Positions 1 to 57,478 of a stretch of DNA of 57,478 nt are shown piece after piece (within the stretch, counting starts at the first letter, position 1; each line of letters begins with the position of its first letter). The translations under genes were made by a program, and so were the position numbers. Source of the stretch: Gammaproteobacteria bacterium (lineage in GTDB: Bacteria > Pseudomonadota > Gammaproteobacteria > DSM-19610); assembly GCA_026197075.1 (NCBI GenBank), contig JAPHQV010000007.1, positions 1 to 57,478 on the forward strand. Direction: 5' to 3'. Under the pieces are notes generated by a model. It did not search any database, was not told where the DNA came from, and worked only from the letters and a program-made list of their open reading frames with translations.

Positions 1-57
1 AGCGGCCTCTGGCCGCGAATGGCCTGGCTGCCGGGCGGTTCGCGGCCAGAGGCCGCT
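1..57. repeat. REP-like perfect inverted repeat
   Basis: The arm AGCGGCCTCTGGCCGCGAA (1-19) recurs as its exact reverse complement at 39-57 with a 19-nt loop. It sits about 100 bp upstream of the tmRNA gene. Similar GCGGCC-type palindromes are common intergenic repeats in gammaproteobacteria. The left edge may extend beyond the window. Confidence 0.75.
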
Positions 58-141
58 CCTACAGACCCCTTGAAATCCTCCTGCCCCGCCCCGATTCATG
101 GAGTTACAGCCGGGACGGGGAACTTTTCCCTCCCGCTGTGG

Positions 142-147
142 TATAAA
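142..147 (+). promoter_or_regulatory. Candidate -10 box of the tmRNA gene
   Basis: TATAAA lies 11 nt before the mature 5' end of the tmRNA. That leaves room for a short leader to be removed by RNase P. I see no convincing -35 hexamer at the expected distance, so this is a tentative call. Confidence 0.4.
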
Positions 148-250
148 GTAACAGTACTGGGGGCGACATGGTTTCGACGTGGGTTGCGAAACCCCAGGTG
201 CATGCCGAGGTGCAGTTCACCTTCGTAAAACAAACTGCAAACTTATAGTT

Positions 251-283
251 GCCAACGACGACAACTACGCACTCGCTGCTTAA
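251..283 (+). other. tmRNA proteolysis-tag reading frame
   Basis: The resume codon GCC is followed by codons for NDDNYALAA and TAA, giving the tag ANDDNYALAA. The final LAA is the usual ClpXP/ClpAP recognition end. The upstream TATAGTT matches the region that positions the resume codon in other tmRNAs. Confidence 0.9.
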
Positions 284-504
284 AACCCAGTAGGGTGCCG
301 TCAGACTGGGGCCGTGCTTATGCGCCCAGACCCTGGCGTCGATTCTCATAAGCTCGCGAGGAAGCTTGTCCGGGGCGGAATCGTTAAAACCTTACCGGGA
401 TCGCCCAGCGTTTTCCCTGCCCGTCGGGTAGCGCTGGGTTAAATAAATAGACGCGGATAAGCATGTAGAGCCGAAGGCAGAGGACTTGCGGACGCGGGTT
501 CGAT

Positions 505-774
505 TAACACAATGGTCGCCACGGGGAGTGATCCCCGTTGGAAAAGAGGGCTCATACGGTGAACGCTACAGGACAGGGGTCCCAAGCCAACGCCGTCCGG
601 TGAAGGGGAAACCCGTAAGCCGGCTAGAGACTCATAGGCTCCTAACGAGCATGGCTCCATGGAGTACTAGGGTGGATCACTGCCAGGGGGCAAGGATCCA
701 CAACACGCCCTCCCCTGCCGGCAACGGCAGGTGAAGGAATAGTCCAGCCCTGGATGAAAATCCGGGAACAGCTG
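505..774 (+). mobile_element. Group I intron in the tmRNA T-loop
   Basis: This is the 270-nt insert between tmRNA T-loop positions. Features that fit a group I intron: the 5' exon ends in U (504) and the intron ends in G (774). A possible internal guide GTCG (515-518) can pair with exon CGAU, with a U-G pair at the splice site. Hairpin ACGGGG/CCCCGT (521-538) looks like P2. GACT (629-632) can pair with AGTC (741-744) as P7, within the typical AGAGACT and AATAGTCC core elements. A GAAA-capped hairpin (749-766) looks like P9. It carries no ORF. Splicing is required for a functional tmRNA; self-splicing is inferred. Confidence 0.88.
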
Positions 775-795
775 TCCCGCCGCCTCCACCAAACC

Positions 796-832
796 AAAAC
801 CCCTGGCCGGTTTCCGGCCAGGGGTTTTTTAT
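796..832 (+). terminator. Rho-independent terminator of tmRNA
   Basis: AAAACCCCTGGCCGG (796-810), loop TTT, then the perfect complement (814-828), running into a T tract. It begins 4 nt after the encoded CCA and so separates the tmRNA transcript from the downstream endonuclease ORF. Confidence 0.93.
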
Positions 833-836
833 TGTC

Positions 837-1346
837 TTGCCGGCGGGATATAGTGGGTGCCAGAGACGGAACCTCGAGGCATCACATGGACGTAAAGCAA
901 CTTGGCAGGCTGATGCGGCCTACATCGACGGCCTGATCGACGGCGAAGGCACAATCACCCTGAGCCGCAAACATCGCAATGAAAACCGCCAACTAGCCAT
1001 CACCATCAGCAATACGGAAAGGCAGCTCCTCGATTTCGTGCTGGATACCGTTGGTGCCGGCAAGATCACGGGCAAGCGCACCACCCGCCCCAACCATATA
1101 CCCAGCTTTACTTATGCAATCTACAACCGTCAAGCCCTGCAACTCCTGGCACAGATTCATCTCCATCTGCGAACCTACAAGTCTGAACGAGCCTCACTCA
1201 TCCTCAGCAAGTACCTCAAATTGACCCCACGCAACGGGAAATACACCGACGCGCTTCGCCAAGAGCGCGAGCAATTTGAGAATGCGGTTCTGAATTTGAA
1301 ACCAGGGCTACCTCGGGACATTCTTCAATCCAAAACAACTGCATGA
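837..1346 (+). CDS. LAGLIDADG homing endonuclease, free-standing next to intron
   Basis: The protein of at most 169 residues has one LAGLIDADG motif (YIDGLIDGEGTI, about residues 28-39). Its C-terminal half (SKYLKLTPRNGKYT, then basic/acidic residues) looks like group-I-intron-associated endonucleases. Single-motif members act as homodimers that cut intronless target sites and promote intron homing. Unusually, the gene is not inside the intron: it begins just after the tmRNA terminator. The only in-frame start before the motif is TTG at 837. An ATG at 886 is in another frame, so either a weak start, a frameshift or decay is possible. There is no clear ribosome-binding site. The family is confident; activity is not. 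Confidence 0.8.
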   Translation: MPAGYSGCQRRNLEASHGRKATWQADAAYIDGLIDGEGTITLSRKHRNENRQLAITISNTERQLLDFVLDTVGAGKITGKRTTRPNHIPSFTYAIYNRQALQLLAQIHLHLRTYKSERASLILSKYLKLTPRNGKYTDALRQEREQFENAVLNLKPGLPRDILQSKTTA

Positions 1347-1599
1347 CTTGGTCCGACCCTACCTCACCCTCACGACACCCGCATGATCCTGAGCGGCGGA
1401 CTGCTCTCGGTCTCGCCGGTCTGGCGCGGGGAAATCGTGATTCATAACCGTTGCGACCGGCTTCGTCACTCCGGTGCCTGGCCGGTCGCCGGGAACTTCC
1501 CGTGCCGTACCCAGCCATGATGGCCAAGCCGGGGCTTGGCGTTCGGGCCAGGTTTGAACTATGGTTACGATTCACGCACGGATGGGGGGGGGGATCTCA

Positions 1600-2994
1600 A
1601 TGGAGCATGATGACGCGGGCGCCGATCATTCCCGGCGCCACTTCCTGAAACAGGTCGGCGGCATCGCCGTTGGGGCCATTGCCCTCGGCGCCTGCAGCGA
1701 CGAACAGAACACCAACCTCGGCACAGCTGCGACGGCAACCGCCTCGCCCCTCCCGTCCCGCTATCGCTTCATTCCCCTGATACCGGGCAGTGGCGCGCCG
1801 GGCCTGCCGGGCAATTTCGAGCTCTCGCCCCTGGTCATGCTCAACAACAGCGGCATGCTGCTGCTCTATGGTGTGACCGGCGAACGCTACGGACTGTACG
1901 CGTTCGACCTGGACTTCGGGTCCGAGCAACCGGCACCGCGGGAACCAGCCAGGACCATCCTGCTCACGGGAACCGAACTCGCCGACGGCCGGCGCATCGA
2001 CAGTATCGACACCGTGGACCTCAACGATCACGGCAGCATCGCCCTGGTGCTTGGCACCGATGGTGAAATCTCCACGGACCGGCTCGCCCTCATGGGACCT
2101 GGCGTCTACCTGTCGCGGGAACGCACCGCCTTCGAGCCGCTGGTGCGTTTCGGTGACCCGCTGCCCGACAGCGAAGGCCGCTTCGGTGGCGTGTTCGGCG
2201 ACCTCACCTTGCACAACGAGGACAACCTGCTGCTGTCCGCCATGTACGCGGCGCGCGACCAGGAGCGGCTGACGCCCGCCGACACGGTGTTTTCCGGGCT
2301 GTTCCACCTGCCCTCCGCGCGCCTGGACGGTGCGCGCGGCCTCGTCAACAGCACCACCCTGCTGCGCGGTACGAAGCGCAGTATCTCCGGCTTCGGACTG
2401 GTGGATATGGCGGAAAGCGGTGAATACGCAGCCCAGGTGTTCGCGTCGAGGCCGGACGAGGCCCTGGGTGCGTTGATGCGCAACGAAGCGGATCCCTCCG
2501 CCGCCAGCTATGTCATCGGCAGCTCCGTCCGGGCGGCGCGCGGCACCATCAACCTGTTTGGTGCCGGCGCCGTCCCGAACCGGCCGGCAGGCGAAGTCTA
2601 TTTCGGGCCGCGCGTGACCAGCGATGGTCGACGCGCCATGGTGGAGCACTATGCCGACGGACAGGCCGTGCTGTACCTGGGCGATGTGGTGGTGGCACGC
2701 ACCGGTACCACCTCGCCGCTCGGCAACCCCATCCGGGGACTGTCGGCGCCGGTCACCGGACCCGACGGCCTGCTGTTCTTCCTGCTCACGCTCGAATCGG
2801 GATTCGAGATCTGTGTCACCAACGGCAAGGACACGGCCACCATCCTGGCCTCCGGCCAGCAGGTCGGTGACAGAAGGATCGTCACCGCCACGCTCGGCTA
2901 TCACTCGGACCAGGCCGACCGCGAGGCACGCCTGGCCTTCTACGCCGAGTTCGACGATGGCAGCAATGCCGTGGTCGTCGGCGTACCGTCCTAG
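1600..2994 (+). CDS. Tat-exported lipoprotein, NxxG-repeat/propeller-like
   Basis: This is a 464-residue exported protein of unknown function. The start at 1600 (GTG-less, after a G-rich stretch) gives the cleanest N-terminus: SRRHFLK is a Tat motif, followed by a hydrophobic segment and the lipobox LGAC, so the mature protein is probably a lipid-anchored folded domain. The body is beta-rich with recurring motifs of the form LNNSGMLLLYG, LNDHGSIALVL and AESGEYAAQVF. These resemble the tandem NxxG repeats of choice-of-anchor proteins and suggest a propeller-like fold. A longer ORF begins at 1561 but would bury the signal. It is followed after 12 bp by the next gene and probably shares its transcript. 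Confidence 0.75.
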   Translation: MEHDDAGADHSRRHFLKQVGGIAVGAIALGACSDEQNTNLGTAATATASPLPSRYRFIPLIPGSGAPGLPGNFELSPLVMLNNSGMLLLYGVTGERYGLYAFDLDFGSEQPAPREPARTILLTGTELADGRRIDSIDTVDLNDHGSIALVLGTDGEISTDRLALMGPGVYLSRERTAFEPLVRFGDPLPDSEGRFGGVFGDLTLHNEDNLLLSAMYAARDQERLTPADTVFSGLFHLPSARLDGARGLVNSTTLLRGTKRSISGFGLVDMAESGEYAAQVFASRPDEALGALMRNEADPSAASYVIGSSVRAARGTINLFGAGAVPNRPAGEVYFGPRVTSDGRRAMVEHYADGQAVLYLGDVVVARTGTTSPLGNPIRGLSAPVTGPDGLLFFLLTLESGFEICVTNGKDTATILASGQQVGDRRIVTATLGYHSDQADREARLAFYAEFDDGSNAVVVGVPS

Positions 2995-3006
2995 GAGGCT
3001 GCACAC

Positions 3007-4089
3007 ATGGCACAACTCAAAAAGACGCGACTCGGCACCTCGGACATTCCCGGCGACATCTGCGGCCAGGGCCTCGCGCTGTTTCCAAAGATCGGCACGC
3101 TGCGCGCCGGTGTGTCGGCCGGCCAGAAACCCGTCAAGCTCATCGATGTCAATCCGAGCGTCTGGGTGGCGAGCCTCGAGTTCTCGTTCACCAATACCGT
3201 CAAGACCGGCATCTGCGGCCCCGGCTACGGCGTGCGCTTCGACCTCGAGGGTGAAACCGACGCGACGCAGGGAAAATTCAAGGTATCGGACGATTCCGCC
3301 GCCGCCGGATTTTTCGTCGGGCATGCCGTCGAACCAAAACTGAAAATCAATTTCCGGGCCTTCGGCAAGGAACTGGCCAAGGCCAGCGTCGGCAAGGAGA
3401 TCGACCTGATCGAGCTCCTGATCGACATCATCCGTCAACTGCTCGCCGACAGCACCGATGACGGCAAGGTGGAGAAGGGGGAGAAGACCGACCAGGGCGG
3501 CGTGAAGGTCGGGCTCTGGGGCATGTACGACCAGGGCTTCGGCAAGCTCGCCTCGGCGGGGAAGATGACGGTCACGCCCAGCTACGACTTCCCCGTCGAC
3601 ATCGCCAGCAAACTCGGCTGGCTGGGGCCGCTGCTCAAATCGCTGCGCAAGGTGGGCGCGAAACTCACCTTCGGGCCGGGCCTCAGCGTAATGGTACCGG
3701 TGACCATCCGGCTCAATGGCGTGCAGCACGGGGAAACCCGCTACGCCCCGCTGAGCTTCGCGAACGGCGAATACACGGGCCAGGCACAGCCGCCCGAACC
3801 ACGAACCCACGCCGTGAGCGCGCAACTCGTCCATGAACCGGGGTTCGATATCGGCCTCTACCTGTTCGTCTCCCTGAAGGCGGGCAAATGGTTCAAGGTC
3901 GGCAATCAGACGCCCAAGTTGCCGCTGCTACAGATCATGGGCATCGCGAAATACGTGACCGCCGGCCCCTACTACAACTGTCTTCAGAACGACGAGGGCG
4001 CGCAGCAGGTCGGCACGACGGGATGCGGCGCCGCGGCCGCCCTGGACGACATCGAGGTCGTGCTGGACCCGCAACCCTTCGAGGCATGA
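3007..4089 (+). CDS. Conserved-looking protein of unknown function
   Basis: I do not recognise this 360-residue protein. It has no signal peptide or membrane segment. Charged helical stretches occur near residues 130-165 and a GKVEKGEKTDQGG linker follows. The rest looks beta-rich and glycine-containing, and there are five or so cysteines (CGQG, CGPG, CLQND, TGCGA). AGGAGG lies close upstream of the ATG (about 2992-2997). It lies 12 bp after the Tat lipoprotein gene and overlaps the next start by 4 bp (ATGA), so the three genes are probably translationally coupled. Confidence 0.7.
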   Translation: MAQLKKTRLGTSDIPGDICGQGLALFPKIGTLRAGVSAGQKPVKLIDVNPSVWVASLEFSFTNTVKTGICGPGYGVRFDLEGETDATQGKFKVSDDSAAAGFFVGHAVEPKLKINFRAFGKELAKASVGKEIDLIELLIDIIRQLLADSTDDGKVEKGEKTDQGGVKVGLWGMYDQGFGKLASAGKMTVTPSYDFPVDIASKLGWLGPLLKSLRKVGAKLTFGPGLSVMVPVTIRLNGVQHGETRYAPLSFANGEYTGQAQPPEPRTHAVSAQLVHEPGFDIGLYLFVSLKAGKWFKVGNQTPKLPLLQIMGIAKYVTAGPYYNCLQNDEGAQQVGTTGCGAAAALDDIEVVLDPQPFEA

Positions 4090-5150
4090 CCCGTACCCTG
4101 CGCCTGACGTCCGCGGACGCGGTGATCGATGCCCTCGGCACCGATCACCCGGCCGTGCGCCTCAAGGTGACGCTCGCCATCGGCGAACAACCCGAGCTGC
4201 TAGCACGCTATGGTGCCGAGGGCGCGGACACTATCGTCAGGACACTCTGGGAACGGCTGCAGGCCGAGCCTGACGCCACGGTCCGCCAGGGCCTGCTGCA
4301 CGCCCTGCGACAGCTGCCGCACGAGGCCGTGGTCGCGCACTGCACCGACATCCTGGACCGACCCGACCATGCGCTGGCCGTGGCGGCGGCCACCGTGCTG
4401 GCCGGCCATGCAGACGACAGGCTGCCCGTTGCGCTGCGCCTGCGGGTGCGCCTGCTGGCTGGTGATGATGACGCCATCGCGGCATCGCTCGATGCCGGGT
4501 ATGCAGAGGCCTGGCTTGACGAACTGGCCGGGCCGTACGGCCCGCTGGCGCGGCAGCGGCTCGCGCCTTTCCCCACCCGCGCGCTCGAACTGCTCGCACC
4601 GCACCTGGCGCAACTCGCGCCGGAAGGACAGGCCTGGCTCGTCTCCCTCCTCAATGCCACGACGCTCACCGACCAGACCGGTCTGCTCGACGCGGCCCTG
4701 GCCAGCCAACAGGTCCCGGTACTGGTGGCGGCACTGCGACTGTGCGCGGAACAATCCGTGCCTGAAGCCACTCTCGTCCGCGCGCTGGCGCTCGGCGAAC
4801 ACGCGCATCCGGATGTGCGACTGGCCGCCTGCCGACTGCCGATAACCGCAGCGCTGCGCAGCGAACGCTATGGGAACGAACGCGATAGCCGGGTACGGGC
4901 CGCGCTGCTGCGGGACGTGGACGCAGGTACAGCCGAGGGATTCGCGCTGCTCATCGCGGCACTGGAAAACGGCGGCTGGCGTGAACGCACGGCAGCCGTG
5001 GAGGCATGCGTCGCGCACGGCACGCCGGTCATCCCGCGCCTGCGACAGGCCGCGCGGCAACATACGGGCGCCTGCCGGGCGGCGGCCAGCCAGGCGCTGC
5101 TGCGACTCGGAGACGAGACGTGGCTGGAGGCGGCGGCGTTCAGCGATTGA
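4086..5150 (+). CDS. HEAT-repeat protein
   Basis: This 354-residue protein is alpha-helical and alanine/leucine-rich. It is built of repeated units of about 30-40 residues such as HPAVRLKVTLAIGE, DATVRQGLLHALRQLP, HPDVRLAACRLP and DSRVRAALLRDV, which is the HEAT-type signature used as a protein-binding scaffold. No signal peptide is visible, so it is likely cytoplasmic. The ATG at 4086 overlaps the stop of the previous gene. Its last 11 bp overlap the convergent phosphorylase-like lipoprotein gene. The partner is unknown. Confidence 0.78.
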   Translation: MTRTLRLTSADAVIDALGTDHPAVRLKVTLAIGEQPELLARYGAEGADTIVRTLWERLQAEPDATVRQGLLHALRQLPHEAVVAHCTDILDRPDHALAVAAATVLAGHADDRLPVALRLRVRLLAGDDDAIAASLDAGYAEAWLDELAGPYGPLARQRLAPFPTRALELLAPHLAQLAPEGQAWLVSLLNATTLTDQTGLLDAALASQQVPVLVAALRLCAEQSVPEATLVRALALGEHAHPDVRLAACRLPITAALRSERYGNERDSRVRAALLRDVDAGTAEGFALLIAALENGGWRERTAAVEACVAHGTPVIPRLRQAARQHTGACRAAASQALLRLGDETWLEAAAFSD

Positions 5151-6816
5151 GCGGCGCCACCGGCCAGGCCGTACGCACCGCGTACACCGCCAGGCTCGCG
5201 GCCGTGTCCGCCGCAACCTCGGGCGCCGCCCCGGCCTCGCCCGCGACCTTGTGGATCCCCTGGATGCTCAGCAGACCCATGGACGCGCCCTGTCCCTGCC
5301 GGATGGCAACGGCGCGGGCCACGAGCCCCGATTCCAAATCGATGGCGATGGTGCGCCCGTTGAGCCCGCGGATGGCGTTCGCCGTGTCCCGTTCGTCCCG
5401 GCCAAGGGGTAGCGGCGAGGTGGCCAGGGCACCGAGCTTCACCTGCGGCCGATCTCCGGGCGCCGACGACCAGTCCTCCGGCAGGATCTGGATCGCGGCC
5501 AGCAAGGCCCTGGAACCGCGGTGGGCATCGTCGCGGTGCGCCAGCACCGCCCCGCCTTCCCGACTGAACGGCCAGACCATGCGCGCGACGGCCGCATCCC
5601 CCGTCCGCAGTGGCGCAAGGCCCAGCGCCAGGTCGCAGACGACGACGTAACGCGGCTGCCAGCGCTCCAGCAAGGCCCCGATGTCATCCGGATCCAAGGT
5701 GTCCGGCAGGCGCAGGGCCGCGACCCGGTAGGCCCCGCCATAGCGGTCCGAGGGCAGGCTGCCCTCCACGTACGACGCGCCCGGCGTATGGTTGCCGATG
5801 CGCGCGGCCACGGCGGCAAAGGCCTCGTCGGCGAGGCTCAGGAACAGGATGTCCACACCGCCGCCCCTGTGCGTCGGGGCCACAGGCTCCGGCAAGCCCT
5901 GGCGCAGCAATGCGCTGGTGAACGCGGCGACACTGTCCGCCGCGTAGCGTTTCCATTTTTCCCGGTCGGGCTTGTCGCCGAAGCGCGCGGGCTCCGCCGG
6001 TATATCGGAGATACCCCGCAGCATCAGCACGCCCGGTGCATCGGGCAGTTCGCGCAACAGCTCGGCGGCGGCCAGCGCGCCAACGCCTTCCATCTCCACG
6101 GAGTCGATACCCGGAAAGGCCGCACTGACCTGCTGCATGTAGCCGGATCCAAGCAGCTTGATCACCTTGTTGCCGGATGCAGTGATGCCGACGATGGCCC
6201 GCGGCGCGACGTCCGGCTCCGGCGCCGACACCCGGATATGTTCCTGCCAGCCCGTCGGCAGCGCGGCGGCCGCCCGCAGGAGGGCTTCGTCGGGCCGGAA
6301 GAGCCAGTCCTGGCGCGGCAGGAACTCCTGCTCCAGCGCCCCGTATTCGTAGCCCCAGAGCGCTTCGGAGATCACTACGTCGCCGCGCCTCACCCGCTCC
6401 GGCATGCCGCCGGCGACTCCGACGAGCAGCAGATGCTCAGGCTGCCAGTGCCGTGCGGTCTGCAGGACAGCCAGCGCCCCGGACGTGGTGCCGGCCTCGC
6501 CGGCCAGGGCGATGACGATGCGTAGTGGCGTCCGGCCGCCGGGGCGATCCAGCTCCGCGTGCGTCCAGCCGAACAGATTGGTCTGCCGGGACGCGGCGGG
6601 CGCGGGCAGGATACGGTCCATATGGGCAAGCAGGGCCCGGTATTCTTCGGGAATGACCGTGACGATCGCGACATCGATCCCCCCGTCCCGCGACGCGGTG
6701 GCCTGCGGGCCGGTGCCGGGTATGACGGTCTCCGTGTCAGGATCTGCGCAAGCCACGATGGTCAGCGCCAGCAGCCCGGACAGCACGAGGCGGTATGGCA
6801 GAACGGGCAGTTGCAT
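5140..6816 (-). CDS. Lipoprotein with two tandem phosphorylase-superfamily domains
   Basis: This is a 558-residue exported protein. The signal peptide ends in the lipobox VACAD. Residues of about 47-310 form a purine/uridine phosphorylase-fold domain: IALAGEAGTTSGALAVL, LVGVAGGMPERVRRGDVV, and the nucleoside-site-like VEMEGVGALAAAEL followed by RGISDI. Residues of about 320-558 look like a second, degenerate copy, with GALATSPLPLG, AIDLESGLVARAVAIRQG and GLLSIQGIHKV at equivalent places. Family members act on nucleosides in the cytoplasm, so a lipid-anchored, apparently two-domain version is unusual. GGAG stands 8 nt before the start. The substrate is unknown, and the second domain may be non-catalytic. 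Confidence 0.8.
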   Translation of the reverse strand: MQLPVLPYRLVLSGLLALTIVACADPDTETVIPGTGPQATASRDGGIDVAIVTVIPEEYRALLAHMDRILPAPAASRQTNLFGWTHAELDRPGGRTPLRIVIALAGEAGTTSGALAVLQTARHWQPEHLLLVGVAGGMPERVRRGDVVISEALWGYEYGALEQEFLPRQDWLFRPDEALLRAAAALPTGWQEHIRVSAPEPDVAPRAIVGITASGNKVIKLLGSGYMQQVSAAFPGIDSVEMEGVGALAAAELLRELPDAPGVLMLRGISDIPAEPARFGDKPDREKWKRYAADSVAAFTSALLRQGLPEPVAPTHRGGGVDILFLSLADEAFAAVAARIGNHTPGASYVEGSLPSDRYGGAYRVAALRLPDTLDPDDIGALLERWQPRYVVVCDLALGLAPLRTGDAAVARMVWPFSREGGAVLAHRDDAHRGSRALLAAIQILPEDWSSAPGDRPQVKLGALATSPLPLGRDERDTANAIRGLNGRTIAIDLESGLVARAVAIRQGQGASMGLLSIQGIHKVAGEAGAAPEVAADTAASLAVYAVRTAWPVAPLNR

Positions 6817-6986
6817 GATGCACTCCGTTTGGTGTCAGCGGCCGGTTGGTGTCACGAACCTGTAGCGGACAGCCGACGGCGATCCGCCGGTTGCACGGGC
6901 ACGATACTCCGAAGCAGGACAGCAGGTCCACCGTATGCAGGCGCACCAACATCTGCTTCTGCATGGGGTCGAGACAAGTCCCGCAA

Positions 6987-7541
6987 CTACCTTCCGATCA
7001 GATTGAGAAACTCGGTCCGCGTGCGGTGATTATCGCGGAAGGTGCCGATCATCATCGAGGTGACCGTTTCCGAATGCTGTTTTTCGATGCCGCGCATCAT
7101 CATACACAGATGCGCGGCCTCGATCACGACCCCCACGCCTTCGGCACCGGTGGCTTCCTGGATGGCGTGGGCGATCTGGGTGGTCAACTGTTCCTGTATC
7201 TGCAAGCGACGCGCATACATGTCCACGATACGTGCGATCTTTGACAAGCCGATCACCTTGCCCTGCGGAAGATAGGCCACGTGTGCCTTTCCGATGAAGG
7301 GCAGCAGGTGATGCTCACACAAGGAGTACAGCTCGATATTCTTGACGATCACCATCTGGTCGTTGTCGGAGGGAAACACCGCCCCGTTGATCACATCGTC
7401 CAGGTTCTGTTGATAGCCGCGGGTCAGAAACGCAATCGCCTTGGCTGCGCGTTCCGGGGTCTTCTTCAGTCCCTCGCGGTCGGGATCGTCGCCGATGCAT
7501 TCAATGATTTTTCGGTAGCTGTTGGTGAAATCCTCGATCAT
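6987..7541 (-). CDS. folE: GTP cyclohydrolase I
   Basis: The 184-residue enzyme converts GTP to dihydroneopterin triphosphate, the first step of tetrahydrofolate and pterin synthesis. It is a toroidal homodecamer with catalytic zinc. The signature is clear: [10 protein letters not shown] (zinc Cys and His), the active-site run [14 protein letters not shown], and AHLCMMMRG with the second zinc Cys. The length is typical of the short bacterial form. AAGGA lies 9 nt before the ATG. The gene is divergent from the DUF2868 gene across a 150-bp spacer. Confidence 0.97.
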
Positions 7542-7691
7542 GCGGGCGTGTCCTTTTGCAAGCGTTCAGGATGGAGCTTAAACCGATTGCTCACCACGAA
7601 TCCAGCCACACGACAAGGGGTCCTTGCCCTGCGATATACTTGGACAACGACAAGCTTTAGACTGCCGTAAAAGCCTGATCCCCGGGAATCG

Positions 7692-9155
7692 ATGAAAGCG
7701 ACATTCAAGGCACAACTGACCGCGGAAGTCGTTCGCGAGCTGGAGGGAGACCAACCCCTTCCGGAACATGGGCCTATCGAGGCGGAGCTGGCCAGCAGCG
7801 ACTTGCCCGTTGCCCGGAAAATCATGCTGCGCGCCCAGAGACTGAGTCGACAGCATCATCTCGATGTTCACATCGACAAGGCCCTGCGCAACAGCGGCCT
7901 GGCCACGCTGGCCATAGGCGCGCTCTTTGTCGCGCTGGGCGCCCTGGCGGCCAGCCAGGCCTTCAGCCAGGTGACCGCGAACACGGTCAATTTTTACTGG
8001 CTGCTCACCGTACTGCTCGGCTTCAACCTGCTGGCCCTGCTGTTCTGGGTTATCGGACTTACCCTGGCCAAGCTCTCAGGCAGCCACATTACCAGCCCCT
8101 TGCCACGCCTGCAGGATCTCGTGAACCGCTGGCTTTCCAGCGGATCTGCCGCACAGCAGGCATACCGGGCCGTCCATGGCGTCCTGTGGAGTGGCGACAG
8201 CGGACACTGGCTGCTGAGCCGTATGACCCACGCCATCTGGCTGTCGTATCTGACCGGCGGCCTGGCCATGATCCTGCTGATGCTGGCCACCCGCCAGTTC
8301 GATTTCGTCTGGGAGACCACCCTGCTCGGACCCGACACCTTCGTATCGCTGACGGAAACCCTGTCCATAATCCCGGCCGCGCTGGGTTTCAGTGTGCCGG
8401 ACAGCGCCCAGGTCGCGGCAAGCCACCCCGGCATCATGCGCGAGGGTGATGCCGGAGCTTCGCGCCGGGCCTGGGCGGGCCTGCTGCTGGGTTGCATGGT
8501 GGTATACGGCATCCTGCCCAGGCTGTTGCTGCTGGGCGTGAGCCAGGCCCTGCTGGTCCGCGCGCGCGGGCGCTTCCGACTGCCCTTGTCCGATCCCTAC
8601 TATATCGGCCTGCGCAACCGCCTGATGCCCGCCACCCGGCGCTTCGGGGTGGTGGACCCGGACCGCCACCAACGCCCTGCCGTGGTCCCCGTGAACCCGA
8701 TCGCCACCGATAGCCGCTTGCCCGACAACGCCTTTTTCACCGGTATCGAACTGAACCCGGACCAGCCCTGGCCCCCGGGAGGCATCCCCGCGGGGGATGA
8801 CCTCGGGATCGTGAATGACGGACCCAGCCAGCATCGGGTACTGGATGCGCTGGCAACCTCTGGTGGACGCCCGCTGGTCGCCGTGGTCCCGCTGATGCGG
8901 TCTCCGGACCGCGGGCTGGAAAGACTGCTGGGCGCCCTCAAGGCCCGGTCCAGAGGCCCCCTGTACCTGGCCTTGAGTGAAGCGGATACCGATGGCAGGT
9001 CTGTCAATACCAATGGGCGCGAGCGCGACTGGTTCCGTCTCGCCGCCAGCCTCGGCATCGGCGCCGACAGCATTATCCGCCTGCGCTACAGGCCGCGAGC
9101 TGGAGACACATCCCCGCATGCCGGACCCTCCCCTGGAGTACAGGGCCATGACTAA
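7692..9155 (+). CDS. DUF2868 membrane protein
   Basis: The protein has 487 residues. After an N-terminal soluble stretch there are four hydrophobic segments: about residues 68-88, 100-125, 180-200 and 255-280. A large cytoplasmic C-terminal region (VVDPDRHQRPAV onward) follows. This layout and its coupling to a DUF3482 GTPase identify the DUF2868 family, a conserved proteobacterial pair whose function is not established. Its stop overlaps the GTPase start by 8 bp, so the two are probably translated together. Confidence 0.85.
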   Translation: MKATFKAQLTAEVVRELEGDQPLPEHGPIEAELASSDLPVARKIMLRAQRLSRQHHLDVHIDKALRNSGLATLAIGALFVALGALAASQAFSQVTANTVNFYWLLTVLLGFNLLALLFWVIGLTLAKLSGSHITSPLPRLQDLVNRWLSSGSAAQQAYRAVHGVLWSGDSGHWLLSRMTHAIWLSYLTGGLAMILLMLATRQFDFVWETTLLGPDTFVSLTETLSIIPAALGFSVPDSAQVAASHPGIMREGDAGASRRAWAGLLLGCMVVYGILPRLLLLGVSQALLVRARGRFRLPLSDPYYIGLRNRLMPATRRFGVVDPDRHQRPAVVPVNPIATDSRLPDNAFFTGIELNPDQPWPPGGIPAGDDLGIVNDGPSQHRVLDALATSGGRPLVAVVPLMRSPDRGLERLLGALKARSRGPLYLALSEADTDGRSVNTNGRERDWFRLAASLGIGADSIIRLRYRPRAGDTSPHAGPSPGVQGHD

Positions 9156-10524
9156 CGCGGCCGACACGGAAACCCCCATCTCCATCGCCGTGGTCGGTCA
9201 CAGCAACACCGGCAAGACCTCATTGCTGCGAACCCTGCTCCGGGACAGCCGCTTTGGCGAGGTTTCCGCCAGTCCCGGCACCACCCGCCATGTGGAGGGC
9301 GGATCCATTCTGGTGGCGGGCAGCCCCATCATCGATATCTACGACACCCCGGGGCTGGAAGACTCCATCGGCCTGCTGGAGGCCATTGAGGGGTTCGTGC
9401 CCGCAGGGGAGCGCAACCGCCTGCAGCTCTTTCTCGAGCAGCTGCCAGACGACTCGCCATTCGACCAGGAGGCCAAGGTCATCCGCCAATTGCTCAAGGA
9501 TGACCTGGTGTTGTATGTCATCGATATCCGGGAACCCCTGCTGGGAAAGTATATCGACGAGCTGAAAATCATCGCCATGGCGGCGAAACCGGTGATCCCG
9601 GTACTCAATTTCATCGCGGAGGGAAGCACCCGGTTGACGTCGTGGCAGCAACAGCTCGCCGACCTGGGGCTGCACGCCGTCGTCCGCTTCGATACCGTGA
9701 TTTTCAATTTCGAGGATGAAAGGCGGCTCTACCTGAAAATCCAGGCCATGCTGCCGGGCAAGCACGACCGGATCCAGGCGCTGATCGACGACCGCCAGCG
9801 GCAGTGGCGTGAACAGGTCGAGGCTGCCCGTCGCGCCATTGCCAACCTGCTCATCGAGGTGGCCGCGTTTCGATTCAGTACCGGATCCAATGGCGGTCAG
9901 TCGATGGCAAGGGAGAAAGAGTATTTCCACGACGCCATCCGCAAGGCCGAACAACACACCGTCGGCCTGCTGCTGGGATTGTTTCGTTTTCATCCTGACG
10001 ACATCAAGAGTGAGCAACTCCCCATCCGCGACGGTTACTGGAGCCTGGACCTGTTCGACCGGGAAAACCTCAAGACCTTTGGCCTCAGCGCCGGCAGCTA
10101 TGCCGCAAAGGGCGCAGCGATCGGCGCCGGGATCGATGTCTTCACCGGGGGGCTGTCTCTCGGCGCGGCCTCGGCGCTTGGCGCCCTCGCCGGCGTCACC
10201 TGGGGCACCGGCAGGCGCTTCAGGAATGAACTGGCCAATCTGGTGACCGGCAGGCGTTTTATCTGCGCCGACGACAACACCATCAAAATCCTCTTCCTGC
10301 GTCAGCGCCTGCTGTATGAAAGCCTCCAGCACCGCGGCCATGCCGCGCAGCAGCAACTCGACCTTGCCTCCGGGGCGGCGGGCGCGCTGCCCGATCACTG
10401 GGATCAATGGCTGAAACAGGCACGGCAACACCCGGAGTGGTCTGCCCTCAATGAGGGAGAGGATAAGGAACCCGCCAAGGCCAGGGAGAAACTGGTGGCG
10501 GACATCGCCGGGGCACTGGAATAA
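9148..10524 (+). CDS. Era-like GTPase with DUF3482 domain
   Basis: The protein has 458 residues. The G1 P-loop is GHSNTGKTS (about residues 16-24) and G3 is DTPGLED. The usual NKxD of G4 is not obvious: the equivalent stretch reads PVLNFIAEGS, so guanine specificity may be altered. The C-terminal half (DUF3482) contains a glycine/alanine-rich amphipathic stretch (AAKGAAIGAGIDVFTGG and beyond) that could insert into a membrane. The start at 9148 is chosen because it gives the expected short lead to the P-loop; the ORF is open back to 8977. It pairs with the overlapping DUF2868 gene. Confidence 0.87.
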   Translation: MTNAADTETPISIAVVGHSNTGKTSLLRTLLRDSRFGEVSASPGTTRHVEGGSILVAGSPIIDIYDTPGLEDSIGLLEAIEGFVPAGERNRLQLFLEQLPDDSPFDQEAKVIRQLLKDDLVLYVIDIREPLLGKYIDELKIIAMAAKPVIPVLNFIAEGSTRLTSWQQQLADLGLHAVVRFDTVIFNFEDERRLYLKIQAMLPGKHDRIQALIDDRQRQWREQVEAARRAIANLLIEVAAFRFSTGSNGGQSMAREKEYFHDAIRKAEQHTVGLLLGLFRFHPDDIKSEQLPIRDGYWSLDLFDRENLKTFGLSAGSYAAKGAAIGAGIDVFTGGLSLGAASALGALAGVTWGTGRRFRNELANLVTGRRFICADDNTIKILFLRQRLLYESLQHRGHAAQQQLDLASGAAGALPDHWDQWLKQARQHPEWSALNEGEDKEPAKAREKLVADIAGALE

Positions 10525-10555
10525 ACAACCAAGAATACTGACTGCAACCTTGGGG

Positions 10556-10632
10556 ATTCCGTCATTCCCGCGAAGGCGGGAATCCAGTGGTTTACAGACC
10601 TTGGATTCCCGCCTTCGCGGGAATGACGGAAT
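10556..10632. repeat. Palindromic repeat, 31-bp perfect arms
   Basis: The arms at 10556-10586 and 10602-10632 are exact reverse complements with a 15-nt loop. Each arm also contains the smaller palindrome CCCGCGAAGGCGGG. It belongs to the CGTCATTCC family seen again at 35797, 37160 and 49840. It lies between the converging ends of the DUF3482 and aldo/keto reductase genes and could also act as a bidirectional terminator or mRNA stabiliser. Confidence 0.88.
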
Positions 10633-10677
10633 TTGATTGTAGTGATAAATCCCGACTTCCGAGTAAAAACCGACTGC

Positions 10678-11577
10678 CTAGAGTTCCGCGAGCTCCGCGG
10701 CCATGCGCTTGCGCAAACCCATATCGGGCAGCGGTCCGGTGCCTGCGCCCATGTTTTCCCGCATGTGCTCCACCTTGGAGGTAGCCGGTATGGCGCAGGT
10801 GACCGTCGGATGGGAAACGATGAACTTGAGAAACACCTGCGCCCAATTCCGGCACTCGATCTCCGCCGCCCAGCCGGGCAGAGGCCGGTTGCGGATACGA
10901 TCGAACAGGCTGCCGCCACGGAAGGGGCGATTGATGATGACCGCAAGACCGCGCTCCTGCGCCAGTGGCAACAGACGGCGCTCGGCCTCACGATCCAGTA
11001 CATTGTAGGTGAATTGCACGAAGTCCAGGTCCCGGGTGCGCATGATATGCTCCATGTCCTCGTGGCGACGGCCATGGGAGGTGGTGATGCCGATATAGCG
11101 AATGCGTCCCTCTGCCTTCCAGGCCTGCAGGGTCTCCAGGTGGGCCTCCCAATCCAGCAGATTATGGACCTGCATCAGGTCGAAGCGTGGCAGGTGCCAC
11201 AATTCCCGGGAACGTTCCATCTGCCGCACGCCCAGGCCCCGCCCTGGGGTCCAGACCTTGGTGGCGGAGAACAGTCGATCGCGCCCCTGCACCTGCTCCA
11301 GCAATTCTCCCAAAACCGCTTCGGCCGTGCCATACATGGGCGAGGAGTCGATGAGCGCGCCACCCCGTTCAAAAAAAGTCCGCAGCACCGGGAGCAGTGG
11401 CGCCATGCTGATGGGATCACGATTCACGTTGAAAGTGACCCAGGTACCCATGCCGATCACAGGCAAGCGCTCGCCACTGGAGGGGATCATGCGTTCCAGC
11501 ATCGAGGCCGGTGCGGCGCGACCCGTACGCAGGACGGCCAACGCGGCCAGGCCGAGCAGGAAATGTCGACGATGCAT
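10678..11577 (-). CDS. Aldo/keto reductase with export signal
   Basis: This 299-residue NAD(P)H-type oxidoreductase has the AKR (alpha/beta)8 barrel. LIDSSPMYG carries the catalytic Asp and Tyr, TKVW the Lys, and LMQVHNL the His. The start at 11577 gives MHRRHFLLGLAALAVLRTGRA, a Tat-like signal (RRHFL), so the enzyme is probably periplasmic; a longer ORF upstream to 11661 is less likely. Exported AKRs with Tat signals occur in proteobacteria and their substrates are mostly unknown. It has no evident operon partner. Confidence 0.87.
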   Translation of the reverse strand: MHRRHFLLGLAALAVLRTGRAAPASMLERMIPSSGERLPVIGMGTWVTFNVNRDPISMAPLLPVLRTFFERGGALIDSSPMYGTAEAVLGELLEQVQGRDRLFSATKVWTPGRGLGVRQMERSRELWHLPRFDLMQVHNLLDWEAHLETLQAWKAEGRIRYIGITTSHGRRHEDMEHIMRTRDLDFVQFTYNVLDREAERRLLPLAQERGLAVIINRPFRGGSLFDRIRNRPLPGWAAEIECRNWAQVFLKFIVSHPTVTCAIPATSKVEHMRENMGAGTGPLPDMGLRKRMAAELAEL

Positions 11578-11735
11578 ACGGGGACCAGCCAAAAAAACCT
11601 TCCTCGCTGCCAAGTGCCTGTAGTCAATGGCGTGGATAATGGACGAAGCCCGGACCGACATGAGGATTCGGTGCTTGCCGTGGCAATGTCATGCCATGGA
11701 GAATAGACGAAAGCAGCAGTGGATTCAGGTGCAAC

Positions 11736-11818
11736 ATGCAAAACACCTGGAAAGAGAGTATCTATCGACAGCGCAAAGAACTGGCCAGCATCCTGCGTGA
11801 ACCCCTCGAACGCCTGGT
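11736..11818 (+). pseudogene. 5' fragment of the PDC-sensor gene
   Basis: About 28 codons (MQNTWKESIYRQRKELAS and on to LERLV) match the start of the intact gene at 15462, as does the preceding AATAGACGA. The similarity then stops abruptly. The copy is more diverged than the 3' fragment at 30388. Together with the intact gene it brackets the fccAB block. The remaining 11819-12034 shows no gene, only an imperfect hairpin at 11989-12020. Confidence 0.8.
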
Positions 11819-12034
11819 GCTGAGGCGATATTGGCTCACAACCGCTCGTGGTCGATGACGCTACGCCAGGATAAATTCTTGAATTTCAGTATGGTGTGAA
11901 CAGGAAGATTTTAGAAAATCAGCGCAGCCTCACAAGTCAACGAGTACGGAAGGTATTGCGGTCAATTTCACAAGGGCAAGTGGGAGATGGATCTGCCGAT
12001 CCCTGGATCGCGGCAAATCCACCCCCCTTATCGC

Positions 12035-13327
12035 TCACCCGAAGACGTCGTAGGTGATGTTGTTGAACCAGGAGTGGGCATAGGCTTCCTCGCGGGCCCT
12101 CGTCTCCATCGACGAATCCGCGGCCGTCAGGCCACCGGAGCCATCCACCTTCTGGATGCCACCCTCGGCATACTTGTAGACCATCGCCACCGAGATACCG
12201 TCGCCAGGAGCCACGATGCTGTAGCAGGTGTTGACGTAGGAAGGCTGCGGGGCTTCCCTTTCATTGAGCAACGCCACGACCGCCGCGGCACACACCTTGG
12301 CCTGGCTGTTGGCTGCGTATCCCGATTTTGGCATGGGCGAGGCGATGCTGGCATCGCCGATCACGTGGACATTGGGCAGCTGCTTCGACTCGAAGGTCTG
12401 GTGATCCACCGGACACCATCCGCTTTCGTCCACCAGACCGGCATCGAAGGCGATCTTGCCGGCCTTCTGGGCGGGGATGATGTTGAGCACATCGGCCTTG
12501 AAGGATTCCACCGTCGCCTGCGCGGTGCGAGTGGCGGCGTCGACGCTCTCCACCTTGCCCCCCTGGGGCCCGGAGATCCAGTCGATCATCGAATTATCCG
12601 TTCCATACCCGTAGTACTTCTTCCACGCCGCCGTGAAAAGGCCGAACTTGGAGAATTTGTCCTTGGGATCGAGGACGATGATTTTCGACTTCGGCTTGTG
12701 ATTCTTCAGGTAATCGGCAATTAGACTCACCCGCTCATAAGGTCCAGGCGGGCAGCGGAACGGATTGGGCGGCGGCGCGATGACGACGGTACCGCCATCG
12801 CGCATGGACTCCAGTTGCTTGCGTAGAAGGGCGGTCTGCGGGCCCGCCTTCCAGGCATGGGGGATGGTTTCCGCCACATCGGCATTATAGCCAGCGATTG
12901 TTTCCCATTTGAAGTCGATGCCCGGAGATACGATGCAGCGATCGAAGGCGAAATTCTTGCCACCCGCGGTGATCACCTTTCTGCTCTTGGCGTCGATCCC
13001 GGTGACCCAATCGTGAACCACGTTCACGCCATGCGCCGCCAACCCTTCGTAACCGAAGCGGATGGACTCCATCGCGCGGCGACCATGGAGGACCTCGTTG
13101 CTCATGAAACAGGTATGGTAATCCCTGCCCGCCTCGATGAGCGTCACCTCGATGGAGGAGTCAGCCATGCGGATATACTTGGCCGCCGTGGCACCACCGA
13201 TACCACCGCCGACGATGACCACCTTCTTGCCCGCACCGCCGATGGCGAAACCGGGAAATCCTACAGCGCCGATGGCGGCCGCAGCACAGGTCAGCTTAAG
13301 AAAATCTCTGCGTTTGATGTTCGACAT
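12035..13327 (-). CDS. fccB: Flavocytochrome c sulfide dehydrogenase, flavoprotein subunit
   Basis: The 430-residue FAD subunit oxidises sulfide in the periplasm and passes electrons to the FccA haems. It has the Tat signal KRRDFLK, then the FAD-binding motif VVIVGGGIGGATAA (about residues 35-48). The Cys in HTCFMSNEVL corresponds to the covalent FAD-linking Cys of this family. RCPPGPYERVS and NTCYS match the two active-site redox Cys. A C-terminal FCSD flavin-binding domain ends the protein. It lies 21 bp after fccA in the same direction. Length and motifs are complete. Confidence 0.97.
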   Translation of the reverse strand: MSNIKRRDFLKLTCAAAAIGAVGFPGFAIGGAGKKVVIVGGGIGGATAAKYIRMADSSIEVTLIEAGRDYHTCFMSNEVLHGRRAMESIRFGYEGLAAHGVNVVHDWVTGIDAKSRKVITAGGKNFAFDRCIVSPGIDFKWETIAGYNADVAETIPHAWKAGPQTALLRKQLESMRDGGTVVIAPPPNPFRCPPGPYERVSLIADYLKNHKPKSKIIVLDPKDKFSKFGLFTAAWKKYYGYGTDNSMIDWISGPQGGKVESVDAATRTAQATVESFKADVLNIIPAQKAGKIAFDAGLVDESGWCPVDHQTFESKQLPNVHVIGDASIASPMPKSGYAANSQAKVCAAAVVALLNEREAPQPSYVNTCYSIVAPGDGISVAMVYKYAEGGIQKVDGSGGLTAADSSMETRAREEAYAHSWFNNITYDVFG

Positions 13328-13348
13328 ATCGTTTAACCCCTCTCCTCG

Positions 13349-13954
13349 TTAGTCGACCTGACTGGCGTAGTAGTTGACCAACTGCTCGATGGCATCTTCT
13401 TCTCCAACTTTCTCCACCGCATCGTTCAGCTTGCCCTTCATCTTTTTCGGTGCTTCACGCTTTTCGGCGATGTAGTCCTGGATACTCCATCGCACATAGA
13501 GCGACCATTGCCCAGCGAGAATACCTGCATCATCATCCTTGGATCGCCCACCGTTCTCGTGACACTTCTCGCAGAACTTGTCGTGGAGGATATAGCCGCG
13601 CTTGGCGGTTTTCACGTCGTATTCCTGCTTGTGCGCCTCGAATTTCCGGTTGGTGAAATACTCGGCCATCGCCGCGATCTCCTCCGCCGTATAACCCTTG
13701 GCGATGCGGTTCATGATCGTCGGATTCCCCTGGTCGTTCTTGTACGCCTCCATGGCCTCAATGAAGAATTCCTTGGAGATTCCCGTGATGGTCGGCGTGG
13801 CAGGCCCCTGGCTATTGCCATGGGTGCCATGACAACCGGCACAGGTATTGCCCAGCATCTCACCGCTGGGAGTGGAAGCGTAAGCCGCACCGCTTAACGC
13901 CAAGGTCAGGCCGCCCGCGACGAGCACGCCCTGCAGGGTATTATTCTTTCTCAT
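13349..13954 (-). CDS. fccA: Dihaem cytochrome c subunit of sulfide dehydrogenase
   Basis: The 201-residue exported cytochrome has a Sec signal ending near AAYAS and two haem sites, CAGCH (about residue 38) and CEKCH (about 129). These correspond to the two cytochrome domains of FccA. It forms a complex with FccB and passes electrons to small c-type cytochromes. AGGAGG precedes the ATG. It sits between the tetrahaem cytochrome gene and fccB, all in one direction. Confidence 0.95.
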   Translation of the reverse strand: MRKNNTLQGVLVAGGLTLALSGAAYASTPSGEMLGNTCAGCHGTHGNSQGPATPTITGISKEFFIEAMEAYKNDQGNPTIMNRIAKGYTAEEIAAMAEYFTNRKFEAHKQEYDVKTAKRGYILHDKFCEKCHENGGRSKDDDAGILAGQWSLYVRWSIQDYIAEKREAPKKMKGKLNDAVEKVGEEDAIEQLVNYYASQVD

Positions 13955-14115
13955 ACTGCCTCCTTAGGTTCCGTATACCGCACCGCATTAACCGAAGCAC
14001 CTGCCTCGGGAACTACATTTATTCCGACCCGGAGAAACAGACATCCCGGGGTTGATTCGTCACCCAATCGCAAAATCACAACCTGCCGTACGCTTGCATA
14101 TGCTCCTGCTCCATC

Positions 14116-14688
14116 TCAGAGCTGGATATCATCCAGCGGCGGGTCCGGCCGCTCATGCGCGATACCTTGATGGCACTGTATACAGGTCTTGCCCTCCATC
14201 TCGGCGCGCACGTGCTTGTTCTCGGCGATTTTCGACTGGGTAGTCAGATCCATATCTTCCAGTTCATGGCAACTGCGACACTCACGGGAGTCAGTGGCTT
14301 CCATTTTTTCCCAGACGCGGTTGGCCATATCCCAACGGTGCGCCTCGAACTTTTCCCGGGTATCGATCGTGCCGATGATCTGGTGATAGATATCCTTGGT
14401 GGCCACCAGCTTGGACCAGACCTTTGGACCGAAGTCCTTGGGTACATGGCAATCGGCACAACCGGCTTGAACTCCCGAGGTGTTCTTGAAATGAGCGGTC
14501 TTCTCATACTCCTCGTAGTTCCACTGCATGGTGTGGCAGGAAGTACAGAACTCAGTGGTATTGGTATAGGCAAAGAACCCGTTGACTCCACCAAGAACCA
14601 GCATGCCGGAAACGAAGACCACCAGGAAAACGACAAACCGCTTGAGGGGAAACCCACCGGAGCGACCCGGCCCTTTGGCAGAAGACAT
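14116..14688 (-). CDS. NapC/NirT-family membrane tetrahaem cytochrome c
   Basis: This protein of about 190 residues has one N-terminal membrane anchor (about residues 15-38) and four haem motifs: CTSCH, CADCH, CRSCH and CIQCH. Family members exchange electrons between the quinone pool and periplasmic redox proteins. The second ATG (14688) has AGGGG upstream and is preferred over 14709. It is the first gene of the fcc operon, which suggests a link between sulfide dehydrogenase and the quinone pool; direction of flow is inference. Confidence 0.9.
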   Translation of the reverse strand: MSSAKGPGRSGGFPLKRFVVFLVVFVSGMLVLGGVNGFFAYTNTTEFCTSCHTMQWNYEEYEKTAHFKNTSGVQAGCADCHVPKDFGPKVWSKLVATKDIYHQIIGTIDTREKFEAHRWDMANRVWEKMEATDSRECRSCHELEDMDLTTQSKIAENKHVRAEMEGKTCIQCHQGIAHERPDPPLDDIQL

Positions 14689-14897
14689 AAACTGTATTAC
14701 CCCTGACATACACCACTATCGATACCCTTGGTCAGGCGGCCACGACTCGGGCCCGAGCCTGCACCACAGGCATGGTTACTGCTCGCCGTGCCGGCCGACA
14801 CCATCGGGCAGCCCGCACCAACGCTATGGTCAATGCAATGTGTATGCCAGGGTATTTACCGGCTGCATAATCGGAGGGAAGGGTAGAAGTCGATGAA

Positions 14898-14945
14898 TCA
14901 CTTATAATTAAGAAACATTTAATATACTTGTTTTATATGACAAGC
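14898..14945. promoter_or_regulatory. AT-rich putative promoter region upstream of the fcc operon
   Basis: This is an unusually AT-rich stretch (TATAATTAAG, TTAATATACTTG, TTATATG) about 210 bp upstream of the tetrahaem cytochrome gene. Several -10-like hexamers occur on both strands, but I cannot assign a unique -35/-10 pair. The rest of 14710-15157 holds no gene that I can recognise. Confidence 0.35.
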
Positions 14946-15157
14946 ATGTCAGTGTCCTGCCAGCATTGCAGCCCCGTCATTCATGGCAGAGCAACCAGAC
15001 ATTCTGGCATCCCGGACATCACTGGATTCAACGCAACTTGGTCAGCAAGGATGAGCGCGATAGGCGCTGGGCCAGCCACCGCCAGCATGTGCCAGGATCC
15101 CATCGACTTCATATCCAGCGCCATGTAGCACCAGGGATGATCAAATCCTCGGCAAGC

Positions 15158-15304
15158 TCAGCCGCGCCCGTGCAAACGGAGTAATTCGTCCTTGGCCGCT
15201 TCCAGCACCTGCCTCTGCTCGGGATCGAGATTCCTGCCGGGCCACGACATACCCACTAGAGCCCGGTAAGTTCCTTGGTCAGGCCCGGCAGAAAATGGTG
15301 GCGG
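15158..15304 (-). pseudogene. C-terminal remnant of an unidentified gene
   Basis: A 48-codon open stretch ends in a stop codon. Its protein-like sequence includes DQGTYRALVGMSWPGRN and LEAAKDELLRLHGRG. The frame is closed upstream by a stop at 15305-15307. ATG (15248) or GTG (15254) could initiate a peptide of about 30 residues. I do not recognise the parent family. It lies in a 750-bp gap between the fcc operon and the PDC gene. Confidence 0.4.
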
Positions 15305-15461
15305 TCACATCTTAATCCGGTCACAGGTCCATGCCTTCCCCATGGTGGTCAAACCCCGGCGGCAATATCCAGTGAAAGCCCTGCCAGCGGCAAGGATACA
15401 CTTGCCGAATACATCCCCTGACCTGACAATAGACGAGGACCGAAACGACGACAGGCTTCTC

Positions 15462-16397
15462 ATGCAAAACACGTGGAAAGAGAGTATCTATAGGCAGCGC
15501 GAGGAACTGGCCAGCATCCTGCGTGACCCCCTGGAACGGCTGGCGGAACAATGTGTACCCGTTTGGGGTAATCGGGAGAAACTCAATGAGTTGTTGCTAA
15601 CGGGCTTCCCCCGTATCCCGCATTGCACCTATCTCTACTGCGTCGACACCAAGGGCATGCAGATCTGTGACAATATCGGAGCCTCAGGTCTGGCACCGGA
15701 TCATTTCGGACGTGATCGCTCCCAACGCCCGTATATGCAGGAATCGGTGCCGGCCTGGGGATTCCTGTTATCCGACGCCTATATCAGTCTGCGCAAGCAC
15801 CGCCCCTCCCTCACCGCCCTGCAAGTGGTGCGGGATGGCGAACGCACCCTCGGCTTTCTCGGCGCCGATTTCGACTTGCGCAATCTGCCGGTAACGTCGG
15901 AACTCTACGAGGAGCCGGGGCAGTGGCGGCAGGTAAAGGGCGATCCCGCCATCCGCGGCCAGGTATTCCAGCAGTGCCGCATCGACAGCCCCATGGATCG
16001 CCACATGGACCAGGCCCTGTCCATCCTGGAGGAACTACTCACCCAGCGCGGCGTGTTCCAGTGCCAGATCCATTTTTCCAGCAGCCAGGCCACCATCTGG
16101 CGCGTGGATGACCCCTTCCGCTACCGCATCCTGGATCATGAGGCCCTTAATGACCCGGATATTTGCCTGGTATTCCCCCGCGAGCCCTATCCCACCGATG
16201 CGGAAATCCCCCGCAAGGACATCAAGCGTATCCTGAACACCATGCGCTACCTGCGCGAGGCGGATCCCAATATCTACCTGCGCATGGCCTCCATCAATCT
16301 CTTCAACGGGCTCATCAGCCTTACCTTCTCCTGTGACGGTTCCCATTACATGCCCCATGTGGAGTTCCTGCTCAAGGATCGTTCCTTCTGGTTCTAA
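15462..16397 (+). CDS. PDC (Cache-like) sensor-domain protein
   Basis: The protein has 311 residues and no signal peptide or membrane segment. The central region (IPHCTYLYCVDTKGMQICDNIG, then GRDRSQRPYMQE and LGFLGADFDL) looks like a PDC/Cache sensor fold, found here as a free-standing protein rather than fused to a kinase or chemoreceptor. The start at 15462 matches the truncated copy at 11736. The ligand and partner are unknown. Its 3' end and trailing 62 bp are duplicated at 30388-30622, and its 5' end at 11736. A divergent activator gene begins on the other strand beyond its end. Confidence 0.8.
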   Translation: MQNTWKESIYRQREELASILRDPLERLAEQCVPVWGNREKLNELLLTGFPRIPHCTYLYCVDTKGMQICDNIGASGLAPDHFGRDRSQRPYMQESVPAWGFLLSDAYISLRKHRPSLTALQVVRDGERTLGFLGADFDLRNLPVTSELYEEPGQWRQVKGDPAIRGQVFQQCRIDSPMDRHMDQALSILEELLTQRGVFQCQIHFSSSQATIWRVDDPFRYRILDHEALNDPDICLVFPREPYPTDAEIPRKDIKRILNTMRYLREADPNIYLRMASINLFNGLISLTFSCDGSHYMPHVEFLLKDRSFWF

Positions 16398-16459
16398 GGC
16401 TTTTCTGCAGACCCGTTCACAAAAGATAATCGTGCTGGCGGAAGCCTAGCCGGCTTCAC
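16227..16459 (+). repeat. Direct repeat copy 1 (PDC gene 3' end)
   Basis: This stretch of about 233 bp runs from CGTATCCTGAACACCATGCG through the PDC stop codon to CCGGCTTCAC. It recurs at 30388-30622 in the same orientation with only three differences in the coding part. The two copies flank the activator and the whole sigma-54 operon. Confidence 0.92.
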
Positions 16460-16593
16460 GTCACTTCCGGCAGTTCGGTCAGCGCGCCCGGCGCTGTAGG
16501 AGTCAGGTGATGGGCCTTGACAAGGCAACCTATGTGAACGTCTCTCGGCGTCTGGGTGTTTGATCCTCTCGCCAGAAATACTTGGCGAATGGC

Positions 16594-17940
16594 CTATCCG
16601 AGCCCAAGTCGATGCATGCGCCGCCACAGGGTACTGCGGTCGATACCCAGGATGCGCGCAGCCTCGGCGCGGTTGCCCTGCGCCGCGACCAGTGCGCCCT
16701 CGATCTCCTGGCGCTGGTGCTCCAACGTGCCGTGCTCTTCGCCATTGTGACGATTGCCGTAATGGCGGATATCGCTTGGCAGGCAAGCCGGCGTCACCAT
16801 GCCGTCTCGGGCCATGATCATGCCGTGTTCTACGGCATTGGCGAGTTCACGTACATTTCCTGGCCAGAGGTACTCGAGCATGAGGCCCATAGCCTCCGCC
16901 GGGTATTCGACGTTGCCGGGATAGCCGCGGCTGACGAGCCTGTCACATAGATACCGAATCAGCAGCGGGATGTCACCAGGCCGCTCGCGCAGTGGCGGGA
17001 CATTAATCGGGATGACTGCGAGCCGGTAGTAGAGATCAGAACGGAACTGGTTTGCGTCCACGCGTTCGCGCAGGTCTTGATTGCTCGCCGCGATGATGCG
17101 CACGTTGACCTTGATACTCTTGTCAGAACCGACCATCTGGAAACGCTGTTCCTCTACCGCCTTGAGCAACTTGGATTGCAGGTGCAAGGGGATTTCACTG
17201 ATCTCGTCCAGGAACAGGGTGCCGCCATCGGCGGTCTGGAAGCGTCCCGGGCGGTCACTGACAGCACCAGTGAAGGCGCCTTTAACGTGACCGAAAAGTT
17301 CCGATTCGAGCAGCGATTCGGGGATGGCCGCGCAGTTCACCTCTACCCAGGGACCGCTGGCACAACCGCTCTTGCGATGGATCATCCGTGCCAGCAGGGT
17401 CTTGCCGGTGCCGGATTCACCCTGCAGCAGGATCGATGCCCGGGTCGGCGCCACCTGATCGATGGTGTTGGTGATCTCCAGCATCTCCGGTGCCTGCGTG
17501 AACAGGCCGCTGTTGATGCTGTCCTGGAACACCGCTTCGAGCCGGCGGCGTTCGGTGATATCCGTCAGCACCATCAGCCGGATCGGCTCGCGGCTGCCGG
17601 GAATGTTCACCGTCAAGGTGTTGAACTCGACGAAGCGCGTAACGCCGTTGTGGGTGATACGCTTCTCGAAACTCAGGCGCTCGCTAGCCGGATGCGCCGC
17701 CGCGTCCATGTCGCCGGCATCTATGGCCGCGCGCAAAATCGATTTGCGTAGATTTACACCGAGCTGCTCCTTGATGTCGCGGACGGTCTTGAGCTGGGCG
17801 AGCCCGGTCAGTGCGCACGCTGCATCGTTGTAGTAGAGGATGCCACCGTGCAGATCGCTGAGAATCACGCCTTCGTGGATGTGCGAAACCACGGCATCGA
17901 TGAGCGGTGTCAGTTGACCAAACCCTTCCATAGCTTCCAC
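16594..17940 (-). CDS. PAS-domain sigma-54-dependent transcriptional activator
   Basis: This 448-residue enhancer-binding protein has three domains. A PAS sensor occupies about residues 10-130 ([22 protein letters not shown]), ending in [12 protein letters not shown]. The AAA+ domain (about 145-375) has GESGTGKT (Walker A), the sigma-54 contact loop GAFTGA, and TLFLDEI (Walker B). A Fis-type helix-turn-helix ends the protein ([19 protein letters not shown]). There is no receiver domain, so the signal is probably sensed directly by the PAS domain. It is divergent from the RND/globule operon, which carries a perfect sigma-54 promoter, and is its likely activator. Confidence 0.95.
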
Positions 17941-18030
17941 CCCGGATGCCTGTCACTTATTACCAATAATAAAACCATGTCGTGCGGATACCTTGCGCCA
18001 AGTCAACTATTGGCGCAATTGATGACGATG

Positions 18031-18071
18031 GCGTTGCACGCCCTGCAATTGTTGCAATGATGTTGCAACGC
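18031..18071. promoter_or_regulatory. Candidate upstream activator sites (phased TTGCA boxes)
   Basis: Four TTGCA/TGCAA boxes are centred at about 18036, 18046, 18054 and 18065, roughly one helical turn apart. The outer pair forms the inverted repeat GCGTTGCA...TGCAACGC. They lie about 140 bp upstream of the -24/-12 promoter and about 90 bp upstream of the activator gene, a standard arrangement for an enhancer-binding protein. They could also autoregulate the activator. Confidence 0.6.
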
Positions 18072-18203
18072 ATATCTCAATATGGAATTACACATGTATT
18101 CAGTTCATTACCCTGTGTATTCCATGCCATCTATCAAATACGGTGTGTTGCGCAGGCGTCACTCGAGTCACATACATACATCGGAAAAACAATCGCTTAA
18201 TCA

Positions 18204-18220
18204 TTGGCACGCAGCTTGCA
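18204..18220 (+). promoter_or_regulatory. Sigma-54 (-24/-12) promoter
   Basis: TTGGCACGCAGCTTGCA matches the RpoN consensus at every conserved position (TGGCAC, 5-nt spacer, TTGC). It points toward the RND/globule operon, with transcription expected to begin about 12 nt downstream, leaving a leader of about 325 nt. Confidence 0.9.
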
Positions 18221-18291
18221 CTAGAAAATGGGAAAGTGGAGTCGCGCAGTAGGACATCCACAACAATCGCACAGCGCGAGAGGAGAGCCCG

Positions 18292-18429
18292 ATGTGGCAT
18301 TGTGACCAAGCCAGTGGCCGCCGGTATGTGGCCAGTCTGCCTTACGCAATTCGTTCTTTCCCCGCACGACCTAGTCATGCCTCATTGGCGCGCGCATTCC
18401 GACTGTTCCGTTCACAGCACGTGATCTGA
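18292..18429 (+). CDS. Possible 45-residue leader ORF
   Basis: The ATG is preceded by GAGAGGAGA with good spacing. The product (MWHCDQASGRRYVASLPYAI and on) is basic and serine/arginine-rich, with no recognised domain. It lies inside the predicted leader of the sigma-54 transcript. It may be a leader peptide, a small protein or chance. Confidence 0.35.
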   Translation: MWHCDQASGRRYVASLPYAIRSFPARPSHASLARAFRLFRSQHVI

Positions 18430-18449
18430 TACGCGTTTCAATTTCTCCG

Positions 18450-18490
18450 GCCCATTACCCGGTCCGTGGAGATGATCTGCCGTAATGGGC
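18450..18490 (+). promoter_or_regulatory. Leader hairpin before the RND operon
   Basis: A perfect 9-bp stem, GCCCATTAC (18450-18458) with GTAATGGGC (18482-18490), encloses a 23-nt loop, 67 bp before the first structural gene. There is no T tract, so it is not an intrinsic terminator. It could be an RNA control element or a protein site. Confidence 0.45.
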
Positions 18491-18557
18491 TTCAACGCCC
18501 AGTGCGTATGACATATTCGACGATGTCGTCGTGTTCGATTGAGAAGCGAAAAATGGC

Positions 18558-19769
18558 ATGAACGCACTCACACGAAATCTGTTGTTCGCGGTGACCGCGA
18601 CAGCGCTTCTGCTCGCGCTCTCGCAAACGACCGCGCAGCCCGGCGCCGGCGCAGGCGCAGGCGCAGGCGCACAGATTTCCAGCCCCATTGTCACTGTCCA
18701 ACATGGCCAGATAGGCAGTTCGGTGATCCTGGGCGGCAGCGTGGTCGCCTACAAGCAGGTCATGCTCACCGCACAGCTGCCTGGCCGGATCGAATTCATT
18801 GCCGGCATCGAGGGCAGCCGCTTCAAGGCAGAGGACATCCTGATCTCCATTGACGACGATGACCTCCTGGCCAAACGGCGCGCCGCCGTGGCACAGCTGA
18901 TCAATGCCCAGACCGAGATCGGAAATGCGCAGATGCAGTATTCGCGCGAGCTCTATTCGCCGCAGGCGCGCAGCGCTTACCGTTCCGGCGGAATGGGCAT
19001 GCCCTCGATGTTCGACCAGATGTTCACCCAGCCGATGCAGCGGTTCATGCCAGGCAACGTCGGTGGCGAACCCTGGCTTGATCGACAGGCGGATCTCTAC
19101 AACTACGGTTCGCGCGTGTCGCAAGCACGCGGTCAGGAGCTCAGCGCGCGTTCGCAAATCGACGAGATCGACGCGCGCCTGCGTGACGCGCGTTCATTCG
19201 CGCCTTTTGACGGCATCATCGTCAAGAAGATGGTCGAGGTTGGCGACACCGTGCAGCCGGGCATGGCTCTGCTGGAATTCGCGGACCTCACCTATTTACA
19301 GGTAAAGGTCGAGGTGCCGTCGCGGCTGGCACCAGGCTTGAGCAAGGGAATGCTCCTGCCGGCACGACTGGATGTCGGCAATACCCGTGTCGATGTGCGC
19401 GTCGCGCAGATCTTCCCGTCCGCAGACGAGATCCGCCACACCGTGACCGTCAAGTTCGATCTACCGCTTGGCGTGCCGGGCGGTCCGGGCATGTATGCCG
19501 AGGTGATCATCCCTGACAAGTCGACGCCGGTGAGTGTCGTGCCAGCGATTCCAGACAGCGCCGTGCTTTGGCGTGGCGCGCTGCCGGCAGTGTATGTCCT
19601 CGACGAGAAGCACCAGCCGCAGCTCCGTCTGATCCGTCTGGGCGACTACATCAGCTCGCAGATGGTTTCGGTTCTGTCCGGCCTGCAGGTTGGCGAACGC
19701 ATCTATGCCCAGCCACCCGCATCTCTCGCCAGTGGCTGGTCGATCGCCAACCCTAATCAGCAACCATGA
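18558..19769 (+). CDS. RND efflux periplasmic adaptor (membrane fusion protein)
   Basis: The 403-residue exported adaptor has a Sec signal (about residues 1-26) followed by a GAGAGAGAGA spacer. It then shows the biotinyl/lipoyl half-motifs (GSVVAYKQVMLTAQLPGRI... and ARSFAPFDGIIVKKMVEVGDTVQPG), a shortened alpha-hairpin rich in Met/Gln around residues 130-175, and the beta-barrel and membrane-proximal domains. Adaptors bridge an RND pump to an outer-membrane channel. It is the first gene of the sigma-54 operon, 21 bp before the pump gene. No TolC-like channel is encoded nearby. Confidence 0.93.
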   Translation: MNALTRNLLFAVTATALLLALSQTTAQPGAGAGAGAGAQISSPIVTVQHGQIGSSVILGGSVVAYKQVMLTAQLPGRIEFIAGIEGSRFKAEDILISIDDDDLLAKRRAAVAQLINAQTEIGNAQMQYSRELYSPQARSAYRSGGMGMPSMFDQMFTQPMQRFMPGNVGGEPWLDRQADLYNYGSRVSQARGQELSARSQIDEIDARLRDARSFAPFDGIIVKKMVEVGDTVQPGMALLEFADLTYLQVKVEVPSRLAPGLSKGMLLPARLDVGNTRVDVRVAQIFPSADEIRHTVTVKFDLPLGVPGGPGMYAEVIIPDKSTPVSVVPAIPDSAVLWRGALPAVYVLDEKHQPQLRLIRLGDYISSQMVSVLSGLQVGERIYAQPPASLASGWSIANPNQQP

Positions 19770-19790
19770 CCAGCAGGGACTCGCGAGCAC

Positions 19791-22700
19791 ATGGCTGACG
19801 AAGACAAAGACCACAACGAAATGCAGTCAGCGACAACTGCTCCCGAGGGTGCGTCGCCAAAGCATGTTCCGGTGCACGTTGACGAGGTACCCGACGACGT
19901 CGAGGAGCTGCGCCGCACGCGCTCCCTGGGCATGGCTGGACGAGCTGCCTGTGCCTTCATAGATTCCCCTGTGACACCGCTACTCATTCTCGTTGCGCTG
20001 ACCATCGGCCTGATGGGCCTGTTGTTCACGCCGCGACAGGAAGATCCGCAGATCTCCGTGCCCATGGTGGACATTTTCGTGCAGTATCCCGGCACGTCCT
20101 CGAGTCAGGTGGCCAGTCTGGTGACCGAGCCGCTGGAACGCATCATGAGCGAGATCCCCGGTGTGCGGCATGTCTACTCCATGACCAAGCGTGGGCAGGC
20201 GGTAGTGACCGTGCGTTTTATCGTCGGCGAGCCGTTGGGGCCGTCGATCGTCAAGGTGCACGACAAGCTGCAGTCCAATCTCGACAAGATCCCGCCCGGT
20301 GTCTCCATGCCACTGGTAAAACCCAAGGGCATCGATGACGTGCCGGTCGTCACGCTGACACTATGGTCGGAGACCGTCGACGACGCCTCCCTGCGCACGC
20401 TGGGCGTAGACGTACTGCAGCGTCTGCAGGAGGTGCCGAGCACCGGACAAGGATTCGTCGTCGGCGGACGCGAGGAACAGGTGCGGGTGGAGATACAGCC
20501 GGAGCGTCTGGCGGGGTATGGCGTCACCATCGACCAGCTGGCACAGACAATCAACGCGGCGAACTCGGAAATACTTGCCGGCTCGGTGGAGATCAACGGG
20601 TCCAGTTTCTCGGTATACACAGGCGCATTCCTGCGCACCGCGCAGGACATCGCGCGCCTGGTGGTAAGCACCTACCAGGGCACGCCGATCTATCTGCGCG
20701 ATGTAGCGACGGTGTTCCACGGGCCGGCCGAGACCTCGCGCGTCGTCACCTATTACGATGGCCCGGCGGGGAATGATGGCAAGAGCGCTGCACATGGCTA
20801 CCCGGCGGTGACCGTTGCACTGGCAAAGAAGGAAGGCAGCAATGGTGTCACTGTGGCCAACGACATACTGGCCAAACTGGAACAGCTCAAAGGTCGACTC
20901 ATCCCCAGCAATGTCAACGTGACGGTCACACGCGACTACGGGAAGACCGCCAACACCAAGGTCAACGAACTGCTGGGTGCACTCTTCGATGCAGCGATCG
21001 CCGTATCTATACTGTGTCTAATCGGCCTGGGACTGCGCGCTGCCTTCGTGGTCATCACAGTGATCCCGATCGTAATCCTGGTCACCATCGCCTCGGCCTG
21101 GCTCCTCAACTACACCATCGATCGCGTGAGCCTATTCGCGCTGATATTCTCCATCGGCATCTTGGTCGACGACGCAACCGTGGTGGTGGAGAACATATTC
21201 CGGCGCTGGATGACGGCGGGAAAAACGACGCTGACTATTGCCATCGACGCGGTTCGCGAAGTCGGCAATCCGACCATCCTGGCGACCATGACCATCATCG
21301 CGGCACTGCTGCCGATGGGCTTCGTCAGTGGTTTGATGGGGCCATATATGCGTCCGATCCCGGTATTGGGCGCATGTGCGATGTTCTTTTCGTTGATCGC
21401 TGCTTTCGTATTCACGCCTTGGTTTACCATGCGCGTGCGGCCGGCCAGTGTCGAGGCCTTTCGCAAGGCCGAAGAGCGCGAAAAACGCACGCAAAAGATC
21501 ATCGGCCGTTACTACGACCCGATCATCAAGCCGCTGATCGAGAACCGTGCCCTCGGGATCTTCTTCCTAGTCAGTGTAATCATACTCACAGCAGCGTCCT
21601 GCGTGCTGTTCTATACCAAGACCGTGCCAGTGAAGATGCTTCCGTTCGACAACAAGCCGGAATTCAACGTTGTCATCAACATGCCGGAGGGAACCGCGCT
21701 ACCGGTGACTGCCAACGTCGCGCACACTCTGACACAGCATCTGCAGACGATACCGGAAGTGACCGCCCTGCAGACCTATGTGGGGACTGCGTCCCCGTTC
21801 AATTTCAACGGCCTGGTGCGTCACTACTACTTGCGCCAGGAGCCCTGGCAAGCAGACATCCAGGTCATGCTAACAGACAAGGATGAGCGTGGGCGCAGCA
21901 GCCATGAACTCGCGGTCATAGCGCGCAGCATGCTTACACCGATCGCTCGGCAGCTTGGCGCGCGCATCGAAGTGGTGGAGATGCCGCCGGGACCTCCGGT
22001 GCTGCAGACCGTGGTCGCAGAAGTCTATGGTCCAGATGCCGAAACTCGCCGTCAGGTTGCGCGCGATATGACGGCGATGTTCGAACAGGTCCAGGGCCTG
22101 GTCGACGTCGACAATTATATGTCCGAGCCGTACTACTACTGGCGCTTCGAGATCGACATGGAGAAGGCCGCGCGCCGCGGCATCACCTCCGAGGCCATCA
22201 ATCGCACCCTGTCCATGGCGATGGGCGGCCATCGCCTTGGGGATGTGAAGCGCGCCGCACCGCTGGAACCGACCTACATTGTACTGCAGGCGCCACTGTC
22301 AGTGCGCTCCCAGATGGGACGGCTGACCAATCTCCCAGTCGCCATGCCATCCGGCGGAACACTTCCGCTGGCTGAGCTCGGGCGCTTCGTTCAGGTCCCG
22401 GAAGACCCCTATATCTTCCACAAGGATCTGCGGCCGATGGAATACGTCACCGGCGAGATGGAAGGTCGGCTCGGCGCCCCGATCTACGGCATGTTCGGCA
22501 TTGAAGATCTGCTCGAGAACTACACGACACCGGACGGGGTACAGATCACCGGGATGCCACGCGGACTGGTAGGCCCTCCCGAAAGTGACACGAAATCCGG
22601 ATTCGAGTGGGGCGGCGAGTGGACCGTTACGTACGAGACATTCCGTGACATGGGGCTCGCGTTCATGGCTGCGCTGGTATTGATTTATGGCCTCATTGTA

Positions 22701-23231
22701 CTGGAATTCCGCGATTACACCCTGGCTGGCCTGATCATGGCGCCGATCCCGCTCACGCTTATCGGCATCATTCCGGGACATTTCATCATCGATGCGGAAT
22801 TCACGGCCACCTCGATGATCGGCTTCATCGCGATGGCCGGCATTATCGTGCGCAACTCCATCCTGCTAGTCGCATTCGTCAAGAACGAAGTCGCACTGGG
22901 CAAGCCCATTCGCGAGGCAGCCATCAACGCCGGCCGTATCCGCCTGCGTCCGATCCTGATCACCGCACTGACTCTGATGGCAGGTGCCTGGACCATTCTC
23001 GGCGATCCGATCTTCGAGGGTATGGCGGCGAGCCTATTGTTCGGGGCCGGCGTGGCGACGCTGTTCACCGTGCTGGTGGTGCCGCTCGGTTGCATCAGCG
23101 CCGAGAATCATTTCAAGGTACGCACCTGCGAGGATCTGCAGGCCGATAGCGAGGCGAACGGTCATGCCGGTGCAGCAGTGAGCGCAAAGGGAATGAATGA
23201 AACATCGGCGCACGATGGTGCGTCGGCATGA
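19791..23231 (+). CDS. RND-family proton-driven efflux pump
   Basis: This 1146-residue protein of the AcrB/HAE-like superfamily has 12 predicted membrane segments and two large periplasmic loops. The TM4 proton-relay motif is present as GILVDDATVVVEN. TM1 begins only after about 55 cytoplasmic residues rich in acidic and polar groups, longer than in AcrB. The C-terminal tail is also extended. The substrate cannot be told from sequence. The setting among lipid-carrier-like and globule-like proteins suggests a hydrophobic or envelope substrate rather than a drug; this is inference. Confidence 0.95.
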   Translation: MADEDKDHNEMQSATTAPEGASPKHVPVHVDEVPDDVEELRRTRSLGMAGRAACAFIDSPVTPLLILVALTIGLMGLLFTPRQEDPQISVPMVDIFVQYPGTSSSQVASLVTEPLERIMSEIPGVRHVYSMTKRGQAVVTVRFIVGEPLGPSIVKVHDKLQSNLDKIPPGVSMPLVKPKGIDDVPVVTLTLWSETVDDASLRTLGVDVLQRLQEVPSTGQGFVVGGREEQVRVEIQPERLAGYGVTIDQLAQTINAANSEILAGSVEINGSSFSVYTGAFLRTAQDIARLVVSTYQGTPIYLRDVATVFHGPAETSRVVTYYDGPAGNDGKSAAHGYPAVTVALAKKEGSNGVTVANDILAKLEQLKGRLIPSNVNVTVTRDYGKTANTKVNELLGALFDAAIAVSILCLIGLGLRAAFVVITVIPIVILVTIASAWLLNYTIDRVSLFALIFSIGILVDDATVVVENIFRRWMTAGKTTLTIAIDAVREVGNPTILATMTIIAALLPMGFVSGLMGPYMRPIPVLGACAMFFSLIAAFVFTPWFTMRVRPASVEAFRKAEEREKRTQKIIGRYYDPIIKPLIENRALGIFFLVSVIILTAASCVLFYTKTVPVKMLPFDNKPEFNVVINMPEGTALPVTANVAHTLTQHLQTIPEVTALQTYVGTASPFNFNGLVRHYYLRQEPWQADIQVMLTDKDERGRSSHELAVIARSMLTPIARQLGARIEVVEMPPGPPVLQTVVAEVYGPDAETRRQVARDMTAMFEQVQGLVDVDNYMSEPYYYWRFEIDMEKAARRGITSEAINRTLSMAMGGHRLGDVKRAAPLEPTYIVLQAPLSVRSQMGRLTNLPVAMPSGGTLPLAELGRFVQVPEDPYIFHKDLRPMEYVTGEMEGRLGAPIYGMFGIEDLLENYTTPDGVQITGMPRGLVGPPESDTKSGFEWGGEWTVTYETFRDMGLAFMAALVLIYGLIVLEFRDYTLAGLIMAPIPLTLIGIIPGHFIIDAEFTATSMIGFIAMAGIIVRNSILLVAFVKNEVALGKPIREAAINAGRIRLRPILITALTLMAGAWTILGDPIFEGMAASLLFGAGVATLFTVLVVPLGCISAENHFKVRTCEDLQADSEANGHAGAAVSAKGMNETSAHDGASA

Positions 23232-23316
23232 CAGGTGAGATGTGCCAACGGCGGGTGCAGAACGCAGCGAAGCTGCGAATGTTCACACGGCCAAAGTCGT
23301 AGTGTCGGAGGAAAAA

Positions 23317-24339
23317 ATGAAACTCAAACTGAAACTCAAGAGAAGAGTAGCGCACCATGTCATCAGGAAGGCCTGGCGCACCGGAGTGCTGGTGTCGACG
23401 CTGCTCACCTCGGTCGGCGTCGCCGCACAGGTGAGCACAGCCACATCGCCTGCGGCCGCGCCGGGCTGGGGACAGGCGCCGAGTGCAGGTTCTCCCGTGC
23501 CGTCGGGTGCCGTGCCGCCACCGCCCGGTCCGTATGCCCCGGCCACAGCGGCGCCTGCGTATCCTGCACCAGGATACGCGCAATCGCCGTCCGCACCACC
23601 GTCCTCACCTGCCTATGGGGCCGCGCCCGGTCATGGAGCGCCGCCCGGCTTCAGGCCCGATCCCGAGCTGGAGTCGACCCAGAACGCGGCACAACCGGCC
23701 GCCGCACCTTCGGCGGAACCGACCCAATCCCAGACACAGGCCTGGACGCCGCCGGGGCCGCCACGCTACCGGCGCGAGGGTGCCATCACCCGCGAAGAGT
23801 TCCTGAACCAGCAGGCAGCGCGCCGCGCCGAGATGGACAAGCGCATGCAGGAAGCCGAGCAACGCCGCAGTACCCAGTCCTGGCAGACACCGCCCGAGCA
23901 GCGCGCCCAGACGCACTGGCAGGAGATGCAGGCGCGCAATCAGGAACTGCAGAAGGAGATGCAGGAACGCGATGCCCATCTCAGGCAAGAGATGGAACAG
24001 CGCCGCGCTGCTCTGCAGATGGAAATGCAGCAGCGCGAAGAGGACATGACTGCGCAACGTCAGCGCTATGCACCGAACTATCCGCCGGGTTCTGCGCCGG
24101 GCTATGCGCCTGGCTATGCGCCTGGCCATGCGCCGGTTTATGGCCAGCCTGGCATGCGCGCGCCGGGACCGCAGTGGCATCCGGCGTACGGCCACTATCC
24201 GCCACCCGGGGGGTACGCTTACGCGCCGCCGCCAGGTTACGGGCCGCCCAACTGGACGCACGCGCCGTATCCACCGAACTTCCATACACCGGCGTCCGGT
24301 CGCATACCACATCCCATTATGCGTAACGACGGACGTTGA
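23317..24339 (+). CDS. Exported Pro/Tyr-rich protein with central coiled coil
   Basis: The 340-residue protein starts at 23317, after CGGAGG. A very basic N-terminus (MKLKLKLKRR) precedes a hydrophobic signal segment (VLVSTLLTSVGVAAQ). Residues of about 45-165 are Pro/Ala/Gly-rich. About 175-275 is a Glu/Gln/Met/Arg-rich coiled coil (EEFLNQQAARRAEMDKRM, EMEQRRAALQMEMQQREED). The tail has PGYAPGYAPGHAP and PPPGGYAYAPPPGYGPP repeats. The low-complexity Tyr-Pro-Gly arms around a rod suggest a structural, possibly self-associating coat or scaffold. No known family is recognised. Confidence 0.8.
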   Translation: MKLKLKLKRRVAHHVIRKAWRTGVLVSTLLTSVGVAAQVSTATSPAAAPGWGQAPSAGSPVPSGAVPPPPGPYAPATAAPAYPAPGYAQSPSAPPSSPAYGAAPGHGAPPGFRPDPELESTQNAAQPAAAPSAEPTQSQTQAWTPPGPPRYRREGAITREEFLNQQAARRAEMDKRMQEAEQRRSTQSWQTPPEQRAQTHWQEMQARNQELQKEMQERDAHLRQEMEQRRAALQMEMQQREEDMTAQRQRYAPNYPPGSAPGYAPGYAPGHAPVYGQPGMRAPGPQWHPAYGHYPPPGGYAYAPPPGYGPPNWTHAPYPPNFHTPASGRIPHPIMRNDGR

Positions 24340-24406
24340 GAGGTGAGCACCGGTGTACGCAGGACCACACACACGCAGGCAGACAGGGAAGGACGCACTT
24401 CACGGC

Positions 24407-25138
24407 ATGCGTTTCTGCGGGTTGACGCTGGCGTGTCTGTGGGTGGTCGGTTGCGGCGGGAACGGCTCAACGCCGCCACCCGAGACCGGTGCAGATGCCC
24501 GGCCAGCTGGCAGAGCGGCCTATCCGGTGCCGGTGTATGTGCAGCAGGTGCCAGTGTATCCGCCGCCGGCGCAGGCCGCGCCGTCCTGGAGTGGCGGCCC
24601 CAACACGGCGATGCAACCGGCGCAGCCGTTCGCTTCGGCGCAGGGACAATACCCGTCGTATCCGGGCCAGAGCCCGGCTCAATACCCGGCTCAGCAGCAA
24701 TACGCACCGCCGGCGCCGGTACAGCAGTCCGGTGGCTACAACCCCTGGGCGATCCAGGCACAGCGCCAGCATCAGGCGAACGGCTGGGCGGCAAGCCAGC
24801 CCTGGGGCGGCGCGGTACAACAGCATCAGCAACAGTCCGCGACAGGCGCGTATCAGTATCGCCCGCTCGAGAGCGATGCGCGCCAGACGCCGCAGGTGGC
24901 GGCGCCATACGACCACCCGTTCGGTTCCAGCCAGCGGCCGGTGACCGCGATGCCTGGTTACGGTGCCTACGCCGGTGGTTATGCCGGTGCTTGGCCAGGC
25001 TATGGCGGACAGTACGGCGGTTGGCCGGGCGGACAGTACGGCGGTTGGCCGGGTGGACAGTACGGCGGCTGGCCGGGCGGCTGGGGCGGCATGCCCAACG
25101 GAGGCGGGTTCCCAGGCATGTGGCCGGGGATGTGGTAG
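24407..25138 (+). CDS. Lipoprotein with Gln/Pro/Gly-Trp repeats
   Basis: The 243-residue protein starts at MRFCGLTLACLWVVGCGG, a lipoprotein signal with lipobox VVGC. The mature part is rich in Pro, Gln, Ala and Tyr and ends in the tandem repeat QYGGWPGG (three near-identical 24-bp units, 25010-25081). A lipid-anchored, disordered Gly/Tyr/Trp-rich protein next to a sulfur-globule-like gene suggests an adhesive or coat component attached to a membrane. The call is structural only. Confidence 0.78.
   Translation: MRFCGLTLACLWVVGCGGNGSTPPPETGADARPAGRAAYPVPVYVQQVPVYPPPAQAAPSWSGGPNTAMQPAQPFASAQGQYPSYPGQSPAQYPAQQQYAPPAPVQQSGGYNPWAIQAQRQHQANGWAASQPWGGAVQQHQQQSATGAYQYRPLESDARQTPQVAAPYDHPFGSSQRPVTAMPGYGAYAGGYAGAWPGYGGQYGGWPGGQYGGWPGGQYGGWPGGWGGMPNGGGFPGMWPGMW
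25010..25081 (+). repeat. Three 24-bp tandem repeats in the lipoprotein gene
   Basis: Units at 25010-25033, 25034-25057 and 25058-25081 each encode QYGGWPGG and differ by only one or two bases. This points to recent slippage or expansion and probable length variation between strains. Confidence 0.9.
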
Positions 25139-25143
25139 TGGTG

Positions 25144-25266
25144 ATGCACGAAAGAAGTGAACGGGAGATCTTCGCGTTTTCCATCCGGGAACACGAAGGT
25201 CGTTTCCAGACAACGGTGAGTGCTCTGCCCTCAGCTCACCGTTGGCAGATGTCGATCGAGGGTTAG
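25144..25266 (+). CDS. Possible 40-residue small protein
   Basis: A short ORF ([20 protein letters not shown]...) lies between the lipoprotein and globule-protein genes in the same direction, with an in-frame GTG at 25141. It is hydrophilic with no signal peptide. The weak ribosome-binding site and small size make it uncertain; it fills a 180-bp spacer. Confidence 0.35.
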
Positions 25267-25319
25267 TGACACCGCAATCGGGTGTCGAATGCAGTGTGTT
25301 CAAATCGGAGGACTATCTG

Positions 25320-25856
25320 ATGATTAGCATCAAGAAAGCAATGTTGATTACTGCGATTACTACCGCCATGGCGCTGCCGCTGTCGTCGGCTCAGGCCTGG
25401 TGGGGTGGCCCCGGTTACGGCGGCCCCGGTTGGGGCGGCCCCGGTAGGTACAACGACGGTTGGGGTGATGGTCTCGGCGACATGCTCGGCGATGGCGATT
25501 TCTCCATGGGCTTCAGCGGTCGGGGCAGCGGTCGCGGTTATGGTCGTGGCTATGGCCATGACCGTTACTACGGCGGCTATCCGTATGGCGGCTATGGCTA
25601 CCCAGGCTACGGCCCCGGACCGGGTTATGGCTATGGTGGCCCCGGCTATGGCTATGGTGGCCCCGGTCCTGGCTACTACGGCGGTCCGCCCTATGGTGGC
25701 CCCGGTCCTGCCTACTACGGTGGTGCTCCCCATGCTGGCCCCGGTCCTGGCTACTACGGCGGTGCGCCCTATGGTGGCGGCTACGGCCATCCCGGCGCCT
25801 ACCCACCGCCACCGCAGCAGCAGGCACCGCAGCAGCAGGCACCGGCCAACCGGTGA
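25320..25856 (+). CDS. Sulfur-globule-type Gly/Tyr-rich envelope protein
   Basis: The 178-residue protein follows GGAGG by 8 nt. A Sec signal ends in SSAQA, followed directly by WWGGPGYGG. The mature part is Gly/Tyr/Pro-rich with [20 protein letters not shown], then RGYGRGYG and many [12 protein letters not shown] units. This composition and the WWGG start and GDGDF segment resemble sulfur-globule proteins (Sgp), which coat extracytoplasmic sulfur globules in Chromatiales. The nearby fccAB sulfide dehydrogenase supports the link. A generic glycine-rich secreted protein is the alternative. Confidence 0.75.
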
Positions 25857-25955
25857 TGGTGCCGAGTAGGGGCCCGCAGAATGGTCTGTGGGTCCCGCTC
25901 GATCGATGGGATCGCCGCTCTGCACGGGCAGAGCGGCTACACTGGGACGAATCCG

Positions 25956-26741
25956 ATGTCGCGTAAGCTCATCGCGGCCGGCTTGTGCATTACGTCGCTA
26001 CTTGTGGCGATCGCATCTCATGCACAGGGGCCAGAGTTACATTTTTCCGCCGACGCCGTGCAGATGGCGCCGGACAGACAATTGCGTAACGCGCGCATGT
26101 ACGTGGGTGATCAGCGCGTGCGCATGGAGTACGAACGGAACAGCCAGCGAGTCGCCGAGATCGTCGATTGGGCGCGCGGCCGTGCAGTGCTGCTGCTGCT
26201 CGATCAGGGGACCTATATGGAACAGCAGGTTCCGGCCGCTGCCGTGCCACCGCAGTCCGCCGACAATGATACCAATCCCTGTCGCGGAGCGCAGGAATTG
26301 CAGTGCCATCAGCTGGGTCAGGAGACTCTGTTCGGCCGCCGTGTGGATAAATGGGAAATGGTCGCCATGCAGGATGGTCAGTTGCAACGCAGCCTGCATT
26401 GGATCGATCCCGTACGGCAGATGCCGTTGCGGCAGTTCCTGCCGGACGGCACGGTCAGCGAACTCAAACCACTCGGGGCCGAGATCATCGATGGCCGCCG
26501 GGTCGAGAAATGGGAACAGAGCACGACGCGTCCAGACGGCACCCAGCAGAGCGCCGTCCAGTGGTACGACCCGCAGTTGAAGATCGCGATCCGCGAGGAG
26601 CTACCCGGCGGCTTCTACCGCGAGCTGAAAAATATCCGGGTCGCCAGACAGGCGCCCGAGCTGTTCGAGATTCCTGCCGGATTCAGGCGCATGGAGATTC
26701 CGGCCCAGACGCCGGCTCAGACTCAACCGAAGCGGCACTGA
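25956..26741 (+). CDS. Exported LolA/DUF4412-like protein
   Basis: The 261-residue protein has a Sec signal ending in SHAQG. The pattern HFSADAVQMAPD...ARMYVGDQRVRMEYE, then a strand-rich body with two related units (LFGRRVDKWEMVAMQDG...WIDP and IIDGRRVEKWEQST...WYDP), fits LolA-like or DUF4412 half-barrel proteins. These bind lipids or hydrophobic ligands in the periplasm. There is one Cys pair (PCRGAQELQC). The family assignment is by pattern only. Confidence 0.65.
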   Translation: MSRKLIAAGLCITSLLVAIASHAQGPELHFSADAVQMAPDRQLRNARMYVGDQRVRMEYERNSQRVAEIVDWARGRAVLLLLDQGTYMEQQVPAAAVPPQSADNDTNPCRGAQELQCHQLGQETLFGRRVDKWEMVAMQDGQLQRSLHWIDPVRQMPLRQFLPDGTVSELKPLGAEIIDGRRVEKWEQSTTRPDGTQQSAVQWYDPQLKIAIREELPGGFYRELKNIRVARQAPELFEIPAGFRRMEIPAQTPAQTQPKRH

Positions 26742-26770
26742 ACGCACGCACATCAACGGAGACCGCAGTC

Positions 26771-27487
26771 ATGAAACTCGTACAACGCATCTTGAGCAGG
26801 AGCATGCTGATCCTGGTGGTGATCCTGGCGGCGGTCGGCTACCACTTCCGCGATGAGCTGTTTCCCCAGTGGTTCGGCGCCGAGGCGCGCGAGCGCAGCG
26901 CACAATCGGCCCCGGCGGCCGAGGCACCGCCGACCGCTAATGTTGCGGTGCAGAGGACCGAGGTCGTCCCGGCTCAGGCACAGCCCGCAGCGGATGACGG
27001 CGGCATGAGTGCAGCATCGCAGCCGCCCACGGTGGTGCCGCCGGAGAATTCGGGTTTCTACGCACCGTCCGACATGGACATGCAGAAATTCGGGCAGCCG
27101 GAAGAGACCGCACCTCCGACAACAGCCTACGCTGCGCCGGATGTTGCCATGTACTCTGGTGAAACCACGCCGATGGACACCCCCACCGCCACGCAGACGC
27201 CCGATCCGCTCGTGGCGGCGCGCCATGCCTTCTGGGCGCAGGACCTCGACGCGGCCGAGCGTCTGTACCGGCAGGCCGCGGAGTTCGATCCGGCCTCCGC
27301 CGATGCGCTCGGCGAGCTCGGCAATCTGTATTACGCACAGGGCCGCTGGGCGGATGCCGCCACGGTGTATGCAGGTGCTGTCGAGCGTCTCGCCGCCTCC
27401 GGTGATCAGCTGCGCGCCGAGCACCTGATACGGGTATTGGATGGCCTGGACCCGGAACGCGCACAGTCGCTGCGTTCCGCCCAGTAA
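26771..27487 (+). CDS. Membrane-anchored TPR protein
   Basis: The 238-residue protein has one N-terminal membrane segment (about residues 12-26), then a disordered Ala/Pro/Thr-rich linker (about 40-145) and C-terminal TPR units (AARHAFWAQDLDAAERLYRQ, ADALGELGNLYYAQGRWADA). This is the layout of a periplasmic scaffold on a tether. It lies 29 bp after the LolA-like gene in the same operon and probably holds components together. Confidence 0.82.
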   Translation: MKLVQRILSRSMLILVVILAAVGYHFRDELFPQWFGAEARERSAQSAPAAEAPPTANVAVQRTEVVPAQAQPAADDGGMSAASQPPTVVPPENSGFYAPSDMDMQKFGQPEETAPPTTAYAAPDVAMYSGETTPMDTPTATQTPDPLVAARHAFWAQDLDAAERLYRQAAEFDPASADALGELGNLYYAQGRWADAATVYAGAVERLAASGDQLRAEHLIRVLDGLDPERAQSLRSAQ

Positions 27488-27563
27488 CCATAGGCAGGGT
27501 AAAGATTTTTTCTGATCCGGGTGTGTGTCCCGCGCCGGTGATGTCGAGGAGAAGTGAGCAGAC

Positions 27564-28133
27564 ATGGCAGATAGCACACCCGAAAAGGATCAGAAGCCGT
27601 CACAGCGCAGTGCCTCCGACGTCAGCGGCACTGCCGCGGGCGTGGCGGCAGTGCCCACACCGGACATGTCCGCCTGTATGGACAAGTTCGCGCGCAGCTT
27701 CGAGGCCAGTGCGCGACGCTGGGAATTGATCGTCTATCCGTTGCTTTTCGCGTTCGTGATACTGGCCGCCTACGGGTTCTACCTGATCTATCAACTGACG
27801 AACAGCGTCGATCAGATCACCGGTCACATGGATGTCATCTCGGAGCGGATGGTGCAGATCGCCGACGACATGCACGGTGTGGCGGGTGATATGGGACAGG
27901 TCGCCAAGAATATGCAGTCAATGACCGGAAACCTGGAACAAATCACCGTCAGCGTCGGGCATCAGGATCATTCCATGGGGGCGATGTCGGTCAGCCTGGA
28001 GCATATGACGCAATCGATGTCGATGATGTCGACGACGATCTATCAGATGCGCTACGACACTGCCATGATGGGGCACAACATACACAACGCCACCGGACCG
28101 ATGCGATTCATGAATACCTTCATGCCGTGGTGA
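27564..28133 (+). CDS. Met-rich coiled-coil inner-membrane protein
   Basis: The 189-residue protein has one membrane segment (about residues 56-76). A long extracytoplasmic helix follows with a heptad-like pattern of D/Q and Met: ISERMVQIADDMHGVAGDMGQ, QSMTGNLEQ, EHMTQSMSMMS. Met makes up a large share of residues after 85. The pattern resembles methyl-accepting or prohibitin-like coiled coils without a signalling domain. It is placed directly before the dynamin-like GTPase and could be its membrane partner. Function unknown. Confidence 0.75.
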   Translation: MADSTPEKDQKPSQRSASDVSGTAAGVAAVPTPDMSACMDKFARSFEASARRWELIVYPLLFAFVILAAYGFYLIYQLTNSVDQITGHMDVISERMVQIADDMHGVAGDMGQVAKNMQSMTGNLEQITVSVGHQDHSMGAMSVSLEHMTQSMSMMSTTIYQMRYDTAMMGHNIHNATGPMRFMNTFMPW

Positions 28134-28190
28134 ACGCGACCCTGACATGAAGATACACGACACCGCGCCTGTTCGAAGGAGACGACTGAA

Positions 28191-29702
28191 ATGGTTGCGC
28201 CAAACAAAAACCTGCGACACCGACTGAGCAGTCTGGAGCGGCATCTGCGCACCGAGAACCCGTTGCTGGTCGAGGCCGTCGAGGGTTTTCGCAGGCTGTC
28301 CAGGATCGGCTACCGCACCGGACTGCTGGGTGTGGACGAATCCTATGCGACCCAGGTCTCATGGTGGCCACTGATCTCGGTGCTGGGCACATTCTCGGCC
28401 GGAAAGTCCACCTTCATCAATCATTATCTGGGGATGCCCCTGCAAGATACCGGCAACCAGGCAGTCGACGACAAATTCACGGTCGTCTGCTACAGCGGCG
28501 AGCGCATGCCCGAGGCCCGTGTGTTGCCGGGACTGGCACTGGACTCCGATCCGCGTTTCCCGTTCTACCGTACGAGCGAGGAATTGGAACGGGTCGCACC
28601 GGGTGAGGGTCGGCGCATCGATGCCTATCTGCAACTGAAGACCTGTCACAGTGGACAACTCAAGGGAAAGATCCTGATCGACTCGCCAGGTTTTGACGCC
28701 GATGCACAGCGCTCGGCGATCCTGCGCCTGACCAATCACATCGTCGATCTGTCGGATCTGGTGCTGGTGTTTTTCGATGCGCGACACCCGGAGCCGGGTG
28801 CGATGAGCGACACGCTCGCACATCTGGTGCGCAACACCGTCGATCACGCCGACAGCAGCAAGTTCCTCTACATCCTGAACCAGATCGACAGCGCCGCGCG
28901 CGAAGACAACCCCGAAGAGGTGGTCGGCGCTTGGCAGCGCGCGATGGCCCGCGAGGGGCTAACCGCCGGGCGGTTCTATTCCATATACAGCCCGGATGCC
29001 GCGCTGCCGATCAAGAACGACGCCGTGCGCAGGCGCTTCGAATGGAAGCGCGACCAGGATCTCGCCGATATCATGGAGCGCATCGAACATGTCCGGGTGG
29101 AGCGCGCCTATCGAATCTTCGGCGCACTGCAGAACCGCGCCCAGGAGATCGTCGAAACCCAGGTGCCGGCGATCCGTGCGTTGATCGCGCGCTGGCGCGG
29201 CATGGTACTGCAGGCCGATACACTGCTGTTGCTGCTGCTACTCGGCGCGGCCATGAGCCTATCGCTGTGGCAGCCGGACCTGCGCGACCGGGCGATCACC
29301 GAGATCGGGGCACTTGCCGCGACTACGCAAGGGCTCAGCATGCTGGTCGGTGGTGGCTTCGTGCTACTGGCGGCTGGCCATTTCCTGGTGCGCCGCTGGG
29401 CGGCGCACCGTCTCAGTGCCCGTCTCGCCAAAGAGCTGACCGTCGCCGAGGCGCAACGCATGCAGCGCGTCCTGCGCAAGAACACGCGCTTCTGGCGCAG
29501 CATCTTCGAGATCAATCCGGTCGGCTGGTCGGCGCGCGTGCGTTCCCGGCTCGATCAGATCATGAACGATGCACACCGGCATGTGCAGGCACTCAACGAT
29601 CGCTTTACCGATCCCTCGGGCGGACGGCATGGCGACGCCGGCAATCGTGCGGATGAGACGCCTGAACCGCTCACCGGCGAGGTACTGACCCGCGCGGGGT
29701 AA
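28191..29702 (+). CDS. Dynamin/EHD-like membrane GTPase
   Basis: The 503-residue protein has a G1 P-loop GTFSAGKST (about residues 66-74). G2-like DDKFTVVCY follows, then G3 IDSPGFDAD and G4-like LNQID. Two hydrophobic segments near residues 342-360 and 382-402 sit in the helical C-terminal half, followed by a basic region. The order (GTPase, helical stalk, membrane hairpin) is that of bacterial dynamin-like or EHD-like proteins, which bend or fuse membranes. Found in an envelope/transport operon, it likely remodels the inner membrane. Exact subfamily is uncertain. Confidence 0.85.
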   Translation: MVAPNKNLRHRLSSLERHLRTENPLLVEAVEGFRRLSRIGYRTGLLGVDESYATQVSWWPLISVLGTFSAGKSTFINHYLGMPLQDTGNQAVDDKFTVVCYSGERMPEARVLPGLALDSDPRFPFYRTSEELERVAPGEGRRIDAYLQLKTCHSGQLKGKILIDSPGFDADAQRSAILRLTNHIVDLSDLVLVFFDARHPEPGAMSDTLAHLVRNTVDHADSSKFLYILNQIDSAAREDNPEEVVGAWQRAMAREGLTAGRFYSIYSPDAALPIKNDAVRRRFEWKRDQDLADIMERIEHVRVERAYRIFGALQNRAQEIVETQVPAIRALIARWRGMVLQADTLLLLLLLGAAMSLSLWQPDLRDRAITEIGALAATTQGLSMLVGGGFVLLAAGHFLVRRWAAHRLSARLAKELTVAEAQRMQRVLRKNTRFWRSIFEINPVGWSARVRSRLDQIMNDAHRHVQALNDRFTDPSGGRHGDAGNRADETPEPLTGEVLTRAG

Positions 29703-29727
29703 CGGCGCGGCGGAGCGGGAGGCAAAG

Positions 29728-30312
29728 ATGCGGTACTGGCGGCGAGTAATTTTGTGCAGCCTGCTGGCCCTGCCGATCCCGGCCGCGCAGGCCCTGCCGT
29801 ACGCGAACTACCGGCTTCTGCCGAACTCCCTGGAGATGTTCGAGGCTGGCCTGTACTGGATGCGCGACTGGTTCGGTCCGGAGAACGCCGACGACCCCGC
29901 CACCGTACTCACGCTGATGGAGGAACAGGCCGGGCGCCATTTCGATTTCGGATTCATGGCCGCGCGCATTGGCGGTCCGGACTACTGGTCGCGCGATATA
30001 CTGTACCGCAGTCACTATCAGCGCGATCTGCGCGACTGGCTGTTCCTGCGTCTCGCGGAAGCGGGCGGCATTCTCGATCGCCGGCCGGTGCGCTACCGGC
30101 CGGTCGTTCCGATGCGCTTCGGCACGAGTGAATATCTGACCGGCGTGGATATCCTGCGCTACAGCCGCGGACGCACCCGCCTTCTGTTCCACATCGCCTG
30201 GACCGGCCGCGGCTGGCGCATCGTCGACGTCAGCCTCGACGGTCAGCGGGTCACTGAGTATCTGCGCCCACGCGTCCTGCCCGGCGGCGCAGGTTTCGTT
30301 CCGACGCCTTGA
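29728..30312 (+). CDS. Exported MlaC-like protein
   Basis: The 194-residue protein has a Sec signal ending near AAQA. The helical core (LMEEQAGRHFDFGFMAARIGG, DLRDWLFLRLAEAGG) and the C-terminal strands (LLFHIAWTGRGWRIVDVSLDG) follow the pattern of MlaC/Ttg2D periplasmic phospholipid carriers. Length is right for that family. It is the last gene of the operon. I see no intrinsic terminator after it. Confidence 0.6.
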   Translation: MRYWRRVILCSLLALPIPAAQALPYANYRLLPNSLEMFEAGLYWMRDWFGPENADDPATVLTLMEEQAGRHFDFGFMAARIGGPDYWSRDILYRSHYQRDLRDWLFLRLAEAGGILDRRPVRYRPVVPMRFGTSEYLTGVDILRYSRGRTRLLFHIAWTGRGWRIVDVSLDGQRVTEYLRPRVLPGGAGFVPTP

Positions 30313-30387
30313 GGCGGTGTATGCGCCTGAGTGTCTAGGTCAGCTCTTTCATGCAGCGACGTCACGCCGGAACATTTTAGCCGTTAC

Positions 30388-30622
30388 CGTATCCTGAACA
30401 CCATGCGCTACCTGCGCGAGGTGGATCCCAATATCTACCTGCGCATGGCCTCCATCAATCTCTTCAACGGGCTCATCAGCCTTACCTTCCCCTGTGACGG
30501 TTCCCATTACATGCCCCATGGGGAGTTCCTGCTCAAGGATCGTTCCTTCTGGTTCTAAGGCTTTTCTGCAGACCGGTTCACAAAAATGAAAATCGTACTG
30601 GCGGAAACCTAACCGGCTTCAC
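30388..30622 (+). pseudogene. 3' fragment of the PDC-sensor gene (direct repeat copy 2)
   Basis: The last 57 codons of the PDC gene (RILNTMRYLREVDPNIYLRM to DRSFWF) plus about 62 bp of trailing sequence are nearly identical to 16227-16459. The upstream junction at 30388 is sharp and no start belongs to this piece. Recombination between the two copies would excise about 14.2 kb and leave the PDC gene directly before the subtilase gene. Confidence 0.92.
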
Positions 30623-30731
30623 AGAACCCCTGCCTCTCATCCTGCAAGCTGCATGCAACCTTTCCGGCGGTCGTCGGAAAGCCGCCCCGACGCGTTCGGC
30701 CGAGGGCGGAAACCGGATACCAGAGGACATT

Positions 30732-32558
30732 ATGAAGTACATATCTCATTCCATTGTTTCCAGCGCCCACCGGCACCTCGCACAGGCCCTGTTCGTGGCT
30801 GCTGCCATCATCTTTTCCACCCTGAGTGGCTCTGCCAGTGCCGCTCCGCCAGAGCAAAAACGAGGTAAATGGGCCGAAGGCCGTATCCTGGTCAAGGGTG
30901 TGCCCGGTCTGTCCGACAAGCGGATGGCGCAGATCCTCGAACGCCAGGGTGGCGCGTCCGAGGCGAAGATTCGCGGCGTCGACGTCCATATGGTACGGGT
31001 ACCGGCCCATGCGGAGGAACGCATGGTCGCCGCGTTGGCGCGCAATCCCCATGTACAGTTTGCCGAGCTGGACATGCTGGTGCCGCCGGGAGAATTCATC
31101 CCCGCGGACCCACGCTACAAGGACCAGTGGCATCTTCCGAAAATGGGCACCCCCAGCGCCTGGAACAGTGTATCCGGCGACGGCATCACCATCGCCATCC
31201 TGGATACGGGCGTGGATCCCAACCACTTCGACCTTGCCAACAAGTTGCTGCCGGGCTACAACGCGGCGGATGGCGGTAGTGACTGGTTCGATATCCATGG
31301 GCATGGCACGGCCGTGGCCGGGGTGGCCGGCGCCATCGCCAACAACGACGCCGGCGTGGCATCGGTGGCCTGGGGCGCTACCCTGCTACCCATCCGGGTA
31401 ACCAATCGCAGCGATGGCTATGCCTATTTCAGCGACATTGCCCGCGGCCTCACCTGGGCCGCTGACCAGGGCGCACGGGTAGCCAATATCAGCTATGGGG
31501 CCACCCCGAGTTACGCCATCTCCAGCGCCGCGCGCTACATGAAGAGCAAGGGTGGCCTGGTGGTGGTCTCCGCCGGCAACTCCGGCACGGACCCTGGCTT
31601 TGGCGACAACCCGGACCTGATATCGGTCTCGGCCACCAACAGCACCGACGCCATCACCAGCTGGTCAAGCTATGGAAACTACATCGACGTGGCCGCACCC
31701 GGTGCCAGTATCGTCACCACCAAGATGAACAACGCGATCGGAAGCTGGAACGGCACTTCCTTTTCCAGCCCGGCAACCGCTGGTGTAGTGGCCCTGATCA
31801 TATCGGCCAATCCTCACCTGACACCATCGGAAGTGGAATCCATCCTCGAGTCATCGGCCCTGGATCTGGGCGCTTCCGGTTGGGACAACAAGTTCGGCCA
31901 TGGGCGGGTCGATGCGGCCGCCGCCGTGCAGCTGGCACTGGCTACGGCCAGCCCGTCCGTGGACGACACCGCGCCCAGCGTCGGTTTCTCGCTGGCAAAG
32001 GACAGTCTGGTAGCGGATATGGTCACCATCTCCGTCAACGCCACGGATGATACGGAGGTCAGTGCCGTAGAGCTGTTCGTCAATGGCCAGCTCCTCGGCA
32101 CGGATACCACGGCCCCCTACCAGTTCAGCTGGGATACCACTGACCATCCGAACGGGACCATCACCCTGGAAGCACATGCCCATGACACGGCAGGCAATAC
32201 CGCCACGGCCACCCTCACGGTAGTGGTGGACAACCAGGACACCCAGGTCAACCAGGATCCCAATGCGGACACCGAAGCACCGGCGGTATGGTTCCTTACA
32301 CCCTCCGATGGAGATACGGTGAGCGGCGGTGTCTCCATTAAAATCAACGCCAGCGACAATGTGGGCGTGACCAAGCTGTCCTGTTACGCGAACGGCTCCC
32401 AGCTCTCTACCAGGAGTGATGCGACGCGCCTGAGCTGCTACTGGAGCCGTTGGGACACCCGCAAGCTCCCAGACGGCCTGTACAACATCGAAGCGCATGG
32501 AGAGGATGCCGCTGGCAATAAAACCGTGCAGACCATAAGCGTGCGGCTCGGCTCGTAG
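30732..32558 (+). CDS. Secreted subtilisin-like serine protease with Ig-like domains
   Basis: The 608-residue protein has a signal peptide (about 1-37), an inhibitor-like propeptide (about 45-120) and an S8 catalytic domain. The triad is visible: Asp158 in DTGVD, His201 in HGHGT, Ser343 in GTSFSSP. After about residue 400 come two bacterial Ig-like units (DTAPSVGFSLAKD..., TEAPAVWFLTPSDG...), used for substrate or wall binding. AGAGGA precedes the ATG. It is probably extracellular and degrades protein. Confidence 0.95.
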   Translation: MKYISHSIVSSAHRHLAQALFVAAAIIFSTLSGSASAAPPEQKRGKWAEGRILVKGVPGLSDKRMAQILERQGGASEAKIRGVDVHMVRVPAHAEERMVAALARNPHVQFAELDMLVPPGEFIPADPRYKDQWHLPKMGTPSAWNSVSGDGITIAILDTGVDPNHFDLANKLLPGYNAADGGSDWFDIHGHGTAVAGVAGAIANNDAGVASVAWGATLLPIRVTNRSDGYAYFSDIARGLTWAADQGARVANISYGATPSYAISSAARYMKSKGGLVVVSAGNSGTDPGFGDNPDLISVSATNSTDAITSWSSYGNYIDVAAPGASIVTTKMNNAIGSWNGTSFSSPATAGVVALIISANPHLTPSEVESILESSALDLGASGWDNKFGHGRVDAAAAVQLALATASPSVDDTAPSVGFSLAKDSLVADMVTISVNATDDTEVSAVELFVNGQLLGTDTTAPYQFSWDTTDHPNGTITLEAHAHDTAGNTATATLTVVVDNQDTQVNQDPNADTEAPAVWFLTPSDGDTVSGGVSIKINASDNVGVTKLSCYANGSQLSTRSDATRLSCYWSRWDTRKLPDGLYNIEAHGEDAAGNKTVQTISVRLGS

Positions 32559-32591
32559 GCTGGCCAGGGTTCCAATACCCAGAAGTCGGAA

Positions 32592-32626
32592 TGGGTCGGC
32601 GCGGAAATTCCGCGTCGACCCATTTT
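32592..32626 (+). terminator. Rho-independent terminator after the subtilase gene
   Basis: A 15-bp stem (32592-32606 with 32608-32622, one G-U pair) is followed by TTTT. It lies 34 bp after the subtilase stop and before the convergent trmO gene. The minus-strand reading also has an A/T edge, so it may serve both. Confidence 0.85.
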
Positions 32627-32666
32627 CAGTCTCATGCCTGCCGTATACCGGCGACTGCTGGATGCC

Positions 32667-33389
32667 TTATCCTTCCACAGGCACCAGATCGTAGACCAGC
32701 GCCTTTTCCTCTTCCATGCGCCATTTCAGATCAAAATCATATAAACGCATGGCAAACTCCGCTTTCTGTTCCACTCCACCGGCCTGGTAGGCAGGGCGGG
32801 GATCGTATTGCAGCAAGGCGGTAATGGTATGACGCAGTTCCGGAAGTCGTTCCCGGTACGACTCGATTACCTCCAGCGCCCGATTTGTGAACAGCACCTC
32901 GCATACCGCCTCCGGGGAAGCCGGCGCATACCCGCCCCGTGCATCGGGCAGCGCATCGGCATAGGGCAGGTAGGGCTTTATATCCAGCACGGGAGTGCCG
33001 TCCAGCAGGTCACCACCACGGATGTGCAGACGCACCGACCCGGGTACGCATTCGATGGAAGCCAGTTTCACCACGGACAGGCCAATGGGGTTGGGGCGGA
33101 ACATGGAGCGGCTGGCGAACACCCCCACCCGCTCGTTACCGCCGAGGCGAGGTGGTCGCACTGTGGCCTTCCAACCCTCACGCTGGGCCTGGTGAAACAG
33201 GAACAGTACCCAGATGTGGGAAAAGTCGTCCAGACCGCGCACGGCTTCTTCGCGCGCGTAATCGGGATACAGCTCGATGACGCCGGGCACGTCCACCAGG
33301 CCGGGCTGGCGCGGGATGCCGAACTTCTGCTTGAAACAGGAACGCACGACGCCGATGGCATCGAAGGAGAAGGAGTCGGGCTGACTCAT
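32667..33389 (-). CDS. trmO: tRNA (t6A37) N6-methyltransferase TrmO
   Basis: This 240-residue SAM-dependent enzyme methylates t6A at position 37 of threonine tRNAs, making m6t6A. It has the TsaA/UPF0066 beta-barrel signature: [31 protein letters not shown] and [15 protein letters not shown], plus a C-terminal domain. Length is normal for gammaproteobacteria. Its start overlaps the ygiQ stop by 4 bp, so the two are translationally coupled. Confidence 0.95.
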
Positions 33390-35602
33390 TTGGCCGGTTT
33401 GCGCGAACGCCCGCCCGTCTTGCGCGGCGGCAGACCGGTGTGCTGAGTGAGGATAGCGCCCTTGCCGGTGCGACGCTGGTGGGCCGGCGCCGAGTTCTTG
33501 CGCCGCGGCGACCGGTAGGCATCCTGTTCGCGGGGCTGGTCGCGGGGAATGAGCTGCTGTGCGCCATCACCGATGAGATCCTCGCGGCCCATGCGCGTCA
33601 GGGCGGCGCGCAACAACGGCCAGTTCTTCGGGTCGTGGTAGCGCAGGAAGGCCTTGTGCAGCTTGCGCTGTTCGGGATCCTTGACGCTTTCCACCGTCTC
33701 GCTCTTGTAGCTGATCTTGTGCAGCGGGTTCCTGCCCGAATGGTACATAGCCGTGGCGCTGGCCATGGGTGAAGGATAAAAGGCCTGCACCTGGTCGGCG
33801 CGAAAACCATTGCGCTTCAACCACAGGGCCAAGTTGAGCATGTCCTCGTCGCGGGTACCCGGGTGGGCGGCGATGAAATAGGGGATCAGGTACTGTTCCT
33901 TGCCGGCCTCCTTGGTGAATTTCTCGAACATGGCCTTGAAGCGGTCATAGGAACCGATGCCCGGCTTCATCATCTTCGACAGGGGACCGTCCTCGGTATG
34001 TTCCGGTGCGATCTTGAGATAACCACCCACATGGTGAGTGACCAGCTCACGCACATATTCGGGATCCTGCACCGCCAGGTCGTAGCGCAGCCCCGAGGCG
34101 ATCAACACCTTCTTCACGCCCGGCAGCCGGCGTGCCTGCCGGTACAGCTCCGTCAGTGCCGAATGATCGGTATCGAGGTTCTGGCAGATGCCCGGGTAGA
34201 CACAGCTCGGCTTGCGGCAGGCGGCCTCGATTTCGCGGCTCTTGCAGGCGATGCGGTACATATTGGCCGTCGGTCCGCCCAGGTCGGAGATCACCCCGGT
34301 AAAGCCCGGAACCTTGTCACGGATCTCCTCGATCTCGTGCAGGATGGAGGCCTGTGAGCGGTTCTGGATGATGCGACCTTCGTGCTCGGTGATGGAGCAG
34401 AAGGTGCAGCCACCGAAACAGCCGCGCATGATGTTCACCGAAAAGCGGATCATTTCATAAGCGGGAATCTTCGCACCACCATAGGCAGGGTGCGGCACGC
34501 GCGCATAGGGCAGGCCGAAGACATAGTCCATCTCCTCCGTGCTGAGTGGCAACGGCGGCGGATTCAGCCACAGTTCCTGTTCACCGTGGCGTTGCACCAG
34601 GGCGCGCGCATTGCCCGGATTGGTCTCCAGGTGCAGCACGCGGTTGGCGTGGGCGTAGAGCACGGCATCGTTGCGCACCTTCTCGAAGGACGGCAGACGG
34701 ATCACGGTACGGTCACGGTCGCGTTGTGGATGAGGGTGGAAGCGCAACACCTGGGCCCCGCCCTCCGCGTCCGGCGCGCCGTACAGGGCCGCCTCCCGCT
34801 GCTGGCGCTGGCACTCGCTCAGTTCACGCGGATTGACATAGGGATTGACGACACGGTCGATCCTGCCGGGACGGTCGATGCGGGTGGAGTCGATCTCCAG
34901 CCAGTCCGTCGGCGTGTCGCGGCGCACGAAGGCCGTGCCACGGATATCAGTGATGGTGTCGATCGCTTCGCCGGTGGCCAGGCGATGGGCCAGTTCCACC
35001 ACCGCCCGTTCGGCATTGCCATACAGCAGCAGATCGGCGGCGGCGTCCAGCAGGATGGAACGGCGCACCTTGTCTTGCCAGTAGTCGTAATGGGCGATGC
35101 GGCGCAGCGAGGCCTCGATGCCACCCAGCACGATGGGCACCTCGGGAAAGGCCTCGCGGCAGCGCTGGGCATAGACCAGGGAGCAGCGGTCCGGGCGTTT
35201 ACCGCCCTCCCCGCCCGGGGTATAGGCATCATCGGAGCGGGGTTTGCGATCCGCCGTGTAGCGGTTGATCATGGAATCCATGTTGCCCGCCGCCACCCCG
35301 AAGAACAGGTTGGGTCGGCCCAGGGCCTCGAAGGCGTCCTTCGACTGCCAGTCGGGCTGGGCGATGATGCCCACCCGGAAGCCCTGCGCCTCCAGCAGCC
35401 GGCCGATCACGGCCATGCCGAAGGAGGGATGGTCCACGTAGGCATCGCCGGTGACGATGATGATGTCGCAGGAATCCCAGCCCAGCGCATCCATCTCCGT
35501 CCGGTTCATGGGCAGGAATGGCGCCGTGCCGAAGCATTCGGCCCAGTACTGTGGGTAATCGAACAGGGCGGTGCGGGGGACGGGAAGGGCTGTGGCTGAC
35601 AT
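33386..35602 (-). CDS. ygiQ: YgiQ-family radical SAM protein
   Basis: The 738-residue protein has the iron-sulfur motif [16 protein letters not shown] in its middle (a CxxxCxxC cluster). The N-terminal UPF0313 region ([34 protein letters not shown]) and the C-terminal basic, arginine/proline-rich tail are typical. The reaction is not established. It is upstream of and coupled to trmO. A composite repeat lies just 5' of it. Confidence 0.94.
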
Positions 35603-35707
35603 GGGATGATCCGCTTTGCTGGCGCATAGTGTAGCGGAAAACCCGGGGTTCGGGGTAAATGCCGGTATTTTGGTGCGGATTCAGGCGGGTATTTGAACCG
35701 CCCGATA

Positions 35708-35925
35708 TGAACCGCCAAGGCGCCAAGAGCGCCAAGAAAACCTTGTTGAACCGCCAAGACGCCAAGGACGCCAAGAAAACCCAAACTTAATTATATCTGT
35801 CATTCCGGCATATGCCGGAATGACAGGTTATCCAGGCCTTCCTCACATAAGTTCTTGGCGTCCTTGGCGTCTTGGCGGTTATTTTTTGCCTTTCTTGGCG
35901 CTCTTGGCGCCTTGGCGGTTCAAAA
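35708..35925. repeat. Composite GCCAAG / palindrome element, copy 1
   Basis: Two forward units of AACCGCCAAGRCGCCAAG type (35708-35779) are followed by a 30-bp perfect palindrome (35797-35826, centre GGCATATGCC) and then two inverted units (35852-35925). The arrangement matches the copy at 49746-49983. It fills the 330-bp gap between ygiQ and metK; no gene is present. Confidence 0.88.
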
Positions 35926-35931
35926 CGATTT

Positions 35932-37116
35932 TCAGCCCGCCTTCTTCAGGGAACCCGCCGCCGCCTTGCGCAGGATCTCGGCCTTGTCGGTCTTTTCCCA
36001 GGTGAAGTCGGCTTCCTGGCGACCGAAGTGGCCGTTGGTGGCGGTCTTGCGGTAGATGGGCCGCAGCAGGTCCAGCATCTGGACGATGCCCTTGGGACGC
36101 AGGTCGAAGTGCTCGGCGATCAGGTCCTCGATCTCGGTTTCCGGGATACGGCCGGTGCCGAAGGTGTCCACGTGGATGGAGACCGGGCGGGCGACGCCGA
36201 TGGCGTAGGCCACCTGTACCTCGCAGCGGTCGGCCAGGCCGGCGGCGACCACGTTCTTGGCCACGTAGCGTGCCGCGTAGGCGGCGGAACGGTCCACCTT
36301 GCTGGGGTCCTTGCCGGAGAAGGCGCCGCCGCCATGACGACCGACACCGCCGTAGGTGTCGACGATGATCTTGCGTCCGGTCAGGCCGCAATCACCCACC
36401 GGGCCGCCCACCACGAAGCGTCCGGTCGGGTTGATGAAATACTCGGTCTTGTCGGACAGCATCTCGGCCGGCAGCACGGGTTTGATGATCTCTTCCATCA
36501 CCGCCTTGCACAGGTCCTCATGACTGATGTCCTCGTCGTGCTGGGTGGACAGCACCACCGCCTCGATGGCCTTGGGGGTATTGCCTTCGTAACGCACCGA
36601 CACCTGGGACTTGCAGTCCGGACGCAGCCAGGGCAGCTTGCCGCTTTTGCGCACTTCCGCCTGACGAGCGGTGAGCCGGTGCGCGTACTGGATCGGCATG
36701 GGCATCAGTTCCTCGGTCTCGTTGGTGGCATAGCCGTACATAAGGCCCTGGTCACCGGCACCCTGGTCCAGGTCCAGACCGGCGCCTTCATCCACACCCT
36801 GGGCGATGTCCGGCGACTGCCGGTCGAGGGCGATCAGCACGGCGCAATACTTGCCGTCGAAGCCCATGCGGCCGTCGTTGTAGCCGATGTCCAGGATGGT
36901 CTGGCGAATCACGTCGGTGTAATCGACCACGGCATTGGTGGTGATCTCGCCGGAGACCACCGCCATGCCGGTATTGACCATCACTTCGCAAGCAACACGG
37001 GCCTTGGGATCCTGCGCCAGAATGGCATCGAGGATGGCATCGGAACAGTTGTCGGCAACCTTGTCTGGATGGCCTTCACCGACGGATTCGGAAGATACGA
37101 GATAGCTGCGAGTCAT
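35932..37116 (-). CDS. metK: S-adenosylmethionine synthetase
   Basis: The 394-residue enzyme makes AdoMet from methionine and ATP. Hallmarks are complete: [26 protein letters not shown], the glycine-rich P-loop [22 protein letters not shown] (read in parts), and [16 protein letters not shown]. It follows gsmt-sdmt by about 100 bp in the same direction. Betaine synthesis uses three AdoMet per glycine, so the linkage makes metabolic sense. Confidence 0.97.
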
Positions 37117-37159
37117 ATTAAATCCTCAAAACAAGTTACAAAGAAAGCCCTGCTGATTT

Positions 37160-37187
37160 CGTCATTCCGGTATTCGCCGGAATGACG
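37160..37187. repeat. CGTCATTCC palindrome
   Basis: CGTCATTCCGG and CCGGAATGACG are separated by TATTCG. It stands in the 100-bp spacer between sdmt and metK and may modulate read-through or mRNA stability between them. Confidence 0.85.
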
Positions 37188-37218
37188 ATAACGGGTGTGC
37201 CGGGCGGATCTGGTTGAT

Positions 37219-38058
37219 TCAGGAGGTCTTGCGGAAGTGCAGAATGCCCCAGGCCAGGTAGCCGGCCTTGCCGGCATCGACCCAGTGCTGCAGGCCGGTG
37301 AGCATGCGCTCGACATAGGCTTCGGACACCTTACCGGTCAGGGCCGCGCGTTGCTTCAGCAACTCGGCTCGCACCCGCCCATAGTGACGCACCAGCTGCC
37401 CGGTCTGGTCTTCGACACCCACCTCGGTGAGGCCGGCGGCCTTCGCGGCCTGGCGGTAGAAACCGATGGAGCCCAGTGAAGCCAGGTGGATACGGTCCAG
37501 CACCGGCTGCAACACACCCTCGGGACAATCATCCGCCTGCATGGGATCGGTAAACAGCAGGTGTCCACCCGGCTTCAACACACGGGCGGCCTCGCGGATG
37601 ACCTGTTCGCGGTTGGGGCTGTGCAGGATCGCATCCTGGGACCAGACCAGGTCATATTGGGCATCCTGCCCAGGCACGTGCTCGAAATCACCATCCACCA
37701 CCTCGATGAGGTGATCCAATCCCGCTTCGCGATTCATGACCCGGTCGCGTTCGTTCTCGGCCTCGCTGAGATTGAGGGCAGTGACATGGCAGCCGAAGGT
37801 CCGGGCCAGGTAGCGGGCAGCGCCACCATAACCGGCGCCCAGGTCCAGCACACGGGACTCGGCATTCAGCCCCGGCACCTGGCGCGCCATGTATTCCACG
37901 GTGCGCCGCGAGGCCGTTGCAATCTCCTCGTCCTCATGCTCGTAGAGACCGATATGAATATCCTCGCCACCCCAGATATGGAAGTAGAAGTTATCGGCAT
38001 CCTCGCTGTTGTAGTAATCACGAGCGGTACTGACCACCTCGGAATGTACTGTGCTCAT
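37219..38058 (-). CDS. sdmt: Sarcosine/dimethylglycine N-methyltransferase
   Basis: The 279-residue AdoMet-dependent methyltransferase completes glycine betaine synthesis (sarcosine to dimethylglycine to betaine). SAM motif I is VLDLGAGYGGAARYLA. The N-terminus (ARDYYNSEDADNFYFHIWGGEDIHIGLY) and QDAILHSPNR are typical of SDMT. Start overlaps the gsmt stop by 4 bp. Betaine is a compatible solute, so this marks salt tolerance. Confidence 0.95.
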   Translation of the reverse strand: MSTVHSEVVSTARDYYNSEDADNFYFHIWGGEDIHIGLYEHEDEEIATASRRTVEYMARQVPGLNAESRVLDLGAGYGGAARYLARTFGCHVTALNLSEAENERDRVMNREAGLDHLIEVVDGDFEHVPGQDAQYDLVWSQDAILHSPNREQVIREAARVLKPGGHLLFTDPMQADDCPEGVLQPVLDRIHLASLGSIGFYRQAAKAAGLTEVGVEDQTGQLVRHYGRVRAELLKQRAALTGKVSEAYVERMLTGLQHWVDAGKAGYLAWGILHFRKTS

Positions 38059-38873
38059 TCCTCGTCCTCCCTGGTGAGATAGGATTTTTCCGCCACATGG
38101 ATGAAGAAATCCGGCTCGCTTTCCCGGTAGGTCTCCTTGAAGTCCCCGTAGGTGGTCACACGCTGGAATCCGACCTCGCGCAACAGCCGTTGCATGTAGG
38201 CCTTGCGCAGGGGGAACATGTTGAGGTGGAACTGGGATCCGTCCCCGAAACTGTACTTGAAGCGCGCCAGACTATCGTCCACATGCTCCGGCTCCGCGGA
38301 AACATCGTCACCGCAGTAGTAGTACTTGTGGGTGGGCTTGACCTGCTTGTCGAGCAGGGCGTCGTAGTTACGCTGGTCGAGAATGAGGATGCCGTCGTGG
38401 CGCAGAGTGGCATAGTACTCTGCCAGGGCCTTGCGGCGATCGTTCTCGTCATGCAAATGCGTAAAGGAGTTACCAAGGCAGATAACAGCATCGTAGAGGT
38501 CATGCACATCGCGATTCAGCCAGCGCCAGTCGGCATGTACAGTGCGCAGGATGTGACCACGCTTGCGTGCATTCTCGAATGCCTTGGCCAGCATTACCGG
38601 GCTGCCGTCCGCGCTGGTGACCTCGAAGCCGGCTTCCAGCAGGGCCACGGAGTGAAAGCCCGTTCCGGTCGCCACATCGAGCACTTTTTTGGCGCCGAGT
38701 TCGCGTAGCTTGTCGATGAAAAAATGGCCTTCCGCCTCGGCACGACCATCCCAGTCGATCAGTTCATCCCATTTTTCCACGAAGGACTTTACGTATTCTT
38801 CCTGGTACTTGTCGGTTTCGCGCACTGCGAGGGGATCTTCACCGTAGTCCTGTTCAAGTTTGCTGTTGAGCAT
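38055..38873 (-). CDS. gsmt: Glycine/sarcosine N-methyltransferase
   Basis: The enzyme has about 272 residues and methylates glycine to sarcosine and dimethylglycine. Typical regions: QDYGEDPLAVRETDKYQEEYV, VLDVATGTGFHSVALLEAGF (SAM motif I, read in parts), DWRWLNRD, CLGNSFTHLHDENDRRKALAE and LDQRNYDALLD. The start at 38873 gives the N-terminus expected for the family; alternatives are ATG 38888 and TTG 38909. It is the first gene of gsmt-sdmt-metK. Confidence 0.95.
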   Translation of the reverse strand: MLNSKLEQDYGEDPLAVRETDKYQEEYVKSFVEKWDELIDWDGRAEAEGHFFIDKLRELGAKKVLDVATGTGFHSVALLEAGFEVTSADGSPVMLAKAFENARKRGHILRTVHADWRWLNRDVHDLYDAVICLGNSFTHLHDENDRRKALAEYYATLRHDGILILDQRNYDALLDKQVKPTHKYYYCGDDVSAEPEHVDDSLARFKYSFGDGSQFHLNMFPLRKAYMQRLLREVGFQRVTTYGDFKETYRESEPDFFIHVAEKSYLTREDEE

Positions 38874-39346
38874 AAGTATTTTTCCCATTCTGTTATCGCA
38901 GACTGCCAAAAGCAGGAGGCGCTACATGCCGGCTGGGCATGCGCTCTTCATGCCGCAATCGGCACAAATCGTTTTTTCAGGCGATATCTCGTCCAGCCAG
39001 TGGCGGACGTGATTCATTATGTTGTGCAGGACGAGCCTGCTGTTCGACAGCACCCTGGCGGGGCTGATGGATTCCGGTCAGGATACCGGAGAGAAATTAA
39101 AATTAGGCGCTGAAAAGCGTTTTCCTGGAGAATGCTGCATTCTTGCAGACGGTTGCAAAGGAATGCTTCGGCCTCGCAACATCCTTATACCCTACGGACA
39201 TTGGCCGCGGATGACAAGTCCGCAGGCTGCCATCCGTGTAGGCGAGATCCGGTTTTTTCAATAAAAAACAGGGAAAAACGGGTAATTTACCGATTTCCAT
39301 CCGGTGTTCTTGCAGACACGCCTGACGGAATATTTCGATCATGGAT
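38874..39346. other. Non-coding interval upstream of gsmt
   Basis: This is 470 bp without a convincing gene. It holds a short hairpin TCCGGT/ACCGGA (39073-39090) and AT-rich patches (about 39091-39105 and 39255-39275) where the gsmt promoter on the minus strand is likely. No clear osmotic control element was recognised. Confidence 0.5.
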
Positions 39347-40264
39347 TCAAAAACCCATTCCATTCTGCTTCGCATCCGCCTCGGCGAACCAATCGGAGAG
39401 AAAATCAATGAAGGCGCGCACCCGGTGCGAGAGGTGGCGGGTGTGAGGATAGAGGGCGTGGGCACTGGTGGCCGGCCACTCGTATTCCGTGAGCAGGGGC
39501 AACAGGCGCCCCTCGGCGAGCGAGCGGTGCACGATGAACAGTGGCTGCAGGACGATGCCCTGGCCTTCCAGTGCTGCGCGATGGAGGAAATCCCCGTTGT
39601 TGGCCTGCAGGCGTGAAGGTACCCGCACGCTGCCGGCCTTGCCGGCGGCGTTGCGATAGCGCCAGACCCGCGGCTCCGGCACCAGGCTGTAGGTCAGGCA
39701 GGCGTGGTGCGCCAATTCCTCGGGCCGCCGGGGCGTACCGGCCCGTTGCAGGTATTCCGGGCTGGCACAGACACAACTGCGAATACGGGCCAGGCGCCGG
39801 GCCATCAGGCTGGAGTTTTCCAAGTCGCCGATACGCAACGCGAGATCGAAGCCCTCCGCCAGCAGGTCCACCTGCCGGTCATTGAAATCGAGATCGAATT
39901 CCACGCCCGGATTGGCCTGCAGGAAGGCATTGATGGCCGGGCCCAGCTGCAGCAGGCCGAAGGACAGGGGCAATGCCACGCGCAGGTGTCCTTGCAGCTT
40001 GCCATGCTCGCGGGAGACCGCCTGCTCCGCTTCCGCCACATCGGCCAGGATGTTCACGCAACGCTCGTACAGGCTGCGTCCCGTGCCGGTGAGATTCATG
40101 CGTCGCGTGGTACGGCGGAACAACTGTACACCGAGACGCTCCTCCAGCTCGGAGAGGCGCCGGCTGACAGCGGACTTGGCGATCCCCATGCGGTCGGCGG
40201 CAGCGGTGATGCTGCCCGCTTCCACCACCCGGACGAAGGTCTCCATTGATTCAAAACGCATCAT
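39347..40264 (-). CDS. LysR-family transcriptional regulator
   Basis: The 305-residue protein has an N-terminal winged HTH (FVRVVEAGSITAAADRMGIAKSAVSRRLSELEERLG, read in parts) and a periplasmic-binding-like effector domain (LRVALPLSFGLLQLGPAI, FDLDFNDRQVDLLAEGFDLALRIG). It is divergent from the b561-YceI-pirin genes across 139 bp holding a perfect inverted repeat, so it probably regulates them. Confidence 0.94.
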   Translation of the reverse strand: MMRFESMETFVRVVEAGSITAAADRMGIAKSAVSRRLSELEERLGVQLFRRTTRRMNLTGTGRSLYERCVNILADVAEAEQAVSREHGKLQGHLRVALPLSFGLLQLGPAINAFLQANPGVEFDLDFNDRQVDLLAEGFDLALRIGDLENSSLMARRLARIRSCVCASPEYLQRAGTPRRPEELAHHACLTYSLVPEPRVWRYRNAAGKAGSVRVPSRLQANNGDFLHRAALEGQGIVLQPLFIVHRSLAEGRLLPLLTEYEWPATSAHALYPHTRHLSHRVRAFIDFLSDWFAEADAKQNGMGF

Positions 40265-40302
40265 CGCCGTGCCCTCGCTCTCAATACAGGAAGATAGCCA
40301 TT

Positions 40303-40325
40303 ATTGTTCTTATTAACAGAACAAT
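40303..40325. promoter_or_regulatory. Likely LysR operator
   Basis: ATTGTTCT and AGAACAAT are exact inverted copies around TATTAAC, with the T-N11-A form of LysR sites. It lies between lysR and the b561 genes, directly before a TTGACA hexamer. Confidence 0.65.
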
Positions 40326-40328
40326 TAT

Positions 40329-40334
40329 TTGACA
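40329..40334 (+). promoter_or_regulatory. Candidate -35 box for cytochrome b561 operon
   Basis: TTGACA lies 75 bp before the b561 start and 4 bp after the operator. The matching -10 region (about 40351-40356) is poor, as expected for a promoter that needs an activator. Confidence 0.45.
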
Positions 40335-40403
40335 AAATAGGTATTTATTCTTTTGCTGTCAACAATCAAACTTCCCCACAAGCACCTGTCCCGAGGCAAG
40401 AAC

Positions 40404-40952
40404 ATGTGGCGCAACAGCCGGCAGCAGTATGGAATCGTCAGTATCACCCTGCACTGGCTGGTGGCCCTGCTGGTCTTCAGCCTGTTCGGCCTGGGCCTGT
40501 GGATGGTGGAGCTGGACTATTACCACGGCTGGTACCAGCGGGCGCCGGACCTGCACAAGAGCATCGGCATCACCCTGTTCGGCATCATGGCGCTGCGCTT
40601 AGTCTGGCGTTACAGCAACCCGCGTCCCGCCCCACTGGCCTCGCTGGCGAGCTGGGAAAAACGCCTGTCCGGCTGGCTGCATGTTTTCTTTTATCCCCTG
40701 CTGTTCGTGCTGATGCTGAGCGGCTACCTGATCTCCACCGCCGACGGCCGCGCCATTGCCGTGTTCGACCTGTTCCGCGTGCCGGCCACGTTGACGGCCA
40801 TCCCCGACCAGGAGGACGTCGCCGGCCTGGTCCACCAGTGGCTGGCCTACACTTTGATCGGCCTGGTGGCCCTGCATGCCCTGGCGGCCCTGAAACACCA
40901 CTTTCTCGATCGTGACGGCACGCTCAAGCGCATGCTGCGCGGAAAATCCTGA
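40404..40952 (+). CDS. Cytochrome b561-family membrane protein
   Basis: The 182-residue protein has four predicted membrane helices with haem-ligand histidines in ITLHWLVALL, DLHKSIGI, WLHVFFYP and ALHALAALKHH. This is the pattern of bacterial b561 superoxide/quinone oxidoreductases. The start at 40404 is preferred over 40353. It is followed by YceI after 27 bp, the usual pairing (YceI-cytochrome b561). Confidence 0.93.
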   Translation: MWRNSRQQYGIVSITLHWLVALLVFSLFGLGLWMVELDYYHGWYQRAPDLHKSIGITLFGIMALRLVWRYSNPRPAPLASLASWEKRLSGWLHVFFYPLLFVLMLSGYLISTADGRAIAVFDLFRVPATLTAIPDQEDVAGLVHQWLAYTLIGLVALHALAALKHHFLDRDGTLKRMLRGKS

Positions 40953-40979
40953 CCTACCCATCACCCACAAGGAGTCACC

Positions 40980-41558
40980 ATGAACCGCAAACCCATCCTC
41001 GCCACCCTGTTTGCCGCTGTCCTGGCCCTGCCCGGCCTGGCCCCGGCCGCCGATTACGTCATCGACACGGAAAAGGCCCATGCCTTCATCCAGTTTCGCA
41101 TCAGCCACCTGGGCTTCAGCTGGCTGCTGGGCCGCTTCAACGAATTCTCCGGCAACTTCACCTACGAGGAAGACAAGCCCGAAGCGACCCGTGTCGAAGT
41201 CCGCATCGACCCCGCCAGCATCGACTCCAATCACGCCGAACGTGACCGGCACCTGCGCGGCGAGGACTTCCTCTATACCAGCAAGTATCCCGAGGCTCGT
41301 TTCGTGAGCACGGGCTATACCGCAACGGGAGAGGATTCCGGCGTATTGACCGGCAAGCTGACCCTGCGCGGCGTCACGCGCGAGATCGACATCCAGGTGA
41401 AACAGATTGGACACGGCCAGGATCCCTGGGGTGGTTATCGTCGTGGTTTCGAGGGCAGCACCACCCTGACGCTCGCCGACTACGGCATCGACTACAACCT
41501 TGGACCGGCCGCGCGCCAGGTGGAGATGTTCCTGTCCATCGAAGGCATCCGCCAGTAA
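40980..41558 (+). CDS. YceI-family periplasmic lipid-binding protein
   Basis: The 192-residue protein has a signal peptide ending in APAA. The lipocalin-like barrel motifs are HAFIQFRISHLGFSWLLGRF, SNHAERDRHLRGEDFL and TGKLTLRGVTREI. The family binds isoprenoid quinones or related lipids in the periplasm. AAGGAG lies 7 nt upstream. It is part of the b561-YceI-pirin unit. Confidence 0.95.
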   Translation: MNRKPILATLFAAVLALPGLAPAADYVIDTEKAHAFIQFRISHLGFSWLLGRFNEFSGNFTYEEDKPEATRVEVRIDPASIDSNHAERDRHLRGEDFLYTSKYPEARFVSTGYTATGEDSGVLTGKLTLRGVTREIDIQVKQIGHGQDPWGGYRRGFEGSTTLTLADYGIDYNLGPAARQVEMFLSIEGIRQ

Positions 41559-41571
41559 AGGGAGAAGGCCC

Positions 41572-42429
41572 ATGACCCCGCGCCCCGTCACACAACTGGT
41601 TCGCGCCCTGGAGGTGACCGAAGGGGCGGGGGTCAATGTGCATCGCACCATCGGTACCCCGGCACGTCGTCACCTGGATCCTTTCCTGCTGCTGGACCAC
41701 TTCAGCAGCGATGATCCCGATGACTACAGCGCCGGCTTTCCCGAACATCCACACCGCGGCTTCAACACCTTCACCTACATGCTCGACGGCCACATGCGCC
41801 ATGGCGACAGCATGGGCAACCGCGGCGATCTGGGGCCGGGCGGAGCACAATGGATGAAGGCGGCCAGCGGGGTCATCCATTCGGAAATGCCACAACAGAT
41901 CGACGGCCTGATGCGCGGTTTCCAGTTGTGGATCAACCTGCCGGCCAGTGCCAAGATGAGCGACCCGGAATACCAGGAAATCCGCCCCGAGGGAATACCG
42001 GAGATCCAGTCCCCGGGCAGCCGCATCCGCCTGCTGGCCGGTTCGCTTGGTGACCGGCAGGGCCCGGTGCGCGATCCCCACACGGATCCCCTCATCCTCG
42101 ACCTGTCCCTCGAGGCGGGCGCAAGCCAGAGCTTCGACCTGCCCACCGGCCACACGGCCTTTGTCCATGTGTTCGAGGGCAGCGCTGTCATCGCCGGCAC
42201 CCCGGTCCCGCGCCAGCACCTGGCCGTGCTTGGTGAAGGCGAAGGCCTGGAAATCCTGGCGGATACACAGGGTCTGCGTGCCCTGGTGGTGGCTGGCCGG
42301 CCCATCGGGGAACCCATCGTGCAATACGGACCTTTCGTCATGAACCAGCGCGCGGAGATCGAGCAGGCCATGGCCGACTACCGGGAGGGTCGCCTGGTAC
42401 GCACCCGGGCCGGTTTTCACAACCGCTAG
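41572..42429 (+). CDS. Pirin-family protein
   Basis: The 285-residue bicupin has the pirin signature PFLLLDHF and metal-binding residues in FPEHPHRGFNTFTYML and HSEMP. The C-terminal cupin starts near residue 170. Some pirins have quercetinase or redox-sensor roles; the substrate here is unknown. GGGAGAAGG precedes ATG 41572. Confidence 0.94.
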   Translation: MTPRPVTQLVRALEVTEGAGVNVHRTIGTPARRHLDPFLLLDHFSSDDPDDYSAGFPEHPHRGFNTFTYMLDGHMRHGDSMGNRGDLGPGGAQWMKAASGVIHSEMPQQIDGLMRGFQLWINLPASAKMSDPEYQEIRPEGIPEIQSPGSRIRLLAGSLGDRQGPVRDPHTDPLILDLSLEAGASQSFDLPTGHTAFVHVFEGSAVIAGTPVPRQHLAVLGEGEGLEILADTQGLRALVVAGRPIGEPIVQYGPFVMNQRAEIEQAMADYREGRLVRTRAGFHNR

Positions 42430-42561
42430 GCGCCCGATGCCGGTTTCGGCGGAATAGCGCTACGCCTCTTGTGGATTCCCCCGTTACCGGGAGGACACCG
42501 GGAATAAAACCTCGGCCTGGCGACTCTAGTCAGCACCATAATCAGGTTGAGGAGAAATACC

Positions 42562-43020
42562 ATGCGAGGATTGATTGCTTTGTTTACAGCTGCCCTGCTG
42601 AGCTTCGGTGGCCAGGCCCTGGCGGCCGACAAACAGAAAGTGGCCTACCACATCAATGGCGGCGACGCCCAGCAACAGGCGGCCGCCCTCGGCAACGTCC
42701 GCAACCACATCAATGCGATGGGCGCGGATAAGCTGGACATAAAGGTCGTCATGCACGGTGACGGCCTGTCGTTGGTGCTGCTGCCCGAGCACCAGGACAA
42801 GACCAAGATGAAGACCGCCAATGCCGACCAGAACATGCAGGCGCGCATCGACGGCCTGAAGATGGACGGCGTGCAGTTCCAGGTCTGTGCCAACACCCTG
42901 AAGGGACGCAACATCCCCAAGGAGGCCCTGTATGACTTCAAGGAGGACGACGTCGTGCCATCGGGCGTGGCCCAGCTCAGCATCCTGCAGGAACAGGGTT
43001 ATACCTACATCAAGCCCTGA
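42562..43020 (+). CDS. Exported DsrE-like protein
   Basis: This 152-residue protein has a clear Sec signal ending in QALAAD, and then a DsrE/YchN-like fold (VAYHINGGDAQQQAAALGNVRNHI, KVVMHGDGLSLVL, GVQFQVCANTLKGRNI). It keeps one Cys (VCANTL) in the usual place for sulfur-carrier DsrE-like proteins. Cytoplasmic relatives move sulfane sulfur; a periplasmic version beside sulfide-oxidation genes may bind polysulfide, but this is inference. GAGGAG precedes the ATG. Confidence 0.87.
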   Translation: MRGLIALFTAALLSFGGQALAADKQKVAYHINGGDAQQQAAALGNVRNHINAMGADKLDIKVVMHGDGLSLVLLPEHQDKTKMKTANADQNMQARIDGLKMDGVQFQVCANTLKGRNIPKEALYDFKEDDVVPSGVAQLSILQEQGYTYIKP

Positions 43021-43083
43021 TCGGACTGCCCTGCTCTGCAGGCAGGGACAGGCTGCAAGGAACCTCGGACCAATTCTTTCCTG

Positions 43084-43147
43084 TCGTTCCGGCGCATGCC
43101 GGAACCCAGGGATACCAAATCATGGATGTCGGCATGCGCCGGCATGA
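43084..43147. repeat. Imperfect palindromic repeat
   Basis: CCGGCGCATGCCGG and CGGCATGCGCCGGCATG face each other across about 35 bp. It is a diverged member of the CGTCATTCC/GGCATGCC repeat family in the spacer before 43212. Confidence 0.65.
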
Positions 43148-43211
43148 CAAATGGTTCGCGGCCCCCTTGAAGCATGTCCCCAGCCGTATTGCACTGCGCT
43201 ACACTACCCCC

Positions 43212-43757
43212 ATGCAAATCTCCTTGCGCGTTCCCCTGGCCACCTTCCTGCTCGCGTTCCTCATCCCCACCATCCAGGCCGATGAGCTGCGCCATGACTC
43301 CCCGATCCTGACCGTCCAGCTCGGCCCACGCACCCCGGAGCAGATCGCCGCCTTCTACGAGGCACGCGGCTTCCAGGCCGACATGATCGAGGTGCTGCGC
43401 CAGCAGTGCTATCTCACCGTGTTCATCCATAACAAGAGCCAGGACATCCTCTGGCTGGACCTGCAACACTGGGAGTTCTCCAACGCCGACGGTCCTGTGG
43501 CTCGCCTGGATCGGCACCACTGGCGGCAACGCTGGCAGGCCATGGAGATCCCCCTGGCCCACCAGTCGACCTTCCGCTGGACGCTGCTGCCGGAACAGCT
43601 GGATTTCCTGCCCGGTGAACGCGAGGGTGGCAATCTCATCCTGCCGCGCCTGGACAAGCCCCTGCGTATCCAGGCGCGCTTCGACACCGGCGCCGATCGC
43701 GCCGGCCCGCCGGTGCAACTGGTATTCGATCGCGTGGAGTGCGCCGTCAACCCATGA
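43212..43757 (+). CDS. Secreted protein of unknown function
   Basis: The 181-residue protein has a Sec signal (about 1-23). The mature part has aromatic-rich segments (YLTVFIHNKSQDILWLDLQHWEF, WRWTLL-type) suggesting a beta-sandwich. One conserved-looking Cys is near residue 68 (QQCYL), another near the C-terminus (VECAVN). It overlaps tlpA by 4 bp, so it is probably co-translated with a thioredoxin and may depend on its redox control. Confidence 0.75.
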   Translation: MQISLRVPLATFLLAFLIPTIQADELRHDSPILTVQLGPRTPEQIAAFYEARGFQADMIEVLRQQCYLTVFIHNKSQDILWLDLQHWEFSNADGPVARLDRHHWRQRWQAMEIPLAHQSTFRWTLLPEQLDFLPGEREGGNLILPRLDKPLRIQARFDTGADRAGPPVQLVFDRVECAVNP

Positions 43758-44293
43758 ACCGCCTGTACCTTCTGCTACTGGTCTGCCTGTATCTGGCGCC
43801 GGGTTCCCTGCAGGCCGCCGAACCGCCCCTGCCGCCCGGCGTCATCCGCCTGGAACCGTTCCCCGCGCCGGAAACCCGCCTCGACGACCTGGATGGCCAA
43901 CCCTATGCCCTGGAGGAAGACCGGGGGTCCGTGGTGTTCGTGCATTTCTGGGCCAGCTGGTGCGGCCCGTGCCGCCGCGAAATGCCCGCCATTCAGCGCA
44001 TGTGGCAACAGATGGAAGGGGAAGGCCTGAAAATCGCCCTGATCAACACCGCCGAGGACGAGGAAACGGTATTCAGCTTTCTCGCCGGCCATGCCCCCGA
44101 CATCCGCCCCCTCATGGACCGTGACGGCCAGCGCACCGAGGCCTGGCAGCCGCGCGGGCTGCCCGCCACCTACCTGGTGGATCGCGAGGGCCTGGTGCGC
44201 TACCAGGTGCTCGGCGGCCGCCCCTGGGATGAACCGGCCTACCTGGACTTCCTGCACCACCTGCTCAAAACACCGCAGGGAACCATTGAATAA
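43754..44293 (+). CDS. TlpA-like periplasmic thioredoxin
   Basis: The 179-residue protein has a signal peptide ending in LQAAE, then a thioredoxin fold with active site WASWCGPCRREMP (CxxC), cis-Pro in GLPATYLVDREG. Such proteins reduce periplasmic disulfides or help cytochrome maturation. It overlaps the preceding secreted-protein gene. Confidence 0.93.
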   Translation: MNRLYLLLLVCLYLAPGSLQAAEPPLPPGVIRLEPFPAPETRLDDLDGQPYALEEDRGSVVFVHFWASWCGPCRREMPAIQRMWQQMEGEGLKIALINTAEDEETVFSFLAGHAPDIRPLMDRDGQRTEAWQPRGLPATYLVDREGLVRYQVLGGRPWDEPAYLDFLHHLLKTPQGTIE

Positions 44294-44298
44294 CCTTG

Positions 44299-44964
44299 TT
44301 ATTCCGGCGTATGCCGGGATGGCTGCACGGGTGGTGGTTGGGGATCGGAGTGTGAGCCCAGGGGTCGGGAGCTCGCCGGGTCGCGGCTGAACACCCAGGC
44401 GGGCAGCCACTCGGCACCACGCAACAGCCGGTCGAGCAGGCGCCGGGTACCGGCGGCCGCGGTGGATTCGTCGTTGAGCCAGTACCCGAAAGTGGCCAGG
44501 TAGATACTGGTCAACACCGTCTCCTCCAGGGCGCGGCTGAGATAGGCGGCTTTACAGTGAGCGGCCTCGCGCCACCACTGTACCGTGCGGCTCACCCGCA
44601 ACAGGCCGCGTGCCTGTATGTGCACATGGCCCGGCTCCAGGCGACCCTGGATCATCTGCCGGGTCACGCGCCGATGATCGGCCAGGGTATCGAGCCAGAC
44701 CATGAGCAGGCGGTGCAGACGTTCCCGCAGCGGCAACCGCCCCAGGCCGGGATCGGCACCGGCCTGCAACAGGGCCGCGTCGGCACGATCGAACCAGGCG
44801 TCGATCAGATCCTCCTTCTCGCGGAACTCCTGGCGCACCTCGTCCAGTCCGATACCCAGGGCCTCGGCCACCTGGAACAGACGCAAATTTTCCCAGGAGG
44901 TCTGGCCCGCCAGTACCAGGGCCGTGTCGAGGATTTGATCCCGCCATGACTGCCGCTGTTTCAT
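44299..44964 (-). CDS. TetR-like transcriptional regulator
   Basis: The 221-residue protein has an N-terminal HTH (ILDTALVLAGQTSWENLRLFQVAEALGI and LDEVRQEFREKEDLIDAWFDR, read in parts) and a helical ligand domain. The C-terminal tail is Pro/Ser-rich and its last codons run toward a palindromic repeat at 44298-44320. Target unknown. It converges on tlpA with a 5-bp gap. Confidence 0.88.
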   Translation of the reverse strand: MKQRQSWRDQILDTALVLAGQTSWENLRLFQVAEALGIGLDEVRQEFREKEDLIDAWFDRADAALLQAGADPGLGRLPLRERLHRLLMVWLDTLADHRRVTRQMIQGRLEPGHVHIQARGLLRVSRTVQWWREAAHCKAAYLSRALEETVLTSIYLATFGYWLNDESTAAAGTRRLLDRLLRGAEWLPAWVFSRDPASSRPLGSHSDPQPPPVQPSRHTPE

Positions 44965-45050
44965 CTCGCTGCCCTCCCTGTTCGGACAAGTCTAGCAAAC
45001 GCACTCGGCCCCACGGAACCTGGCCATGCCACGGATTCCGTTATACTTTT

Positions 45051-45749
45051 ATGCATATGAAATATCTCGCCCTCATCGCGGCGCTGGCTGGCACGCCCGC
45101 ACTGGCCAGTGATCCGGACGCGACGGACTGGTTCGACCAGGCCGAAGCGGAAGAGGCGCGCCTGCGTGATATCAACACCGGCGTCCTGGAATTCCATTCC
45201 AAGGCGCCGGACAGGCGCATCCACCGCCTCTACAACCGCCTGGATATCGGCGCGGACAGCCTGACGAGCGGCTATGTGGACCTGTACCAATGCCACGACA
45301 GCCTCGACCCCATCCAGCGGTCCGAAGTCCGCTATCGCTACAAGCACATGAAGGGGTTGCGCCTGGAGACCTGGCAAGGAATGGAGCGGGCCTGGGTGGA
45401 GGGTGATTCCGTACAGATGGTCAATGTGGAGGAAGGGGCTCGGCTGTGCATCCGTGCCGAGGTCAGGGTACTGGAAGCCCGGGGTGAAGGTGGGTACCAG
45501 TTGCGCAGCGGCCCCTTTCATCGCCGCTTTCTCGACGGCTATTTCCCCATGCAGGTCAGCCTGGATATCCGCTATCCCGAGACCTTGCTGCAGCTCACCC
45601 ACATGGACCCGCAGCCCCAACCGGGCCTGAAAATATCGCAAGAACGCGACGGCCTGCGCGTGGAAGCCCTGTTCTCCGGCATGCTGACCATGGAGTTCGG
45701 CTTTCACGCGCCACCTGTTCGAAACAACCCGGACCGTAACTCCGATTAA
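45051..45749 (+). CDS. Exported protein of unknown function
   Basis: The 232-residue protein (start 45051; 45057 also possible) has a signal peptide ending in ALAS. The mature part (ATDWFDQAEAEEARLRDIN, RLYNRLDIGADSLTSGYVDLYQCHDSLDP, a second Cys in ARLCIRAE) is beta-rich. No recognised family. A 23-residue C-terminal stretch is basic/polar and disordered. Confidence 0.72.
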   Translation: MHMKYLALIAALAGTPALASDPDATDWFDQAEAEEARLRDINTGVLEFHSKAPDRRIHRLYNRLDIGADSLTSGYVDLYQCHDSLDPIQRSEVRYRYKHMKGLRLETWQGMERAWVEGDSVQMVNVEEGARLCIRAEVRVLEARGEGGYQLRSGPFHRRFLDGYFPMQVSLDIRYPETLLQLTHMDPQPQPGLKISQERDGLRVEALFSGMLTMEFGFHAPPVRNNPDRNSD

Positions 45750-45810
45750 CACGGCCAAGCGGACGGGGAAGGAATGCCAGGCGTACGATTACGCCGGCAA
45801 ATCGAAACCG

Positions 45811-45933
45811 CCTGTGCTCCACCACCTTGCCGACGCAGGCGTCTACACTTTCCTGCCCATGTACCCGGAGCTGCGCGACGAACAGGTGGAATACATCGCC
45901 GATGCCATCCGCTCGGTAGCGGGCATTGCCTGA
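45811..45933 (+). pseudogene. C-terminal remnant of a DegT/DnrJ-type sugar aminotransferase
   Basis: The reading frame encodes LADAGVYTFLPMYPELRDEQ and then YIADAIRSVAGIA and a stop. LPMYPELTDEQ-like sequences are the usual C-terminal end of DegT/DnrJ/EryC1 (PLP) aminotransferases. The catalytic body is missing: the frame merges with the tail of the preceding gene. It marks a deletion or rearrangement next to the large inverted repeat at 45949. Confidence 0.65.
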
Positions 45934-45948
45934 CTCCATTCGTGGGTA

Positions 45949-46058
45949 GGAAGCCATGTGTCATACCTGCCGGCGGGTGTCGGCCGCAGGGATACGGCCG
46001 TCAAGCCTATAGGGATATATTCACGGCGTCCCGCCGGCAGGTATGACACATGGCTTCC
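45949..46058. repeat. Perfect 29-bp inverted repeat, MITE-like
   Basis: Arms 45949-45977 and 46030-46058 (GGAAGCCATGTGTCATACC at the outer edge) are exact reverse complements around a 52-nt centre that itself contains CGGCCGCAGGGATACGGCCG. There is no ORF. It lies between the aminotransferase remnant and nifJ and is a candidate miniature element. Confidence 0.85.
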
Positions 46059-46159
46059 CCTGACATACTGCCATCACGCCAAGGGGTTGCGGTATGCCCC
46101 GTGGCTCGCATGGCCGGGAATGGGGGTATACTGTCCCTAATGGATTCCGGAAGACTGTC

Positions 46160-49786
<3,627 letters not shown>

Positions 49787-50013
49787 ACCGCCAAGACGCC
49801 AAGAAAAACTGTTTTGAGTTAGAGAAACGCTGACTAATTCGTCATTCCCGCCTTCGCGGGAATGACGGGAAGAACATTAATCAGAGCTCCCCAAATAGCG
49901 TTCTATGGTTTTTCTTGGCGTCTTGGCGCCTTGGCGGTTCAAAAAATGTTTTCCTGGCGCCCACGGCGTCTTGGCGGTTCAAGAATGTTTTCATCGCAAG
50001 TGGAGCACGAACC

Positions 50014-51024
50014 ATGGCGGATCTGAGCACGGAATACCTCGGCCTGCGGCTGGCCAACCCGCTGGTGCCCTCGGCCTCGCCCCTGAGCCGCGACCTGGAC
50101 ACGGCGACACGGCTACGCGATGCCGGTGCGCCGGCGCTGGTGATGTACTCCCTGTTCGAAGAGAAGATCGAGCAGGAGGAGCAACAGCTGGCGCGGTTTC
50201 TGCACCAGCAGGGGATCGGCCATGGGGAAGCCGACAGCTTCCATCCCGTACCCGCCGACTACCATAGCTACCTGGACAGTTATCTGGAACAACTGCATCG
50301 GCTGAAAACACTCGACATCCCCATCATCGCCAGTCTCAACGGCACCACCCTGGGTGGCTGGGTCGAGTACGGCAAGCTGCTGGAGGAAGCCGGCGCCGAT
50401 GCCCTGGAACTGAACGTCTATTACATCGCCGCCAACCTGGCGGAATCCAGTCATGATGTGGAACAGCGCTACATCGAACTCCTCCGGCAGCTGCGACAAC
50501 AGGTATCCCTGCCCATCACCATGAAGCTGTCGTCCCAGTTCAGCTCGCCGCTGAATTTCATCCAGCGCCTGGAGGAGGCGGGAGCCTCCGGGGTAGCGCT
50601 GTTCAACCGCTTCTACCTGCCGGACATCGACCTGGACACACTGAAGATCACCCCCACCCTGAATCTGTCCAGCTCCCACGAGTCACTGCTGCGGGTACGT
50701 TGGACGGCGCTATTACACGGCCGGGTCAATCTTTCCCTGGCGGTCACAGGTGGTTTTCACACCGCCGAGGACATGCTCAAGGCCTTGCTGGCCGGCGCCG
50801 ACGTCACCCACCTGTGCAGCGCCCTGCTGGAACAGGGTCCGCAACACCTGGCACGGGTACTGGAGGATATGCAGCACTGGCTGGACGAGCACGAATACGA
50901 ATCGGTGCGCCAGCTCAAAGGCAGCCTGAGTCAGCAGCACGCCATCGACCCCGCCGCGTACGAACGGGTCAACTACATCAGCGTGCTGGACAACTACACC
51001 CCGCCGCCAGGTGTACTGCGCTGA
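50014..51024 (+). CDS. Dihydroorotate dehydrogenase-like flavoprotein
   Basis: The 336-residue protein has the FMN TIM-barrel of the DHOD/PreA family: LANPLVPSASPLSR, DALELNVYYIAA, PITMKLSSQFS and AVTGGFHTAEDMLKALLAGA. It lacks the catalytic Ser/Cys loop context of PyrD, so it is not obviously the pyrimidine enzyme. It is often found next to nifJ and may accept electrons from or give electrons to ferredoxin. Start 50014 lies after the repeat; it overlaps the SprT gene by 1 bp. Confidence 0.88.
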   Translation: MADLSTEYLGLRLANPLVPSASPLSRDLDTATRLRDAGAPALVMYSLFEEKIEQEEQQLARFLHQQGIGHGEADSFHPVPADYHSYLDSYLEQLHRLKTLDIPIIASLNGTTLGGWVEYGKLLEEAGADALELNVYYIAANLAESSHDVEQRYIELLRQLRQQVSLPITMKLSSQFSSPLNFIQRLEEAGASGVALFNRFYLPDIDLDTLKITPTLNLSSSHESLLRVRWTALLHGRVNLSLAVTGGFHTAEDMLKALLAGADVTHLCSALLEQGPQHLARVLEDMQHWLDEHEYESVRQLKGSLSQQHAIDPAAYERVNYISVLDNYTPPPGVLR

Positions 51025-51593
51025 TGCCGTTGACCGCCGCGCAACAAGAGCTGATCCGCGACCTCACCGCCGCCCGCATCGCGGAGGCCGCGCGCCTGTA
51101 CCAGCAGGCCTTCGCGCCCATCCCCGTGCACTTTGATCTGCGCGGCCGCGCCGCGGGCCAGTTCCGTTTCCGTTGCCAGGGCAGGCAGCGGGAATATGCC
51201 ATCCGCTACAATCCCTGGGTATTCGCGGCCGACCTGGCCCATCATCAGTCCGATACCGTGGCCCACGAGGTCGCCCACTACATCGTGCACCTGCGGCACC
51301 CGGGCGCAAAGCCTCATGGCCGGGAATGGAAGGCCCTGATGCGCCAGTTCGGCGCCACGCCGAGGGCCTGCACCCCCTACGACCTGACCGGGGTCCCGCT
51401 GCGCCAGCAGGGACGGTATACCTATCGCTGCGCCTGCCCGGACCGGCTCCATGCCCTGAGCACCACCCGTCACCGGCGTGTGTTACAGGGTACCCGGTAC
51501 CTGTGCCGCAGCTGCAAATCCAGTCTGCAAAACATCGACATCGGGGTCAGGTCTTGCAATCCAACATCACGGGAAACAGGTGGGACAGAATGA
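51024..51593 (+). CDS. SprT-like zinc metalloprotease
   Basis: The 189-residue protein has a SprT domain with active site HEVAHYIVH (HExxH) and a C-terminal zinc-ribbon (YRCACPD, YLCRSCKSSL). Eukaryotic SPRTN relatives cleave DNA-protein crosslinks; the bacterial role is unproven. The last 14 or so residues (about GVRSCNPTSRETGGTE) are encoded by the MITE-like repeat, so the native stop has been replaced. Confidence 0.88.
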   Translation: MPLTAAQQELIRDLTAARIAEAARLYQQAFAPIPVHFDLRGRAAGQFRFRCQGRQREYAIRYNPWVFAADLAHHQSDTVAHEVAHYIVHLRHPGAKPHGREWKALMRQFGATPRACTPYDLTGVPLRQQGRYTYRCACPDRLHALSTTRHRRVLQGTRYLCRSCKSSLQNIDIGVRSCNPTSRETGGTE

Positions 51594-51631
51594 CCTGCTT
51601 TCGGAATGTTGGATTGCAAGACCTGACCCCG
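51542..51631. repeat. MITE-like element with 26-bp terminal inverted repeats
   Basis: CGGGGTCAGGTCTTGCAATC (from 51542, 26 bp in all to 51567) is repeated in perfect inverse at 51606-51631. The same GGGGTCAGGTCTTGCAATCC end appears at 57438, at the edge of the window. Ends of this type accompany REP-associated tyrosine transposases in gammaproteobacteria, but none is encoded here. Confidence 0.88.
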
Positions 51632-51654
51632 GGAATCTCTGCCATGGATCGCTC

Positions 51655-52326
51655 ATGAAGATACTGACCAGCCTGCTGGTGCTGATCGCGTTCACCCTGG
51701 CGGTACTGTTCTGGGCAAGACCCCCGCAAACCCCTGAGCCACGAACCGTGGAGGGCCTGCCCTGGCAGGTCGAGGTACTGGAGGATGGCAGCAGCCGGGT
51801 ATTCGATCTCACCCTGGGACGTGACACCCTGGGACGTGACACCCTGGGGGATGTCCTGGCTCGCCTGGGGCCCGACATGGAACTGGCCATCATCGTTGCC
51901 GGCGATGGACCCGAATCCCTGGAGATGTACTACAGTCGTTATACCGCCGGGGTGCTGACCGGCAAGCTGGTACTCAGCGGCGAGCTGGACGCTGCCACCC
52001 TGGCGGAAATGCGGGAACGTTCCGGACTGCCTCGCTACCTGGACAGTGGCGCGCGCAAGTATCATCTGCAGCGCGAAGACCTGGTACGAGCCCATGCAGC
52101 GCCCTTGCAGAGTATCACCTTCATCCCCGATGCCCGCCTGGATGAGGACATCGCCATTCGGCGTTTCGGGCCGCCAGCGGAAATCGTTCGCCGAGGCGAG
52201 ACCACGACCCACCTGCTCTATCCCCACCTGGGCCTGGACCTGATGCTCAACGAGGGCCATCGTGACGTACTGCAATACGTGGCGCCGGCCGACTTCGATC
52301 GTCTGCGCGATCCTTTGCTGGAATAA
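51655..52326 (+). CDS. Membrane-anchored protein of unknown function
   Basis: The 223-residue protein has an N-terminal membrane anchor (ILTSLLVLIAFTLAVLFWA). The rest is soluble, predicted periplasmic, with no family recognised. A 15-bp tandem duplication (about 51817-51847) gives LGRDTLGRDTLGD. It starts 24 bp after the MITE-like element. The interval 52327-52541 holds no gene. Confidence 0.72.
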   Translation: MKILTSLLVLIAFTLAVLFWARPPQTPEPRTVEGLPWQVEVLEDGSSRVFDLTLGRDTLGRDTLGDVLARLGPDMELAIIVAGDGPESLEMYYSRYTAGVLTGKLVLSGELDAATLAEMRERSGLPRYLDSGARKYHLQREDLVRAHAAPLQSITFIPDARLDEDIAIRRFGPPAEIVRRGETTTHLLYPHLGLDLMLNEGHRDVLQYVAPADFDRLRDPLLE

Positions 52327-52502
52327 ACCTTCTGCAGCCGGTGCAGCACGCAGACATCCGCCGATGTTTTTGGGATAATGGGCTACGTTTCTCCAACAGT
52401 TGCATAAAAAATGCCAGGCATTACGAAGTGGCTTGAATTGAACCGTCCAGGCTGCCTGTCGCTGGAATTCACCAGAAGTGTATTTCCCCCGATACATGAT
52501 TT

Positions 52503-52547
52503 GCGTCACCCCGGCGTACGCCGGAAGCCAGCTGCGCCGGAATGACG
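52503..52547. repeat. Palindromic repeat abutting the rapA start
   Basis: CGTCACCCCGGCGTACGCCGG and CGCCGGAATGACG form an imperfect CGTCATTCC-family palindrome. Its last ATGACG provides the first in-frame ATG of rapA (52542). Confidence 0.7.
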
Positions 52548-55445
52548 ATGATGGAACCGACGCTGCAAAGTCGTAACGTGCGGGAATTTGTTCCCGGCCA
52601 ACGCTGGATCAGCGGTGCCGAATTGCAGATGGGCCTGGGTACCGTGCTGTGCAGTGACCGGCGCACCGTCACCATCCTGTTCCTGGCCACCGGCGAGACC
52701 CGCACCTATGCCAAGCAGGGTGCGCCCCTGGCGCGCGCGGAGTTCTTCCCGGGAGATTGCGTGCCCAGCCACGAGGGCTGGCAACTGCGCATCGCCTCGG
52801 TACGGGAAGAAAACGGGCTGCTGATCTACAGCGGCCATGACGAACAAGGCAGGCCCGCCGAGTTGCCGGAAGGTGAACTCAGCAATTTTATCCAGCTGAG
52901 CCGCCCCGGCGAACGCCTGTTCAACGGCCAGATCGACAGCGATGCCTGGTTCATCCTGCGCGACCTGGCCCAGGAAGCGCGGCAACGTCTCAGCCGCTCC
53001 GATCTGCGCGGCCTCTGCGGAGGGCGCACCAGCCTTCTACCCCACCAGCTCTACATCGCCCACGAGGTGGCAAATCGCTATGCGCCACGGGTGCTGCTGG
53101 CCGACGAGGTGGGCCTGGGCAAGACCATCGAGGCCGGCATGATCCTGCACCAGCAGCTCATTACCGAGCGTGCCCGGCGCGTGCTGATCCTGGTTCCGGA
53201 AAGCCTCCTGCACCAGTGGCTGGTGGAGATGCTGCGCCGCTTCAACCTGTTCTTCCGCATCTTCGATGAGGAACGCTGCCACGCCCTCGAAGCGGAGGAT
53301 CCCGGCTGTAATCCCTTCCACGCCGAACAACTGGTGCTCTGTGACCTGGACTTCCTGGCACGCGATCCCGCACGCCTCGCGCAGGCCACCACGGGCGACT
53401 GGGACCTGCTGGTGGTGGACGAGGCCCATCACCTGCACTGGTCACCGACGCAGAGCAGTCCGGAATACGACTGCGTGGCGCGGCTGGCCGCCGCCATCCG
53501 TGGTGTGCTGCTGCTCACCGCCACACCCGAGCAGCTTGGCAAGGAAAGTCACTTCGCCCGCCTGCGCCTGCTGGATCCCGATCGTTTTTCCGACATCGAC
53601 CGCTACCTGGCCGAAGAGCAGGGCTACGAACCCATCGCCCGGGCCGTGGAAGATCTGCTGGGCAGTGAACAACCGGACGCGGCCAGTCTGGCGACCCTGC
53701 GCGCCACCCTCGCCGAGGGCGACAACCAGCCTCTGCTCGATCGACTGCTTGATCCCGGCACCTGTCCAGCGGAACGGGAGCAGGCCCGCGAAGGCCTGGT
53801 GGAACACCTGCTCGACCGTCACGGCACCGGCCGCATCCTGTTCCGCAACACCCGCGCAGCCATCCGGGGCTTCCCCGAACGACAGCTGCACGCCTGGCCC
53901 CTGCCCTTGCCGGCGGCCTACCGCGGTGACGATCCGCTACGGCCACTGACGACCCTGCCGCACCCTGAACGCCATTACCAGGAGCAGCAGGGGCAGCCGC
54001 ACTGGACCCGCATCGATCCCCGCATGGATTGGTTGTGCACCCAGGCCGAGCGACTGCGGGGCCACAAGGTCCTGGTGATCACCGCCACGGCGGCCACGGC
54101 CCTGGAGATCGCCACCGCCCTGCGTGAACGCAGCGGCCTCCAGGCCGCCGTCTTCCATGAAGGCATGAGCATCGTCGAACGAGACCGGGCGGCAGCCGGG
54201 TTCGCCGATGCCGAACAGGGCTGTCCCCTGCTGGTCTGCTCCGAGATCGGCAGCGAGGGGCGCAACTTCCAGTTCGCCCAGCACCTGGTCCTGTTCGACC
54301 TGCCCCTGCATCCGGATCTGCTGGAACAGCGCATCGGCCGCCTCGACCGCATCGGCCAGGGCGGCAACATTCATCTGCATGTACCCTATCTGCAGGACAG
54401 TGCCCAGGCGCTGCTATTGCGCTGGTATCACGAAGGGCTGGATGCCTTTCTTCATACCTGCCCGACCGGCGCGGCGATCTACGCGACCCTGGAAGCGGCA
54501 CTGCATGAGGCCCTGCGTCATCCTGACCAGGATGCCGATACGCTCATCGAAAGCACACGTCAGCAGCGCATCGTACTTGCCGAGGCCATGCAGCGGGGTC
54601 GCGACCGCCTGCTGGAATACCAGTCCTGCCGGCCAAAGGTCGCCCAGGCGCTACAGGCCCGCGCCGAGCGGGAGGATGCCCACTCCAACCTCGCATTCTT
54701 CATGGATGCCGTCTTCGATGCCTTCGGGGTACAGGTCGAGGCACACAGCCAGGAACGCTTCATTCTCCAGCCCGGCGAACAGATGAGCGGAAATTTTCCC
54801 GGCCTGCCGGAAGATGGCCTGACCATCACCTATTCCCGCGCTGCTGCGCTCGCCAACGAGGATGTGCAATTCCTCACCTGGGACCACCCCATGGTGAACG
54901 CCGCCCTGGATCTGGTGCTGAGCCAGGAATTCGGAAATTGTTCCCTCAGCGCCCTGCGTTATCCAAGAGTCAAACCCGGCACCCTGCTGGTGGAGTGCCA
55001 CTACCTGCTGGAATCCGGCGCCCGCGCCGAACTGCAATCCAGCCGCTACCTGCCGCCTACCCGGTTGCGGGTGGTCCTGGACGAACAGGGCCGCACCCAC
55101 CAGGACAGCATGGGGAGCGCCTACATCGAGGCCAACCAGACGCCCGTGGAACGGGAAATCGCCTTCAAGATCGTGCGCGTCAAACAGGCTGAACTGCGCC
55201 GCATGATTGCAGTTGCCCAGGAACAGGCCAACCATGAAGTGCCTGCCCTGCTAATGGAAGCACAGCGCCAGGGCTCCAACATCCTCGTGGGCGAGATCCA
55301 GCGCCTCCAGGCCCTGCGTCAACTGAATCCCAACGTGCGCGAAGAGGAGATCGTCTTCTTCGAGAATCAGCTGGAGGCGCTCATGAGTGCCTTATCCGCC
55401 ACCCGACTGCGCCTGGATGCGCTGCGGGTGATGGTGGCGACCTGA
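52548..55445 (+). CDS. rapA: RNA polymerase-associated ATPase RapA
   Basis: This Swi2/Snf2 protein of about 965 residues releases stalled RNA polymerase. The N-terminal KOW-like region GQRWISGAELQMGLGT is followed by helicase motifs: DEVGLGKTIEAGM (I), LILVPESL (Ia), VDEAHHL (II), LLTATPEQLG (III), then SEIGSEGRNFQ (V) and RIGRLDRIGQ (VI). Length matches E. coli RapA. ATG 52548 or 52551 is preferred over 52542, which lies in the repeat. Confidence 0.96.
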   Translation: MMEPTLQSRNVREFVPGQRWISGAELQMGLGTVLCSDRRTVTILFLATGETRTYAKQGAPLARAEFFPGDCVPSHEGWQLRIASVREENGLLIYSGHDEQGRPAELPEGELSNFIQLSRPGERLFNGQIDSDAWFILRDLAQEARQRLSRSDLRGLCGGRTSLLPHQLYIAHEVANRYAPRVLLADEVGLGKTIEAGMILHQQLITERARRVLILVPESLLHQWLVEMLRRFNLFFRIFDEERCHALEAEDPGCNPFHAEQLVLCDLDFLARDPARLAQATTGDWDLLVVDEAHHLHWSPTQSSPEYDCVARLAAAIRGVLLLTATPEQLGKESHFARLRLLDPDRFSDIDRYLAEEQGYEPIARAVEDLLGSEQPDAASLATLRATLAEGDNQPLLDRLLDPGTCPAEREQAREGLVEHLLDRHGTGRILFRNTRAAIRGFPERQLHAWPLPLPAAYRGDDPLRPLTTLPHPERHYQEQQGQPHWTRIDPRMDWLCTQAERLRGHKVLVITATAATALEIATALRERSGLQAAVFHEGMSIVERDRAAAGFADAEQGCPLLVCSEIGSEGRNFQFAQHLVLFDLPLHPDLLEQRIGRLDRIGQGGNIHLHVPYLQDSAQALLLRWYHEGLDAFLHTCPTGAAIYATLEAALHEALRHPDQDADTLIESTRQQRIVLAEAMQRGRDRLLEYQSCRPKVAQALQARAEREDAHSNLAFFMDAVFDAFGVQVEAHSQERFILQPGEQMSGNFPGLPEDGLTITYSRAAALANEDVQFLTWDHPMVNAALDLVLSQEFGNCSLSALRYPRVKPGTLLVECHYLLESGARAELQSSRYLPPTRLRVVLDEQGRTHQDSMGSAYIEANQTPVEREIAFKIVRVKQAELRRMIAVAQEQANHEVPALLMEAQRQGSNILVGEIQRLQALRQLNPNVREEEIVFFENQLEALMSALSATRLRLDALRVMVAT

Positions 55446-55462
55446 GCAACAGGCTCGCGAGG

Positions 55463-57427
55463 TCAGCTTGCCACCGGGCGCGTCAGAATCATGAAGGCGT
55501 AAGGCTCCAACTCCAGGGCGTGAGTAGCCACGATGGTGCGTCCGGCCACCAGGTCCACCACGCTCTTGCGCAAGCCCAGCAGCCGAAGGCGGCGGCCTTC
55601 CAGGGTCTGCGCATGCTCGGAGAAATTGGCAAGTACGAGCACGCTGTGATCACCATTGGTACGGAAATAGCCGAACACATGATCACTTCCGGTGGAAACG
55701 ATCTCCGTATCGCCGCGATCAAAGGCCAGGTTTTGCTGCCGGATGCGAATCAGGCGCAGCAGCCCCTGATGGATCCTGCCCGGCACCGTATCCGAATCGC
55801 GACGCTGCTCGGCACGCCCCCAGTCGAAGTCCGCTCGATGCAGCCAACGGGTATCGCCGATCTTGTTGACATCCTGCTCATAGGCATAGTCATTGAGCAT
55901 GCCGATTTCATCCCCAAGATAGAGTAGCGGGATACCACCGATGGTGAGGATCACGCCATGCAGCAGGTGGATACGACGGATGGCCAGCTCGATGGACGCT
56001 TCATCCTCCTCTTCCAGCGCCTGCTCCAGGCCTGCCAGGGAAGCACAACTACCGGAGATGCGAGCTTCCCCCGTAACCCTGTCTTCCTGAAAGGGCACAC
56101 CGCGGGCGAAGCTGCCTGGAAACCGACCGGTATAGAATTCGGTGAGAAAGCGTCGGTGGGCAGCCGGTTCCAGACCCAACTCGATCACATCGTCGTTGGA
56201 AAAGGCGAAGCCGATGTCATCATGGCAACGCACATAATTCACCCAGGAACAGCCCGCGGGGATACTGAAGCGTTTTTCCATGGCGTGCCTGAGAATGCGC
56301 ACCTTGCGGGTGGCCAGTGAATTCCACAGCAATGCCATGAGCTGCGGATTGTAGGACAGCTGGCATTCATCCTCGCTGATGTATTTCCGCACCTCGTCCG
56401 GGTGCACGATGGCCTCGGACTTGAACAGCATGGCCGGGGCGGCGATGCGCACCAGCGCGTTGAATGCCTTGAGCACCACGTGCGCCTCGGGCAGGTTCTG
56501 GCTGCTGGTTCCCAGGCGCTTCCAGACAAAGGCGACCGCGTCCATACGCAGAATTTCCACTCCCTGGTTGGCGAGGAACAGCATCTCCTCCAGCATGCGG
56601 TTGAACACCGCCGGGTTCTCGTAGTTCAAATCCCACTGATAATTGTGGAAGCTCGTCCACACCCATTTTTTCAGCCGGTTGCGGTAGGTGAAGGAACCTG
56701 GATGTTCATCAGGAAACACCGGCACCAGGGTGCGTTCGTAGGCATCGGGTTCGCTTCGATCCGGAAACATGCGGTAATAGGACTGGTACTCTGCATCACC
56801 TGCCAAGGCTTTCCGCGCCCAGTCGTGCTCATCGGAGGTATGGTTGAAGACAAAATCCATGCACAGGGACAAGCCGTGATGGCGTAATTCGGAAGCCAAC
56901 TCCGCCAGGTCTTCCATGGTTCCGAGTCGCGGATTCAACTCACGGTAGCTGGATACGGCATAACCGCCGTCATTGTCACCCTCGGGAACCTTGTAGAGAG
57001 GCATGAGGTGCAGGTAGTTGACTCCCAGTTCCAGCAAATAGGGAATACGCCCGCGCAGATCCCGAAGGTCTTCCGCGAAGCGATCCGCATAACACATGGC
57101 ACCAAGCATACGCTGCGACTGGTGCCAATGGGGATCGGTCTCGCGCAGGGCATCGAGGGCTTTCAATTCCGCGGGGCGCTCGTGCCATGCCTCCGTGGCC
57201 GAGGTCAGGATGCTGTCCAGATGATAGAAGAAATCGTACTGGCGGCCATACAGCTGATACAGGCAGGTAAACAGACACGGGAAATGCTCGCGCAGGCGCT
57301 GCAGGTACCCCTGCCAGGCATCGGTCTCTACCTGCGCGGCAAAGCGCGCCTCCAGGCGGGGCAGAAGCCGCTGCAGTGAAGCAGCGGCCTGTTTTTGGTA
57401 CCAATCTGTATCATTCATCTGGAACAT
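55463..57427 (-). CDS. Amylosucrase (GH13)
   Basis: The 654-residue enzyme makes alpha-1,4-glucan from sucrose. The layout fits amylosucrase: an N-terminal helical domain (about 1-90), then the GH13 barrel with DFVFNHTSDEHDW, the nucleophile Asp in ILRMDAVAF, the acid Glu in LFKSEAIVHPD, and CHDDIGF. LGVNYLHLMPLYKVPEGDNDGGYAVSSYR (read in parts) is typical of the family. It converges on rapA with an 18-bp gap. A MITE-like end begins about 10 bp upstream of its start, and no Shine-Dalgarno is visible. Confidence 0.94.
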   Translation of the reverse strand: MFQMNDTDWYQKQAAASLQRLLPRLEARFAAQVETDAWQGYLQRLREHFPCLFTCLYQLYGRQYDFFYHLDSILTSATEAWHERPAELKALDALRETDPHWHQSQRMLGAMCYADRFAEDLRDLRGRIPYLLELGVNYLHLMPLYKVPEGDNDGGYAVSSYRELNPRLGTMEDLAELASELRHHGLSLCMDFVFNHTSDEHDWARKALAGDAEYQSYYRMFPDRSEPDAYERTLVPVFPDEHPGSFTYRNRLKKWVWTSFHNYQWDLNYENPAVFNRMLEEMLFLANQGVEILRMDAVAFVWKRLGTSSQNLPEAHVVLKAFNALVRIAAPAMLFKSEAIVHPDEVRKYISEDECQLSYNPQLMALLWNSLATRKVRILRHAMEKRFSIPAGCSWVNYVRCHDDIGFAFSNDDVIELGLEPAAHRRFLTEFYTGRFPGSFARGVPFQEDRVTGEARISGSCASLAGLEQALEEEDEASIELAIRRIHLLHGVILTIGGIPLLYLGDEIGMLNDYAYEQDVNKIGDTRWLHRADFDWGRAEQRRDSDTVPGRIHQGLLRLIRIRQQNLAFDRGDTEIVSTGSDHVFGYFRTNGDHSVLVLANFSEHAQTLEGRRLRLLGLRKSVVDLVAGRTIVATHALELEPYAFMILTRPVAS

Positions 57428-57437
57428 AAGCGTAAAT

Positions 57438-57457
57438 TGGGGTCAGGTCTTGCAATC
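57438..57457. repeat. End of a second GGTCAGGTCTTGCAATCC element
   Basis: GGGGTCAGGTCTTGCAATCC matches the arm at 51543-51562. The rest of the element, or a linked transposase gene, would lie beyond the window. Confidence 0.8.
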
Positions 57458-57478
57458 CAGCACGGCGTGGGCGATGAC

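Follow-up and report, generated by a model that had tools for sequence, protein, structure and literature searches.

A T-loop group I intron in ssrA and an adjoining LAGLIDADG endonuclease gene as a candidate collaborative homing pair

The window, the whole 57,478-nucleotide stretch of contig JAPHQV010000007.1 that was analysed (Gammaproteobacteria, assembly GCA_026197075.1), carries near its start a tmRNA gene, ssrA, that is divided by an insert and followed on the same strand by an endonuclease gene. The features of this region are as follows.

159-504, + strand: ssrA (tmRNA) exon 1, from the acceptor 5′ half to the T-loop TTCGAT (cmscan with RF00023; ARAGORN on the spliced sequence)
251-283, + strand: tmRNA tag reading frame, ANDDNYALAA and stop (ARAGORN)
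505-774, + strand: predicted group I intron of 270 nt at T-loop position 7, between TTCGAT and T (-1 U, terminal G, T-arm restoration, covariation and the same site in relatives)
775-791, + strand: ssrA exon 2, comprising the T-arm 3′ half, acceptor 3′ half and CCA (sequence reading and ARAGORN)
796-828, + strand: intrinsic terminator of ssrA, a 15-pair stem followed by a T-rich tail, standing between ssrA and the endonuclease gene
886-1346, + strand: free-standing LAGLIDADG homing-endonuclease gene (PF14528, 28.1 bits, cut-off 22.5; alignment with its relative L054)

Exon 1 of ssrA ends in ...GCGGGTTCGAT and exon 2 is TCCCGCCGCCTCCACCA. The match to the Rfam tmRNA model RF00023 covers 167-506 (187.8 bits, E 2.6e-76) and does not extend beyond the T-loop. 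ARAGORN recognised a tmRNA neither in the window nor in the unspliced ssrA stretch; with the insert removed, it finds a complete 363-nt tmRNA with the tag ANDDNYALAA. A sequence-only reading had proposed a tmRNA gene at 159-791 split after TTCGAT by a 270-nt insert, and RF00023 and the sequence place it there to the base; the 363-nt product with T-arm and acceptor stem that it predicted is the only form that ARAGORN recognises. ARAGORN misses such intron-split tmRNA genes, which calls for caution. Unspliced pre-tmRNA has no T-arm and is therefore not a working tmRNA, and the insert would be expected to be spliced out. ssrA is single-copy in the assembly, as judged by a search of the genome with RF00023. 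A second ssrA was considered and rejected, the remaining matches (16-29 bits) falling below the 47-bit cut-off, and the earlier expectation of no intact copy elsewhere in the genome holds. An assembly artefact was likewise rejected, as a congener carries a 98% identical insert in the same place.

The contig begins inside a near-perfect 57-base inverted repeat (window 1-57, AGCGGCCTCTGGCCGCGAA...). Similar copies occur at several places in the congener G001, one of them between smpB and ssrA. smpB was not found in the assembly, probably because the contig begins inside this repeat. In G001, smpB lies ~183 nt 5′ of ssrA, behind the dispersed inverted repeat that marks the start point of this contig. 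Loss of smpB was rejected, since the G001 gene order puts smpB just where this contig begins, and the gene most likely falls in an assembly gap.

The sequence-only reading had assigned the insert to the group I introns and suggested a covariance-model search. The Rfam model Intron_gpI (RF00028), a match to which is customary but not defining, gave no match up to E 10 in 480-830, and the structure was therefore drawn by hand and then tested by covariation. The predicted helices are listed below.

501-506 with 513-518, + strand: P1, with the splice-site wobble U504.G515 (U.G in 25/25 sequences)
521-527 with 532-538, + strand: P2, both-side changes in 7/7 pairs (25-insert alignment)
546-551 with 707-712, + strand: P3, enclosing P4, P5, P6, P6a, P7.1 and P7.2; covaries
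556-560 with 592-596, + strand: P4, nearly invariant
597-600 with 620-623, + strand: P6, covaries
629-632 with 741-744, + strand: P7, crossing P3; invariant in 25 sequences, pairs read from sequence
639-642 with 661-664, + strand: P7.1, covaries
672-676 with 697-701, + strand: P7.2, within P3
714-719 with 726-731, + strand: P8, within the P7 span
749-755 with 760-766, + strand: P9, GAAA loop at 756-759; both-side changes in 5/7 pairs

Among 14 close homologues, 95.7% of cells pair and the covariation score is 0.269, against 0.109 in shuffles and ≤0.076 in slid versions of the structure. Over 25 inserts from two subfamilies, 96.5% of cells are paired and covariation reaches 0.509 versus 0.176 in shuffles. 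Compensatory changes are found in P2, P3, P6, P7.1 and P9. P3, P6 and P8 vary on both sides yet stay paired, and the near invariance of P4 and P7 is neutral. The insert therefore presents a group I core of helices P3-P8 with the P3/P7 pseudoknot, together with the splice sites of the class, a -1 U paired with G in P1 in 25/25 sequences and a terminal G774; the terminal G, P7 pairing and GAAA-capped P9 named in the sequence-only reading are all present. Its removal from the T-loop restores T-arm and acceptor stem, as in intron-form tmRNAs. Four U residues, at positions 1, 2, 6 and 7 of the loop TTCGATT, correspond to the four subsites 2, 3, 7 and 8 described in the available text of PMC11915505, and the -1 U and terminal-G rules place the site at position 7, the commonest known according to that text; introns are known here, as the sequence-only reading had stated. 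No recognisable endonuclease ORF lies inside the intron, a chance frame at 486-734 having no Pfam match. By position, splice-site rules and covariation, the insert at 505-774 is assigned to the group I introns as a further member of the published tmRNA set.

The intron itself turns out to be of a known kind, and the more interesting part is the adjoining endonuclease gene, which was absent from the earlier reading and starts 95 nt downstream of ssrA. The frame at 837-1346, after the terminator, matches LAGLIDADG_3 (PF14528) above the Pfam cut-off and its product is 71% identical to the nearest relative, at locus L054. The natural start ATG886 (MDVKQL; MDVKKL in L054) is out of frame, as the sequence is one base short at ~902-903 relative to L054, and the coding frame stays open from TTG837 to 1346. 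The motif is YIDGLIDGEG here and YIAGLIDGEG in relatives, with GEG invariant in the alignment. The structural model (pLDDT 94) has an I-CreI-like fold, and the best PDB matches by both sequence and structure are the homodimer enzymes I-CreI and I-MsoI. Profile, motif and fold thus all identify a LAGLIDADG homing endonuclease. An intact copy was not found in this genome, where the gene is frameshifted near its start while relatives are intact, and is therefore a probable pseudogene; in the congener, the 5′ end of the copy is gone. In close endonuclease pairs dN/dS is 0.07-0.26, a ratio indicating that the genes were kept by purifying selection before decay.

The association of intron and endonuclease was examined in 369 evenly drawn Gammaproteobacteria genomes, using a profile of 26 endonucleases and a covariance model of the intron 3′ part. 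The endonuclease was detected in 17 genomes and the intron in 22, with both in 15 (Fisher p 1.2e-19). All 17 endonucleases are beside the tmRNA gene, which carries the intron in 15, and in these 15 pairs the two genes share a strand, with the endonuclease following the tmRNA 3′ end at ~61-177 nt; the pair in G054 is divided by a contig end. The two genomes without an intron, G003 and G033, have a broken copy beside ssrA, with a stop and a lost 3′ part in G003 and frameshifts and a lost motif in G033. Conversely, 7 of the 22 intron genomes lack the endonuclease, apart from remnants in 2 of these 7. The exact uninterrupted 32-base T-arm and acceptor sequence was found in 141 of the 369 genomes, none of which has an intact endonuclease, and in no case did an uninterrupted GGGTTCGATTCCC T-arm have an intact endonuclease next to it. 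A phylum-level sample yielded no further intron genomes.

Among eleven genomes of the same family with a readable ssrA, intron and endonuclease come and go. G004 has the intron and an intact gene, G019 the intron and a deleted gene, and G013 the intron alone. The intron is absent from G003, where the gene is broken, and five genomes have neither. Exon 1 differs by 2% between G013 and G003. Downstream of ssrA in G013 (L045), where the intron is present, toxin-antitoxin-type genes apparently replace the endonuclease, as read by eye. In G033 (L143, L146), the tmRNA 3′ end and the endonuclease pseudogene are duplicated 8.4 kb apart with 99% identity, a pattern as left by an island integrated at ssrA.

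When GTDB genomes were scanned with the endonuclease as the only query, with no reference to tmRNA, 77 loci were returned, and an intron-bearing tmRNA is present at 62 of them. The endonuclease is downstream on the same strand in 36 (Proteobacteria, Nitrospirota and others), downstream on the opposite strand, and so convergent, in 21 (Bacillota), and inside the intron in 5; the gene is full-length at 50 of the 62. The flanked tmRNA genes have introns of 236-453 nt (median 277), and the tmRNA-endonuclease spacing is 28-308 nt with one outlier of 606 (median ~74). The spliced T-arm is GGGTTCGATTCCC in 59 of the 62. Six full-length genes, mostly from Patescibacteria, are beside intronless tmRNAs (L072, L074, L076, L082, L094 and L115), and this 13-mer occurs in none of those six tmRNAs; at L119 it is present beside an endonuclease fragment only. 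The close relatives L066, L091 and L110 have no recognisable tmRNA within 3 kb. In a quick tree with many weakly supported forks, the Bacillota set, the set of Proteobacteria, Nitrospirota and Patescibacteria, and the in-intron set are largely separated from one another, which suggests that the arrangement changes rarely while the link to tmRNA persists. Endonuclease distances in the codirectional set correlate at 0.37 with those of the intron versus 0.68 with those of the tmRNA exon, and the partial correlation between endonuclease and intron given the exon is 0.23 in the codirectional and 0.53 in the convergent set. The signal of co-inheritance of endonuclease and intron appears only modest.

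A further 56 endonuclease relatives are in virus-classed contigs. In 20 of these contigs (18 distinct) searched with cmscan, a standard or permuted tmRNA was located near the endonuclease in 16. The endonuclease gene is antisense inside the T-loop intron in L173, L176 and L193, and inside the intervening segment of a permuted tmRNA in L175 (3001-3408) and L178 (3001-3390). L187 has a split tmRNA at 141-1400, in which a group I intron fits T-loop position 3, with a distant endonuclease relative 17 nt away. The best annotated phage match is Sphingobium phage Lacusarx (L230), where the endonuclease overlaps ssrA (1923-2468 and 2418-2811). That record names the gene 'HNH endonuclease' but the sequence matches the LAGLIDADG family, and such annotations beside tmRNA should be read with caution. 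Distant phage relatives (~22-40% identical) are found at other genes, namely a tRNA cluster, thyX, a DHH phosphoesterase gene and near terminase, and serve as an internal control; the tmRNA link therefore marks one clade and not all LAGLIDADG proteins. Two loci have further features. A Pistol ribozyme (Rfam) lies near the tmRNA of virus-classed contig L193, at 4342-4409. L124 contains a 16S rRNA match at 134-1897 that is ~230 bases longer than the model (1764 vs 1533), with a distant LAGLIDADG gene near it and a group II intron domain downstream.

At least five arrangements are found: downstream of the tmRNA in the same or in the opposite direction, in the intron in sense or in antisense, and beside or inside an intronless or permuted tmRNA. 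Introns lacking an ORF recurrently have a free-standing endonuclease gene nearby, the combination that characterises a collaborative homing pair. We consider it likely that the two form a two-part mobile unit that spreads by such homing, with the intron giving protection and the endonuclease decaying later. The group I intron would splice itself out of the pre-tmRNA and would be the half of the unit without its own endonuclease gene. The other half would be the small homodimer-type LAGLIDADG endonuclease whose gene lies outside the intron, immediately 3′ of ssrA, and which is predicted to cut uninterrupted ssrA at the T-arm GGGTTCGATTCCC, an almost palindromic sequence that would suit a homodimer. 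Repair from the intron-bearing copy would then transfer the intron along with exon 2, the terminator and the endonuclease gene. As it splits the target, the intron would shield its carrier from cutting, and once it was fixed the endonuclease gene could decay, as in this genome and its congener. Splicing, cutting and its precise position, and the joint transfer of the intron with the endonuclease gene are proposed from comparison of sequences. What counts for this reading is the structure and position of the intron, the genomic link to tmRNA, the purifying selection on the endonuclease in close pairs and the lack of any intact endonuclease at an uninterrupted canonical target. Counted against it are the intact relatives beside intronless tmRNAs in Patescibacteria and phages, the modest distance correlation (0.37), which makes long-range joint transfer no more than a possibility, and the three close relatives with no tmRNA nearby. 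As the T-arms of those intronless tmRNAs are unlike the canonical one, the target of their endonucleases may differ or lie elsewhere in the gene.

The same observations bear on other explanations. The endonuclease might copy only itself after cutting somewhere within the tmRNA gene or in its 3′ flank, the intron being a passenger at an unrelated site nearby. That the endonuclease stays linked to intronless tmRNAs in Patescibacteria and phages, permuted genes included, and that endonuclease distances track the exon more than the intron would both fit. However, an intact endonuclease and an uninterrupted canonical T-arm never occur together, despite 141 target-bearing genomes in one sample, and relatives inside tmRNA introns share the same T-loop site, with L187 at a neighbouring one; we regard this explanation as rather unlikely. 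Some LAGLIDADG proteins act as maturases, and if the flanking protein were needed for splicing of the tmRNA intron, the very strong linkage would be functional and not selfish. Such a role is disfavoured because introns persist without the gene, which is missing or reduced to a remnant in 7 of the 22 intron-bearing Gammaproteobacteria genomes, frameshifted here and 5′-deleted in the congener, and because relatives also occur beside intronless tmRNAs; it is judged improbable. Islands use tmRNA 3′ ends as integration sites, and the linkage could merely reflect such a hot spot, as the duplication in G033 might suggest. A median spacing of ~74 nt, with order and orientation conserved within clades, speaks against this, and cargo brought by islands would neither consist of a single protein clade at constant spacing nor occur inside introns, making this explanation hardly credible.

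Collaborative homing thus remains the preferred reading, and a wider proposal is made with more reserve: on balance, one LAGLIDADG clade appears to be dedicated to tmRNA across many phyla and phages, in at least five arrangements, and, through collaborative homing, to drive group I introns without an ORF into ssrA. This would be the first such system on bacterial chromosomes and would explain the spread of tmRNA introns though few carry an endonuclease gene. Of the 883 published intron-form tmRNAs, which span 21 phyla (PMC11915505, available text), about 96% lack an endonuclease gene in the intron, and their wide spread calls for an explanation; a dedicated endonuclease just outside the gene would account for it, and collaborative homing, described so far for phage genes, would be seen to act also on a conserved RNA gene of bacteria. 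The active pair, the decayed endonuclease, the lost intron and the endonuclease inside the intron line up as successive natural stages and offer a direct test of how composite mobile introns arise.

I-CreI and I-MsoI have the same single-motif fold as the endonuclease family described here. Their genes are located inside rRNA introns of algal organelles, whereas the endonucleases here are mostly encoded outside the intron, beside tmRNA. Intron-form tmRNA genes were reportedly first described by Williams in 2002. In the available text of PMC11915505 (Nawrocki, Petrov and Williams 2025), which reports 883 of them in 21 phyla, only genes inside the intron were counted, giving an endonuclease gene in 36 of the 883, and P7.1 is the region of most of these insertions. 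The intron described here shares T-loop position 7, the -1 U, the terminal G and the lack of an internal endonuclease with those published, and its 270 nt compare with a mean of 293 bp in the founding set. That text contains nothing on endonuclease genes beside the tmRNA gene, whereas here one adjoins it, and a search of the openly accessible literature returned no report of endonuclease genes flanking tmRNA. Collaborative (trans) homing has been described for a free-standing endonuclease and the psbA intron of cyanophages (Zeng et al. 2009, as reviewed in PMC3984707). That case and the others reviewed there concern phage protein genes, whereas the system proposed here involves chromosomal ssrA in many bacterial phyla and a LAGLIDADG enzyme with a putative cut site in the T-arm.
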